The position numbers and the translations under genes are program-made. A stretch of DNA of 64,000 nucleotides from positions 132,481 through 196,480 of the forward strand of contig MU603935.1 in assembly GCA_025201845.1 (NCBI GenBank), read 5' to 3'. Within the stretch, counting starts at the first letter, position 1. The number at the start of each line of letters is the position of its first letter. The notes beneath the pieces are model-generated. The model saw nothing but the letters and a program-made list of their open reading frames with translations, made no database searches and was not told the DNA's origin. This stretch comes from Martensiomyces pterosporus (lineage: Eukaryota; Kickxellomycota; Kickxellomycetes; Kickxellales; Kickxellaceae). Below, one piece after another: positions 1-64,000 of the stretch.

Positions 1-588
1 AGGGAGTGAAAGAGTGTGTGTTGTGGAGTGTTGTTACAAAGCCAATAGGGCGAATACAGTGGCCAATAAACAGGGTGTCCTTACATAAGCAAGGCAAAGT
101 AGAGGGCTCTGGTGTTTGAGTATAGAAAGGAAAGAGCGAGATGGAAGAGAGAGAAAACTGGGAAACAAACGGAAAAATCGCACGCCGTCCCCTGGGCAAC
201 ACAACCCCGCACACTGATGGCGTCAATTCACGAGCCTTTTTTCGTCAGAATAAGCAGTTGTCCAGCACGTGATTCATCGGCTCCCCTCGACTCGGCTCGG
301 GCTTTGGCTAAGCAAGCAGCGCTCCCAGTAAAGCGGTCAAGCCACCCGCCAGCTGGTAATTACAGCTTGGCAGCAAGGCTCGCTGCAATGCATTGAAGCG
401 AAGTAGCGCTTAATAGCCGACGAAATGTGCATATTTTTCTTGGTGCCGCCGAGCCTTCTTTTTTTTTTTGCTCCCCCACCTATCTTTTGCTCCCTTGCTC
501 TCGCTCTCGCTCGCTCCCTCGTCAGTTTTCATTTTCACTCCTTTCCGATTCTATTTCTCTGGGTTTGGCTGGCAGGTGCTTTTGAAAC
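1..588. other. Upstream region of the acyltransferase gene
   Basis: No convincing gene is seen. Two CCAAT pentamers lie at 42-46 and 63-67, either far upstream of the gene at 589 or belonging to a neighbour outside the window. From about 430 to 570 the plus strand is strongly pyrimidine-rich (long T and CT runs), the usual look of a fungal core promoter or 5' leader in this window. The short open frames here have no recognisable protein features. Confidence 0.4.
42..67 (+). promoter_or_regulatory. Pair of CCAAT boxes
   Basis: Two CCAAT pentamers 21 bp apart (42-46 and 63-67). CCAAT is the known target of the fungal Hap2/3/5 complex. Their distance from the gene at 589, more than 500 bp, makes ownership uncertain. 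They could serve a gene off the left edge. Confidence 0.25.
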
Positions 589-2043
589 ATGCAGGTGCTC
601 AACCAGGCGCTCGCCTGGATATCAGTCAGCTACTTGGGAGGGATTCCCGTTGACCGCATAGCCACCATTGTCGGCGTCCTGCTAGCCTACGCTCTGGCGC
701 ACATATTCCGCCGCATCCCTGCGACCAACGCCTCCATGCGGCACATGTTCTCGATCATATCCATGCTCTTCCTCTTCGGCGCAGTCCAAGAACAGTACCT
801 CGGCCTTGTCCATCTGTTTGTCGGGTCCCTGGTCGTCTACTTTTTGATGGCCACAATCAAGGGCTCCCTGATGCCCAAGGTGGTGTTTCTAGTGGCAATG
901 CTCCACATGTCGTACAGCCAGCTCCGGCGGCAGTGGGGCGAGACAGGCGACCAGGTATCATTTGACTACACCGGCGCACAGATGGTATTTGTCATTAAGG
1001 TCACCTCGCTGGCGTGCTGTATTTATGACGGCACCTGTGACCCCAAGTCGCTGACAGAGTACCAACGGAAAAACGCCGTAGGGGGCGTGCCGTCGTTTTT
1101 GGAATTCCTGGGGTATGTGTCGTTTTTCCCTGGGTTCGCTGTGGGCCCAGCCTTCGAGCTGGCTACGTATCGGAGGATGATTGCGTTCGACAATGCAAAG
1201 GCCCATCGGCAGATCAACGCACGTGCATACACCACCCTCCTGGTTGGTGTATTTTGGCTTGTCGTGTATGTGCTCTACGGCGATAAATTCACGTACCACT
1301 TTATGACCACTGAGGCGTTCGCGGAGTACGGGTTCGCGAGGAAGACTGTGTATTTGTGTACTTCGGGAGTGGTTACCAGGGCTGCGTACTATGCGGCGTG
1401 GAAGATGAGCGAGGGCGCGTGTGTGCTTGCCGGACTGGGATTTGACGGATACAGGGAGGACGGCTCCATTGCGTGGCTGGACATCTCCAATGTGCATGTG
1501 CTGGATGTCGAGATGGGCTCGAGCCTGAAGTCGCTTATCGACGGCTGGAACGTGGGCACGAATACGTGGCTCCGCCACCACGTGTACCTGCGGATCAGCC
1601 CCAAGGGCAAGAAGGGGTCCAGCACAAGAGCCACGATCCTCACATTCATGGTCTCGGCCTGGTGGCATGGATTCTACCCGGGCTATTACCTCACCTTCCT
1701 GGTGGCTTCGCTGGCGTCCAGTGCGGCAAGGATTTTGAGGAGGAACCTGCGGCCCCTGGTGGTCGACAAGGAAGACCCGAAGACACGTACGAGAGCGAAG
1801 ATGGCCTACGACCTGGCTGGCTGGACCATCTCGAAGTACGCTCTTGACTTTGTCGTTGCGCCGTTCATGGTGCTCTCCTTGTCGCTGAGCCTGAAGGCGT
1901 GGTACAACAACTATTTCCTGCTGCCCATTGGTGTGGCACTGGTGGAGATTGCGTTCAGGGTCCTTGGGGCTGGTCGGTATATCCATGCCTTTGCATCGAG
2001 CAAAGCGCCTCAGAATCCGATAGACAAGGCCAAGGCGCTGTGA
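589..2043 (+). CDS. ALE1: MBOAT lysophospholipid acyltransferase (Ale1/LPCAT type)
   Basis: A 484-aa polytopic membrane protein of the MBOAT family. Members acylate lysophospholipids from acyl-CoA at the ER in the Lands cycle (yeast Ale1/Slc4, animal LPCAT/MBOAT). Two family signatures are visible: the Asn region NTWLRHHVYLR (Asn about 325) and the active-site His in SAWWHGFYPGYY (His about 360). Hydrophobic segments run through the whole length, starting at residues 22-40. The length suits the family (yeast Ale1 is about 620 aa, many homologues 470-500). The ATG at 589 follows a pyrimidine-rich leader and is the first one giving the full N-terminal membrane segments. No intron is needed. A function in sterol or glycerol acylation is less likely because the NxWLRxxVY pattern is typical of the lysophospholipid branch. 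Confidence 0.88.
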   Translation: MQVLNQALAWISVSYLGGIPVDRIATIVGVLLAYALAHIFRRIPATNASMRHMFSIISMLFLFGAVQEQYLGLVHLFVGSLVVYFLMATIKGSLMPKVVFLVAMLHMSYSQLRRQWGETGDQVSFDYTGAQMVFVIKVTSLACCIYDGTCDPKSLTEYQRKNAVGGVPSFLEFLGYVSFFPGFAVGPAFELATYRRMIAFDNAKAHRQINARAYTTLLVGVFWLVVYVLYGDKFTYHFMTTEAFAEYGFARKTVYLCTSGVVTRAAYYAAWKMSEGACVLAGLGFDGYREDGSIAWLDISNVHVLDVEMGSSLKSLIDGWNVGTNTWLRHHVYLRISPKGKKGSSTRATILTFMVSAWWHGFYPGYYLTFLVASLASSAARILRRNLRPLVVDKEDPKTRTRAKMAYDLAGWTISKYALDFVVAPFMVLSLSLSLKAWYNNYFLLPIGVALVEIAFRVLGAGRYIHAFASSKAPQNPIDKAKAL

Positions 2044-3250
2044 TAGACATTTTTTTTTTCGTTACACGTTCATACATTTTCTGTGAATCTACACCCGTCT
2101 TCGCAAGATGCTCTTGGGGACGTGCATGTGTAGTTTATTGTTTGTCTATGTTAAGGATTGCTACAATACAGGTATGATAAATGCAAGACGACGGCAGGTG
2201 TGATTCTATGTGATGCGCAGCATTGGCGAGCTCGCTTTAGTAGTCCATCATTGTTGGCGGCCGAGGCGGCGGCGGGTAGTCTCGTTGGACTCGAGTCCCG
2301 TCTGTATGAATGGAGCCCATTGCTCTAGTATAGGAAGCGCGTGTGGCGTGTGCCTGGTTGTAAACGCAATGGGCGATGGAGAAAAAAAATACGAAAAATG
2401 CAAATAAAAGCTGAACAGCGGTCGCCTCTTGGAGAGAAGAAAGAGGAAAGGTGGGGAAGATATACAAGGAAGCGCACTCTGGTGCGTGCGTGCGTGCATT
2501 CATATATTCAAGGCTTTGCTGAAGCAGCCAAATAAATGCACCACATGGTTTCCTCCCTGAACGCCCAGCTGTGCTCATTTATTCGGCATGGGGTGTGAAT
2601 TGACGAATATCAGTCGAATGGCAATGCCACCAATCCATTCTTCTATTGCAAAACGCGCTTTACTAGAGGGTGCGTTTTATGAATCCTCACGAGAGGTAGT
2701 AATGACATTAGCGCCTGGCCATGCACACATGCACACACCAAATCCACATGACACTCTACCAGCGGAGGACAAATTGCAGGACGGGCACAGAACGTGTGTC
2801 GGCTGGGTGATGCACATTTCAATCCCGTGCTCCCTCCCCTCCACGCGTGCTGGCGTTGGCTGCAGAGGAATCTAGCTTCGGTGCTCGTGCGAGAGAGGAT
2901 TCATGCCGCAACACGGCTCTTTGCTCAACTCCGCTTGCTAAATAAAGCTCAATCCAAGCAAGGCGCCCACTCATCTATTTTTGCAACCTCCCTTCCTGCA
3001 TTCACAAGTTGGCTATTGATTTGGCATTCAACGGCTTGGCAGCCTGTGGAGGCGCTTTGGGATACAAGAACATTGCATGTGCGCATGTGGCTTCTGGCTG
3101 CCGTCATTTCCGCGCAGCGTCACAATATATTCTGTGCTTGGATATTGCGACATTGCAAGCAACTCAAAACACCGAATCGGGCGCACTGATCAAACAACCG
3201 CATGCTACTACCAAAAGCCGAGAAACGGGCAGACGGTGATCCGAGCCTCA
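2044..3250. other. Convergent intergenic region, no gene seen
   Basis: About 1.2 kb between the 3' ends of the acyltransferase (+) and the phosphatase (-). Several short open frames exist on both strands, but none shows domains, a biased codon pattern or convincing splice sites. It has T-rich and purine-rich patches (2041-2070, 2380-2460) that fit 3' UTR sequence. It is unusually long for a convergent gap in this window, so a noncoding transcript cannot be excluded. Confidence 0.35.
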
Positions 3251-3724
3251 TCAATGCCCCAGCGACCTCAGCAACCCCTCAGAGCACCGCGTGACCTGCT
3301 CAAAGTTGTGCTCAAACCCCTGCTGCCCGCCATAATACGGGTCCTCAATAATCCTGTCGCCCTTCTCCTTGCTATATGTGCCAAACAAGGCAGCTGTGGC
3401 CTTGGAGCCCTGCGGCCGTTTCCTTTGCAAGTCGTGCAGGTTCGATTCGTCCATGCACAGGACGTAGTCGAACTTCTTAAAGTCGCTGCTCATGACCTGG
3501 CGCGCGTGGTGGTTGACGGGCACTCCATTGGCCTTGCATGTGGCCACAGACCTTGCGTCGGGCCTTTCGCCGACGTGGTATCCGGCGGTGCCAGCGCTGT
3601 CGATGAGGAAGCGATCTGAGAGCCCGCGCTGCTTGACGATGTGGGCGAAGACGGCCTCGGCCATGGGCGAGCGGCAGATGTTGCCGAGGCAGACGAAAAG
3701 AACCTTGGTGCGATCGTCGTCCAT
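3251..3724 (-). CDS. LTP1: Low-molecular-weight protein tyrosine phosphatase
   Basis: A 157-aa cytosolic phosphatase of the LMW-PTP family (yeast Ltp1, fission yeast Stp1, animal ACP1). It hydrolyses phosphotyrosine through a phosphocysteine intermediate. The N-terminal P-loop VLFVCLGNICRSPMAEA holds the CX5R motif, with nucleophile Cys12 and Arg18. The general acid lies in the C-terminal EDPYYG motif (Asp128), followed by the family's aromatic pair. The length equals the usual 155-161 aa, and the frame is complete from ATG to stop without an intron. It is divergent from the DUF218 gene, with 430 bp between the two starts. Arsenate reductases share the fold, but the DPYYG acid loop favours the phosphatase. 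Confidence 0.93.
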   Translation of the reverse strand: MDDDRTKVLFVCLGNICRSPMAEAVFAHIVKQRGLSDRFLIDSAGTAGYHVGERPDARSVATCKANGVPVNHHARQVMSSDFKKFDYVLCMDESNLHDLQRKRPQGSKATAALFGTYSKEKGDRIIEDPYYGGQQGFEHNFEQVTRCSEGLLRSLGH

Positions 3725-4154
3725 CTGTCAGGAGAGCAAGAAAGTGTGCTGGAAAACAGGCGAAATCGGGGCGAGTGGAGATGAAACAGACCTGGGATGG
3801 GCGGAGATGGAGCTCCAGCCTTTTTTGGGATAGGGGAGCGGAGCGCGAGCCAGCCGGCGAGCCGCATTTTCGATCATCCCTCTCATGCAGCATTCCATAT
3901 ATGCCTCTGTGCATTGTGAGAACTCGGGGGCCCTCTCAGCAAAAGGCGCATTGCTGTCCAGACGTAGTTAGACAAGGCTCGCTCTTGAATTCCCGCCGCA
4001 CCCCCTTTGCCTTTTAGACGCTCCTTTATATCCTTGCTTCCGCTCAGCAGCACACACCCACATTTGCAAGAGTAGCGCCTGCTCAGTTCCCCCATCTCCC
4101 TTTTGCATAGATAGACAGCGCACGCGAAGCAAGAGCAGCACAAAACACATCAAA
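3725..4154. promoter_or_regulatory. Divergent promoter, phosphatase / DUF218 gene
   Basis: 430 bp between two divergently read starts. No TATA box or known operator stands out. It contains moderately AT-rich stretches (3990-4060) and must hold the core promoters of both genes. Confidence 0.35.
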
Positions 4155-5132
4155 ATGCCGTCGAGAACACCGCCACCAATGGTGCGAATAAACATCCCAA
4201 CAGTAAATGTCAGCGAGCCCTGGACATCCACGCCCCTGCGCAAACAGCGCCTGGCAACGCGACTGCTGCGCCTGTACCTCCCCTGCTTTCTCATTTTCTC
4301 CCTCGTCATAAACATATACTACTTCACGCGCCCCGAGCCGCTCTCGCTTTCACACGGGCTCTCCTCAACACGAGCGCAGGATCGCCCACGCAGGGAGTAC
4401 ACGGACGTGGAGTTCAAGCAGCTGACGGACCTGGTCATTGTGCCCGGCCACGGCGTCTACCTGGGCAACGAGTCGCCCCTGGACGAGTCCAACTGGTTCT
4501 TGCTCAACGAGCAGCGCGGCGAGGTGGGCGCATTTATGGCACATGTCGGCAAGGCCATCGAGATTGTCAAGGAGCACGACAGCGCGCTGCTCCTGTTCAG
4601 CGGGGGAGAAACGAGGGTGGAGGCCGGCACGTATAGCGAGGCTCAGGGGTACTGGGCAGCGGCGGATAAGATGGGGTGGCTGACGAAGGACGTGTACCGG
4701 CGGGTGATGACGGAGGAGTTTGCAAGGGACTCGTACGAGAACATCCTCTTCTCGATTGCCCGGTTCCATGAGATTACGGGCAACTACCCGGACAGGATCA
4801 CGGTTGTGGGGTTCGACTTCAAGAGAGAGCGATTTGTGGACCTCCACCGGGGCGCGCTGAAGTACCCCAAGATCAGGTTCAATTATGTGGGAATCAACCC
4901 GCCCGGCGACGTCAAGGCGCTGGCCAAAAGCGAGAGGGAGAACGCGTACGACTTGTTTGCCAAGGACCTGTACGGGTGCAAGGGGAGGCTGGCGGAGAAG
5001 CGCGAGAAGAGGAACCCGTTCAAGCTGAACCACGGGTATGCAAAGTCCTGTCCCGAGATTGCCAGCTTCTTTGACTACTGCCCGGCCAACCCGACTGCTG
5101 TGTACGACGGGCACCTGCCCTGGCTGAGCTAA
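4155..5132 (+). CDS. DUF218 (YdcF-like) type II membrane protein
   Basis: A 325-aa protein with a short basic cytoplasmic N-terminus, one membrane anchor (about residues 37-57) and a lumenal or extracellular DUF218 domain. Family marks are VIVPGHGVYLG near residue 95, LLFSGGETR near 150, a following EAQGYWAAA helix, and ITVVGFDFKRERF near 215. DUF218 proteins have a Rossmann-like fold. Bacterial members are linked to envelope metabolism or S-adenosylmethionine binding, while the fungal members have no settled function. The ATG at 4155 is the first in the frame and gives the expected cytosol-anchor-domain order. No intron is evident. A Golgi or ER location is an inference from the anchor. Confidence 0.8.
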   Translation: MPSRTPPPMVRINIPTVNVSEPWTSTPLRKQRLATRLLRLYLPCFLIFSLVINIYYFTRPEPLSLSHGLSSTRAQDRPRREYTDVEFKQLTDLVIVPGHGVYLGNESPLDESNWFLLNEQRGEVGAFMAHVGKAIEIVKEHDSALLLFSGGETRVEAGTYSEAQGYWAAADKMGWLTKDVYRRVMTEEFARDSYENILFSIARFHEITGNYPDRITVVGFDFKRERFVDLHRGALKYPKIRFNYVGINPPGDVKALAKSERENAYDLFAKDLYGCKGRLAEKREKRNPFKLNHGYAKSCPEIASFFDYCPANPTAVYDGHLPWLS

Positions 5133-5473
5133 GCTGCACCCGCACCTTCCTCTTTTCTTTAGCGCGTATTCAGTAGCCACCACCTTGTCAAACACTGCAA
5201 AGTCTTGGGCTAGAATGCGCCCAGTGCGACGTCAGAGCGTGTCTGGTTCACGTGTCATTGATAAACGCAGCATTAATCCGCTTTTGCCAAATGGGGACAC
5301 GCGTGGGTCCAGTCGCCTCAAGCACAGCTCAGGCGTCGCGCTCTGCATCTGGCAGCGGGGCTCGAATCGGCGAGCTCCTTGCGATAATGGTCACTAGCAG
5401 CAAGGCGGCTCAGGCACTCCGCGCCAGCGAGTGAGATCACCTCTGCCCGAGAGAGGCGGGGGCAGCGCGGTTG

Positions 5474-5480
5474 TGAGTCA
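5474..5480 (+). promoter_or_regulatory. Gcn4/CPC1-type site (TGAGTCA) before ILV3
   Basis: The exact heptamer TGAGTCA lies 188 bp upstream of the ILV3 start codon. In yeasts and filamentous fungi this is the binding site of the bZIP activator Gcn4/CPC1, which induces amino-acid biosynthesis genes, including branched-chain genes, under starvation. The match is seen directly. Its use here is inferred from position and target gene. Confidence 0.6.
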
Positions 5481-5544
5481 CGTTCAGTCCCTTGGGCTGT
5501 GATTCAGGAGAAGGGGGTGCAGAGTAGCGGCGCACAGCTTCAGC

Positions 5545-5550
5545 TATATA
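5545..5550 (+). promoter_or_regulatory. Candidate TATA box of ILV3
   Basis: TATATA lies about 120 bp upstream of the ATG and 65 bp downstream of the Gcn4-type site, a normal spacing for an inducible fungal promoter. It is the only such element in the upstream 300 bp. Confidence 0.4.
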
Positions 5551-5667
5551 GCCAGGCGAGGGGCGGGCTTTTGCGCCCAGCCGCCCAGCCCCTACCATCA
5601 ATCTTATCTTTCCTTTCCTTTCTCGCTGCACACACGCTATTTCTCCATATTCAAAATAAAACACAGG

Positions 5668-7467
5668 ATGATGCTTCGTGCACTCAGATCAAACACCGTC
5701 AAAGCCGCCGCGACAAGACGCCCCGCTGCCGCCCTGTCTGGTGGCAAGCACCTCTTCTCGACCTCCTCGCTTGCTCGCGAGGAGGACAAGGCGAAGCTCA
5801 ACCGATACAGCTCGATCATCACGCAGCCCAAATCCCAGGGCCCCTCCCAGGCCATGCTGTACGGCACAGGGCTCCAAGAGGACGACATGAACAAGGCCCA
5901 GGTCGGCATCTCGAGCGTGTGGTACGAGGGCAACCCCTGCAACATGCACCTTTTGGACCTCGCGGGCCACGTCAAAGAGGGCGTCAAGGCTGCCGGGCTT
6001 GTCGGCATGCGCTTCAACACGGTCGGCGTCAGCGACGGCATCAGCATGGGCACCCGCGGCATGTGCTACTCGCTGCAGTCACGCGACCTTATCGCTGACT
6101 CGATCGAAACAACAATGGGCGGCCTCTGGTATGACGCCAACATCTCAATCCCTGGGTGCGACAAGAACATGCCTGGCGTGCTGATGGCCATGGCGCGCCT
6201 CAACCGCCCCTCCATCATGGTCTACGGCGGCACGATCAGGCCGGGCCGTGGATGCCAGGGCCAGAGGTACGATATCGTGTCGACGTTCGAGTCCTACGGG
6301 TCGTATGTGGCTGGAAAGATCACTGACGCAGAGCGCTTTGACACGGTGCGCCACGCCTGCCCTGGCCCTGGCGCCTGCGGCGGCATGTACACAGCCAACA
6401 CTATGGCCACGGCTGCCGAGGCAATGGGCATGACCCTGCCGTATTCGTCGTCGTCGCCAGCCACCTCGCAGGAGAAGCTCGATGAGTGCCACCAGGCGGG
6501 AGCGGCGATCCGCAATCTGCTGGAGCTCAACATCTGCCCCAAGGACATCATGACGCGCAAGGCATTTGAGAACGCCATCACGGTGGCCATCGCCATGGGC
6601 GGGTCCACCAACGTCGTCCTCCACCTGATCGCTATTTCGCGGGCCATCGGCGTCAACCTCACCCTTGCGGACTTCCAGGAGATCTCCAACCGCACGCCCT
6701 TCCTTGCCGACATGAAGCCCAGCGGCAAGTACGTCATGGAGGATCTCCAAACGATCGGCGGCACCCCAGCCATCCTCAAGTACCTGGTCTCGGAGGGATA
6801 CGTTGATGGGTCGACAATGACCGTCACCGGAAAGACCCTCGCCGAGAACCTCAGGGACCTCCCCGGCCTCACGGACGGCCAGGACGTCATCCACACCGTG
6901 CAGAACCCCATCAAGCCCACGGGCCACTTGCAGACTCTCTTCGGAAACGTTGCGCCTGAGGGATCAGTGGCCAAGATCACCGGAAAGGAGGGGCTGCAGT
7001 TCGAGGGAACCGCAAAGGTCTTTGAGTCCGAGGACGAGATGCTGCATGCCCTGGAGCGCGGCGAGATCCAGAAGGGCCACGTCGTCATTATCCGCTATGT
7101 GGGACCCAAGGGCGGTCCTGGCATGCCCGAGATGCTCACCCCCACCAGCGCCATCATGGGCGCCGGCCTGGGCAAGCACGTTGCACTGCTTACTGATGGC
7201 AGGTTCTCGGGAGGAAGCCACGGCTTTATCATTGGCCACATCACCCCGGAGGCTCAGGAGGGTGGACCCATTGGGCTGATCATGGACGGAGACAAGATCA
7301 CCATTGATGCGGAGACCCGCCGTATTGATGTGGACGTCTCAGATGCAGAGATGGCGAAGCGTCGCGGCGAGTGGGCTGCCCCGCCACTCAAGGCTGACCG
7401 CGGCACTCTGTACAAGTACATCAAGAACGTCAAGTCTGCGTCCTATGGCTGCGTCACCGACGAGTGA
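5668..7467 (+). CDS. ILV3: Dihydroxy-acid dehydratase, mitochondrial
   Basis: A 599-aa IlvD/Edd-family enzyme. It dehydrates 2,3-dihydroxy-isovalerate and 2,3-dihydroxy-methylvalerate to the 2-keto acids in valine and isoleucine synthesis, in the mitochondrial matrix. The N-terminus is rich in Arg, Ala and Ser with few acids (residues 1-35), as expected for an import presequence. The Fe-S cysteines are in NPCNMH (Cys91), PGCDKNMPG (Cys164) and [10 protein letters not shown] (Cys231 and Cys237). GRFSGGSHG and the [10 protein letters not shown] region near the C-terminus are classic family signatures. The length matches yeast Ilv3 (585 aa). Two tandem ATGs at 5668 and 5671 are both usable. No intron is present. 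A Gcn4-type site upstream suggests general amino-acid control. Confidence 0.96.
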
Positions 7468-8497
7468 GGCTTTTCCATTTGTGTAGCTATTTTGATTTGG
7501 AAATACATATGCTTAATGTTCGATTGCATCTACCCGAGTGCCGCTGATACATGGCTTTCTTTGATGCGGCCGTCGACATATAAAGCCACACCTGAGGGCG
7601 CGTCTCTGCCCTGGATGTGTTGCCACTGACGAGCAGGCTGCTGCTCCATGTCTGAGCACGTGCCTTTCCAGCACAGCTCTGGGCACAGCGCATCGCTTTT
7701 GATTTGATTGCGCGCAAGGCGCAGGAGGGAAATCACCTGACGCTGTCGGTCTGGGGCCATCATGAGGGGTGGTCCAAGCCAAGGAATTGAATGACCGCCA
7801 GCGCTAAATAAGGAAAGAGCATGCTTGCAGCCGGCAACAATGATAGCGAGGGGATTCTCGCCTCTGCATTCTGTTTTGTTTCGCTTGGAAAGTCTGAAAA
7901 GAAGTGGGTGCCCAATTCCACCTTGCATCATTTCTCTGCTCTGCTTTCCTTTTGGTGCTGTTGCGGCTCCCTTGCTTAACGCATCCCTCTTTTCTCCTTC
8001 GCGCCTCAAGTCTCCTCTCCCTCTCTTCTTATTCACGAATCTCTTGCGGCTTTACGACTCTTATTTTCCCTTTCTCCCTGCTCCGTCTCTCGCTCTTGCC
8101 CCTCTCCGCCTTAATTTTCCTTTATTTCAATCCTATTTATAGATACCCGTCGGCCAGGCAGTCTCTTGTCAGAAGGAAGAAACCCAACGAAACCACACAA
8201 GAAAAAGTCTGCGCTGGTCGTCTGCTTACTTCTCGCCCCCATCTCCACCCTATACCTCGTTCTTTTCACCTGCACCCTGCTCTACATGACTCGGGCTTTT
8301 ACGACGCAACAGCACCATCTCTGCCTCTGAAGACACATACACCCATCTCTCTTCCGCACACAGCCGTTTACTACTTTTTTGGCATTCTATTTCCATTCGG
8401 CTTTTCTTGGCCGATAAGCGGAGCAATCGCAGTAGCGCATACCCACAGAAAACGAGCCACCTTGGCTACATAGCATACACATACAGGCGAGTTAAAT
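7468..8497. other. Intergenic region with a long CT-rich leader
   Basis: About 1.0 kb between ILV3 and the Cys-rich surface protein, both on the plus strand. The first part is probably the ILV3 3' end. From about 7915 to 8130 and again to 8350 the plus strand is CT-rich, like the leaders of other genes here. A TTTATAG stretch occurs at about 8134. No supported gene is seen. Confidence 0.35.
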
Positions 8498-9894
8498 ATG
8501 CGGTTTTGGGGCCTGCTTCCAGTGACACTGACAGTCTACACGGCACTGGCAAACCAGGCTCGGGGGTCAGCGCTTCTAAGCACGCATAACTATTACCAGC
8601 GCAATGCAACGGCGCTGGCTGTAAGGGACACGGCGGCAGCAGGGGGCTGTCAGCCTGGATTCATTAACTGCCCAGTGTTTGGTTGCATACAAGGAAGTGC
8701 CTGTCCTCAAGGTAAGAAAACGGGATTTACTTTTGACATGCATGATGCCTGTGGTCTGTTGCCCCATTTGCATCAATGCACGCGTAAAGCGTTTGAAGTC
8801 CGACTCCTACCCAGGGAACAAGTGCCAGCAAGCGTGTGCCTTTGTTCTCCTTTCTCACACATGTGGAAAAGAGCCTGGCAATGCAAGTGTGTGTGGGTGT
8901 GTGTATTTATGAGACGCTTGATACTAACGTTTATTTGTGTACCTCTCTCTGTGTAGACTGCACATCGCGAAAGGACATCAGCTCTTGTGCAGTCAGCATC
9001 AACGGCAAAGGCTGTGCCTGGATATCCGAGACTTGCGTTCAGAACGTCCAGTGCCCGATCAATGCCGCCGGCCAATGCCCCGACGGGTGCCAGGGATGCG
9101 GAGAGTTCCAGTGCATCAACATCGGCCTGCAGTGCCCGCGTTCATGCGCCTCCAGGTCAGTCAACGAGTGCAACACCCTGGCGCTGTATAATGGCGTCGG
9201 GTGTGGATGGAATGGCAGCAAGTGCATTCCGTGGGACCCGATCAATAACATCCCCATACCAGCAACTCATGTAACTGCCACCCAGTACGTGTTGACTACA
9301 AGCGGTGCAGCTACCGCTGTACCGACCCAACAAGCGCCATCGCCGACACCTGTGCCGCCGCCATCGACTACCACCGCTGCCCCTGTGTCCCAGCCACAGT
9401 CGACAACTGCTGCTGCTTCCGTCACCACCGCCACAACTACCACCAGCATTGCTAGCAGCACACCAGCCCCGACAACCAGTGCCAGCAGCACACCGTCTTC
9501 TTTGGGTAGCTCATCGGACAGCCAGTCGTTCTTCTCGAGCCTTGACGAGGGCTTCTCATCGAGTGCGACTGACGGCTCTACACTGGAAGCCAGCAACGGC
9601 AACAGCGGCATTACGGCGCGCCACTCCGGTCTCGGAGCCGGACCGATTGTAGCCATAGTGATTTGCTCCCTGGCAGCAGTCGGGTTGATATCGTGGGTGG
9701 TTCTGTACCAGATGACCAAGAGCAAGACAAGGTTCCAGCCAGAACTGTTCCCCAGCGGTATGGAAAAGAGCGCCTCCGCGCATTATGCCAGTCCGCCGAT
9801 GCGGGAGAGTTCGTCGGCCATCCGGGACATGTATGGAAGCCAGGTGGATCTCATCGCTACCGCTGCCCGAGTGGCTGGCGTTCCGCGGCGGTGA
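8498..9894 (+). CDS. Cys-rich single-pass surface protein (unknown)
   Basis: A two-exon gene: exon 1 is 8498-8711 and exon 2 is 8957-9894. They are joined over a 245-bp intron with a GTAAGA donor and GTGTAG acceptor; the phase-1 junction restores Asp. The product is 383 aa. Residues 1-22 look like a signal peptide. A Cys-rich ectodomain follows (about 51-165). It holds two similar modules of the type Cys-x9-10-Gly-Cys-x-Trp-x5-6-Cys, resembling PSI-like folds. Next comes a Ser/Thr/Pro/Ala-rich, probably O-glycosylated stalk (about 190-285), one membrane segment (GPIVAIVICSLAAVGLISWV) and a basic-start cytoplasmic tail. The layout recalls fungal wall sensors or adhesins, but there is no WSC domain. 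I do not recognise the family. Confidence 0.72.
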
Positions 9895-10137
9895 GCGATT
9901 CACGGCGAGTCGGGCACTCAACATGCAGCGCTTTTATCCGTTCTCTGTTATTCCCTCAGCACCCTTTTCCTCTTTCCTATCCGATTGTAGTTTAACCAAA
10001 TGCCCTTCCAGCCGTGTCCGCCGGTGTGGCTTACGAGTGCGTTTCTATAGCCGCCGAGATGCGGCTTCTTTGTACTGCACACAAAGGAGAGTGTAAGGCA
10101 ATGCAGCAGGGTGTAAAATATATAAGGATAGAAAAGT

Positions 10138-12927
10138 CTAGGTGTGAGTGCTTGTGCTCGCCTCGTTCTCGTCGTCAGTTGCCGGCGGCTCCTCAAAATC
10201 GGCATCAGCAGATGCGTTGGCGTGGGTGGTGGAGTCCACGAACTCTGTGAATTCGCCCGACGTCCTGCTCTCGCGCCTGTCCGCAGGCGTCGCCTTGCTG
10301 CTATCCTCGGCCTGCTGCTGGCCGTTGCCAACGTAGGGCGAGAACGGCGGAATGGCCCAGTCGCGGATAAACGAGTCGTCCATATCAAGCATATCCACAG
10401 GCTCGCCACCGCCGTTGCCCTGGCTGTGGTGGCGCGGCCGCGACGAGCCCAGGGTGCCCGGAGGCAGACCCGAGGCCTTCTGGAATGCCGCGTACCTGAG
10501 CGCCATTACAACCTGGACATTCGAGTCCTCCAGCGCAATGTCCAGCGGCAGCAGTCCATATGCATCTGGTGTGTCCCACTCGGCGCCACGGCGGATTAGG
10601 TACCAGACGACGCGCACATTGCCCAGCCGCGTGGCAAAGTGCAGCGCCGTGCCGCCAGCCAGTCGGGGCCCCGAGTCCTCGCCCTCCCTATCCACGGCGG
10701 AGCCATCAGCCAGCGCTGGCTTTCCGTCCTGGCTGATCTTTGGCGAGTCAGATATATACTCGGTCGCCGTCATCTTCGCTCTTGTGTTGGCATCGGCGCC
10801 CCACAGGAAGAGCAGCTCGAGCATTCCAAAGTCACCCATGGCCACAGCCTCAATCAGGGGCGTGGACCCAGTCTTTGGGTCGTGTGCATTGACGTCTGCG
10901 CCCTGAGCCAGGGCTTCGAGCGCCATGGGCATGTCCGCCAACCTCGCCGCCCTCACCAGCTTCGCATCTGCCTCCTCCTGGGACTCGGGCTTTGCAACCC
11001 ACAGCCTGTTGGCATACTTCTGCACCAAATACGGCAGCTTGGCCTCCCTCGATGTCTGGCTTGCTGGCTTTTGCGGGTCGTCCTGCTGGGGCTCCATTGA
11101 TTCGTAAATGCGGTTGACGCAGTGGTTGCCCAGTCTCTGCATGATCTGCATGAGCTCGGGCTCCCAGTTATCCAGCTTAACGGACCGTACCTTGCTCACA
11201 TGCACGCCCAGGCTGCGGTGGATTCCAGAGCACTCGATGCACATCAGGACGCCCAGGTTGATCGCCGCCCATTCAGGCGCCCGCTTACCACAGTCCACGC
11301 AGCGGTCGTTTCCATGCGGATTGCGCATCTTGCTCATCCGCGCCGCCTGCGCCGCGCTATCATTCACGCCACTGCCTTCGGTGCCCACCGACTGTCTGCT
11401 GCTGGGCTTGCTGCTCACCGCCGAGTGCATTTCCAGGCTAGCGCCAATGCCAGCCGCCAATTGCGGCGTTGACTGCTTGCTCGAGGGGATGTCCTTAATG
11501 GCCTGGGTTATCGGCGTGTGCGAATAAAGCGAAGTCTCGATTGCCTGTTTCAAGCAGGCCTTCCACGCACTCAGCTCGTCGTTGTTCTCAGCCTGCAGCA
11601 AATACGAGCGCGTGGGTGCGATAAGTTCAAACACGTTGCGCCGGTCCTGTGCCGGTCCTCGCTTGACCATGCATAGATGGAGTGGAATCATCTCCCTGTC
11701 TTTCTCGTCCAGCCGCTGGAAATGCACCAGGTAGCCGTCCTTGATTTCGAACCACCGGCGCTGCCACGAGGACATCAGCGAATACTGGCTGCGCAGGAAC
11801 AGGTATCCGGAGATCTGGAACAGCCCAGTGGGGCTTAGGGAGATCGAGGCAAGGGACTTGCGGTGCGACTTTGATGTCTTGCGTCTGTGCGTTGGCCTGG
11901 CTGCCTTAGATGCTTCGCTCGCACTGGATGCAGTTGCCACTGAGTGAGCGCTGAGGGGGGCGGGGTTGCCTGCAGGGGTCTCGGTTTTGATTGCCAGTGC
12001 CTTGGAGTTCTTGCTAGTCGTGCCGCTGCTCCCGTGTGCCAGATCTAGCGACTCGCCCAGCGACTCGCCCAGCGTCTCGATGCTTCTGACTGATCCAAAC
12101 GTGGCGTCGTCCTCCTGTTGCCCAACCTGCACATATCCATCATCATCCAGCAGCGCCCCGCCCGTATCATTAATCACCGGGTCCACAACCGCCGTCTTGG
12201 CTTCTGCAATCTCCGCCTCGGCCTCCCTCCTCGCCCTGGCAACATGCTCACCCAGCTGCCTCATCGTGGGCTCAAAGTCCTTCAAGGACGAGAATGCCTG
12301 GTGATAAAACGCATACTGCGCGTACATGAGCGACAGAAACCCCTCCAGAAACTCGACCTTCTTCACAGACGCCAGTCTGTTCAAGTCAACCGACAGCAGC
12401 TGCATCTGGTTAATGTACCTGCTCTTTGCCTTCTCCACGTCCTTCTCCTGCACCTCGATCATTGGCTCTGTCACCTTCTTGGCCATTAGCCGCGTCAGCT
12501 GGGACTCGTAATCTCCTTGCAGCATGTCCACACGACGCCTTGCACCGCGCAGCCTCTGCAGCAGCCCTTGATCGGCCATCTCCTCCATGGGCGCAACGAG
12601 GATGTGCTGGAGCTGCTCGGTTTGCATCACGCGGTTGCGCTCGATCTCGCTCAGCACGTCGCCGAACCCGACCAGCGATTGCTCTATGAGCGGATCCTTC
12701 AGGGGCGATAGCTGGGAGATGCTGGAGATGCGGCGCAGCATGTCGATGGACTTGGTGCTGCAGTCCTGGGAGACCTGCTGGAGCTGGCGGCTGGCTTTGG
12801 ACAGACCCTGAATGGCCAAGTCGAGGCTGCCGGCGTACTCTTCGTAGTCCCGGACCCTGGACCTGTAGTGCGGGGAGTCGGTCAGGCTCTCCTCCAAATT
12901 GAGCAGCACGGAGTGCTTGCTGGACAT
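10138..12927 (-). CDS. BAR-PH-ArfGAP-ankyrin protein (ACAP type)
   Basis: A 929-aa Arf GTPase-activating protein. Domains in order: BAR helices (about 1-250), a Ser-rich linker, PH (about 370-470, GYLFLRSQY...RRWFEIKDG), ArfGAP (about 535-640) and ankyrin repeats (about 655-820). The ArfGAP zinc module CVDCG-x14-LMCIEC is followed by HRSLGVHVSKVRSVKLD, which carries the catalytic Arg. The family stimulates GTP hydrolysis on Arf proteins on curved endosomal or Golgi membranes (animal ACAPs, fission yeast Cnt6). The open frame extends 11 codons further but starts at GTG, so the ATG at 12927 (MSSKHSVLLNLEE) is preferred. It converges on the Cys-rich gene (243 bp) and diverges from Cms1. Confidence 0.93.
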   Translation of the reverse strand: MSSKHSVLLNLEESLTDSPHYRSRVRDYEEYAGSLDLAIQGLSKASRQLQQVSQDCSTKSIDMLRRISSISQLSPLKDPLIEQSLVGFGDVLSEIERNRVMQTEQLQHILVAPMEEMADQGLLQRLRGARRRVDMLQGDYESQLTRLMAKKVTEPMIEVQEKDVEKAKSRYINQMQLLSVDLNRLASVKKVEFLEGFLSLMYAQYAFYHQAFSSLKDFEPTMRQLGEHVARARREAEAEIAEAKTAVVDPVINDTGGALLDDDGYVQVGQQEDDATFGSVRSIETLGESLGESLDLAHGSSGTTSKNSKALAIKTETPAGNPAPLSAHSVATASSASEASKAARPTHRRKTSKSHRKSLASISLSPTGLFQISGYLFLRSQYSLMSSWQRRWFEIKDGYLVHFQRLDEKDREMIPLHLCMVKRGPAQDRRNVFELIAPTRSYLLQAENNDELSAWKACLKQAIETSLYSHTPITQAIKDIPSSKQSTPQLAAGIGASLEMHSAVSSKPSSRQSVGTEGSGVNDSAAQAARMSKMRNPHGNDRCVDCGKRAPEWAAINLGVLMCIECSGIHRSLGVHVSKVRSVKLDNWEPELMQIMQRLGNHCVNRIYESMEPQQDDPQKPASQTSREAKLPYLVQKYANRLWVAKPESQEEADAKLVRAARLADMPMALEALAQGADVNAHDPKTGSTPLIEAVAMGDFGMLELLFLWGADANTRAKMTATEYISDSPKISQDGKPALADGSAVDREGEDSGPRLAGGTALHFATRLGNVRVVWYLIRRGAEWDTPDAYGLLPLDIALEDSNVQVVMALRYAAFQKASGLPPGTLGSSRPRHHSQGNGGGEPVDMLDMDDSFIRDWAIPPFSPYVGNGQQQAEDSSKATPADRRESRTSGEFTEFVDSTTHANASADADFEEPPATDDENEASTSTHT

Positions 12928-13360
12928 GTTGTCTCGGACTGATGGCAAAACAAATGGCACAAAAGGGGGGAAGCGTATGCAAAGATGACTGCGTGTGCCG
13001 TAATGTGCAGATTGTCCGACAAAGCAACTAAATGAGCGAAATTAGCGATAGGGAAAGGAGAGGGCGCATAAATACTGCCCTTGCTGAAACGCAGCCTGCT
13101 TGTTTGCTGCCCCGGACTAGCCTAGTGGTGACGACAGTGTGCTCCCACAGCTAGCAGACGCCCCACACGGCACCCCGCCCATCTCCAAGCAAGCGTGCGG
13201 CTCGCTGCTGAGCCGAGCCAGGAAATTTCTTCCACTTCCTGAGAACCGGCAGGCTGCTCAAAGCGCTCCGCGGTGCACTGGCATGCCTTTGGCGGCTTTC
13301 TTGCTCTCGCATTCAACTACTCAAGCACCATTTGCTTCTTATTAGTGGACAGCAGTGACG
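12928..13360. promoter_or_regulatory. Divergent promoter, ArfGAP gene / CMS1
   Basis: 433 bp between two divergent starts. No TATA box or recognised operator is clear. A short tRNA-like A-box string near 13120 has no partner B box, so no RNA gene is called. Confidence 0.3.
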
Positions 13361-14209
13361 ATGGCCCCGAACGCAAAGTCCGCAGACGCGCTGGATGACG
13401 ACTTTCTTCTCGAAGACGAGTTTGCTCCCGTCGCCGATAGCACCAGCGATCAAGAGCAGCAGCAGCAGCAGGCACCGCCCGCAAACAGCAAGCCCTCGTC
13501 GAAGAAGCGCGCCAGGAACTCATCCAACACCAGCACCAGCACCAGCACCACACCATCGGAAAAGCCCAGCAACAAAAAGAGGAAACCCACACCTGCCACC
13601 AGCAAGTTCACAACGCCCACCGATCTTGACGAACAGGCGGATCTGTGGAACACATACATGAAGAAGGCATACCCCGGCATCACCCAGCTCGAGTTGGAGG
13701 ACATCCAGGTGCAGCCCAAGCACATGTACACGACGGAAGCCGAGCCCACCTGCGACTCGGAGACATTCCTCGAAGACCTAGCGAAGACCGCCGTGTCTAC
13801 AGGCAAGGGCAAGAACAAGGTCATGCACGGAGCGCCCCAGGTGCTGATCATTTGCAGCTCGGCGCTCAGAGTACTCGATCTGGTCAAGCGCCTGCGCCCA
13901 CTGTCCAAGCGCGTGGTGCTGAAGCTCTTCAGCAGACATGTGAAGATCGCAGAGCACAAGAAGCTGCTCGAGAATACGCCAGTGGACATCGCTGTGGGAA
14001 CGCCCAACAGGATCTTGAAGCTCCTGAGCGACGGCGACCTGAAGGTCAACCGGCTGCGTCTGGTGGTCATCGACTGCTGGCAGGACGACAAGATGCGTGT
14101 GGTCGTTGACATGGACGACACGAGAAAGGACCTGTTTGCCATCTGGAGGGATGTCCTGCTGCCCGCCTCAAGCAACCCCGACTATGGCTTCAAGCTGCGG
14201 CTTGTCTAG
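13361..14209 (+). CDS. CMS1: Cms1/CMSS1 ribosome-biogenesis protein
   Basis: A 282-aa nucleolar protein of the Cms1 family, a component of 90S small-subunit pre-ribosomes. The acidic N-terminus (DDDFLLEDEF) and a Ser/Lys-rich basic linker precede the domain. The domain resembles half of a DEAD-box helicase core: QVLIICSSALRVLDLVKRLR, then a basic KLFSRHVKIAEHKKLL helix, VDIAVGTPNRILKLL (motif Ib-like) and RLRLVVIDCWQDDK in the place of DEAD. It has no Walker A, as is normal for this family, so ATPase activity is not expected. The open frame begins at a GTG two codons earlier. The ATG at 13361 is the true start candidate. Length matches yeast Cms1 (291 aa). No intron. Confidence 0.9.
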   Translation: MAPNAKSADALDDDFLLEDEFAPVADSTSDQEQQQQQAPPANSKPSSKKRARNSSNTSTSTSTTPSEKPSNKKRKPTPATSKFTTPTDLDEQADLWNTYMKKAYPGITQLELEDIQVQPKHMYTTEAEPTCDSETFLEDLAKTAVSTGKGKNKVMHGAPQVLIICSSALRVLDLVKRLRPLSKRVVLKLFSRHVKIAEHKKLLENTPVDIAVGTPNRILKLLSDGDLKVNRLRLVVIDCWQDDKMRVVVDMDDTRKDLFAIWRDVLLPASSNPDYGFKLRLV

Positions 14210-14494
14210 GGCCATCTCCCCACGTAGCAGTGCGCAAAGCTGGGTTTGAAATCATCATTTGTTTTTGGCTTTGTGTTAAATGACAAAAGGAGAATGGAAA
14301 GATGAGCCGAGTGTGATGCGAGCGATCGGGTGCGATGAGAGACCGTCTTCTGCGTCCAAAATTGTATAACGGCAGCGAAGGAGCAGCAAAAGAGCACAGC
14401 CCACACACCGCAGCCCACACACACCACCCGCTGAGCTAGCTAGCAGCAGCAACGCAACACAAAAAGCAATTGCTGCCCACAGGCAACTGGCTGC

Positions 14495-15340
14495 TTAGAG
14501 CGAGGGGAAGGCGCGCTCGTCGTTGACGCTGACGCGGGCCTGGCGGGCACCACCGCGGCGCTCGTTCCTGGCACCACCACGGCCACCGCGGAAGGCACCA
14601 CGGCGCTGCTCGTCGGTGAAGCGCTGCTCGATGTCAACAAAGACCTTCTCCTTGCGGTCCTTCTGCTTCCGCGACTTCTGCGCGGCGATGGGGGCAAAGA
14701 ACACATCCTCCTTCTTGTCAAGAGTAACAGAGCCCTTGAGCTGGTTCTTGTCGACTCCAGCGTCGTTGGCCTTGCGGATGGTGCGCTCGGTGTCAACGGC
14801 GCTCGAGGCGCGCTCCTTGAGGTAGTCCTCGAGGGTCTTCACGACCTCCTCCTCCTCCTCAACGGCAGGGGTGGCGGCTCCCTCCTCGCCGTCCTTCTTG
14901 GCCTCATCGGCGGCCTTCTCGCCGTCCTCAACGGTGGCCTTGTCGTCGCCGAGCCAGCCCTGCTTCTCCTTCTTCTCCGAGTCGACAAGTCCGGTGGCGC
15001 TGTGGCGGTCGAACTGGCGCCGGCCGCCGCGAGCAGGTCCACGGCCACGGCCGCCACGGGCAGCAGCGCGCGAGCGGTCCTTGTCGTGGGTGGGGTAGAC
15101 GGTCTCGTCGCCACCAGCAGCCTCGCGGCCGGCAACACGGCGGTGGCCGCCACGGGCGGGGTAATCGCGCTTGAGCGAGCGCTCGGCGGGGCGTGCGCGC
15201 TCGGCGGCGGGGGCGGCGGGGGTGGCGGCAGCCTTAGCAGGGGCCTTCTTCTTGGCCTGCTTGGCGATGTTGACGTTCACCTCGGTGTCCTCGGCGTTGT
15301 CGGGAAGCAGAGCGAACAGGTTGGAAGAAGCAACGGACAT
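14495..15340 (-). CDS. Stm1/SERBP1 (HABP4) ribosome-associated protein
   Basis: A 281-aa RNA- and ribosome-binding protein. The N-terminal MSVASSNLFALLPDN is the Stm1_N motif. An RG-rich segment (GGRGRGPARGGRR, about 100-112) leads into the HABP4/PAI-RBP1 motif QFDRHSATGLVDSEKKEKQG. A charged region and a C-terminal RGG segment follow (residues about 250-270). Yeast Stm1 and animal SERBP1 clamp idle 80S ribosomes in starvation. Codons are strongly biased to C or G in third position, consistent with high expression. The open frame runs 15 codons further upstream but begins at TTG, so the ATG at 15340 is chosen. It converges on CMS1 with a 285-bp gap. Confidence 0.9.
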   Translation of the reverse strand: MSVASSNLFALLPDNAEDTEVNVNIAKQAKKKAPAKAAATPAAPAAERARPAERSLKRDYPARGGHRRVAGREAAGGDETVYPTHDKDRSRAAARGGRGRGPARGGRRQFDRHSATGLVDSEKKEKQGWLGDDKATVEDGEKAADEAKKDGEEGAATPAVEEEEEVVKTLEDYLKERASSAVDTERTIRKANDAGVDKNQLKGSVTLDKKEDVFFAPIAAQKSRKQKDRKEKVFVDIEQRFTDEQRRGAFRGGRGGARNERRGGARQARVSVNDERAFPSL

Positions 15341-16286
15341 CTCTGCTAAATTCGCGAGCACAAAAGGCAGAAAACAGAACAGCAAAAGGCGCGTGTGGAT
15401 CGCACGTATATTGTTAGCAGCCTGCCCAGTTCAAACAGAATGTAGTTGATACGCCTCTGAATTGGAGCGAAGAGAGCTTCCAGCTGGAGTTTGCCAAGAT
15501 GCTGGTTGCAAGCTGCCAAGCAGTGTCCTTCGTATCGGCCGCTTGCCGCCCCCTTCCGCCCTCTTCGCTCAAGCGCCCGCGCCTCCTCTGCCCGCCCTGC
15601 CCGCTAGCACCGATTCATGCTCAGAGCAGCAGATCTCCCCCAAGCAGCAGCCGGCCTTGCCATTGCAGAAGGCTCCCCCCGGCAGAGGCAGCAGCGTGTG
15701 CATGCAGCTTCCTTGAGCTCCGCAGAAGGGCGCCGAGGCACTCTCCCTGCTGCTCAGGAATCCCAGCTCCAAATGCCCAATTTGGAATTCGGAATTTTCC
15801 GAGATCCAAGATCCATGCTTCTCTGCTGCCACCGCTGCTGATAGATGCGCCTCCGCCGCCTGGCTGGCACTGGGCGGGCGGATCCATCGGATGCCGCGGA
15901 AGAGAAGATGACTTACATGATGGATGCGAGTAGCAGTGTTTATTTGTGAAAGTTTGAAAGCCGGAGGCGTGAAAAGGAGCACTAGGCGCTGTCAAACCTC
16001 CGCTGCCGCCTTTGGGTGTGCGGGGCGCCAACTCGAACGCGCCGAGGGCATATGCGCTCCATATCCCCATGCAGGCAGACAATTGGATCGGCGTGGGCCT
16101 GTCCACAAATTCGACACCCAGGCATGCCCGCGGGGATTAGGGGCCACGCCTTCCGCAAGGTGGGCGCACGCGGCTCAAAATGCGTCCAGCATTTAGCTGC
16201 ATCAAAGTCGCGCGCAGGAAAAGAGGCTTGCGCGTAACGTGGGTGGACAGGGCCGGGGGCTGCGCAAGAGAGTGCTCGCATTGCGC
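15341..16286. other. Upstream region of the Stm1-like gene, no gene seen
   Basis: About 950 bp between the 3' end of ASK1 and the start of the Stm1-like gene, both on the minus strand. Open frames on both strands lack domains and codon bias. A TATATT lies near 15408, roughly 70 bp before the Stm1-like start on its strand, as a weak core-promoter candidate. Confidence 0.3.
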
Positions 16287-19217
16287 CTAGTGCGCCGACC
16301 ACAGGCCCTCTGCTACTTTGCGCACAAGTCTTCGCCGGGAGAGCAGGTCAAGCAGCACTGCGTAGACGCTTTCGCTGGCGTTCTGCAGCTCCTCCACATC
16401 CGACGACGCGCTGGCAGCCGCGATGTCCTCCAAGGACCATATGTGCTGGTCCCGCGACCGGATCAGGTCATACAGGCCTTTCAGCTGCAGCGACGCCGGC
16501 GGACTGCGGAATGCAGGCGGGAATATGTCCGGCGAGTACTCAACAAGCGGTGCTGTTTGTGTGTGCGAGGCAGCCGAGATGCTGCTGTTCCTAGTGGCAC
16601 CACCGTCCTCATCGTCATCCAGAAAAGCCCCAATGTCTTCGTCACTCTCGCCGCCATCCGAATCTGCAGGGCCAGCACGGGCAAGCTCCTGTGCCTCGCG
16701 ACTTTGCTGCTGTGCCTCGGCGTCCTCCGCGACTTGCGCCGCCTGCTGGAGCATTTCGCGTGTGGGCAAAATAGTTGTCGTCCCGTCCATTATTGTCTGA
16801 CTAAACCCACCCGTATAGTCATTGTTGTCTATGGTCAGGCTGCTCTCATTGAGCTGCGAGTCGCCTGCTCTCACTTCGCGGTCGCCGCCAACAGACTCCA
16901 CACCAGGGCTATCCAACGTGCCTGTAGCGTCTGAGCCGAGCATCGTGTTGCTCCGGCTGCTCAGAGCCGCACTTGATGCCATACCGCCTCTACTGTTCAC
17001 CGGGTGGCTGCTCCATGACCGCGCAGACTGCGGGCCACCGCCAGATGGCCCCGCTGCTACTGCTGCTGAGCCACCAATGGGCCGTTCAGACTGCGCTGAT
17101 TGCGGCGGAGCCTGCCGGCTGCCACGCATGGCAGTAGGACGGTGGGTGCTGCGCTCGGGTGTGGGTCCAAAGGGATCGTCCTCGCCGTCCATGCCCAGTG
17201 TGTGGAACCGAGACCCCACGGCAGTTGCTGCTGTAGGTCTCATACTGCCGCTGTTGGCAGCTACACCGCTGCTTGCGAGGTGAGGCTGTCGGCCGCGGTT
17301 TGCAAGTGGCGACATGTGCCCGATGGTCATGTTCTCGTTGTCCATCTCCTCGATGTCCATGCGGATCATGTTTCTCCCAGCGCCAAATGCAGTCCTCCTG
17401 GGCTGGTTCATCGTTCGTGTTGCCACCTGGGGCTTTGTGGCGCCTCTGGGATCAGCTGGTGCTGTAGCAGCAGCAGCAGCAGCAGCAGCAGCAGTGGTGG
17501 TGGTGGTGGTAGCGGTGGTAGCAGAAATGACTACGCGGGAGCCACTGAGATCAGAGGTAGGCTGTGGCGGCGACGGAATGTCGTCAAAATCGTCGTACTC
17601 GCCGCTATTTCCATTCTCGGGCTCCTTCTTGGCAGAACCGTTCCCGCATTCGCCGCCTGGTGATGATGTGCTGCTGCCCCTGGCTATAGCTTCAGCCTCA
17701 TCAAGCATTTCCTCCATATCGGCCACTAGGCTGCTCATACGCACAGCCTCCTCCACCTTAACCACAGTATCAGCAACAGCGGGGCTCGCGTACTTGTCTG
17801 CCAGCGCCTTCATATCGCTCACATATTCCCTATCTCCTTCGGCCAACGATGCTCCATTGCTTGTAGCGGCTGAGGCAGGCCGTTCAGCAGATTCAGCAGC
17901 AGTGCGCTGGTTTTCCGCCTTGGATGCGGTGACCACGGACGAAGGTGCTGCGTGTGACTTTGGGCTATCGTATCTGTTAATTAGGCTGTTAATCTCGTCC
18001 AAGATGTCGTCGTTGTCATCATCCTCTCCAAACCCAAACTGGTCAAACTCGCCAGCCGCCCCCTTGCCTTTTCCAGCAGCTAGGCGAGCTGTGGGCCCCT
18101 TAGCTGGAGCGATACGGCGAGACTGTGGAAGCGTGAACGTGGTAGTGTGCGGCGGACTGGTGTCCGGCATCAGATCATCCGTGCCCATGGAGGACGAGTT
18201 CTTTGAGGCGTACGACGCCGCGCTTCCTGGAATCCTACCAAATCCAACTGTGCCACCGCCTGTTTGCTTGGCGTTGACCAGTGCGCGCATCATCGACAAA
18301 GGGGTTTTCGGTGCACCTGAGTTCCCTACGCCCTTGGCAGGCGTCCCAACCTTGCGTTTCTTCGCCGACACACTCAGCTGCTCGGCCATGCGCTTCAGGT
18401 TCCTCACCCTTGGCGTCGCTGGCGTTGCAGAAGGCACTGGCTCGCGCATCCCACCCCTGTGCTGCCTCTTCCCCGAAGCCATTGCCAACTCCTCGGTCAT
18501 GAACCGCGATGTCAGCTGCGGTGTAGCTATCTCAGCATCAATGTCAACAGAGCTGTCGTCGTCGTCGTTGTCGTCGTCGTTTCCGTTGCGATGGGACAAT
18601 GGGTTGCCGCGAGTACTTGCGCCAGTGGGGAACCGTGCTGTAATGTCGCCCTTGTACGCTTGCTCCTCGATCGCCGCACGCTGTGCCGGTCCCAGCGACG
18701 CATGCCGGGTCTCCTCGTCATCAACAAGTTCGCCACTGTACTCGCTCTGTGTGTACACTCTGGCCTCACTGCCCACCTGACTTGCTTCATCCGAGACATC
18801 TTCATCGGCAGCAGCGACGGCCATGAAGAACTGCAGCCAGGGCTGAGATGCCTGCAGCAGTTCGCTGGATAGCTTGGCCAGTCGCTCCACTTTGGGCATC
18901 ACATCTCTGGCCATGGTCCGTTGGCAGTGGTCGAAGTTGGCGTCGATGGCCTGCAGCGTCAGCGTAATCTTTTGTTCGACCTCTTCCAGCTGCTCCTCGG
19001 GCGAATTACTGGGTGCTTGGGTAATTGTCGACGTGCCTGCTGTTTGCGGTGGAAGCGGTGGTCGGCTGTAGTCGTCCCGTTTCAGCGCGGCACTTAGCGC
19101 ATGGGTGAACCGGCCGCCGCCGGTGCTGCCGCTTTGTCCGCTGTAGCCCGAATACTGGCTCCCCCGACTCTCCGGCCGAGGAATGCTCGACTGCCTCTGC
19201 CGGCCGTGGTGCGACAT
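16287..19217 (-). CDS. ASK1: DASH/Dam1 complex subunit Ask1, greatly extended
   Basis: A 976-aa protein whose residues about 70-130 form the Ask1 domain: EEQLEEVEQKITLTLQAID, NFDHCQRTMARDVMPKVE, then a helix ending QPWLQFF. Ask1 belongs to the ten-subunit DASH ring that couples kinetochores to microtubules in fungi. Yeast Ask1 is only about 290 aa. Here the rest is low-complexity Ser/Thr/Ala-rich sequence with many SP/TP sites that would suit Cdk1 phosphorylation. It includes a poly-Thr/poly-Ala block encoded near 17464-17510. A conserved-looking C-terminus (residues about 915-976, LYDLIRSRDQHIWSLEDIA) is helical and may be a separate binding element. The start ATG is the first in frame and no intron is needed. 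The assignment rests on the N-terminal domain only. Confidence 0.82.
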   Translation of the reverse strand: MSHHGRQRQSSIPRPESRGSQYSGYSGQSGSTGGGRFTHALSAALKRDDYSRPPLPPQTAGTSTITQAPSNSPEEQLEEVEQKITLTLQAIDANFDHCQRTMARDVMPKVERLAKLSSELLQASQPWLQFFMAVAAADEDVSDEASQVGSEARVYTQSEYSGELVDDEETRHASLGPAQRAAIEEQAYKGDITARFPTGASTRGNPLSHRNGNDDDNDDDDSSVDIDAEIATPQLTSRFMTEELAMASGKRQHRGGMREPVPSATPATPRVRNLKRMAEQLSVSAKKRKVGTPAKGVGNSGAPKTPLSMMRALVNAKQTGGGTVGFGRIPGSAASYASKNSSSMGTDDLMPDTSPPHTTTFTLPQSRRIAPAKGPTARLAAGKGKGAAGEFDQFGFGEDDDNDDILDEINSLINRYDSPKSHAAPSSVVTASKAENQRTAAESAERPASAATSNGASLAEGDREYVSDMKALADKYASPAVADTVVKVEEAVRMSSLVADMEEMLDEAEAIARGSSTSSPGGECGNGSAKKEPENGNSGEYDDFDDIPSPPQPTSDLSGSRVVISATTATTTTTTAAAAAAAAATAPADPRGATKPQVATRTMNQPRRTAFGAGRNMIRMDIEEMDNENMTIGHMSPLANRGRQPHLASSGVAANSGSMRPTAATAVGSRFHTLGMDGEDDPFGPTPERSTHRPTAMRGSRQAPPQSAQSERPIGGSAAVAAGPSGGGPQSARSWSSHPVNSRGGMASSAALSSRSNTMLGSDATGTLDSPGVESVGGDREVRAGDSQLNESSLTIDNNDYTGGFSQTIMDGTTTILPTREMLQQAAQVAEDAEAQQQSREAQELARAGPADSDGGESDEDIGAFLDDDEDGGATRNSSISAASHTQTAPLVEYSPDIFPPAFRSPPASLQLKGLYDLIRSRDQHIWSLEDIAAASASSDVEELQNASESVYAVLLDLLSRRRLVRKVAEGLWSAH
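17464..17522. repeat. Triplet repeat in ASK1 (GCA then GTG tracts)
   Basis: A run of GCA/CAG triplets directly followed by GTG triplets within the ASK1 coding strand. On the minus strand it encodes a poly-Thr run followed by about ten alanines. Such purely repeated codons expand and contract by slippage, so length polymorphism is expected between strains. Confidence 0.8.
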
Positions 19218-19910
19218 TTGCTTGATAATGAAGGGGCGTATTCTGGGTGTGTGGTTTAAAAAAAAAAGGGCGATTAATTGAGATGAATAGCAGGACTTTC
19301 AGGAATGGAGCTGAACTGCAAACTATCTGTTTTGCTACACTATCTTTGTTGACAAAAAAAAAAAAAAGCTGCTCTTCAAGCAGTAAACACTAGCCAGCCA
19401 ATCAGAGGACGAGGTGCTCCACAATCAGCTTGGGCTCTCAAGGGACAGCCAGCTCCCCAAGGGTTCGTCCTGCAGATATCCTGCAACTCAGCGTGGAGCC
19501 TGAGCTGGAATGTACACCAGCGGCATATGGGATAGAGTGGCGTAATCCGTGCCAGTTCTGCTGCTTGCAAAGCAATTATGAGCATGCAACATGCAACACC
19601 CAAATTTGCAGCCTGCGCAAGGTGGCTTTGCAAGCACCCCAGCCTCTCCCGCATTGGCACGCCTACATTAACTTTGCGCGGCGTTTGTGGAAGAGGGACG
19701 GAGGGAATTGTTGAGCTACTGTTTCATTAATGACGAATATTCATAAAGCCTATCTCGCATCCCTCACTCCATTAAGACGAGGTGGAGGGCGGCACCCTCG
19801 CTCCAAGTCGGCTTCCTCCTCCGTCATCTACCTCCACCTACTCGCTATATCCCCTATTCACCCACAGCAAACCCCATTCCACCACACCCACGTTCACCCG
19901 CCTTCGATTC
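19218..19910. promoter_or_regulatory. Divergent promoter, ASK1 / polytopic membrane gene
   Basis: About 690 bp between two divergent starts. It holds a CCAAT box in the favoured context CCAATCAG at 19398-19405, A-runs at 19259-19267 and 19355-19367, and an AT-rich stretch at 19725-19745. No supported gene lies inside. Confidence 0.35.
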
Positions 19911-21305
19911 ATGAATACCGTTGTGCTGACGATCTTTGCCAACACGCTGGCTTTGGCCTGGTTCTGCCAAAGCGCAATCAGAGGGATTTCGCTGACAATC
20001 GGGAGGCGCGCGCTCGTTCCGCCCACAGCCCCCGAGACCATACTGAAGCACGCGCTTGAGAGCAAAGCAAGCCCAAATGCAGAGAGCGAGAACAGCACCA
20101 GAACAGAAGCCCAAATCGCGATTGCCAACGCTGTCCTCCCTTCGCAGCCGCTGGAAGAAGCGCCCAAGCCCAGCACACCCTCAAAGGCCAATGGAGGGTG
20201 TAGCACCGCGGTGTTTGGCGAATGCGGCACAGGCTGCTACCGCTTTGAGAGCAGCAAATTCTACACCCGCACCATCCCCTATCTCAGCAACTGGCTTTTG
20301 ACGGCGCAAGCACTACTCGGGATCGGCACCACTCTGTCAATGCTCATATGGCACCTATTTGAGATCGGCAGCTGCAGCATCCTGATGCGCCTCACACTCG
20401 TCTGCTTCCACATCGGGTTCAGCCTCCTGATGCTCGCCTCGGCTGTCCAGACACACACGACAAACGACATGTGCATCAAGATATTCTTCATCATGCTTGC
20501 TGGCTTCTCTGTCCACTTCACCATGCTCGGCCTTGTGCTTGCCAATGGTACCGCTGTCTGGCACAGAGACCCAGGCCTGGGCATCTGCCTGCTTGATGTT
20601 GAGCAGCCAAATGGGTGGCTTCGCAACCTGCCAATGTACTCGGCGGCGTCGCATTTTCTCGTGTGCTTCTTTTCGACCATTTCGATTATCAACGCCTCAT
20701 TCCGCCTCTGCCTCCACACGCGCTTCCTCTCTCCGCGCGAGCTCTCGTTCGTCCTGTTTGTGTACCGCGGGCTGGGTCTGCTCTTCCTCAACGGGCTCAC
20801 GGGCACCCTGCTGAGCACTGCTGTGATCGCGGTTGCGTCCTTTGGGCACTTCCACTACTCGCCATACTGGGTCCTCCAGTGGGCCGTAATGTCGCGCATC
20901 GTCTCAGCTGCCCTGTGGCACAGGGCAAACACGGATCCCTGGGCTCCAAAGCACCCGTTCTGGACGTCGGATGCGTACGTGTACCCGCCAAGCGACCTGA
21001 ATCCCAGCGGCGATCTGGGATACGAAAAAGATGGAAGTAGCAGCAACCAGTCGCCGGCTGTGACGCCAAGCAGCGTGCATACGCTGCTGGGGATGTCGCT
21101 CATGTGCCACCCAAAGAGCGAGCTGGCACTCAGCGCTCAGCCAGCTCACCAAGACACTGCAGTGCTGCCGCATGTCCATGCAGCGGTCATGGACGAACGG
21201 TGCTACCGTGGGTCCCGGCACGACACGGTTGTAGCCGGCATACATTGCGGTAGCTGCAGCTGCCTCACGGCCGCCGACCCCTATTGCCGCCATATTAACC
21301 ATTGA
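19911..21305 (+). CDS. Polytopic membrane protein of unknown family
   Basis: A 464-aa protein with about seven hydrophobic segments. The first is at residues 1-25 (MNTVVLTIFANTLALAWF). A polar loop of about 120 residues, rich in Ser/Ala/Glu and with a Cys cluster (CSTAVFGECGTGC), follows. Then come six segments between about residues 140 and 345, and a soluble C-terminal tail ending in a Cys/His-rich stretch. The run TDPWAPKHPFWTSDAY just after the last segment looks like a conserved signature, but I cannot name the family. The open frame continues 43 codons upstream from a GTG. The ATG at 19911 is preferred because the membrane segment starts there. A receptor- or transporter-like role is possible but unsupported. 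Confidence 0.7.
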   Translation: MNTVVLTIFANTLALAWFCQSAIRGISLTIGRRALVPPTAPETILKHALESKASPNAESENSTRTEAQIAIANAVLPSQPLEEAPKPSTPSKANGGCSTAVFGECGTGCYRFESSKFYTRTIPYLSNWLLTAQALLGIGTTLSMLIWHLFEIGSCSILMRLTLVCFHIGFSLLMLASAVQTHTTNDMCIKIFFIMLAGFSVHFTMLGLVLANGTAVWHRDPGLGICLLDVEQPNGWLRNLPMYSAASHFLVCFFSTISIINASFRLCLHTRFLSPRELSFVLFVYRGLGLLFLNGLTGTLLSTAVIAVASFGHFHYSPYWVLQWAVMSRIVSAALWHRANTDPWAPKHPFWTSDAYVYPPSDLNPSGDLGYEKDGSSSNQSPAVTPSSVHTLLGMSLMCHPKSELALSAQPAHQDTAVLPHVHAAVMDERCYRGSRHDTVVAGIHCGSCSCLTAADPYCRHINH

Positions 21306-21362
21306 AACCGCATTATCTGGCCTGCTTGGATGCATGTTTATGTTCTAATGCAATTGAGGATG

Positions 21363-21368
21363 AATAAA
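21363..21368 (+). terminator. Candidate poly(A) signal AATAAA
   Basis: AATAAA lies 58 bp past the stop of the membrane-protein gene and 26 bp before the convergent P450 stop codon. If used, cleavage would fall at or inside the P450 reading frame on the other strand. Confidence 0.45.
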
Positions 21369-21393
21369 AAGGGTATCTCTGATGGGGCAGGCT

Positions 21394-22905
21394 TCATGTC
21401 CACAAATGCTTGGAGACAAGCACACGGCAGTCTCTCTCCGGATACTTGGGCCCAGCAGTGACCAAATGGATTCTCGGCATAATGGCTGGCTCGCCTGTGT
21501 TGGGGTCGATGTTGTCCGAGTGGAACAGGGAGTCCTTTGTCAGCTCAAAGTTGTAGTTCTTCAAGATGTTCGACAGCACGGTTAGCATCTCCACCCAAGC
21601 AAGGTTTCTGCCGGGGCACACGCGCACGCCTGCACTGAACGTTATGATGTTTTGCTTGGCCCTTGGGTCGTCCAAGAACCGCTCAGGCAGGAATTTTTCT
21701 GGGCTGGGCCAAATGTCCGGATTCTTGCAGTGCCCCGCAAAGTTCAGTCCCACAGTGAATCCCTCTGGAATATCGTGGCCCTGGAAGGTTGCCCCTCCTG
21801 CAGGGACGTCGCGGGTGAAGTGCTGGCCTGATACTGGGCGCAGCCGCAAAGATTCGTATATACACGCCTCGGTAAATGGCAGGCAAGCCTTTGCTTCCGC
21901 ATAGGTAATCGTCTGTTCGGGACCAAACTGGCTGCGGATTTCATCTACAGCTCTCTGCCGCAGCACGGGGTGCAGCATCAAAAGGTGCAGTGTCCATGTC
22001 AGCGTCAGCGCGCTTGTTTCCGTACCCGCAAGCAGCATGGTTCGGTTCTCAGCAGCGATCTGGTCTGCGCTCATGCGTGTCCTTGACGCCGGGTCCTCGG
22101 AATCTATGAACGACTGAAGCACATCCCGAGGCTTCTCGCCTCCGCTTTCCAAGTCCTTCTTTCGCTCCATGACCGTGCGCTGCCCAAACTCTGTGCACTG
22201 GCGAATGTTGTTGAGCTGCGTAGAGATCAGATACTTGAATGGCCAGACGGCGATAGGCGGGAAAATCGCTTGGTACATTGCCAGCTGAACCGTCGCACGT
22301 GCCCAGTCGACCACTCTGGTATCATCATTTTGCAGGGCACTAAATGTCTGTCCGTAGCCCAGCGCGCCGATGACGTCAAAGGCCATCAAGAGAAAGTCCG
22401 TGCGGTAGTTGATCTCGACCTCGTGGCCGATTGAAGCGTCAATGAGGGAGTCCCACTTGCGCTGCAGGGAGGCCACGCTGTGCTGCTGGATGAGCGGCTC
22501 CATCTCGCGCAAGCGGCTGTGGCCGAATGCTGGGCCAATTTGGTGCCGCCTTGTTTTGTTGAGCACGGGGTCGCGGGTAGAGAAGGTGGTTGGCACCGAA
22601 ACGACCATCTTATCGTACTCGGCTGACTTGCGGAAGCTGTGAGTGCCAAGCACACGCGCACAGTCGCTGGGGTTTGAGATCGAGACGCACGTTGGCGAGA
22701 CCACATATATGTCGCCGTAGCGCTTGAAGTTTCGCTCGCATAGCTCGGTGCGCAGGCCCACCAGACGAGTGACTTTGTCGTAGAGCGGAGTGATGCGGGC
22801 TAGGAGCGGGCCTGGGATCCTGCGCAAGGGCGAGAAATACAGAGCGTAGATTATTTTGCCAAGTGCGTAGCATAGCACGATGAGTGCGAGAAGTAGCAGA
22901 TGCAT
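21394..22905 (-). CDS. Cytochrome P450 monooxygenase
   Basis: A 503-aa ER-anchored P450. The N-terminal anchor MHLLLLALIVLCYALGKIIY is followed by the Pro-rich hinge RRIPGP. The I-helix oxygen-binding motif is LLAGTETSALTLTW, the K-helix ExxR is YESLRLRP, and the heme loop FSAGVRVCPGRNLAW holds the ligand Cys430. All core motifs are intact, so an active enzyme is expected with electrons from a P450 reductase. The frame extends upstream, but the anchor begins at the ATG at 22905. The class resembles broad fungal CYP families with fatty-acid or xenobiotic substrates. The substrate cannot be told from sequence, and no biosynthetic cluster genes lie nearby. Its 3' end is 89 bp from the convergent membrane gene. 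Confidence 0.93.
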   Translation of the reverse strand: MHLLLLALIVLCYALGKIIYALYFSPLRRIPGPLLARITPLYDKVTRLVGLRTELCERNFKRYGDIYVVSPTCVSISNPSDCARVLGTHSFRKSAEYDKMVVSVPTTFSTRDPVLNKTRRHQIGPAFGHSRLREMEPLIQQHSVASLQRKWDSLIDASIGHEVEINYRTDFLLMAFDVIGALGYGQTFSALQNDDTRVVDWARATVQLAMYQAIFPPIAVWPFKYLISTQLNNIRQCTEFGQRTVMERKKDLESGGEKPRDVLQSFIDSEDPASRTRMSADQIAAENRTMLLAGTETSALTLTWTLHLLMLHPVLRQRAVDEIRSQFGPEQTITYAEAKACLPFTEACIYESLRLRPVSGQHFTRDVPAGGATFQGHDIPEGFTVGLNFAGHCKNPDIWPSPEKFLPERFLDDPRAKQNIITFSAGVRVCPGRNLAWVEMLTVLSNILKNYNFELTKDSLFHSDNIDPNTGEPAIMPRIHLVTAGPKYPERDCRVLVSKHLWT

Positions 22906-23800
22906 GGTTATGACGGTAGCTGTGAGTGTTGAGTTTGTGTACAAGATGCAGTGTGGATTGGTTTGTGTATTTTGCCTGCCCCTACTTCGCTTGGCCGCCA
23001 TTTTATACCGAATGCTCGCCTTGGGCGCGGGCACATCCTCTGCAGAACAGCCCTTCGTGTGTGCGCCAAGTCCTTGTCATTCGTGGCCGCTCAATGTCAA
23101 ATGCGTTGACATGAGGGCCCAATTTGGACATGGAGTTGCCTCTATGAATAGCTGGAGCAGGAATGATGTGACACGGTGTGTGTGTTTGCTCTTGCACGCC
23201 GCATTTCAAGCACGCTGTCTGCCTTTGGGGTGTGGTTCCTTTCAAACGGCCCAATCCCAGCAGCAGGAAGAGTAAATGTGCCTGATCACTTGCAGTCCCT
23301 GCGATTTCACACCAAACGGACGGTGATGTCGCGACATGAAATCAATGCGGGAGTTGGGTCCCGTTATCCTCATCTCCCCTTGCTTGCTGCGCACGCCTCA
23401 ACTCTTTGCATTTCTCCCCATGTGCCGCCCCTTATCCCACAGCGTCGCATCGTTGCGGCAATACTGTGCACCGAGCGGCTTTCAAAAAGCTACATTGATT
23501 TCTGGCAACCGCTGATTTGCTTTGCCTCGCAAATCGCAATGATGGCATCCGCCACTCACATGCCAAGCAGCGCGTTTTTACAGTGCTGGGTTTGGGGGAT
23601 CCAAACCTCTATTTCCTTGATTTGCAGCATAGAGTAGGCGCACTCATTTTGACGTGTGTCTTTCTGGGTGCGTTCGACAGGCTGTGACAAAGCGAGCTGG
23701 AGAAGCGGGGAGGGGTATTAATGGCGATAAACAGATATCAGGGCAAATGCTAAATGCCGCTAGGCTAGGTATGTGTGTATGTAAAAAAAGGCTGCGGTAG
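22906..23800. other. Upstream region of the P450 gene
   Basis: About 900 bp between the 3' end of the RasGAP gene and the P450 start. A TATAAAA element on the minus strand at 23001-23007 lies about 95 bp before the P450 ATG. No supported gene is seen on either strand; the longest plus-strand frame (about 150 codons from 23176) has no domain or codon bias. Confidence 0.35.
23001..23007 (-). promoter_or_regulatory. Candidate TATA box of the P450 gene
   Basis: TATAAAA on the minus strand, about 95 bp upstream of the preferred P450 start codon. A consensus TATA fits an inducible gene such as a P450. Confidence 0.45.
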
Positions 23801-26800
23801 CTAGTCTGATCCCTTTCTTCGAGCTGGAACCGACACGGCGGGAGCATACTTGCTTTCCATGCAGGCATTTACGCAGTCGTGTACAGCCCCGCACGCGCGA
23901 ATCAGGCTCTTCAGGTGGATTAGGTTCTGGATTTTCGGCATAGAAGATTGCACAGGTCCGAGCTTAGGTAAATCAGTCGTGGGCGACGTTACCGGCTCCG
24001 ATGTGCGACCCTCCGCTGGCTGTGGCAGATCTGTAATATTGCTGTTATCCGAGTCCGCAGCAACTTCTGGTGGATCAGCCAGACGCTCCTTGTTTTTCGC
24101 GTGTCGCTGCTGCGGATGGATGAAAATATGGCCAGGCTTCCTCTTGGTAGGCACCCTGCTGCCCTCAGACGCAGGGCGGTGGGGCTGCTTCTTCGGTGAA
24201 GGCAGGGGTCTTTGGAGCGCAAAAGAGCTCTCCAGCACTGTGGCAGGGCTGCTGATAGGGGACCCCACATCGAGGGGCGGCAAGCACGACAGCGGAGAAG
24301 TCGGGGACTCTGCCGAGGAGTCGAAGGGTACGGCAGACCTTGGCGTTTTTGGCAGAGGAGAGTGGACTTCCATCGCCTGTGCAAGCACATCCCTTGAGGA
24401 GTGAATGAAGGCGCAGAGTGCTGCGGTTTCGCGCTCCTCGTCGATAGCCATGATGGCTTCATCAACGAAAAGAGAGTTGGGTTTCGGATTGCTATCGCCG
24501 CTCGGATCAGCACCTGGGGCAGTAGCGACGTAGTCGATAAACTGTTTCAGCTTGGGTGTGCACTCCTGGACAAACGCATTCATCGGCTGCATGTAGGGCT
24601 CCTTCATTGCAAAGTCCGTCAAGTTCGCAGCACACTGAATCCCCTTCGCCATGAGCGTGAGTGCACGCAAGGACGGCACCGGGGGCTGCCTGTCAACGAT
24701 GCCGAATGACTTGGGCGAAAGCATCGCAGGGCAGATCAGGCGTAGGAATATGAATCCGCTGATGCAGGAGTAGCGCACCTGTGGGTCGGCTTTAGAGAAG
24801 TGCAGTGCCACGGCTGCTCGTATGCGCGAAAACACCTGGCGCATAATGTCAGGGCAGCAGTGCACCGAGTCCTCGATGCTTCCCCAGAGAAGGCGCTGCA
24901 GCAGGACAAGCGTCTGCCAGTGGTCTGCTGCACACTCCCCAGGCTGCAGCCGTGCGGGGTCGACCTCACACTTGTATTCTGCGCTGGCCACATCTCGAAC
25001 GACATCACCAATCATCTGATCCGCATATGCCAGGCCCACAGCCTTCATAAACGTGTCGATGGCACGGGTAGTGACGGACGCTCCTCGAAACAAGAGCGCT
25101 GGATCGTGTACACCCTGGCACTCCAGCTCATGCTTGATCACAGCCTCGATCCATGGGACAAACTGGCGTTTTCTGAGCGCGATTTTGGTCATTGTTTCCA
25201 CCAGCCAGTCTGCCGATTTGGGCAGCACAGCTACAAGATCAAATACCAGCGCAGGCTCGATCACAAACATGAGGCTCGTTGTGTCTTTGTAGAAGGGTGC
25301 CGTGAGGACAACGAGCTCGTCATAGCGGACCTGCATGTGGACGTCTCCGGATCTAAACGGCATCGATGGCGCAGCTACCGACTCGATGATGTTGCTGCAT
25401 GTTTCCCGCGAGTTTTGGCGGCTGAGTGTCCTGGGCTCAATGCTGCCTTCTCCGTTGCTGCGGCTGCTATCTGGCGCTGATGCCGCTGACGCTGCCGACC
25501 TGACGGATAGCCTATTCCGGCAGCTCCGTCTTGACGAGGGTTTGACATTCACAGCCAAGGGCAGGTACATGCTCGCACACCCGTCGACATCCGACAGCTC
25601 TCCATATGTCAATGGGTACCACCCATCGTAGATGTGTTTCCGGCGCAGCAACGGGATAGGGATGTAGCAGTACCCAAGCAGTCCTCCAGTGGTACCGCTT
25701 TGCTGCTCGTGGTGGCGAACCAAGACATGCGCGCCATGTGTTATCTGGGGCAGACCACTGAAGAAGTAGGCGGCGCTATCCCACTTGGGCGCATTGGTTT
25801 GAGCCTGCACCTCCGTCTGCGCCAGTGGAAGCCCATCAATGATTAGCATAGCTGTCACATCGCAGACTTTGGAGAGACCCTGGACCTCAAATATCTTGAT
25901 CCACATGCTGCGTTCGACCCGGAATGCCAGCTCTGTGGCCACTGTGCTTGCTATCGGTAGAGGGACTGAGCCGGAGTAGTCCTGCTGAGCGAACCTACGC
26001 AGGCACGCTATCCAATCGTTGCGATCGCTTGCCCGCAACGCCGCAAAGTACAGAACCGGCGGAGTGTTGACCGGAAATAGGGCGTGGTGTGGGAGTATCG
26101 ACTGTGAAGCTGCTTGCCTGCTGTCGGAATAGATGCTGTGGTCATAGAGGTTCGGTGGACTGTCCAGGCTTTTGCTCCGCGGCTTCCCTGGATGCACACC
26201 CTTTGCTGTACCCGCATTAGCTTCAACCGCACGGTCGTCCTCCTCTTCGAGAGCATGCATCACTATATCCCCTGGCAGAATCTGCCCATGTGTCGACAGC
26301 GAGGAGGACATCAGCTTGCTGCCGGCGACTGCCATGTCAGTGCTGCCTTGGTCCATGGTGCTTCTGCTAGCCCCACTCCCGATACTCCGGCGGCAGGACT
26401 TGATGCTCGAGCCGCTGGCCATGCTATGGGTGCTGGTGTAGACGGACTCTGTCAAGAAGCTGTTTCGGTGGTTGGTGAACATTCCCACGTCGCTGCTGGT
26501 GCTGGCGCCGATATCACTCTCCTGCGGTATTCCAGGCACTGTCCTCAGGCTGACATGGAACCCAAACGAGCTGCTGAACAGGGAGTCATCGTCCGCATGG
26601 ATGTCGCCCACGACCAGCTGCTGCACCTCAATCTCGGCCACTTCAACAGCCATAGACTCGTCGACGTCATAAAGAAACAGGCTGACGAGGCCCCCGCACT
26701 GCGCAAGGATAGCCATGTACGGCTGCCAGTCGCTGTCCTCCACAAGGGCGTGTGGAACGGGCTTGAGCAGCTCGCCGGTGTCGTGCATTCGAAGGTAGAG

Positions 26801-27855
26801 AACACCGGCCTTCAGAATGCGGGCCGTCGTTTTGTCGCTCAGCGCAGGTGTGTCCAGGCATCCGTGCATCATAGAGGTGGAGTTTGCCAGAAGGGAGAGA
26901 GAGGTGGCAGTGCCACCAACCTGGACACCGCTGTCCTTATTAAGTGCTGGGCTTAAATTGGGGTTGGCCAAGGTGTCGAAACTCTGGCATATTGGTGCCA
27001 TGGACTGGATGAGCGCACGGATTAACTGAGGGGGCTTGGTCGATTGTGACGAAAGTAAAAGAGTGGCAGTGTTGGCATTCTGGTTGTTTGTATGCATGCA
27101 AACGTCGACAACGTCCCATCCCTTGATAGGAAGAACGCCAGCGGGGGATCCATTCTCTGCAGGATACATGGTACCGGCCGCATCAGCGAGGGGGAAGCAC
27201 AGAGCTGGCACATGTGGCAAAATTGGCTGCGCGTGGCTATTGTCACTTTGCAGCCGAGCTGGCGGATGCTGAGCGGCCCAGCAGCGCATTGATAGGAACC
27301 AGGACTCTGCCTCCATTTGCGATGCTGTCTGCAAGTAAACCGGCGAGCCTCCGGTGGACATGTCAATGACTTCAATCGTGTGGTGGCAGTTGCTTGTGCT
27401 GGTTATTCTGCGTGCGCACGCAGCCAGGTTGACCAGCTCTGTTCGCTGGATGCCGTCCTCCGAAATGCGCACAACTTTGTGGTCATCCGTGGTGGTGCAA
27501 AAGGCGACATACCAAGCGGGTGCGCTCTTTCTCTCGTCGCGTATCATCAAGTATCCAGATTTGTGTGCGCGGTGGGACTGTTCCACGACGCCCTCTGGTG
27601 ACCTAGGGTGCATCTTTCGCTGGTGCGGTTCTGTGCTGAGGTGGGCGCTCAAGGGTCTGCTGCGCGAGACAGGGCTGCTTGCCAGCGACTCGCTTGCCAG
27701 CCTGTATTTTGCCACGACCTACACAGTACCGACAATATGTCAGAGATGGATTTTAACCAAGCAGACCCCCTCCACATTCGCGTTCAGCTACTGCGGTTTC
27801 ACCGCCCGCTGTGGCCTCTTACCTTTTTAATTCGGTCAACACTCACAGTCGCCAT
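23801..27855 (-). CDS. PH-C2-RasGAP protein (Bud2-like)
   Basis: A GTPase-activating protein for Ras-family GTPases, 1316 aa. The long frame begins with GTG at 27715, but a spliced start is clear. Exon 1 is 27855-27823 (ATG, MATVSVDRIKK); a 104-bp intron has GTAAGA and TGTGTAG ends; exon 2 starts at 27718 in phase 0. Domains in order: PH (about 63-165); a second PH split by a roughly 150-residue Ser-rich insert (about 310-585); C2 (about 600-730, MWIKIFEVQGL); RasGAP (about 825-1090). RasGAP marks are the arginine-finger loop LLFRGAS and FIFLRLICPAMLSP. The tail is Pro/Ser-rich with basic patches. Yeast Bud2, which acts on Rsr1/Bud1 in polarity, has this domain order. The true target (Rsr1-like or Ras) cannot be told here. 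Confidence 0.88.
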
Positions 27856-27956
27856 TTCGCTAGCGCTATTCTGGCTCTTCTCGCTTGCTGACTCTGCTGA
27901 GCTGCTGGGCGATGTTAGGCTTGCTTTCTACGGCAGCTCAAATATGGCGTGCAGTA

Positions 27957-29108
27957 TTAGAGCGTGGATTGAGTGTGCATAGACGTGGTGAAGAGCCCAT
28001 CGCATTTGAGATGGAAAGCAGTGGCTTTGAGGGGTGCAGCCTCGGCAGTCTCTTGAGGAGCCAGGCTGTCGCACATCTCGCCTAGAATAAGAAAACTGCG
28101 TATCCACGCATGGTGGAGAACCAGATGGCCAGCATCGACCTGTAGAAGAGGAACAGGGGCGACTGATGCGCCCCCAAAGCCTATGAACTTGGTGTACTTT
28201 ACCTGCTCTACGACGCTGCTTTCCACAATGCCGTGTATCTCGGCAACAGCGTCGCTGTAGATTGTCGCGGCATGAGAAAGCCGTGACGCGCAATCCGACA
28301 GCACACCCTATCAGCCGTTAGGTGAGCAATATAAAAGCGGTTTGGGGGGCTGAGGGCATTTCCTTTGTTGGCAGCATTGAAAAAGTCATAAATACGTTTT
28401 TGCTGCAACAGATAGCGTCATGTTACACGCATGCATGTGTGCACTCCCTGGCTGAGGACCAAAATACTGGTGGAGATGCGGTTTAGCAAAGCAGACCAGG
28501 GATTCTTACCTCCGCTGGGCTCATTGTTCCCTGGATGGGTGCCGCGACACAAGAGTGCACAAATGCATTTCGGCATCTTTCCCTGGCTACCTCGTAGTCG
28601 CTATGAAGGCGCTTTAGCTTCCCCACATGCGCCTGGATAAGCCCGATAAAGTCTACAAGAGCGTTGTTGCGGCCAGTAGCACAGGCGGCAGAAGCCCCTA
28701 GTCACACGGCACATGTCCATCAAAAGCAAAGAGGGCTCAGGCTTTATTTTGGCATGCGGAGAACCTGCACACATACGTGCACATGAGCTGCTACCATGTA
28801 CACGCATGGCTGAATGGCAGGATGCAGTGCAGGTCAGAGAGGGTGCATATAATGGCAGCAAGCACTAATGTGGGGTGAGGTTGTTGGAGCAGATGGGCGC
28901 TCTGTGCCAAGGGGCACGGCCCCTTGGGCCCAGCCAGCACTGTCCGTTTCATGGGTTTGTGGTATTTACCTCGAGTATCCGCTGGCCACTTGGCGTCCAT
29001 ACCCAATGTGCTGTACAGCGTGCCAGCATATGACTCGAGATCCCTTAAACACGCTCTCAGCTGTTTTGGCAGCTCGGGGTTTATTTCTGCGCTGGAGTAG
29101 ACGGGCAT
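27957..29108 (-). CDS. Unrecognised small spliced helical protein
   Basis: Three exons with matching phases: 29108-28970 (ATG, MPVYSSAEINPELPKQL), 28697-28510 and 28307-27957. Introns start with GTAAAT and GTAAGA and end with TAG; the second has a CTAAC branch box 10 bp before its acceptor. The product is 225 aa. A further in-frame 63-bp segment (28202-28140) has a GTAAAG donor and a pyrimidine-rich CTACAG acceptor, so a 204-aa form is possible. The sequence is mostly amphipathic helix (LRACLRDLESYAGTLYSTLG; VGKLKRLHSDYEVARERCRN; ATIYSDAVAEIHGIVESSV), as in small subunits of coiled-coil complexes. I do not recognise a family. Its stop lies only 101 bp before the RasGAP start on the same strand. 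Confidence 0.55.
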
Positions 29109-30931
29109 TGTATATGTCAAATAAACAAGCACTGAAGAGCAAATGAAGATGCGCGAGTCTACCGGAAGAGATGTACGACAGCAAGGAAGGAGGAGAAGTG
29201 GGCGATATTTTAAGAGAATGGCCCTTATTACTCTTGATACACGCTCAGCAAAAGAAGCTGCACACAGCAGGCACTTGTTTTGAACCCAAACAATAGGGGA
29301 GGAAAGCCTCGCTCTGGGTATAGTTAGTCTGAGTGGTCTTGTGAGAAAGAGTAGAGGAAAAAGCGCGGATGCCGCAGGCTGGACGGCGGTGGCGAGAGCT
29401 GGGAAGCAAAAGTGGCTGCTGGTGCTAGTGCTGGTGCTAGTGCTGGTGCTGGTAATGGTGGCATTCTTCCCTGGTGCTGTCCCTAGCTGTGCCAGAATAC
29501 GGCAGACGCTACATGGCTTGGTTCTTGGCTTCAATGGCGCTCCACCACGCTATTCTTCCAAGCTAAGCCGGCTCATCCGATGTGGCTGCGAGATCTGGGC
29601 CGATGCCACCCTTCCATGAATGCAGTTGCGCGGCGAAGTCTCTCGCCAGCTGGCTCGTACTCATCGGCGGAGAAAGACGTCTTGGAAGGAATGGAGTGGT
29701 TGTTCAGGTGAATGGGACAATCGGCTTTGTTTTCGATCCTTGGTTCCCGTTTTATGCAGACGTACCCATTTTTGCCGGTGCTTCATTTAAGCCTCTGCTC
29801 CGAAAACTGGTTCGCTTCCAATGGCAGGTGCGTGCATAGCAAACTGCGCCTTCACTCGTCCCGTCGGACTCTACCAATTGCATCTAGCCCTGAGCACTTG
29901 ATGGCAGCCTGCCTGTCTGCCATGGCTGCTGGGGCGACTGATATCTGCGCGCGCCAGTCCGCAGCCAGGCATTACTAAAAATACTGCGATAGCACCAGGT
30001 GCTAGCCGCGCTGACTACTAGCTTCTGCTTGCGAGCTGACTATCTGCTGGCAATGCAAATTAGTCCATATTCCATGCTGCTGACTCAGGAGACTGCATGG
30101 TATCAGCCGCGATCTCTGGGAATCAGGCCACACGCTTTTTGCGAAGAGCGCTGGGCCCAGCACTTTCCCTTGCGTACATGTCATCCGCTGCTAATCCCAG
30201 CAGCGGCGGCGGAAGAGTTAAGACGGCAGCAACACGTCAGCTCTTCCATCGGCACCGCTGCTCATTCATATATCCCTTCGTCCCATTGTCCAGCGGTAAA
30301 TGCCGCATCCTTGTCCTGCGTTCTTCTTTCTTGCTGAGCCTGCTGGCTTCATGCAGCGCAGCCATGCACCTGGTGCATTGCATCGATGTCGCATGGCTGT
30401 GAGTATTTTCCCTCTCTCTTCGCTGTGTGCGTGGTACTATCTTTGTCGCTAAATTCTACGCGCACATACCGACCACCGACAGGCACTTCCACCTCCAACA
30501 TCCTCAGATGCCTCTGCCTCTGCAGCTGCCACCCACTGCAACAGCCCCAGTGCTTTACAGGGACAAAGTGCGCAGTGCTGTGTCACTAAATGGTGATCAC
30601 TCTTCAATGCCCACCCTCTCCTATCCCTGCGTGTACCTGTGATGGCCTCTTCTCCCTCTTGCCTCTGCTTTGCCGCCTTCTGACTTTTCAATTCTTTTTA
30701 CGCTTTTAAACCAGCCCTGTTTGTCTTTCTACTAGCAACCGCTGCCCTCCCTCTTCACAAGCGCCGACTATTGCGTCTACAGCTATTTCTCTATTATTTT
30801 CTGAGCACCTCGCCTGAATTCAAACGCGCGTGCGCACACACACAACACCAACCAGACAGACGCATACACACAGACATACACCACTCCTACCAGCGTCCGC
30901 TCGAGCTCACCAACCTGCTCTCTTGTTCCTC
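29109..30931. other. Long intergenic region with a 12-bp minisatellite
   Basis: About 1.8 kb between divergent genes. It includes a short GCTGGTGCTAGT-type tandem at 29415-29455. CT-rich plus-strand sequence at 30400-30760 is likely the PAS gene leader. An ATG at 30362 followed by 32 bases and a good GTGAGT donor (about 30397) could be an alternative upstream exon for the PAS gene, but I could not connect it in frame. No other gene is supported. Confidence 0.35.
29415..29455. repeat. Minisatellite, 12-bp unit
   Basis: About three imperfect copies of GCTGGTGCTAGT in intergenic DNA. The open frame through it gives a Leu-Val repeat, which is a by-product of the repeat and not evidence of a protein. 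Confidence 0.7.
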
Positions 30932-33837
30932 ATGGGTCTGGTCGGACAACATCAGGTATGACGAACACTGGTGCCTGCTACCATGTAGCCAGGTGGAATG
31001 GCTGTGCCTCCAGCTGCACCATCCTGTGCATTGCGCTTTGTCTAGAGCAGCCCTTCTCTGGCGCTGTAGACTCACTCGCTCCCCACTGTTCCATAGACTC
31101 CCACTCCAATCCCCAACATACCTGTGATAATAGCAGGGGCCCTTTACCCGGGTCCGCCATCTATTCACAGCCAGTGTGAATTGCACCCCGCAAAAGCTTG
31201 GGGCGAGCCAGCGCTGCCCGCTTTACGTCTGTTTGTGCTCGGGGTGGACATCACGTTCTCCTCTCTTCCTCTATGCCAAATGCTACTGCTGCCTGAGGAT
31301 ACCGCACGCGCCTTCATTCACCACGCTACCTTTTAATCAGCGTGGCTTTACTCTGGATAGCCAGTGACGTTTTTATCCGCCTCTGTGCAAATGCCTCCTC
31401 TGTGCCCCATATAGTCTAACTCGCCATTTTGCTTTCGTCGATTCTGTTCATGTAGTTAACCGAGCAGCTACGATCGAAATGCAATTGTTGTAAAGGCCTG
31501 GCCGCCGAGTGCCACCTGCGCTCGTTCGGCATGTTTATAGCCAGCGAGACAAACGAGATACAGTTTGCTGACCATGAGGCAATCGATGCTCTGCGTGGGC
31601 CAGCCGAGGAGTGGGACGCTGGTCGTCTTCTGTCGCTGCGAGACGATTCCTGTAGCGGCCCTCTTGAAAAGTACTGGTCAATTGTAGACTATATCAGCGT
31701 AGGAAACATAGAAAGCAAAAACAACCACCACTATGCAGTTGTCAACCGCAAGGACGACAAGGCAGTGCGCTGGGTGCAGCTGTGTGTCCACTATTCGCCG
31801 TCCGAAGATGGTCGGCCATTCTACATCTGGCACGTCCGAGACATCTCGGGACAGATTCGCTGTCTGGAGCTGTCAAAGGCATCCACGGCTGGCGAGTACA
31901 CGCTGTCTCTCGAGGACGACGGATACCCGCACTCTGCGCTGCTGACGCAGTCTCCGGCTGCAGCCCCGTCGTCCGATCTTGAGGCACGCAATGCTGTGGT
32001 TGGGTTGCTCGAGTCCGTCCTCCAGTCGGAGCAGTTTGCTGTCATACATCTCACGGGGTTTGGAGCCATAGACACCGTGTTTCCGCGACGGCTGCTGGGC
32101 TGGAGGGAGCAGGACTTGCTGGAGCGCTCGTTCATCGGCCTTTTGTGTCCCGAGGACAGGTCGTTCTTTTGTCGGGCGCTGAAGCGCTGCTACCACGACG
32201 GCATTCCACAGCGGCTAAACCTAAAAATCGCTGCTGCTGCTGCTGCTGCTTCCGCTTCTGCCACCGCCGCCTCCTCCTCCTCCTCCTCTCCTGATGTTTC
32301 CGCGGCTGCTTCTGCTCTACAGCACCGTGCATACGGCGGCAGCGCCGGCAGCTGCGCAGAGACGGCGGCCGTACAGACACCACCATGCATCTACCTGGAT
32401 TGCGACGTCACCATCCTCATGCCCGAGTCTGTGCAGCAACTCGTCCTCATTGTTCGCACAAATGACCAGCAGCTGCTGCTGCAACGGCCAACTCTTTCAC
32501 CCGCCCCTGGCGAGCAGACATTATCCCCTGAACGCCAAAGAGTAGGGGCGTTAAATGAAGACAGGCACCATGTCATTCGATGGATGCAAGCAGGTTGTGC
32601 GCTTGAACCCCAAGACAATCAAGGCCACACTTCTTCATTGCGCCCGCTCTCCCCAGAGCCACCATCACCACTTGCTCAACAGGGACAAGAGCAGATGCAA
32701 GGAGACAAAGACCACAACAGCAGAAGCAGCACCGACAGTCAGGTGCTGGCGCACATGGATAACCCACCGCAACCACCGCCCCCACTCTGCCCACAATCGC
32801 CTGCCCTCTCTATCTTATCCTCTCCTGGACTTTCCGCGCCTTCATCATGCGATTCTACTCCTGAGACGTCGCCAACACTCACTGCCACCACAACAGTGTC
32901 GCCGCCGCTAAGGGCAGCGTCTTCGCACCCTCTGTTGCACGCTGCAAGGACTCTGCTATCGCCAGCACATGCAATGGCAAACCAGGAGGAACGCGGGGGG
33001 CTGTCATCGAGCGGTCCATCTTCTATTAGCCGTGAATACCGAGGGCAGTTGGGTGGTAGTGACTACCCGTCACCAGCGCTGGCATTGGCATCAGCAGCAG
33101 CAGCAGCATCTGAGTCTGGCTCGCAAGATCCATTCCAGCCGCCCCCGCCGCTCCCCAAGGAGCCCTTGCCTTCGCTGCCGCCAACTGGTCCAGTGATGTT
33201 CCAAAATCTAGGCGTGCCCTTGTCGCCTGCCAGCCCTGCACTGAACGAGCTGCAGCTGATCCAAGACGAGTCTGATTCAGATACAGCAGTAGCCAACTCT
33301 CGCACGCTCAGCCCTTCCTCAAGCCAGGCGGGCGAGTTTAGGCGAAACGGGCCCTACTCAACTGGCGAGCCACAGCTGAGTGGCACCGCCCGGCCTCCGT
33401 CAGGACTGGCGTTGCTCCATGGGATCCCAGCAGGCACTAATGTCAGCATCCCCATGAGCGACATATTCCAGATCCCCCATATGTCATTGTACTCGTCGCC
33501 ATCGACGTCATCTGCGCAAACAGCGTTCGCAAGACACGCCCAAAGATCTGGTGCCGAGCCACGCAGAGTTGGGCCTAGTGTTGTCGACGATGTCTTTGCG
33601 CCATTGCTCGAAAAGATAAACCTGGGGTCCATCCGGCCGCGCCATTTTAGCGAGGATGAGGCGGACATGGTCGACACACGAAGCACCACGCAAGACGACA
33701 TGGCCACTGCAGCGTCCCCTGGAAAAAGCTTGGCATCGGGCAGTATGCTGTTTACGAACGGCTCAGCAAACAGACACATACCACCAAAGAAGCAGCAGCA
33801 GCCGTCGCCAGCAAAAGCAAGCCCAGCAACTCCCTGA
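30932..33837 (+). CDS. Two-PAS-domain protein
   Basis: Proposed model: exon 1 is 30932-30955 (ATG, MGLVGQHQ), a 500-bp intron has a GTATGA donor and ATGTAG acceptor, and exon 2 is 31456-33837, giving 801 aa. The long frame has an internal ATG at 31531, but that Met sits inside the first PAS strand (FGMFIASETNEIQFADHEAI), so an upstream exon is likely. PAS-A spans about 25-115. PAS-B spans about 195-262 (FGAIDTVFPRRLLGWREQDL, ending at CPEDRSFF). The remaining 540 residues are disordered, Ser/Pro/Gln-rich, with Ala/Ser runs from GCT and TCC triplets. PAS domains sense light, redox, oxygen or ligands. No LOV-type photoactive Cys motif (GRNCRFLQ) or zinc finger is seen, so this is not White Collar-1. 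Function is unknown. Confidence 0.75.
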
Positions 33838-34039
33838 ATTAACGCCAGCACCCATTATCCATTGTGCATATTGATATTTAGTGTTTTCGCCGCCATTCAT
33901 GTATACCATCATCTCCTTTCCTCTCCTTTCTTTGCTTCCGCATAAATGATATCAGCATTGACGCTTTTAATTTTGAACACCACTGAATCTCGATGGTGAA
34001 ACAAAACGTGAAACAGAGGGGAGAAGTACCAGGCAGGTT

Positions 34040-35634
34040 TCACACATGGTGGTCGCGACGCCTCTTGTGCTTCTGCGAGCACTCTCTGCAGAACCACTGG
34101 CCCTTTGGCGGAGCCTTGAGGTCCACGCATCCCAGGTGGAACCACTCGATCTCGCACTACAGCTCCAAGCAATGTACAGAGAAGGGTTAGTAGACAGGAC
34201 TGCCAGCTGCTGCAGAAATGCCCGCACCAATGCGCTTTGCATGTTGTTTGCTTACGTTTTCGTCGTCACAGGCCACCATCTCGCCATACGACACTTGGCG
34301 GCAGTAGCAGTACCGAGGCTCGTTCGGATCGATTGGCATGTCGGCGAAGACTTGCGTGGAGCTACAGTGCATCCAGCCAACAGAAAATGGGCGGAGAATT
34401 TGCGTTAATGCAGGTATAACGTGAGCACAAAAAGCACGGGATGGCATGCGAGTAGAAAGAGGCACAATGTCTTCCAGATAACGCAAGATAGGGACGATAT
34501 GTGCAAACAACCCCCTACGACTCCATCCGGCGTTCAACACATAGGAGATGCCTTCTGATAATCAGCGGGCGCAATCACACACTTACACTTTACTAGCACC
34601 GCGGGACTTTGACCCGGCGTCGTTGCCGCCACTGCCGCCGTTGGCCTTCCCGCTGGCGCTGCTGTTGCCGCTGTTGGCACCGACCACGTTGCTGGCTCCG
34701 TGGCTGTTGGCACTGCGCCCGGTGTTGCCACGACGGCCGCTGGGTGTGCTTGATTTGCCGCTTGCTCCAGGCGGGCTTGCCTCGCGGTGGCCGCGTCTCT
34801 CTACACGCAGACAAATGTGCAGGACGTTGGGCGGATGAGTTGGCCGTGCCATTGATAGATGCTGGGACGGAGGCACGGCTCATGCAGAAAGCAGCGCACG
34901 GTGGAATACTTACTTCGAGTGCTTGTGCTGTCTATCCGCCAAAAGCAAAAAGCAAAAAAAAAAATGGGCATGCCCAGAGGGAGAGTCAGCATGCAGTCGT
35001 AGTAGCTGTGTATATATGCAGGCCCCTATCCACATCCAAGCGACATTCACACCTACCCTCTCCAGTACGCCTTCCGCCACGCCGCTCCCTATCAGCGCCT
35101 GCTGCCGCTGCCGCTGCCTCGTCATTCACGTTGGCACTCTCCGCCTGGGCCGCATTAGCAGAACCCTCGCTGGGACCCCAAGCATGCGGGATACGCGGGG
35201 GCATGGTAAGCTGTCTCTCCTCAAACTTTGTCAGGTCGTCGTCAAGCTTCCTTATATGCTTGTCGACCAAGTCATATGTCTGCGTTGCCAGCGCCACCTT
35301 CTCCTCGCCGTGCTTGAGGACCGTTGTGAAGAGCTGGATGAAGTTCTTCATGTACTCAACGTGCCGCGGGTCGTCCTTTGTTGGCGGGCTTTCGATAAAG
35401 TCCTCGGTCGCCTGCTTCATCTGCTCCTGGATGTCCTGCGAGAGGGCGTCAAGCTCGCGCATGAGCGTGAACTGCCGCTGGAGCTCCATGGGGAGGGCCT
35501 CAAGTGCTACGCGTGTGTGAATTGCCATAGAAAACAGTCGTTAGTCGCGCTTTCACCTCACCTGCCTCACGCCTCCCTGTTGGTTTGCTGGCTTGTGGGT
35601 ACGTACTGTCTAGGTAGTCCTCCAGGTGTATCAT
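34040..35634 (-). CDS. ING-family PHD-finger histone reader
   Basis: Five exons with consistent phases: 35634-35607, 35506-35057, 34800-34587, 34361-34256 and 34156-34040, with introns of 100, 256, 225 and 99 bp. The product is 304 aa. The spliced N-terminus joins MIHLEDYLD to [19 protein letters not shown], the ING N-terminal helical domain. A basic, Gly/Ser/Asn-rich linker follows. The C-terminal PHD finger (about 225-295) has the Cys4-His-Cys3 set: [20 protein letters not shown], then EIEWFHLGC and WFCREC. ING proteins bring histone acetyltransferase or deacetylase complexes to trimethylated H3K4. The LEDYLD...[16 protein letters not shown] start is closest to the Yng2/ING4-5 (NuA4) branch as I remember it, but Pho23-type membership is not excluded. 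The last exon boundary splits the PHD between Asn and Cys. Confidence 0.93.
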
Positions 35635-36031
35635 GCTGTCTTTTCCTCGCGTGTGCTGCAAATGAGTGGAATAAAAGGGCGCGCAAGGTGTCGATGGAAA
35701 AGAGACGCAGCAGCTAACAGAGCCAAGCGCGCTCTCCGCTCCCCGCACCCCTCACTGCCAGCCCCACGTGACAGCGGTGATCTGATGTGCTCGTGATTAG
35801 ATACCCTGGGTCATTATCTAAAGCAAGCACGAGGGGAACCAGGAAAAGTGGTGTGGGCATGCAGAGCGCCTCAGCGCTGTCTAGCTTTCTCCTTTCTGAA
35901 TTTCTGCTACGGACTTATTCTTGGTTTTGTTTGGTTCGATTCCCCTTTGAGGATTTGGCGAGAGCGAGCGAGCAAGCCAGCGAGGTTTTGGACAGCACGC
36001 ACAGCAGATCACACAATTACTCGGAAAGAAA
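35635..36031. promoter_or_regulatory. Divergent promoter, ING gene / MRPL11
   Basis: 397 bp between divergent starts. Purine-rich on the minus-gene side and TTTGTTTGG/CT-rich just before MRPL11. CCCACGTGAC at about 35762-35771 contains a CACGTG E-box, a target of bHLH factors in fungi. Confidence 0.35.
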
Positions 36032-36745
36032 ATGCTTGCTTCCGTAAGGGCTTCTCTGGCGCGCCTGCCCAGCGCCTCCACGACACGCGCAGGGCTCTTC
36101 CAGCGTGCAATGGCCACCGCTGCTGCAACAGGCGCAAAGCTCGAGCGGGCAAAGGCGCCCAAGGCGCTGACAGAGTACAAGAAGCCGTTCTCTCCGCGCA
36201 AACAGTATCTGTTCAGCGAGTACGAGAGGCACTTTGTCGAGAGCCCCGCCATAATCGTCATGCAGCACCACAACCTGGGCGGTGTTGAGCAGGCCGAGCA
36301 GCGCCGCGACTTCAAGCTGAATGCCCAGGGAGCCCGCATGATGATCGTCAGGTCGAAGATGCTCAAGGCTGTCTTGCGCCATACCCGCTTTGCCAACATG
36401 GGCAATTTGTTCTCGGGGCCCACGGCTGTGGTGTACTGGCGTCAGAGCGATGTGAAGGAGGACTTTGATCCTCTCATGGCCATGAAGCAGGTGATGGAGT
36501 CGGCTGGAAGGCAGAGGAAGCTGATTTTGATGGGCGCCAAGTTCGACAATGTCCTGCTCAACCCGGCCATGATGAGGGACTTTGTTAACCTGCCCCACAT
36601 TGACCAGCTCCGTGGCCAGATCCTGGGTGTCATTCAGTCGCCGGCACAGCAGCTTAGCTCCCTCCTTCAGCGCATCCCGCAGCGGCTTGCTGGCGTGCTC
36701 AAGCAGAGGGCCGACGGCGCAGAGTCGTCTTCTGAAGCAAAGTAA
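36032..36745 (+). CDS. MRPL11: Mitochondrial ribosomal protein uL10m
   Basis: A 237-aa mitochondrial large-subunit protein L10. The N-terminus (MLASVRASLARLPSASTTRA) is a basic, Ser/Ala-rich import presequence. The uL10 core starts near residue 45 (KKPFSPRKQYLFSEYE). The MIVRSKMLKAVLRHTRF segment is the conserved rRNA-binding stretch. Later segments include LFSGPTAVVYW and LPHIDQLRGQILGVI. uL10 anchors the L7/L12 stalk that recruits translation factors. The length fits yeast Mrpl11 (249 aa). Single exon. An AATAAA 60 bp after the stop gives a normal 3' end. It converges on the alpha/beta hydrolase with a 131-bp gap. Confidence 0.92.
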   Translation: MLASVRASLARLPSASTTRAGLFQRAMATAAATGAKLERAKAPKALTEYKKPFSPRKQYLFSEYERHFVESPAIIVMQHHNLGGVEQAEQRRDFKLNAQGARMMIVRSKMLKAVLRHTRFANMGNLFSGPTAVVYWRQSDVKEDFDPLMAMKQVMESAGRQRKLILMGAKFDNVLLNPAMMRDFVNLPHIDQLRGQILGVIQSPAQQLSSLLQRIPQRLAGVLKQRADGAESSSEAK

Positions 36746-36804
36746 AGAAAAAGGATGGCATTCTGTTGCCTGTAGTTCTTTCGCCATCTCTTTGCAACCA
36801 CAAA

Positions 36805-36810
36805 AATAAA
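36805..36810 (+). terminator. Candidate poly(A) signal of MRPL11
   Basis: AATAAA lies 60 bp after the MRPL11 stop codon and about 66 bp before the stop of the convergent hydrolase gene. Confidence 0.45.
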
Positions 36811-36876
36811 AAGACCAACATAGAGACTGAGCTGGCTGTCAGCAGCGGAAAGGAAGAGAGCTGGTGTCTGCACCGT

Positions 36877-37975
36877 CTACTGCGATCCGCAGCCGGCGTT
36901 AGCCTCGGTGATCATGGTGTGGATGGCATGCACAAACTTGTCCGCGACCTGGCTCGCAATGCCGTGCCCCGTGCCCTCAAAGACCTCGAACCTAACCTTG
37001 TCCCTGCCGATCTTGTCCGCCAGGTACGAGGAATTGCTCGTGCGCACCAGGTGGTCCTCATCGCCGGTCATGATGAGGATCTGCTTATCGGGGAACGTCT
37101 TGCCAAGATCCCCCAGTCGTGCCGGCGACACGTAGTGGCGGAACACTGTGCCAATCTGGCCGACAAACGACGCAAATGACATGGGTCTGGAGTACTTGGA
37201 CTTCCTGATTGCGTTCCTGGTGCAGAAGTCTAGCATCGTCGTGCATCCCGACCCCTCGGGTGCCGGCGAGGCCAGGTACTCTTCGGTGTAGATGGACTTG
37301 CAGATGGACGCAAATCGCTTGGATGGGTCGCTGGTGAAGTTGGCCGACAATGTGTCGATGATTCCCTTGAGCTAAAAACAAGCACAATATAGCAGGGGTC
37401 AGGTGTTTGTTAGAAGCAAGCCATCGGGCCGTTTAGCGATTCAAGCATAAAAGCGGGCTGCACCCACGAAGGGCAGCATCTACATGGCTTACCGGTGGAA
37501 CAGCAAGCCCGGCGTTCGTCACACCGAGCGTCAGTGTGTTGACCATTTCAGGGTAGTTGCACGCAAACTCCAGAGCAACCATGCCGCCCATGCTCACACC
37601 GACAACATTGGCCTTTGGCCACCCCAGCGCCTTTAACAGGCTCCTCAGGCAGGCTGCAAACGCTGTGGTAGTGTAAGCGCTAGGTCCGCTGCCAGCGTCA
37701 GAAAATCCAGTGCCGGGGTAGTCGAACACCAGGACCTGGTAGGTTTGGAGCTTGAGGAACTCGGCAATATTCGGCTCCCACATCTGGCGGTCGGATCCCA
37801 TGCCGTTGAGGAAGACTACCCGTTCGCTGCCGGTGCCGAACAGCTCGTAGTAGATACGGGCTGGCACGTCGTCGCTGCCCACATTGATGTGTCCGCGCTT
37901 GGCTAGGCGGTCCCAGACGGGGTTGTCGGCAGCCTCGCAGGGCATCGTCGTATCAATCGACGTCAGGTTGTTCAT
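36877..37975 (-). CDS. Alpha/beta hydrolase
   Basis: Two exons: 37975-37493 and 37371-36877. They are joined over a 121-bp intron (GTAAGC donor, GTTTTTAG acceptor, phase 0), giving 325 aa. The fold is visible in order: oxyanion region VVFLNGMGSDRQMW, the strand LVFDYPGTGFS, nucleophile elbow VVGVSMGGM (Ser128), acid in IMTGDEDHLV (Asp265 or Asp267) and His297 in GTGHGI. No signal peptide is present, so it is probably cytosolic. The closest general types are epoxide-hydrolase- or esterase-like members of the abhydrolase_1 class. The substrate is not predictable. The gene is divergent from the Q-rich Ssr4-like gene. Confidence 0.9.
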
Positions 37976-38326
37976 TGCTGGCTGGTTGCGGGAGTGCTAA
38001 TAGGAGCAAAGAAAGGAAAGAGGGGGAGTATGCCTGTCTACGAAGATGAGTAGAGCCAAGAAGCACCAGCCTCCACGTTTGACAGCTAGGGCATGGTGTT
38101 TCAAAAAGACGCGGAGGAAAACTCGCGTGTTCTCCTCAAATCACGTGTGCCACATGTCAAATCATACACTGGGGCAGCCAGTCGCAAAATCGCAATTTTA
38201 TGCGCGCGTCCAGGAGCCGAGGCTGCCGCCCTTCTCTGTTCTGCAAAAACAAATTCAATATTTACTGCTACCTTCTTTCCTTGCCGACGAAGCTCAGCCG
38301 TGCATACAGCAAATTCGCAAGAGAGG
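37976..38326. promoter_or_regulatory. Divergent promoter, hydrolase / Q-rich protein
   Basis: 351 bp. An open frame with an ATG at 38093 runs through into the Q-rich gene and would add 78 residues. That stretch has no conserved look and contains several Cys codons unlike the rest, so it is treated as 5' leader. Confidence 0.35.
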
Positions 38327-38600
38327 ATGAGCCGCCCGCCGCAAACGCCAATCCAGTACACGCCGAATCGGCAGTTCATTGCGCGCCCTGGCAGCGGCCA
38401 GCAGCAGCCCCATGTGCCACTGGGCACGCCCACACCACAGCGGCCCAGCGTGCTAGCCTACCGCCCCGGAATGACGCCCCAGCAGCTGACGCCCCAGCAG
38501 CAGCAGATGTACATGGCTGGAGCGAACCGTGGGCCGCCTGTAGGCAACATGACACCACAGCAACAGGCCCAATACAGCCATCAACTGCAGCAACAGTTCC

Positions 38601-38633
<33 letters not shown>

Positions 38634-39301
38634 TGAGACCCCCACCAGGCATGGCTCCTCCGCAAATGGCCGGCAGCATGCGCCCGGGGATGCCACAGCA
38701 GCAGCAGTTTATGTACGCGGGCGGCCAAAGTATGGCTATCGCCGGCGTGGGGGTGCCAGGACAACAGCCGCACCCGGCGCTGATCCAGCCGCACACGCCC
38801 ACACATCATGGACGCAAGCGCAAGGGCAAAGCGGCCCACGAAGCTCCGGGCACAGGGGCTGACGACGGGGTGGGGTCGGGCGACGAGCTGGACCAGCTGC
38901 AGCCGTACAATATCTCGGTTGCGCGGTACCAGAACAACCACAACCTCATGTCGGAGATATTCATCGCGCTGCCAACCAGCACCATTGATGTTCCTAAGCA
39001 CTACTATGAGGGACTGGACAAGGACACGATAAAGGGCAATCTGGATGCCTTGGGTGCGTCGTTGGAGGGGTGCGAAAAGGAGCACAAGGATGCTATTGAC
39101 GGGATGAAGAAGGAGCGCGCCGAGTTTACGGAGATGCTGAAAGCCCTAGTTGGCGCCAAGGATGAGGACATTGATGAAATCAAGAGGAGTCTGGAGTCAA
39201 AGTTTGGAATGGAGTTTGTGGACAACCCCTATAGGACCGTTGAGCGCGTTCCTATAACCAAAATCGATGCTGTCGAGGGCGCCACATACAAGCAGCTGTA
39301 G
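38327..39301 (+). CDS. Q/P-rich nuclear protein, possible SWI/SNF Ssr4-like
   Basis: A 324-aa protein. The N-terminal 165 residues are Gln/Pro/Met-rich, with an uninterrupted run of about ten Gln. A basic GRKRKGKAA stretch that could be a nuclear localisation signal follows. The C-terminal 120 residues are ordered: ISVARYQNNHNLMSEIFIAL, then a Pro-rich turn and a long charged helix ending in a conserved-looking FGMEFVDNPYRTVERVPITK. The R-x2-N-N-H-x-L-M-x-E-I-F pattern reminds me of the C-terminal domain of the fungal SWI/SNF-RSC subunit Ssr4, but this is from memory and uncertain. The ATG at 38327 is preferred over the one 78 codons upstream because Gln/Pro composition begins there. It is in tandem with the BRAT1-like gene (182 bp). 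Confidence 0.6.
38604..38632. repeat. CAG repeat (polyglutamine) in the Q-rich gene
   Basis: An uninterrupted CAG tract of about ten codons inside the Gln-rich N-terminal region. It is likely to vary in length between isolates. Confidence 0.85.
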
Positions 39302-39483
39302 ACCGCCTGTTTCTGATCGTGTCATAATTATCCTGGACTGCGTGCCCTCCATTTAGCGCGCCCCTTTGCATTTTTTTTCTCTTTTGTTTCTTGAGCCCAC
39401 CCTTTTTCCTATTATTCCACCCCCTCTTGTCTGCCTCGCTCGCTCCAATACATACTTTATTTGCCCTGGAAAGCACAGAACGG

Positions 39484-41889
39484 ATGGCAAACAAGGCTAT
39501 ATCACCAGCAACCATGCGTGGGGTGCTGGCCCAGCTACCCGGGATGTCGGGCAAGATCGTCGATGACACGCGCCACGAGAAGGTCCTCTCGTACATGCGG
39601 CTCTTCCTTGAGTCGCCCACAGCCATAGACGACCTGCTTGACTGGGCGTTTCTCCGAACGCTGGCGCAGTGCTTGCAGCCCAGCAGCGATTACCGCGTAT
39701 CGTCGGTGGCAGTCAGGTTCCTTGGCGACGCTATCGCTGTGCCGAAAGGCAAGGGGCGAGAGACATGGGCCGTGCTGAACCAAGACGACGACAGTGGCCA
39801 GAGGATTCTATCGTGGGTTGTGGACAACGCCGACAGCAAGCATGCCTTGGTCCGTTTTGCGTGTCTGTATTTCACGCGCCAAGCAGCAAAGATGGGAGAC
39901 GAGCACTTTGGTCGGCTGAGAGATGCCCTGGGGCACCAGGCGTATGTCATGAGGAGGCTGCTGGATGCAAGCTATTTTGTGGTGACCGAGGCATGCAGGC
40001 TCCTTGCCTCGATCTTCTACAGCACCAACAGCGGCAGTGATCCAGCAGAGGTGGCGATAGACCCGGCTATGCGCAGCCTCATCAAGAGGCTGGTTGACCG
40101 GCCCTTTGACCTGCAGTCGACAGCTCGCAAAACAGCGATACTGGCAGCAATGTCGACTCTATTCTCCATTGACATAGCCGATGTGCACGACGCCGTCATC
40201 GCAGTCTTTGACTGCAACGCCCTCAAGCCGTACCTCTTTGACAGCGACCGGCTTATCCGCGACCAGGCTCTGGACCTCCTCGAGGTCATGCTGCGCGTAG
40301 AAGCAGACTATGTGTGGGTAAACGAGGCGCTTCAGATGGTCACCTGCGCGGATATTCTTAGGGAGGATGGAAGAGACCTGGATATTGCCCGCACACTTGT
40401 TGCTTTGCGCGGGCTGTCGGCAATAGTCAAGGCAGTGAGGCAAAATGCCAAACTTGCAGAAGAAGCCCATCCCGACTGCCTGGCCATCTCGTGGCTTGCG
40501 CTTTCGATCTTGTCGCATATGTACGGCTGTGCATTCGAGTGGAGAGCCTCTCCCCTCAGCTCTCGCCCACAGAGCATTTGCGAGGAAACACTGTCGCTGG
40601 TTGAGACTCAGGTTCTGCAAATCGTCGATGGCGGGAACCCGGGTGCTGCCAAGGCTGCCAATTCCATTGCCTGCGAGGCATCGAGGATCGTGCGCGAGTT
40701 CTGCCGCTATTCGTTTGACTGGCGCACATTCACTGTGCTCCAAGAGCTGCTGGGCAGCGAGCGCGCACAACGCAACACTCGACTACTGCAGACCATTCTG
40801 GACGCCATGATCCAGGCGCTAAGGCGTTCAAAGCAGGAGAACTTTGAACACCTTTTGGAGCTCCCCGGGCTGATTTCCAACTTTTCTGTAGATTCGCCGG
40901 GACTCAAGATGCTGTTTGCCCTGGTTCTAGAGATCCTCAGTGACCATGACGAGTACGACTCCGCCTTGCGCGACGAGTTCCTAAAGTCGCTTTCCCTGGC
41001 CATCAAGGCGAGGCTCGCCGACGTCGAGTGGGAGGCCAGGGACACGGCGTTCGAGTTCATCTCCACGGCAATCGACACAGTTGGATGGACGAAGGTGCGC
41101 CCGCTCATTACCCACGGCAGCCTCATCGAGGATGCTGTTGGTGCCCTGAAGGACCCGGAGGCGTATGTGCGTGCATCCAGTACACAGGCTCTGGTTTCTA
41201 TCGTGCTGGTGGCCGACGACGAGATGCGCCTGCGGGTGGTGGGTGCTCGGGGCGTGGGGGCGGAGAGCCTTGCGCTGCTTGTAGCCGATAGCGAAGCGTT
41301 TGTCAAAAGAGCAGCACTTGAGCTGGTGTGCGCCTATGCACAGCTGGCCGTGGACGGAAGGCTCGAGAGCGGGAGAGAGTGGCTGCACGTCCTGACCTAC
41401 CCTAAACTGCACCAGCTTGCGGATGACCCGGACTTTGAGGTGCGCGTAAGGTGCGCAAAGCTTTTGGCCACGCTGACGCGCTGGCTCCATGCCTCAGACT
41501 GCGAAAACGAGGAAAGTGAGTATCTTGGAGAGCTCCAAGTGGGCTCGCTGCTGGTCGACATGTGCAGAGACTCGTCGCGCTACGTCAGACGCGTGTGCTT
41601 GGACAGCCTGGTGGAGATGAAGCAGATTCTGGGGTCCAGCCAAGCAGAAAACAGCGCTGCTGCCCAAGAGAAGGATGGCGAGGAGAGCGCCAAGCGTGCA
41701 GTGCTGGGCGGCTCCACGGCTGAGGACTCGTTCTACAGGAAGCTCTGCAGCATTGATTTCCGCCGCCTTGAGGCCGGCCTGACCACGGAGCACCTGTATC
41801 AAGAGGCGCTGGACACGCAGGTGGAGAGCGAGCTGATGAAGGAAACGAGAGACCCAAACCTCGGAAACAACATCCTGGACTGCTACTAA
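39484..41889 (+). CDS. BRAT1-like HEAT-repeat protein
   Basis: An 801-aa all-helical protein built from HEAT/ARM-type repeats along its whole length (for example DSKHALVRFACLYFTRQAA, and DPEAYVRASSTQALVSIVLV; DPDFEVRVRCAKLLATLTRW; DSSRYVRRVCLDSLVEM). The order, the size and the final residues NNILDCY resemble BRAT1 (821 aa in human). As I recall, the extreme C-terminus of BRAT1 enters the active site of the Integrator nuclease INTS11. The open frame extends 31 codons upstream from a TTG; the ATG at 39484 is the first sensible start. Other HEAT proteins cannot be excluded from repeats alone; the C-terminal motif is the main argument. BRAT1 is not known from yeast, so a fungal copy would be notable. 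Confidence 0.65.
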   Translation: MANKAISPATMRGVLAQLPGMSGKIVDDTRHEKVLSYMRLFLESPTAIDDLLDWAFLRTLAQCLQPSSDYRVSSVAVRFLGDAIAVPKGKGRETWAVLNQDDDSGQRILSWVVDNADSKHALVRFACLYFTRQAAKMGDEHFGRLRDALGHQAYVMRRLLDASYFVVTEACRLLASIFYSTNSGSDPAEVAIDPAMRSLIKRLVDRPFDLQSTARKTAILAAMSTLFSIDIADVHDAVIAVFDCNALKPYLFDSDRLIRDQALDLLEVMLRVEADYVWVNEALQMVTCADILREDGRDLDIARTLVALRGLSAIVKAVRQNAKLAEEAHPDCLAISWLALSILSHMYGCAFEWRASPLSSRPQSICEETLSLVETQVLQIVDGGNPGAAKAANSIACEASRIVREFCRYSFDWRTFTVLQELLGSERAQRNTRLLQTILDAMIQALRRSKQENFEHLLELPGLISNFSVDSPGLKMLFALVLEILSDHDEYDSALRDEFLKSLSLAIKARLADVEWEARDTAFEFISTAIDTVGWTKVRPLITHGSLIEDAVGALKDPEAYVRASSTQALVSIVLVADDEMRLRVVGARGVGAESLALLVADSEAFVKRAALELVCAYAQLAVDGRLESGREWLHVLTYPKLHQLADDPDFEVRVRCAKLLATLTRWLHASDCENEESEYLGELQVGSLLVDMCRDSSRYVRRVCLDSLVEMKQILGSSQAENSAAAQEKDGEESAKRAVLGGSTAEDSFYRKLCSIDFRRLEAGLTTEHLYQEALDTQVESELMKETRDPNLGNNILDCY

Positions 41890-42063
41890 ATGCATTTACT
41901 GTGTATGCACGCATGTTTTTTGTTGTTGTTGGAAATGGCTGGGCAAGCAATACAACACTGATGACGCTGGTCATTTTCCCAGCCGGAAAACAAAGCTAAG
42001 GGATGTGAGGAGCAGTAGAAAGTAGAAGGAGACTGGCATAGGGTGTGCAACCAGAATGCAGAG

Positions 42064-43329
42064 TCACTCTTCGGTCTGCAGGGACTTTGCCCACTTGGCA
42101 ATGTCAACCTTGGCATTGGCGCAGGCGACCACAAACGGATGGCTAACAAGCTCCCTGGGCGTCGGCCGGCCCATGGGGTCCTTTGCCAGGCACGAGTCAA
42201 TCATATCGCAAAAGTCCTTCGGGAACTCCTCCGGCGACAGAGACGGGAGGTCCTCGGTGGTGATGTAGTTGAGCATCTCGAAGATGGACATTGCCTCTCC
42301 CTCGGGCCTGAAGGGGAACTTTCCGAGTGCCAGCTCCATCAGGGTCAGCCCAAGGGACCAGACATCTGACTTGACAGTGTAGCTGCTTCCCTTCATTCTC
42401 TCGGGCGACATGTACGACGCCGTGCCCACAAAGGTGTCGGCAATCGAGTTGATCATCTCCTTCGAGATGCCAAAATCGCAGATCTTGATGAAGCCGGAGG
42501 AGTTGAGGAGAATGTTTGATGGCTTGATGTCTCTGTGCATCACTCTCATGTCCTCGTACAGGTAGATGAGGCCCTGGAGCACCGATGTGGTGATGCGGCC
42601 GATGACGTTTATCGGGATTGGGCCGTGCTTGCGGTAGATGTTGTCGAATGACCCGAGGTCCATGAACTCCAGGCACATCTGAATGCCGTTGTTCTTGGGG
42701 AATGCGCCATAGAACGACACAATATAGGGGGAGTTGCACTCGTGGAGGATCTGCAGCTCCTTAAGCACCTGCTGGCGGATATTGGCATCTGCTCTGATAA
42801 TCTACACGCACTTGCGGATGGGGAAGAGCGAAGGGGCAGGCAGACAAGCAAGCTGTGAGTGAGCGAGGCGGAGCAGATATGCTGTCGTGCACGTATCAGC
42901 CAAGAGCAAGATAAAACAAAACATAGCAACGCAACGCAACGCAGACATTCGGCTACTGCACATGTCCACAGGCAACACACAGCAAGCACATAGGCATGTG
43001 GATGGCATTCTCTCTACCTTCATGGCCATGACAGTCTGCGTGGGCTTGTGCATGACCTTCATGACAGCACCTCCGGCGCCTTCGCCCATCGACTTGACCT
43101 GGACCAAGTCCTCCTCGCGCAGGTCCAGCCTGAATTCGACGCCAATTTCCAGTGGGTAAATAGACTCGGGGCCGCCAGCGCCAGCGAGGATATTCCCAGC
43201 CTCCGCCCCGTCATCCGGAGTGGAAACAGGACCGCCCAGACCGCTGACGTTGGAGGGAGCCGGGGTGTCTGCGACGGCCAGGGCAAGGTTTTTGAAGTTG
43301 CGCTTCTTGCGCAGCGCCGACTTCATCAT
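42064..43329 (-). CDS. MAP kinase kinase (Ste7/Byr1/Fuz7 type)
   Basis: Two exons: 43329-43018 and 42801-42064. They are joined over a 216-bp intron (GTAGAG donor, GTGTAG acceptor, phase 0), giving 349 aa. The splice falls exactly after the ATP-binding lysine: VMAMK joins to IIRADANIRQQVLKELQ. Other kinase motifs are the Gly loop GEGAGGAV, HRDIKPSN, DFG in ICDFGISKEM, and the activation segment SIADTFVGTASYMSPERM with the MAPKK Ser/Thr pair. A basic N-terminus (MMKSALRKKRNFK) may be a MAPK docking site. The kinase phosphorylates both Thr and Tyr of a downstream MAPK. The SxADTFVGT segment places it with the pheromone/filamentation branch rather than Pbs2 or Mkk1, as I judge by eye. Confidence 0.93.
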
Positions 43330-44070
43330 ATTTGCTGTCTGCGGGCCTCTGCGTCTGCTGCTCTGCTTCTATGTGTTTGCTTGGATGCGAAAGGGCTTCT
43401 TGGCAAAAAGGGCTTCTTGGCAAAAGGGCTTCCTGGCGAAAGGGGCGGCCTGAGATGAGGAAGTGCTGAATTAAAATAAAATAAAAAACAACCGTGCTAC
43501 AAGGAATAAGATAGAGAGAGTCTAGTAAACTACAGGTAACAAGGAGAAGCAGAAAGCAGCAAGGTTTTTGGTGCACACTGGGGGTTTTGATGGCTTCTTT
43601 TCCTTTGCAGAGGGACAAGCGAGAGCGGCGGTCCGAGACCCGACGCTCACACAAAGGCAGACAGACAGCCGCCATACTACACGTGTATGCGAGGGGATTA
43701 CACGCTCTGCGTGCTTAAAGGATCAAACACCATGCAAAATAAACAAGGAGGGGCAACGCTGGCGGCGATCCCTCTTTTCCCCATGCGACGCTGCCGCTCA
43801 GCGCTGAAACAGGATGCGGCATGCGCTGACATTAATAGGGCAGCAGACAAACAGCCTGCGCTTTGTATTTTGCATATGTACACAACAGAATAAGGCCCAA
43901 AAGCTAACATAAAGGCGTGGGGAGGAGTGTCATTAGAGGTTTGAACGGCCCGAGAGCAAGGAGAGCCCAGAGAGACGCAGCCAAAGGTGGTGGTTTCGTT
44001 TTATTAGCACCCAGCATCGCTCCGCTTTCTCCTCATCGCCCTCAGCAAGCAGCAGTCGCAATCGCCGGCG
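43330..44070. other. MAPKK upstream region with 17-bp tandem repeat
   Basis: 740 bp between the MAPKK start and the 3' end of the DPBB protein gene, both on the minus strand. It includes three copies of a 17-bp repeat at 43391-43441, within 115 bp of the start codon and so probably in the 5' leader, and an AT-rich run at 43465-43490. No gene is supported. Confidence 0.4.
43391..43441. repeat. 17-bp tandem repeat, three copies
   Basis: Units at 43391-43407 and 43408-43424 are identical (AAGGGCTTCTTGGCAAA); the third, 43425-43441, has two changes. The array lies 62-112 bp upstream of the MAPKK start codon on the minus strand. Confidence 0.9.
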
Positions 44071-45372
44071 CTACACCACGAGCATCATGGCCAGGGCACC
44101 GACCACAGCAGCAGCCAGGCTGCCTGTGGACAGCATGACGCTGGCTGCAGACGATGACTTTGTTGTTGTTGCTGCTGCTGCCGAGGCAGAGGCTGTCGAT
44201 GACGAGCCAGCGGCACCACTGCTTGCAGCAGAGCCGTTGTGTGCGATGTCGTTCAGCGAGTAGCTGCTGCTGGAGGAGGAAGATGACGACGACGACGACG
44301 ACGACGCTCCAGCAGTGTTACCATCTACATGTGTGGAAGAAGAGCCGGTGGGAAGTGGCGTTTGGGCAGCACTCGAATGGGTGGACATGTTAGTGGGGGC
44401 AAATGCTGCTGTTGTGGCAGTACTGACAGTGGTGGTGGTGGTGGCTGGTGTGGAGCTGTCAGCAGTAGTTGTGGCAGTTGTGGCAGTTGTGGCAGCAGTA
44501 GTAGTAGTGACTTGTTGTTCTTGCTGTTGCTCTTGCTTTTGCTCTTGCTTTTGCTGCTCTTGTTGCTCCTGCTGTGCTGCATTGTTATCATGCTTATCAT
44601 CGTTACCTTGCTGGGTTACGGCTGACGACGACGACTGGGGATTCGAAGCGGGAGCCGGGGCAGTCGTAGAGGCGGGGCTTGTCGCCGGCGGTGCCGACGA
44701 GGTGGGCTGCTCCGACGTCATACGGGGGGCCACAGCCAGCTGCACGGGCGGGGCACTGCTGACCACGGCCTGCTGCTGCTGAGGACTTGCCACTGGAGCA
44801 GCAGTAGTGGCAGGTGCAGGCGCAGGAGCCGACGAAGTAGGCGCGGCCGCGGCATTATTAGCTACAGGCACAGCGGCCTGGGATGGCGCGGGAGCCGCAA
44901 CGGGAGCCGCGGGGGCAGGCACCTTGGACCCATCAAATGAGCCACCGGAGCTCGCCGGGTTGCTCCAAATCCCCGCGCAATTCTTGTTGTCAACAGGGGC
45001 CCAGGTGGCCGGGCCAATGCCATCGTCGATATTGAAGAGCTTGCCAAATGCCGGCTTGCTCAAATCCAGGCCCTTGCCGCCGGTGTCGACGGCCAGGACG
45101 TAGACGAACTTGGAGTCGTCGTTGGCGTTCGACACCTTGATGCACTGGCCACAGTCCGTGGTCGTGCTCATGGTCTGCACGGCTGTGATGCGCGAGAGGT
45201 CCAGCTCCGCATAGGCCATGCCGCACGAGGGCGGGTTGAATTTGAGCATGTCCAGCGGGATGGACTGGTAGTCGTGGTACGAGATTCTGCCTGAACCGGT
45301 CAGGCTTCCAGCCGCAAGACTCGCAAAGAGCACGGAGAGCAGGGCAAGGAAGTGCGCGAGGTTAGACACCAT
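44071..45372 (-). CDS. GPI-anchored double-psi-barrel wall protein
   Basis: A 433-aa secreted protein. Residues 1-21 form a signal peptide. A double-psi beta-barrel of the RlpA/expansin/barwin type spans about 28-135, with CGMAYAELDLSRITAV, TTDCGQCIKVSN and FVYVLAVDTGG. Next is a long Ala/Pro/Ser/Thr stalk (about 140-385) with Gln/Glu repeats (QEQQEQQKQEQKQEQ) and a run of about 15 Ser. A hydrophobic C-terminus (SLAAAVVGALAMMLVV) preceded by small residues signals GPI attachment. Such proteins loosen or bind wall polysaccharide, and some fungal relatives are induced at surfaces. The barrel lacks the C-terminal expansin carbohydrate-binding domain. Single exon. Stalk repeats suggest variable length between strains. 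Confidence 0.85.
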   Translation of the reverse strand: MVSNLAHFLALLSVLFASLAAGSLTGSGRISYHDYQSIPLDMLKFNPPSCGMAYAELDLSRITAVQTMSTTTDCGQCIKVSNANDDSKFVYVLAVDTGGKGLDLSKPAFGKLFNIDDGIGPATWAPVDNKNCAGIWSNPASSGGSFDGSKVPAPAAPVAAPAPSQAAVPVANNAAAAPTSSAPAPAPATTAAPVASPQQQQAVVSSAPPVQLAVAPRMTSEQPTSSAPPATSPASTTAPAPASNPQSSSSAVTQQGNDDKHDNNAAQQEQQEQQKQEQKQEQQQEQQVTTTTAATTATTATTTADSSTPATTTTTVSTATTAAFAPTNMSTHSSAAQTPLPTGSSSTHVDGNTAGASSSSSSSSSSSSSSYSLNDIAHNGSAASSGAAGSSSTASASAAAATTTKSSSAASVMLSTGSLAAAVVGALAMMLVV

Positions 45373-47163
45373 GTTGTGTTTTTCAAAAGCTGGGGTCGTG
45401 AGATGTAGAGGGTCCCCAGGAGTTTGGAGACAAGTTCGTTATAAGAAAAGCGGGCGGCGGATTCGTCAGGCTTGGCCTTGTTGTTCGGAACAAGAAGGCG
45501 CAAGACAGGGGAGGCTTCAGGACTCGTTAAATAAGAAAAAAAGAAAGGGGGCTGCGAGGAAGAAAGGAGACTTGCCGAGCAGCACAAAAAGAAGCGCGTC
45601 TTATGAACTCGAAGCCGTCAGCGGGGCAGGATGCGAGCAGACTGATCAGCAGCAGCAGGAGCAACCGGTCCCAATGGTTTCGTTTGGCCAAAACGCAAAG
45701 AGTGCGCAAAATGCGGGAGATCTTCCGCCCCAAGACTGGTTTTATATCACCTGCGTTCGGCTACGCGGGCGAGCGAGTGTGAAAAGACTGGAGAATAGGC
45801 TGCTGCGGCTTGCAGAGTGAAACGCGTTGGCCTGTTGTTGCTGTTCCAGGCTGGGCTGAGCGCGAAGGCAAAATGTGTATTTTCGCAAGAGAGGCAGCAG
45901 CAGTGTGCTATTGTGTAAGAGTGCTGAGGGAGGCAGAAGCGGTGCCCTTCGCGCCTGCGAGGGAGCGGCTGCGGCTGTATTTAAACCAGCTGCTGCGCCA
46001 GGAGACCCAAGGGCTTAGCCTGGCGGCACGTATGCGCGTGCCTGTCCACGCCTGGGTGGAACACGAAGAGAGCGCCATCGTCGCATGTGCGGCGCAAAGG
46101 GAGCAGAGTGTGCCCGCTCTCATATGCCATTGCTGTGCTGCTGAATATGACCAACGCAGTCAGCCCCCCCAGGGACTTCTTGGTTCCTTGCGCATTGTGG
46201 AGATGCGGCCCCGTCCAGCCAATCGCCGCATTGGGGATAGGCCCATTGTGGAGTGAGAAAAATGCGAGGCGCGCCTTGGGCGGACTATGAGCGAGCCCTG
46301 TGGTTCGCTGCTGCAGTGCCTTGAAATGGGCCGAACCAGACATATCCCCAATATCGCCATCGAGCGAGGGCGTCTGCGTGGTGGGTGCGTCGCTCGCGCT
46401 GTTCTCAGTGGAAGCACAGCAGCGTCTTTTGAAAATCACGATCGCACCGCTTATCTCCCTCATTGCGCTGCACCTGGTCGCCAGCCCTGAATGGCGCAGA
46501 GAGCGCGTCTCATGCGGAGTGCGCTACATGCATCATCGACATCGCTGTTCCCACCCGCGCTGCTCACAGTGCACAGCGAACATGCACAAGGGGACACGCC
46601 ATCCATGTGCAAAGACGTGTACATTACTTATCCCACGCTCACCTCTCTCTGCCCGCGTGCCTGTCCGCTGCCCGCTGGCTGCGGCGGGGCTACGTACTGC
46701 CGGTTTGGCACTCTGACCGGGGCGCCAGGCAGCGATCCGCCCGCTCCTACTGCGACTCAACAGGACGTGGCTTTTGGGGACGGGGGCCGTAGCTGCTTGA
46801 TCCGCCACCGTGTCCGCTGCCCAGTCGCGTGAACCAGTCGCCAATTTGGAGTGCCTTTCTGCAAAGAAAGGAGCCACATCTTGGGGCTGGCTGTCGCACA
46901 ACCTAAACGGGCTGAAGGTGAGACAGCGCGGCCACTACACCGTGTACCCGCTATCCCTAACCCTCACTCTTCCCTGCGCCGGGCCGTATAGTGCGCACGC
47001 CGCGCAGCATCTGGCCAGTCGATGATACTGGCTGTGGATTTCCTTTTTTGCCCGGTAACACGCCGAGGCGTGCCTGGGGCTTGCGGCTGCTGCGTCGAGA
47101 GCTGAGCCAAAATGTATTTTGCTAACAACAGCAGCAGCTACGAAATATGTCTTGTTTTGTCAC
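45373..47163. other. Long gene-poor interval
   Basis: About 1.8 kb between the DPBB gene start and the P-type ATPase 3' end, both on the minus strand. A TATAAAA on the minus strand near 45741-45747 could serve the DPBB gene if it has a long leader. Open frames up to about 160 codons occur on both strands but show no domain, signal peptide or codon bias. No RNA gene was recognised. Confidence 0.3.
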
Positions 47164-50100
47164 TTACCACGCTAGTCTCGCGACAATGCTTCTTGGATAG
47201 CAGCGCACAATCATCTTGCGCACCTCCTCGCAGGCAACCAGCGCCATTGCAAATGGGATGGGGATGAAGAAGAACTCAAGCGGTATCTTCCCTGTGAGAA
47301 ACACCGAGTTGAACCAGTGGATCTCGTTGACAAACAGGGCCACCACAATCGAAATGGGGACAGCAGCAAGCAGCTGCAGGTTCCGCTTGGGCCCCCAGAA
47401 GGGGTTCTGCTGAGCAACGCTAAGCGTCCGCGTCCTGGCCACAAACATGTTGCCCCACTGCATAATAACCAGAGTGATAAAGTGCACGCTTCCCGCCACA
47501 TTCACGATCTGCGCCAGCTCGTCCTTGGTCTTGCCCATGTACCCGTCCGTCCACTTGTTGAACGCCAGAAACACGTGGCGGGGCTCAATGCCGCCGCGCA
47601 AATAAATGCACAGAAAGAACATGAAGTGGCCCGTCAGCGTCTGTATCAGGCCGATGAATCCGTATGCCTGCAGGAAGAACCTCGCATTGACCAGCCCCTC
47701 CTTCTTGGGGTTGCGCGGCGGGTGCAAGAGAATGTCGTTCTCAGGCTCCTCGTCGATCAGCTTCACAGACGCCCAGACATCCGTGATCGTATTGATCACA
47801 AGCATCAGAAACGTCGACAGTGGGATTGGCAAGCCCAGGACGACATTCAGGAATGACGGCACAATCTCGCTCAGGTTGGTCACCGGCAGCAGGTAAATGA
47901 TGACCTTTTGGAGATTGGCAAACACAAGGCGGCCGCACTCGATGGCCACCACAATGGACGAGAAATTGTTGTCCAGGAGCACCATCTCGGCCACTTCCTT
48001 GGCCACCTCAGACCCGTTGCCCATCGCCACGCCCACATGGGCTGCTCGCATGGCTGGCAAGTCGTTGACATCATCACCCGTCACTGCCACGTAGTTCTCG
48101 CGCACACGGAGCTCCTCGACGATCTGGAGCTTCTGCTCGGGCGTGATGCGTGCAAACACGATCTCCTCGTACGTGGCGATGGCGTCCCAGTGCTCGGACT
48201 GCAGACCAACCAGCTCGGGCCCCGACACCACCAAGGAGTGGCGGCACTTGCACTCGGGCGAGCCACTGGCGCTAGAGCTGATTCGGCCCACAGTGGTAAG
48301 AGAATGCTCTCCGCTGTCTGCGCTGTTCACATGATGTAGCTGGCTCGAGTGCGCGCTCAGCGAGGTCGAGTAGCAGGAGCACTCGAGCAAGCCGGTGGCT
48401 GTTGTTGACGGCGACTCCCTATGCCACCCGCCGAGCTTCCTCACGCCGTCCTTCACCTTCATCCTGCCCCTGCCCTGGCTGGAGCTACTGAAGCTGCTGC
48501 TGATCACACGCTTCTCGCTGCTGATCAGGGACTCGGCACGAGCCAGCACATCGCCGATGTGGTCGATCACCGTGCCTGTAATGATTCGGCACTGGCGAGC
48601 GACATACGCGGCGGTCGGCGCATAGTCGCCGGTCACCATGAACACACGTATTCCCGCGCCTCTGAACGTGTCCACCACACCCGGAATCTCCTCCCTGGGC
48701 GGATCAACCATCCCCACTATACCGACAATGCACAGGTGATCAATGGACTCCGTAGCCGCCGCATAGAGTTTAGCGGGGCTATCCTCGATCCCCACAAACG
48801 GATTATCCTTGCTCTCAAAGTCGCGGCGACACAGAAGCAGCACACGGCTGCCTTCCTGCGCCCATCTCAGCTGAATCTCCTCCAGCCTTGCGCGCATCTC
48901 GCGGCCAAAGGGAAACAGCTTGCCCTGGGAGTCCTGGATCTGCGTGCAGCGACGGTACAGCTGCTCGGGCGCTCCCTTGATCAGCATAAATGGGCTGGGA
49001 TCGGCGGAGCTGGGCTCTTTGCAGATCGAGAGCATCCACCGGTTGCGCAGACTGAATGGAATGGTGTAGAGAACGGAGTAGTCGTGCTGTGCCTCCTGGG
49101 TGGGCCGCAGGTGCTCGGCCAGGCGGAGCAGCGCAGAATCAGTGGCATCTCCCGTGACTACCCGCTCGTTGATCGACAGGTGCAGGGAGGATGCATCGAA
49201 CGACGCATCGTTGCACAGCGTCGATGTCTCATACAGCCGCTTGATAGCTGCGGGCAGTCTCTCGCTGCTCTCGCGGCCAGCACCGCTGCCAGAGCAGCTG
49301 ACCAGCTCATTGAACGACACCTCCTTGTCCGAAAACGCCGCACGCACGGCAACCATCCGGCGCTGTGTCATCGTTCCTGTCTTCTCGCAGCAAATGACGT
49401 TGACCGAGCCCAGGGTCTCCACCGTGGTCAAATTCTTGATAAGCACGTTGTGTCTCTGCATTCGCTTGGCAATGGCCGTCAGCGCCAGCGTAAGCGAGAT
49501 GGGCAGGCTGCCTGGAACAAAGGTGACAAGGACACCCACGCCGTTGGCCAGCGCATCCGACACGGACATGAATCCAGGAAACGACGTGCGCAGCCAGACC
49601 GCCCACAGGATAATGAAAATGCCGCCGACAACAAGGGACAGCGTGGTGAGACCGTTGACCAGGCGGTGGACTTCGATCTGCAGGATCGTGCGCTCGGGCT
49701 TCTTCCTCTGCGTCAGCCTGTTGATCCTCCCCAGGACCGTACGGTCGCCGGTGGCCACCACCACACCCGTGCACTGGCCCTGGGTGACGTTGATTCCCAT
49801 CATCGCCATGTTGCGTGTCTCCAAATAGTTGGCGTTTGTGTAGCTGACCGTGCCGATTGTGGGGTCTGGGATGCCCGTCAGGATGGACCGGTCGAACATC
49901 AGGTCCTGCGACACCTCCACAAGCCGCATGTCCGCAGGCACCTTGTCTCCCACATGCAGGCGCACGATATCGCCTGGGACCAAGTCGGCCGGCGGTAGCT
50001 TTGCAGCGACGCCGTCTCTCAGCGCGAGCGTCTCGGTGGGCAGCATGTTGGTTATGGAATCCATGGCCCGCGACGTGATCCACTCCTGCCACGCGTTGAA

Positions 50101-50787
50101 CGCAGCCTGGATGCAAATGACAAGGATAATGACGATTGCCATGGCCATGTTTCCCGGTTGTGGCGGGTTGCCAATGGGCTTCCAGCAGAGCCAGAAGACC
50201 ACCATTGCGAGCCACAAGAACCGATTGAACCCGCCAAAGAACCAGCTCACCACTCGCTGTGGGATTCTCCTCGACGCCGGGCTGAACACATTCCTGCCGT
50301 GTCTCTCCGCACGCCTCTCGACCGCCGCAGCCTCAAGCCCTCTCAGGGGCTGTGGGATTCTCCTCGACGCCGGGCTGAACACATTCCTGCCGTGTCTCTC
50401 CGCACGCCTCTCGACCGCCGCAGCCTCGAGCCCTCTCAGGGGCGATGTGTTGAACCTGGTGTAAACCTCGTTGACCGTGTCCATGTGGAATCTGAGGTTG
50501 CGCAGCTGCTCGGCGATCTTGATCATCGCCACGTCCCTCTGGTGCTCATACGTTTGCCGCTGCTGGTGGGCCGAGCGCAGGGGGATGAGCTCGTTGAGCA
50601 GCTCGCGCCACCTGGGCGAGCGCAGGAACGCCTGGAGCGTTTGGCGGCGCTGGGTAGTGCGCTCTTGCGTCTCGCTGAGCTGGATGCTCAGCGTGCGGAA
50701 TTCAGCCGCCAGATGCAAGTTACTCCGACATAGCGTGGCGTGCTGGGAGAGCTGCGGCGGTCTTGAATCGGCGATTTGAATCTCCAT
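47164..50787 (-). CDS. Na,K-ATPase-family P-type ATPase with altered catalytic motifs
   Basis: A 1207-aa membrane protein with the P2C-type ATPase layout. A 110-residue coiled-coil-like N-terminal extension is followed by a cation-ATPase N segment present twice (116-146 and 147-177), then the membrane, A, P and N domains and six C-terminal membrane segments. Motifs that differ from consensus: TGES is TGIP (304-307); PEGL is PGSLP (425-429); the phosphorylation motif DKTGT is EKTGT, with Glu468 in place of the acceptor Asp; TGDGVND is TGDDVND (903-909). KGAPE, VTGDYAPTA and the C-terminal INTITDVWAS/DEEPENDIL region are kept. Loss of the acceptor Asp and of the TGES Glu predicts no normal transport cycle, yet the frame is fully open. 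A Ser-rich insert of about 100 residues interrupts the P domain. A sensor or chaperone role is speculation. Confidence 0.85.
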   Translation of the reverse strand: MEIQIADSRPPQLSQHATLCRSNLHLAAEFRTLSIQLSETQERTTQRRQTLQAFLRSPRWRELLNELIPLRSAHQQRQTYEHQRDVAMIKIAEQLRNLRFHMDTVNEVYTRFNTSPLRGLEAAAVERRAERHGRNVFSPASRRIPQPLRGLEAAAVERRAERHGRNVFSPASRRIPQRVVSWFFGGFNRFLWLAMVVFWLCWKPIGNPPQPGNMAMAIVIILVICIQAAFNAWQEWITSRAMDSITNMLPTETLALRDGVAAKLPPADLVPGDIVRLHVGDKVPADMRLVEVSQDLMFDRSILTGIPDPTIGTVSYTNANYLETRNMAMMGINVTQGQCTGVVVATGDRTVLGRINRLTQRKKPERTILQIEVHRLVNGLTTLSLVVGGIFIILWAVWLRTSFPGFMSVSDALANGVGVLVTFVPGSLPISLTLALTAIAKRMQRHNVLIKNLTTVETLGSVNVICCEKTGTMTQRRMVAVRAAFSDKEVSFNELVSCSGSGAGRESSERLPAAIKRLYETSTLCNDASFDASSLHLSINERVVTGDATDSALLRLAEHLRPTQEAQHDYSVLYTIPFSLRNRWMLSICKEPSSADPSPFMLIKGAPEQLYRRCTQIQDSQGKLFPFGREMRARLEEIQLRWAQEGSRVLLLCRRDFESKDNPFVGIEDSPAKLYAAATESIDHLCIVGIVGMVDPPREEIPGVVDTFRGAGIRVFMVTGDYAPTAAYVARQCRIITGTVIDHIGDVLARAESLISSEKRVISSSFSSSSQGRGRMKVKDGVRKLGGWHRESPSTTATGLLECSCYSTSLSAHSSQLHHVNSADSGEHSLTTVGRISSSASGSPECKCRHSLVVSGPELVGLQSEHWDAIATYEEIVFARITPEQKLQIVEELRVRENYVAVTGDDVNDLPAMRAAHVGVAMGNGSEVAKEVAEMVLLDNNFSSIVVAIECGRLVFANLQKVIIYLLPVTNLSEIVPSFLNVVLGLPIPLSTFLMLVINTITDVWASVKLIDEEPENDILLHPPRNPKKEGLVNARFFLQAYGFIGLIQTLTGHFMFFLCIYLRGGIEPRHVFLAFNKWTDGYMGKTKDELAQIVNVAGSVHFITLVIMQWGNMFVARTRTLSVAQQNPFWGPKRNLQLLAAVPISIVVALFVNEIHWFNSVFLTGKIPLEFFFIPIPFAMALVACEEVRKMIVRCYPRSIVARLAW
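50257..50442. repeat. 93-bp tandem duplication inside the ATPase gene
   Basis: Copies at 50257-50349 and 50350-50442 are identical except for one base near 50335 (A versus G). The unit encodes 31 residues of the cation-ATPase N-terminal domain (PLRGLEAAAVERRAERHG...) and keeps the frame. Near identity means a very recent event or an assembly artefact. Confidence 0.95.
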
Positions 50788-51737
50788 GGCTAGTCAGGAT
50801 AGACTGCTCAACTATATGCATTCGCTGGATCCGAGGAAATATAAGGAAGGCTGCGGCAGTTGGGCGAGTTGCTGCTGATATTCACAAGTTGGCTATTTGG
50901 TCTGGCGCGTTTCCCTGGACAGACTTGAGCACTGCTGTTGCTTATGTATCCGTGCACGCAGAGAATAAGGGAGGTTGCTGCAGAGCGAGAGACGGAGGAA
51001 AATGGAGCCAAGTAGATAAGAAAAGGGCGCGCTACGTGTAGCTTGAGCTGATAGTATTATAGAAAAAGAATACTTGACAGGCAGCAGTACGTGACGAGAG
51101 CGATCTGGAACCTCCTTTGCCTTGCACAGCTTGGATGGTAGAACAGAAAATTTTGTTCCTATAGAAGCGCAGGAAGGCTAGACAGCCGAGTGCTGCTGTT
51201 ACTCAGACTCGTCAAGATTGGGGGAGGAGAATGTACTACAAGGAAAAGACGGAGAAAGAAGTGAAAGGCTGCACTGCAATGCCAGATACTTGACATGAAA
51301 GCCGGTCCGCTAGTATGTTTATACCCGCCGCATGAGTGCACCGGAGAAGTGATATGCAGCGGGACACGAAGGAGAACTGGCTGATCCTCCCTCGCCAGCA
51401 AGCAAGACAGGCGCACAGAGCCAGGTGTTTTTCTTTCTCTGCTCTTCGGCTGCGCCTTGTCACCCAATAATATCGGCTCAAAAACAGCCTGAAGCCTACA
51501 CATAGAGGCTGCTGATTGTGTGTGTCCATCTCTGGGCGAGAGAAATAGCAGCACATCTTGGCAGCTGAGACGGATTGCTACGCTGCTCTTTCTGTTGGAA
51601 CATTCTGAACAAGCGTATTGGGTCTGAGCTGCAAAAGAGCGCAAAGCCAGTCTTGAACTCGGCCATCTCGTCACCCAGAACATGTAGTGCTCGTGGCAAG
51701 AGCAATAGAGTTTGGCGCAGGCTTGTTTTGCTGCAGG

Positions 51738-51771
51738 CATCAAGCTTCTCAGGTCATCAAGCTTCTCAGGT
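51738..51771. repeat. 17-bp direct duplication
   Basis: Two perfect adjacent copies of CATCAAGCTTCTCAGGT in intergenic DNA. Probably a slippage or template-switch event. Confidence 0.9.
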
Positions 51772-52706
51772 CATCTTCTATGCAACGTTTACTTGATCCA
51801 GCAGCGCAAGTAACATGAACGAGAAATGCACGGTGACGTCAGTCAGCCGTTGGCAGAATTGCATATGCCACCCACCACAGCCAGCTTTGGAGTTCGCAAT
51901 CTCGCTGTACTGGAAAAATAACTCCTCTGTGGCCGTGCAAGCGGTGGTGTGGGTCTCGGGATTGAGTGGCTGAGCCGTATGGCATATGCACATATAACGA
52001 GCCATGTGGCTCTTGATTATTGCCTGGAGCTCATGTGGATCCCTTTTAGCTGTTAATCAGCCTGCCAATATTGCCAGCATTTGCGTGTGTATGTGTGGGG
52101 AGCCTGTGAGCCTGGCTGGGCACGAGCGCTGCTTGCCAAAGCAATAATTCTGGAAGCAGCCATTCATATTGAAGACACATGTGTGCGTAATACTTGGCAA
52201 AATGCAAAAAGACAGCATATGCGGTGACGCCAGGCCGTTCTCTGCGCTAAGAAACGCTGTGTAGGGAGCGGTCGTGGTGCTCGTCTCTCGTGCAGCCATT
52301 TATTGGCCTTTAATATCATCAAAGCCACTACAAGAGAGCGTGGCTTGATCCCTGGCCTCCAGGAAAGCCGATGCCACCCTGCTAGCTACACGGCCCCTCC
52401 AAATATTGCGGCTTGCCCGCTTGTGCGCTGTCCCTCTCTCCACGTTTCATTCTCTCGACAGCGAAATGAAATTAGATGAAGTGGTTGCTTTCTCGCCAAG
52501 CGAGGAGGCGGCAAGAATGGACATATTGCTCTGGGCAAAGGATGGTGGTGCTGGAGCAACGCTGTGCTACGCGACGCATAAAGAAATGGTCCACAGCATT
52601 CCGGGCAGTAGTCGAAAACGCCCCTCACAGGCGTCTCTCCGCACGCCGAGCTCCATTGTCTGTGGCAAGTCGCCAAACCCTCTCCCCCCTCACCTCTCCC
52701 GGCCGA

Positions 52707-52775
52707 CATTATTATTTATTATTATTATTTGTCTATGATCCCAGCTATTATTATTCTATTATTATTCTGTTATTG
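52707..52775. repeat. ATT-rich microsatellite
   Basis: Imperfect ATT/ATTT triplet tracts in two blocks, about 255-320 bp before the start of the plus-strand Ser-rich gene. An AT-rich, flexible stretch of this kind may sit in its promoter. Confidence 0.8.
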
Positions 52776-53030
52776 TCGCCGCTGACAACCCCCACCACCA
52801 CTCACGCTTTTCTTTTCTATATTTGCTGCTTTTGTCCAATTCGTGCTCGCACTTGCTATCTCCGCTACTGCCGCGACGACCGGGGGGTTCTTGCTGCATT
52901 ACCGGTGCCCGAAACCGCACGCGCAAATACTAAACTGAATTTCAGCCGTAGCCTCGCTCCGTCTGATTTTAATATTCCCATATATATATATTGCTTTTCG
53001 TGCACTTGCGCACACTCGTTGGACGCAAGA

Positions 53031-56000
53031 ATGGGGAATGACAGGAGAGGCGAGATGGCACTGCGAGCGGCGCTGCTCAACCCAAAGGCCACGTCGACAG
53101 AGTAAGGCTGCTAATGCTGCTGCTGAAGCTATTGACAGTTCTCATTCTTTCTCCATTCTATCTGCTTTTGCTGCACCGAAGCAAGCCATGCAACGGGAAG
53201 GCGGGGCCAAGTGACCCTCCTGTGCGGGTGATTGATAGATGCAGTACCCATCGCCTCCCCGGCAGGACACTCTAACGTGATCCACCATATGACAGCCCAT
53301 CTAAAAATACAAGCCAGCTGCGTGTATCTTGGAGCTGTGTAGGATCAGAACTACGCTGCAGACCGCCGACAAAGGCCGAAGAGCCGTCTCTGGACAGCCC
53401 AATCCCTTGCCACAGCGGCTAACCACTCCGCTACAGTCGCACCTAGCGCCCCCACCGATCAACACCAGCTCCACCAGCAACAGCGCGGCAGCCAGCAACA
53501 CAGCATACGCATCTTCCGCTCCGTCGAACTGGGGGTATCACCACCAGCTGCACAACCTTAGCCAGCCGCAGACACCAAGCACCTACACCCCCAACATAGC
53601 ATCGGCGCAGTCCAGTCCCGGTGTCAACCCAGGTATTGCAAGCCGTCTTGCAGGAAGCAGAGAATACTCCGGTGCGAGTGGCGGCGGTCCATCCTCCTAT
53701 GCTCTTAGCGCCAGACAGCAGGCGTTTGACCAGCAATATACGGGTGTGCCGCGCATGCACTCCATGGATATTGCGCCGACATCCGCGCCTCCAGTCTACA
53801 ACAGCCGGCAGGACGAATACACGGGCCGCATGGCCACCCGGGCCAGCATGGCAGTCGATGGTACGCGCGATTCCAATCAGCAGCAGCAGCAGCAGCAGCC
53901 AGCATACGAAACCCCGCACCTGCAGTCCATCTCGGAGTCGGCTGAACTCGATGAGTCCAACAACGGACACAAGCAGCACAAAGTACGGCGGAACATCCTG
54001 GGCGGGTTCAAGCGAGTGGCCAAGGCAGTGAAAACCGCCGCATCAACTAGCTTCGAGGCCAACCGCAGGGACGGCACCGATAGTTTCAGCTCCACATACA
54101 GCAACCATTCCAACGACGCCGCCACCTATGCGGCTGACCCGGTGCCTGCTGCGCCCAGACAGGCCACCACGTCACAGTTTTCGCTGTACCCCGTGCGCAG
54201 CAGAGACAGCCAGACCCTGAACCCCAGCCCGGGCTCCCCCGCATTTGCTGCTACTCCGACCAGCCCCGCAAACCAGACCACTTCAGCACCACAGCATGAA
54301 CCCAGGGATAAGCAGCAGCAGCCGACGCCCCCGCAGATGGAGGGGTCCAGAGTACATGCACAGAGCATCGACCTGGCAAGAGCACTCGCAGAGGAGCCTC
54401 CTGTGCACGTGCAGCGGAAACACAGCCTGCTATCGTCTGGCTCTCTGGCAGGCAGTGGGCGCAAGTCGCCGCAGGAGCAGCCAGGCGTGTCCCGCAAGTA
54501 TTCCCTGTTCAGGATGACGCCCAGCCGTCGCTTGTCGCGCAGATCGTCGTCACGGCACTCGCCTTCTTCCAGCAATACCAGTGCCGTTGCTGCCAGTTCA
54601 ACCTCGCCATCAGGAGCAGGGCTACGTAGCCATGGGTCATGCGACCTCAGCGTTGCCGATCGCTCACGCAGCAGCTCCACGCAAACAGCCAACATCCAGA
54701 CTGCCAGGAGCGTCGACTCAATCGCTAATCCAGCTCCTGTGCAAACCACATTGCCCGGGACACCAGCTGAAATGTATCCTCCAATGAGGGCACGGTCCAT
54801 CACATCGCCGACAGATCCGTCGTTCGCATTAATGTCACAACTGACACAATCGCCACCTGCGATGGCAGCGTCTTCCAAGGCCACAGGTGGTCGTGGGCGT
54901 CCGATGCTGCCGCCGCTATCGCTGGGTGCCGCCAGCAGCTCCTTGGATAGCCGGACTGTGCTGCTGCAGCAGCTGGAGACGCCGCTGCAGGCTCCTGGCT
55001 CAGCGAGGCTGGAGAGGCTCGACCTGGCCATCCCCGGCTCGCCCCTGTTTGAAGCGTTCCCGCGCGGGTCAGTGGGCCTCAATGCGGGCGAGAAGATTCG
55101 GCGCGCGACTGCAGAGAACCTGGCGCACCATCCAGGTGCCGGCGCACCTCTGATGTCCGCAACGACTACCGACTCTGTGACTCCTGTCACTGCAACAAAC
55201 TACATTTCTGTGATATCATCGCCTACCGAAGCTACTGCCCAGGGCGTGCTTGTCGCTACGCCGCTGATGCAGAGTGCGGCTTTGCCTGATGAGCAGAAGG
55301 AGGAGGGTGACCACTCAGCGCCTAGAAGCGCTGCAGAGTCTCTGCACCTGTCGTCGTCGTCGTCGGATGTGATGATTGACCCGCAGTACCATAGCGTGGT
55401 TATGAACTCTGATAGACTGAAGCTCTATTTACAGCAGGTGGCGGACAAGGAGGAGGCTGCAGAGATTACCACGATGATCCACGACCTCGAGTCCAAGGAA
55501 AGCGTAGACAAAGGGGAAAAGCAGGCGGAGGAAGAGGGAGATGCGGAGAATGTGAGCTTGCACCAAGCATTGGAGGTTGGCGCCAAGGATACCGACACGG
55601 AGGATAATGTGAGCCTGCAGCAGATACTGGACAGCGGGCCAGAGACCGCGTACGCTGCAGCGGCAGGAGGCAGCACCGCCAAAGAGAAGGTGCCGCAATA
55701 CCAGGCACTGGGCAACGATAGCGGCGTGCATGTGGGCAACCAGAGGCTTGGGCTGAGCGGCATGGTCTCAGCAGCCGGCAAGCACACCGACGGTCGCCAG
55801 CAGCAGCCAGCTGGCCGCTACTACGAAAACGAGGGCGACCGCTTATCGGCAAGCGTCATGGCATCCTCCATGAACAACAGCTCCAGTGTCAGCCAGGCGT
55901 CGCTGCCAACCGTAGATACGCCCGGCATGGGATCGCCTACAGGCCCGTCGTTTTCGTTCAACCACAGCAGATACTCGCTGATCAACCAGGACGGGTCGCT

Positions 56001-57990
56001 CAACCTAGCGAACTTCCAATTCGAGCAGCTCGAGGGGTACCAGGAGCAGTTCTCCTACTCAGGGTCCTCGTCATTCAATACCGACTCGCCATCGCACAGA
56101 AGCGACGGCAGATCGAGCGCCAGCTATCACCACCACCATCGGCAGGGAAGAAAGCACCGTGATGGCGGCCGCTTCTGGGGGTCATCAACCTCGACTGACG
56201 CCCGCAACCGCAGCAACTCGCCAGTTGGCAGGGCGCCAAGACCGGCTGCCGCTGCCATGAGTGTCGTCGACATACATGCACCGCTGAGCCTGTCGTCTCT
56301 AGCAATCAACACGGAGCAGAACCCGCGGCACTCGAAGCTCATGCGTAGGGTAAGGAAGCAGAACCATAGTCCGCAAAGACCGAGTATGGATAGCCTGTCG
56401 AGCGCTAGCGGCCCGTACCAGCAGCCCTCGCAGCCTGTTGGGCAGCAGCTGGTTCAAGCCGGGAGTAATGGCGGCGAGATGGGTGGCCAGCACACCAGCC
56501 GGCCAACCAACCTCTATGGCGGCAGTCCCAAGCCCACCAGCATTGGGGTACCTGGTGTCCAGCACATGTCCGAGAACCATGCCCCCACTGGCAGCACCTC
56601 AACGCCGCCACCGCCGCAGCAGCCGACATCAGCACCATACCACTACCAGCAGCCACAGCAGCAGCATCACTTGCCGTCGTTTTCTTTCCATCCAAGCCAA
56701 GGCACGGCACCAAGCGACGTAAGCAGCATCAGAAGCAGCCAAAGCGGGCTGCCCGGCATGCTGCACCCAAACCCGCCATTCATGTATCCGCGCGCGTCCG
56801 GCGAGCTCCAGCTACGCGGCAGCAGTAAGGGTGGGTCCATGAATTCTGGACGCAGTCGGTTGATGCAGGGTCTTCCTAGCGGCCGCGTACCATTCGACGA
56901 GGTGTACAGCAATAGCGTGGCATCGATGACGATGGCTCAGGCGCTCACTTTGGAGGAGCCAACGACAATCATGGGCATGTCGGCGCCCAGAAGGCGCGGA
57001 CTGCACAAGCGATCAGCGAGCGCACTGACCGACACTGAGCTGGACGATATTATGATTCATGCGGTGGAGACCTGCCACTCGATCCAGACAGCCATTCGAA
57101 TCCAGCAGACCACGCCATCTGGGCTGGGCGCCTGGGTCAACAGCATGCTCAACATCCGCGTGAACAGCCCAGATGCGGATATCCCTTCGCTGGCGGGCTT
57201 GGCTGAGGGCAGGAATGCGTCTGCCGCTGGTCGTGTGGGGGGCTACGAAACGCAGGCAGCTGGCTCGCAGTCGTCGGCAGCGTCCAAGCGTAGCGCAAGG
57301 CAGCAGCCGTACCTGCAGGAGAGCATGTCGAGCAGCGACCGCCAGGAGTTTGCCTCACTTAGGGAGTCCTCGCCCTCGTCCGCCAGGTCCATGATGGACG
57401 CGAGTGCGCCGCCGTTTGCTTCGTCGCCGCCCACTCTGCCGCCCAGACCAAAGCCAGAACAAGCAGCAGTCGCTGGTAGGAGGAACATTTCTGCGGCAGA
57501 ATCGCTCCCTCCAGCCCCCTCGGTGCGTCATGCAGCACCACTGCTAATGCGCCCAGAAAGCCCCAAGCCCCCCACTGGCGCTGCCGCCTCGTACCATGGT
57601 GGCAGCCGCCCGGAATCGCCGCTGCCGCTGCCGCCGGAGATCGTCGATCAGCCGACGGTGCTTTCCAGCCGCAACTCGCTCGAGCTGTGGATCGGCGACT
57701 CGGAGGCCGAGCAGGACGAGGAGACTCCTGCTGAGCCTTCGGTGGCTGAAGCTACCGCATCGCTTGCTGTCCTGAATACCAATTCCCCCAGACCTCCGCC
57801 CCCTGTGCTGCCACATGCTGTCAAGGACTCGTCGCTGCCGCCGCGGTACAGGGAATGCGAGGATGGGAATACGCGCGTGTTGGCTTCTCAGTCGCTGCAT
57901 GGATCCGGCGCATCGGCTGGTGGACTGCTGCACGACCTCGAGCTGAATGGCAGCCACAGCCACAGCAACCGGGACACCCCAGGAGAGTAG
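53031..57990 (+). CDS. Large Ser-rich disordered protein, unknown
   Basis: The long frame opens with TTG at 53329, but a spliced start fits. Exon 1 is 53031-53101 (ATG, MGNDRRGEMALRAALLNPK), the intron is 241 bp (GTAAGG donor, GTGTAG acceptor), and exon 2 is 53343-57990, phase-matched, giving 1572 aa. Most of it is disordered and rich in Ser, Gln, Pro and His, with many basic-Ser patches such as RKYSLFRMTPSRRLSRRSSSR that suit kinases. A basic segment near 225-250 (VRRNILGGFKRVAKAVKTAA) and a helical patch near 1240-1290 (ELDDIMIHAVETCHSIQTAI) may be binding elements. The rest contains short acidic repeats (NVSLHQALE and NVSLQQILD). No known domain is recognised. A cortical or signalling scaffold is a guess only. 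Confidence 0.7.
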
Positions 57991-58137
57991 TGCGCCACAT
58001 TCTCTATGCCTGCATTAGATCTCACATCTAGCCATGTTCCTTCTCCGTATATCCATGTAGCTAGTGCTGTTCCGCTCGTTTATGTGTTTCAGTATTAAAA
58101 CAGATGTCAAACAGTTGAATCTACTTTTTTTTTTTTG

Positions 58138-61100
58138 CTACGCCTGGGGAGGTCTGTGCGAGATGGACTTGGCCAGCAGCGGAGCCCTGACCGACGGCTG
58201 CGCCCCAGCTGCTGAGGACACGGGTGCAGAGATGTGGTTGCTGAGTACCGACTCAGCCATTGCGATCTGCTGGTCCAGACTCAGCTGCTGCTGCTGGCTG
58301 TTCTCGCTGGGCAGCGACTCGAACATGCGCAGGAGCTCGTTCTCGCTGTGCTGCTGCTGCTGCTGCTGAGAGAACTGCTGCGGCGAGGATGCTGGGTGCG
58401 ACGGCAAGAACGTCTGTGGGCCGACAACGCCCGGCGTGATTCCCATCGCCGTGGCTGCCGCTGCCGCTGTGATGTCGCCCTGGCCGTTGGCTGCAGCGAT
58501 CCACATGCTCCACAAGTTCGGGTCCACCCAGTGTGGCGCCTTTGTGCGGTCGCCTCCCCCACCAGTAGCTGCTGAGCCAGAGGACGCGCCTGCTTGCTGC
58601 TGGGGCAAGGGCATGGCACTGCCACCGCTGTTGAGCGGATCTGCAACCATGCTTATCAGCGAGGTGCTACGGCCAACATACGGCAGCTGTGCATTTGCCA
58701 TCGATCCACTGCTTGGTTTCGCCTGCTTACCGCTGCCACTGTCCGTGCCATCGGCGAGCGTCCCATGAATCGGCAGCGTCGACAAGAAACCGTCCTCGGG
58801 GCTTCCAGGGTGGCTGCGTGGCAGCATAGTGGCGTCGTCATGCGGGTGATCGAAGCTTAAATGGTGCTTCAGCGCATTGGCGTCGCTGAACCCTTGTCCA
58901 CACATCGGAAGCGGGCACCTGATGATGCTGTTTCCAGGCTGCTGCGCGACCAGCGATGGAGCGTCACCTGCTTGCGTTTGGGGGAACGGGAACGGCTGCA
59001 TGAACTGCCTGTGGTACCGGGTGCCGATAGGGATGGTCGCTGGGCCCATGTTCTGCGCGAACCCATGTCGCGGCTGCTGCTGCTGCTGCTGGAAGTGCGT
59101 CACATCTAGTGGCTGAGGCGTGTATATCTGTTGCTGCTGCTGCTCTTGCTGGAGCACGTGCCAGTCGCGCCGGGATTTGAGGTCCCCTGCGTGGGCTGAG
59201 AGCACATACCGTTTCCGCTGCTGCGGCTGCTGCAGTTGCTGCTGAGCCAGATTCGCCTGTAGCGCATGGCCGCCCGAATCATCCTTTGGGATAGATAAAA
59301 GACCTAAGGCTGAGAGATCCTGCATCCACGGCGCTGCGCCTTGCTGCTGCTGTAGCTGCTGCTGGGCGTTGCGCTTGGACATCAGTGTGGCGGCTATCTG
59401 TGAATGCGCACCTGAATTCGCCGAGTACTGCTGCTGCTGCTGCTGCTGGGTCGACTGCGCTGACTGTGCCGCGCCATCTGTGCTGACTGACAGGATGGAG
59501 TCAGCAGCCGATGTCGAGATGCTGGGGTCAGCAGCCTCAGAGACAGCGTCGCTGCTGTTTGCAGCTGGGCCGATGCTTGTGGGCATGGTAGCTAGCGACG
59601 ACAAGTCAATGGAATCCGACCGCTGGCTGCGTGGATAATGGTACTGGCCATTCCGCGTGTCCTCCATATCAACGTCGCCAGCGCCCTCTGCACTGAGTTT
59701 TGCAAAGCCCATGGCCGGTGCTCTGGCAGGTGACCCCTCATTGCCGTTGGCGCTGCTGCCGCCGGCGTTATTAGGCGTCTGGGTATAAAAGGGGCTAAGC
59801 ATGCTCTGCACCAGCTGCATGTCAAGTGACAAGGAGTCGACGCCCATCTCGCGGAGGTAGTGCGAGGCAAAGGCCTCGGCACCGCCGCTCTCGTCGCCTC
59901 TGCTGCTGGGGTTGGCAGCACCCGACGCATTGCTGCCCTGCAAGTTAAAGCTCTGGCTGCCAGCTTGGGCTGCTGCTGCCTGGTTCATGGCTGCCAGCAT
60001 TACCGAGGCTGCGGCTGCGGCAGATGCAGGCGCCATGGATATGCCTGGAGTTCCGGCGATGGCATCGGCACTGTGCGGGTTACCGAGGAGAGCTTGGGTG
60101 AGCTGGTGGGGGTGAGGAGCCGGCTGTTGCTGGTGCTGGTGCTGCTGGGCATTGGCGCTGCTGCTCATATTCAGCGCAAAGTAGGACCCAGCATTGGTGG
60201 GCTCGCCGCCCGTGACCGAGATGAGTGCGGGCGCCGACATGAACGACGGCGAGGTGGGATTGAACGCGCCGGGCGTAGCCGAGATACCCGCCTGGAAAAG
60301 GAGCGACGAGGGCAGCTGGCGCGACACCGAAGCAGCCGCCTGATCGAGCGTCGTGAGTCCGGCAACGCCAGGCGTAGACACACCTCTGGCATCGCCATAC
60401 CCAATGGCAGCAGCAATGGCGGCTACCGTAGCCTCGTTAGACGCCGAGACCTCGCCCTCGGGGATAGTGGGCATGGCGCCAACCTGCGAATTCCCTGTCG
60501 CGTCCATATTTGCAGCAGCTGCACTGAGAACGTCACTAAGGTTTGCGGAGTTCCAGAAGCTGCTAGACGATGACGGCGAGTCCATTGTTGCTGCTCCCGG
60601 GTTGTTCCGACCGCTCTTGACGCGGTACGAGGGCTTGGTAGCGCGGCGAATCGGCCGTGGGTGCTGGGTGGCCATATGCTGGCGGAGCTTGTGCTCGCTA
60701 GTGAAGCTCGCCAAGCACTCGACTTCCGTGCACTGTAGAAGGAACCCCGCACTGCCCGCCCCACCGGCCATGTCAGCTGGACTGCCTACGCCCTGTACCG
60801 CAACTGCTCCTCCTGGTGGCTGCTGATTGAAGGGTGCTGAGAGCGAGTCCGCCAATCCCAGCGCCGATCCCGCCACCGAGTCGTTCAGGGGCGTGTCGAC
60901 CATGGGGCTGTGCTCAGCCATGGGCGCGTCGGGCGTGCCGCCGCTCGACCCGCCGCCTTCGTTGCTGTCAGTGGCGCTTCTGCCCGCGGTGCCCATGAGC
61001 AGGTGGTTGTCTGACTTGCGCGAGTGGAAGATGTGGTACTCCAGTCCGTTGACGTTCTTGTACTGGTGGTTGCACCCAGCCATTGCGCACCGATAGGGCT

Positions 61101-61457
61101 TCAGCATTGCACGGCTAATGCCTCCTTTCAGCGCGCCGCCGTCGCCAGCTGGCAGCTGCGCAGACACAGCACATTCAGCAGCCATGTTTGAGGGACCGCT
61201 GCCGCTGCCGCCAGCTCCGGAGTGCAGAGATGGTATTAGGTAGGCAATGCTTGGGTGCGCCAGCTTGAGGTGCGAGTTGAGGCTCAGCGAGTCAGCGAAC
61301 GAGGCATTGCAGGCCTCGGGTGCTGCAGCGCAGCCGTATAGCTTGAGCCCAAGCTTCCGCAGCCTCTGCCGCTGCTCGTCTGTGGGGGAGAACAACACCG
61401 AGGCTGACCGCTTCGCGCCTGAGACGACTTGCCCAAACGCAGAGGGACGCAACGAGC
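58138..61457 (-). CDS. C2H2 zinc-finger exon, likely 3' half of a Myb-zinc-finger gene
   Basis: An open frame of 1105 codons after the splice acceptor at 61458 (CTCTCCTAG, with a TGTAAC branch-like box about 30 bp before it). No ATG starts it; the extended frame begins at TTG. Four C2H2 fingers are visible: YGCAAAPEACNASFADSLSL...HLKLAH; KPYRCAMAGCNHQYKNVNGL...H of the Sfp1/JAZF1 pattern; LLQCTEVECLASFTSEHKLR...H; and, far downstream, IIRCPLPMCGQGFSDANALK...H. Between them are long Gln/Ala/Ser-rich, activation-domain-like regions with many CAG runs. The phase needed upstream (one base) equals that left by the donor at the end of the Myb exon, so I propose that both are one 1635-aa transcription factor. 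A separate gene with an unseen small first exon remains possible. Confidence 0.75.
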
Positions 61458-61925
61458 CTAGGAGAGCCAATCACAGCGCAGACATGTTACATTCACTTTA
61501 GTGAGTATAGGAGACATGCATCGTGGTAGTAATGTGGCAGGTATGCGCTGTGTGCAAATGGTGCATGTATGCTGCTGCTGTGGGCGGTCGAGGAGTAAAA
61601 TTAACTGCAGCAGCACTATGGCGAGCCATTGCACATTAGCGGCAGTGCGAGCGAGAGCGAATGGAGTAGATGAGCAATTAGAACAATAGGGTAATGATGC
61701 GCAGCGCAGATTTTCTGGGGAGAGGGTTAGGTTTTGCCTGCATGCCCGCCCCCGCTCGAGCAAAATGAAATGTGCGCACAAATAAAGGATATCAGGTATA
61801 GAAAAGGGACAATTGGCGCAATGTCTGTGCATAGACAGATATAAGCACCCAGTGCGGCCATGAACACGCAAAGCAAGCGACCATTTCCGTTCTTTGGCTA
61901 GCAGGGTGCTGCTGCTGCTTCTTAC

Positions 61926-63513
61926 CTTCAACAAAAGTTGCAGAGGCAGGTGACTGCTCAGATGGCATGTATAGCGCGCCAATGCTTTCAGACGATACGC
62001 CGACGCCCGACTGCTGCTGCTGCTGCTGCTGCTGGCCAGTTGGTGTCAGCGACTGTGAATGGATGCCCGCCTGGCTGCTGCTCTTGCTGCCTCCGCCGCT
62101 GTTCATGCTATTGTCGGCTGGCCCAACAATGGACGCCAACGCCAAACCAGGGTCCGTCTGGATATTTAGGGACGGGGCCTGCAATTGCAGCTGGTGCTGC
62201 TGCTCCTGGGACGGTGTGGATGACTGCTGCAATGCCAGTGCTGCCTGCTGGTGCTGCTGGTGCTGCTCAAAGGCAACCAGACCTCCTACGTTTCCAGTGA
62301 AATTCGACTGTGCATCGACAATAAAGCTGTGCGGCTGTGCCTTGTTCCCCTGAGCCTGGGGGATATCCTCGGGGATAAGCAGCGCAGCGGCAGTGGCAGA
62401 AGTCGCAGGCAGCTCAGTGCTGCCAGCCTTGCCGGCCTTATCAGCACCCTGTCCCGAGGAGCCCTGAGGCCGCGCGCGCTGGGCAGTCTTTCTGCGATTG
62501 ACCGACTCCGTGACCGAGGCCAAGGTCTCCGTCAAGTCATTCGCCGCAATGGGTCCGCTCTTCTTCTCCTTCTGGTTAATTATGCGCTGGATCTTCCGCC
62601 AGCGGTTGCGGCAATGGAGACCCGGGCGACCCTGGAAGAATGTGGCGATCTTTTGCCATTGTGTCCCGAACTCTGCAAACTTCTCCAGCAGCAGCCTGTC
62701 TTCCTCCGGCCGCCATTTGCCGCGATCAATCTCGGGGTCCAGGGACTCCCTCCACCGCTTGGCGCACTGGTCGTCTGTCCGCCCCGGAATGCCCTCTGCG
62801 ACGCGCGACCACTGCGAGGGAAACTGCGCAACGCGCTCGCGCAGAAGCTCGTCCTCCTCTCCGGTCCACGGGCCCTTGTGCAGGGACGGGTCGAGGGAGT
62901 GAAACCAGCGCTTTCGGCAGCTCTTGTTCGTGCGGCCAGGCACGAGCATGGCGATCCGCGGCCACGACTCCGTGTTGGGGCCGTACACCTTGACGCCGAC
63001 CATGAGCAACCGGTCCTCGTCGCGCGTCCACGCGGCTCTGAGCTTTGGGAACGTCAGCTTGGGGTCGCCTTCGTTGTATGACGCCTCGACGTCCTTGAGA
63101 TACTGGGAGAGGTCCAGCTCGAGCATGGACTCGGCGTCCAGCAGCTTGAGGATCTCAATGGCCTGGTCCTTGGCCATCCTCACCTGCTCCAGCAGGGAGG
63201 CGCCGCTGGCCGAGATGTTGGCTGTGCTGCTGTTCACCAGGCTTGTGAGGGCAGGCGGCGGCTGGAACCTCCTTCCATGGGCGGCAGCGGCGGCGGCGGC
63301 AGAGGCGGATGATTTAGAGCCCGCACGTGGCCGCGTCGCCCTCAAATTAGATCCCGAGGCCGCGGAGTGCTCGGACACTATGCGCTGCTGCTGCTGCTGC
63401 TGCTGCTCTGTTTGGGCGTGCATCTTCCGGAAGGACTTGTTGGGATGGCCGAGTTCTCTGACCTCGTAGTGCTCGTCCTCGTCGGGGCCATCAATTCTGT
63501 TGTGCATGGACAT
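61926..63513 (-). CDS. R1R2R3 Myb DNA-binding exon (5' part of Myb-zinc-finger gene)
   Basis: From the ATG at 63513 (MSMHNRIDGPDEDEHYEV) to a strong donor (GAAG then GTAAGA) at 61926/61925: 529 codons plus one base. A polyQ run and a poly-Ala run precede a helical segment (about 105-150). Three Myb repeats follow (about 155-320) with the Trp spacing W...W...W in each: AWTRDEDRLL...W...KRWFHSL; GPWTGEEDELL...W...KRWRESL; GKWRPEEDRLL...W...NRWRKIQ. This is the DNA-binding core of Bas1/c-Myb-type factors. The open frame runs 152 codons upstream, but that stretch is hydrophobic leader sequence. If the donor is not used, the protein ends 44 residues later at 61792. Gln/Ser-rich sequence follows the Myb core. 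Confidence 0.85.
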
Positions 63514-64000
63514 CTTGGCGTTCTGTCCAGGGCAGCAGAGTCTACAAAATAGAAATACAGCCGGGTTTGCGTTTGGCAGAAGGGAGGAGTGTGTTTTCAG
63601 TGGGAAAAGTGTGAATTGGAGAAAGGATGAGAGCGTGAGATTATACAAAGAGCGGGCTGTCGCGTAGTGCAAAAGGCAGGGAAAAGGGGAATCATGTGGA
63701 GAAGAGGAAAGGCGAATGGGAGCTGAATTGAATTGGGTGGATGAATGGGTGGGCGGGTGATGTCCACCCTTGCCGTGCCTTTCTAAATTAACACAATAAG
63801 GACGCCTGCTGCTTCTGCTTCTGCTGATGCCTCTGGTGCCTCTGATGCCTGCTGCGGGGGAAGGTGCAATTGGCAGCACAGGCAGCAGCAGCAGAAGCAG
63901 GAAAAAGAGGGCTGAGGGACGAGGGGGCACAGCAAAGGACAGCCAGTGAATGGCAGAAACAGAGGACATAGCGCGCCACTACATGACAGCAGCAGCAGCA
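63514..64000. other. Upstream region of the Myb gene to the window edge
   Basis: 487 bp. On the minus strand it is CT-rich, as in the other leaders. A TATTTTGTAG acceptor-like string at about 63541-63550 lies about 30 bp before the ATG and may end a 5' UTR intron. Short CTGCTG/CAG runs lie at 63810-63900 and at the edge. No gene is supported. Confidence 0.35.

Follow-up and report, generated by a model that had tools for sequence, protein, structure and literature searches.

The window, a 64,000-nucleotide stretch of Martensiomyces pterosporus DNA, holds on its minus strand a gene for a P-type ATPase-like protein, P0001. As an earlier note on this DNA had claimed, the frame is open over 1207 codons. 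The features of the gene are as follows.

47164..50787, minus strand: gene of P0001, a putative pseudo-pump; 1207 codons open from ATG, without a stop
50257..50442, minus strand: in-frame 93-base tandem duplication; copies 50350-50442 and 50257-50349, 1 mismatch in 93
49867..49881, minus strand: actuator motif LTGIP, residues 303-307; the TGES Glu is replaced by Ile306 (ATC, 49870-49872)
49501..49515, minus strand: M4 motif PGSLP, residues 425-429; the ion-binding Glu is replaced by Gly426 (codons of Gly426 and Ser427, 49507-49512)
49369..49389, minus strand: phosphorylation motif CEKTGTM, residues 467-473; Glu468 is GAG, 49384-49386
48964..48978, minus strand: KGAPE, residues 604-608; ATP-binding Lys retained
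48238..48561, minus strand: Ser-rich P-domain loop, residues 743-850; its length varies among relatives
48061..48081, minus strand: TGDDVND, residues 903-909; the added acid Asp906 is GAT, 48070-48072
47866..47895, minus strand: M5 ion-site stretch YLLPVTNLSE, residues 965-974; Thr970 and Asn971 new, Glu974 retained
47779..47799, minus strand: M6 ion-site stretch VINTITD, residues 997-1003; Asn999 new, Asp1003 retained

P-type ATPases are defined by an aspartate that becomes phosphorylated. All four motif alterations described for the protein earlier are present in P0001, namely Glu468, TGIP, PGSLP for PEGLP and TGDDVND for TGDGVND, and the motifs reported as intact are so: KGAPE (604-608) and MVTGD (717-721), together with DPPR (695-698), are the same as in normal pumps. 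P0001 exceeds the cut-offs of six Pfam families, which belong to the cation P-type ATPases and the HAD hydrolases: the cation-ATPase N-terminus and C-terminal domain, E1-E2 ATPase, cation ATPase and two hydrolase families. It scores 218.5 bits against the P-type ATPase superfamily model TIGR01494 (HAD-IC; cut-off 62.3) and has the membrane domain and the A, P and N domains in P2 arrangement, but the phosphorylatable DKTGT Asp of the superfamily is Glu468 in P0001 and in the other 33 clade members, and the actuator TGE(S) Glu is missing. The best NCBIfam model is that of the P2C pumps, TIGR01106, with 621.4 bits against a cut-off of 946.1, under which the normal Linderina paralogue P0036 likewise remains (804.3 bits); the P2D ENA model TIGR01523 gives 259.1 bits, below its cut-off of 645.05. 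P2C, as assigned previously, is only an approximate label because P0001 lies under the TIGR01106 cut-off.

The direct parent family is that of the fungal Na/K-ATPase-alpha-like pumps (P2C-like), which perhaps belongs to the IIE/ACU group, to which among the matches just the name 'K, P-type ATPase' on P0052 and P0089 points; the available part of PMC7588218 describes fungal IIC (NK1/2) pumps and mentions IIE/ACU pumps. P0001 is 46-53% identical to 12 normal Kickxellales members and shares with the family the fold, the domains, an RTLSIQ-type N-terminal motif, KGAP, TGD, the M5 Glu and the M6 Asp, but the family keeps the Asp acceptor, the TGES Glu and TGDG, which are changed in the Glu clade. 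Animal Na,K-/H,K-ATPase alpha subunits (P2C) give the best PDB hits by sequence (9kcg, E 2.4e-161) and the best structural matches too; identity to them is 30-34%, and unlike them the Glu protein has no DKTGT Asp and falls below the TIGR01106 cut-off. SERCA is only 26-27% identical, and the counterpart of its Glu309 is Gly in the Glu protein.

The tandem duplication translates into a 31-residue repeat (residues 116-146 and 147-177), which stems from a recent duplication or else from the assembly. The NCBI protein P0002 (1176 residues, named 'calcium ATPase') equals P0001 minus one copy of this repeat, and reading an intron in the 93-base repeat would yield P0002 with either of two GC-AG boundaries but with none of the GT-AG type. 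An AlphaFold2 model of P0002, made with 60 aligned proteins, is a full P2-type structure with a pLDDT of 82.6, falling below 50 at P0002 residues 739-816; a model of the normal Linderina copy (42 proteins) reached 82.1. Both models align over more than 900 residues with sodium and proton pumps, have their best Z scores to E2-AlF or K+-occluded states, and show an rmsd of 4.6 A to the E1-AMPPCP pump 8ijm. The models do not demonstrate a locked conformation of the Glu protein: the Glu and Linderina models match the same states about equally, and therefore no difference of state can be claimed.

Homologues with Glu at the phosphorylation site

Three protein searches were performed, with P0001, an alignment of 35 Glu proteins and a normal Linderina protein as queries, and the best 120 matches were taken from each. 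The matches were clustered at 90% identity, and the three lists together with P0001 amounted to 231 distinct proteins, which were aligned. Among these listed matches, position 468 is Glu in 35 and Asp in 195, and one fragment lacks the site. No additional Glu protein appeared among the best 120 matches of either the second or the third search. Leaving out P0002, which represents the same gene as P0001, gave a Glu set of 34 proteins, of which P0006 and P0014 are near-identical. In this alignment, which the earlier note had set as a test, Glu468 is not confined to P0001: among the matches listed, 33 further proteins have it and, few exceptions aside, the remaining motif changes as well.

The phosphorylation motif reads CEKTGT in 33/34 Glu proteins and CEKSGT in one. 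The TGES Glu is absent from 32 of the 33 that have a residue there, position 306 being variable in the clade with eight different residues. The M4 Glu position is Gly in 32/33 and Ser in 1/33, and residue 906, the Gly of TGDG, is always acidic (Asp in 25/34, Glu in 9/34). The Asp-type proteins among the matches listed have the TGES Glu in 195/195 and the TGDG Gly in 194/194; the M4 Glu is present in 179/195 and missing in 16/195, so that its loss alone is no mark of a dead pump. P0005 retains the Glu at the TGES place (TGET).

Two further peculiarities claimed for P0001 did not survive comparison with the normal paralogues. The supposedly new coiled-coil N-terminus is not new: RTLSIQ is found in 19/35 Glu rows and 9/12 normal Kickxellales rows, and in some of the remaining rows the motif is slightly altered or the start is missing; both kinds of copy include proteins beginning with MEIQ. 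The Ser-rich insert is rather the long end of a variable loop. It has 108 residues in P0001, and its length ranges from 23 to 108 among Glu copies, from 26 to 65 among 11 normal Kickxellales copies and from 16 to 123 among other Asp-type proteins. Neither region is special to a pseudo-pump.

ATP pocket and ion site

A single new residue occupies each of the following positions in all Glu rows with a letter there: Leu376, Thr422, Cys467, Glu468, Arg581, Arg583, Ile881, Met913, Thr970, Asn971, Leu996 and Asn999. Of the ATP-site residues, Phe578, Arg648, Asp547, Thr549, Asp550, Asp721, Lys886, Asp905 and Asp909 are found in 34/34 Glu proteins and Lys604 in 33/34, and the family Lys at 583 is Arg in 34/34. 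That Glu468 is still phosphorylated, forming a glutamyl-phosphate in a modified cycle with the extra acid at 906, would agree with the strictly retained carboxylate at 468 and with the neighbouring Lys469, Gly471 and Thr472 (34/34) and Thr470 (33/34), besides the invariant Asp721, Lys886, Asp905 and Asp909. Such a working pump is nevertheless very improbable given the nearly complete loss of the TGES Glu and the exchange of Asn908 for Pro in 5/34 proteins. The same substitution has moreover been made in a laboratory allele of an NKA-like pump, C. elegans CATP-1 D409E, to remove pump activity, according to the available part of PMC11631496, and the available part of PMC3692421 counts Pma1 D378E as a dominant lethal allele. 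The CATP-1 exchange is man-made and single, whereas the Kickxellales Glu is natural, fixed across a clade and accompanied by further changes.

The ion site is rebuilt as well. The M5 and M6 ion positions correspond to Asn776/Glu779 and Asp804/Asp808 of pig Na,K-ATPase. In normal fungal copies they are occupied by Ser/Thr, Glu, Cys/Ser and Asp, the family residues at 971 and 999 being Ser and Cys; the Glu clade has Asn, Glu, Asn and Asp. Its M6 carries Asn where P2C pumps have Asp804. By alignment, Asn971/Glu974/Asn999/Thr1002/Asp1003 match SERCA Asn768/Glu771/Asn796/Thr799/Asp800, with the counterpart of the SERCA M4 Glu missing; residue 1002 is Thr in 25/33 Glu proteins. With helix limits taken from the AlphaFold2 model, M5 and M6 become more polar (five polar residues gained, none lost), M4 breaks even with three gained and three lost, and over the remaining seven helices six are gained and four lost. 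These patterns suggest that ion binding was altered and then retained in the Glu clade. Of the 'coordinated loss' described earlier, the loss of motifs is borne out, but the ion site and residue 906 moved to new fixed residues.

P-type pumps can be converted into channels, as palytoxin does. The more polar M5 (G970T, S971N, M978S) and M6 (V992T, C999N, M1000T), along with E426G, G427S and A422T in M4, would suit a passive ion pathway, in which an ATP-gated or constitutive channel or uniporter arose with the loss of phosphorylation and of the M4 Glu. We regard this as improbable, as Glu974 and Asp1003 are retained as in an occluding site and M4 overall has no net gain of polar residues.

Origin of the Glu copies and constraint on them

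Three quick maximum-likelihood trees were calculated without bootstrap from 46, 46 and 45 rows, including 21, 34 and 20 of the 34 Glu rows. In each tree all Glu rows used, which are from Kickxellales, form one group with an SH-aLRT of 100; the tool gave a long-branch warning for the second tree (46 rows, 34 Glu rows). In the two trees with outside rows the Glu group branches together with the Asp-type copies from Linderina, Kickxella and Coemansia at a support of 99, and Mycoemilia P0044 falls outside this grouping. A long stem leads to the Glu clade, with 0.82 changes per column in the 45-row tree. As the Glu clade is sister to Asp copies across genera, the duplication looks, from the sequences, to predate the divergence of Martensiomyces, Linderina, Kickxella and Coemansia from one another.

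Both copies occur in Coemansia sp. Benny D115 and in C. spiralis BX070 (same strain, by locus-tag prefix), and both types are present in Linderina pennispora and Kickxella alabastrina, matched by species name only. For the normal paralogue sought in the Martensiomyces genome there is a candidate fragment, C95, which covers the last 263 residues and clusters with the Asp copies in the first tree (46 rows); the preceding 1386 bases are N in the assembly, so that its DKTGT is not readable.

Among the four species or strains with both copies, six pairwise identities range from 68.6 to 80.5% for Glu copies and from 76.8 to 80.7% for Asp copies, Glu copies diverging somewhat faster in 5/6 pairs and about equally in 1/6. 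Over the C-terminal 262 residues, Martensiomyces is 77.9-79.0% identical to four others for the Glu copy and 77.1-80.2% for the Asp copy. Constraint at the protein level is close to that on the normal paralogue. Across the Glu clade, 291/866 core columns are invariant, and given this number the fixed motif residues may be retained for structure alone. Counted at 80% of rows or more, the Glu clade has lost 25 of the 205 columns conserved in non-Kickxellales Asp-type proteins and kept 160; in the normal Kickxellales copies 196 are kept. The catalytic, ATP and ion-site zones hold 64/205 of these columns and 19/25 of the lost ones; the p value of 1.1e-6 is only a guide, since the zones were drawn after the list of lost columns had been seen.

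Decay of the duplicate, or an error of sequencing, could draw on the somewhat faster divergence of the Glu copies and their long stem. This is extremely unlikely in view of 33 other proteins with the same Glu, forming one clade with its many invariant core columns; these 33 proteins exclude a sequencing error, and a pseudogene was rejected on the same ground. Of what defines a pseudoenzyme, a catalytic residue lost in a conserved and expressed orthologous group under constraint, the Glu clade shows the loss, the conservation and constraint at the protein level, which makes it a candidate. The proposal of a maintained pseudo-pump is well supported by the further Glu proteins in one clade and by their normal, Asp-bearing sister copies.

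Possible function of the Glu proteins

With the acceptor Asp replaced by Glu in every clade relative found, the Glu protein of these soil fungi most likely no longer pumps and, judging from its residues, binds ATP and ions for another job. As best explanation we propose a maintained, ATP-binding, non-phosphorylatable pseudo-pump with a presumed role as ion or nucleotide sensor or regulator, a proposal that we believe about as readily as we doubt it. A Kickxellales duplicate of a fungal Na/K-ATPase-alpha-like pump would have lost the phosphoenzyme cycle through exchange of the acceptor Asp for Glu, loss of the dephosphorylating TGES Glu and exchange of the M4 Glu for Gly, retaining the fold and the ATP pocket and remodelling the ion site in M4-M6. 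Mg-ATP would still bind and close the N domain over the P domain, Glu468 and the acid at 906 would keep the P domain fixed in a single metal-binding state that is partly phospho-like, and a cation bound between Asn971, Glu974, Asn999 and Asp1003 would shift the conformation. The protein would report ion or nucleotide status without moving ions uphill, its probable recipient being a partner protein, for instance the active paralogue. Counting against this proposal are the like states matched by the Glu and Linderina models, the possible retention of fixed residues for structure, the absence of the M4 Glu from some Asp-type proteins, the TGET of P0005, the faster divergence of Glu copies in 5/6 pairs and the pump-dependent role of CATP-1. 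Sequence does not separate the scaffold, sensor and regulator suggested earlier. We infer for the Glu protein absent phosphorylation, binding of ATP and ions, and a sensing or regulatory output. A variant, in which Glu468 permanently mimics phospho-aspartate and, with the acid at 906 and the two-Asn site, makes of the ATP-driven pump a cation sensor or channel gated by ATP, is unlikely.

The presence of both copy types in two strains and two more species, and of the Asp-group fragment in Martensiomyces, would also fit a regulatory subunit or dominant-negative form that pairs with the Asp copy and modulates how this is trafficked or how active it is, own sensing of ions or ATP being absent. Pma1 D378T aggregates incorporate the wild-type pump, as stated in the available part of PMC3692421. 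Such a partner is unlikely, however, as it accounts neither for the pair of new, fixed Asn at the ion site nor for the fixed ATP residues.

A natural Asp-to-Glu change, clade-wide and fixed while another catalytic position varies, tests what becomes of a P2 pump without a phosphoenzyme, with Asp copies in the same species as a ready control. It bears on the debate over whether Na,K-ATPase-like proteins have signalling roles that do not depend on pumping; the CATP-1 paper has a pump-dependent role as its main result and discusses earlier evidence for pump-independent functions, in its available part (PMC11631496). In the available part of PMC6592433 the ATPase domain of PfGC-beta is called degenerated, and the Toxoplasma protein retains the Asp; both are P4-like and joined to a cyclase, whereas the Glu protein is a stand-alone P2 protein with selective, fixed changes. 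The Glu clade is apparently undescribed: among the open-licence papers listed, none concerns the Kickxellales Glu proteins by title or abstract start, and the available main text of PMC9609216, on alpha-subunit evolution, contains neither 'Kickx' nor 'Coemansia'.

In databases, members of the clade go by names such as 'calcium ATPase', 'putative Na/K ATPase alpha 1 subunit' and 'hypothetical protein'; the two that name a pump probably mislead.

Repeat and antisense frame in the ATPase gene

The ATPase gene contains an in-frame tandem duplication of 93 bases at 50257-50442, the copies of which differ by one mismatch. One copy of this repeat is missing from P0002, the NCBI protein for the same gene, and an intron as the cause of its absence is possible with GC-AG boundaries only. 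The gene also encloses an open frame on the opposite strand:

48421-49998, plus strand: antisense frame of 525 codons

Because the third-position GC of the ATPase gene is 0.79, this frame is most likely a product of chance.

Paralogues in Martensiomyces and Mycoemilia

A paralogue fragment is present in the Martensiomyces genome:

C95 (locus L002, genome G000), 1-2175: paralogue fragment, of which the C-terminal 263 residues can be read

The 1386 bases preceding the readable part are N, and the fragment clusters with the Asp copies, the normal paralogues with DKTGT. A second paralogue in Mycoemilia scoparia (P0179, without coordinates in the window) retains the Asp in the motif CCDKTGT, and its altered motifs read PNGVP, KGGSD, VPPR and LGDGIND. 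These changes possibly represent independent, partial drift.

Neighbouring frames

The neighbouring frames in the window include the following:

589-2043: MBOAT
5668-7467: dihydroxy-acid dehydratase
10138-12960: BAR-PH-ArfGap-ankyrin protein
61792-63969: three-repeat Myb

The frame at 44071-45372 matched cerato-platanin with 22.8 bits, slightly below the Pfam cut-off of 24.4.
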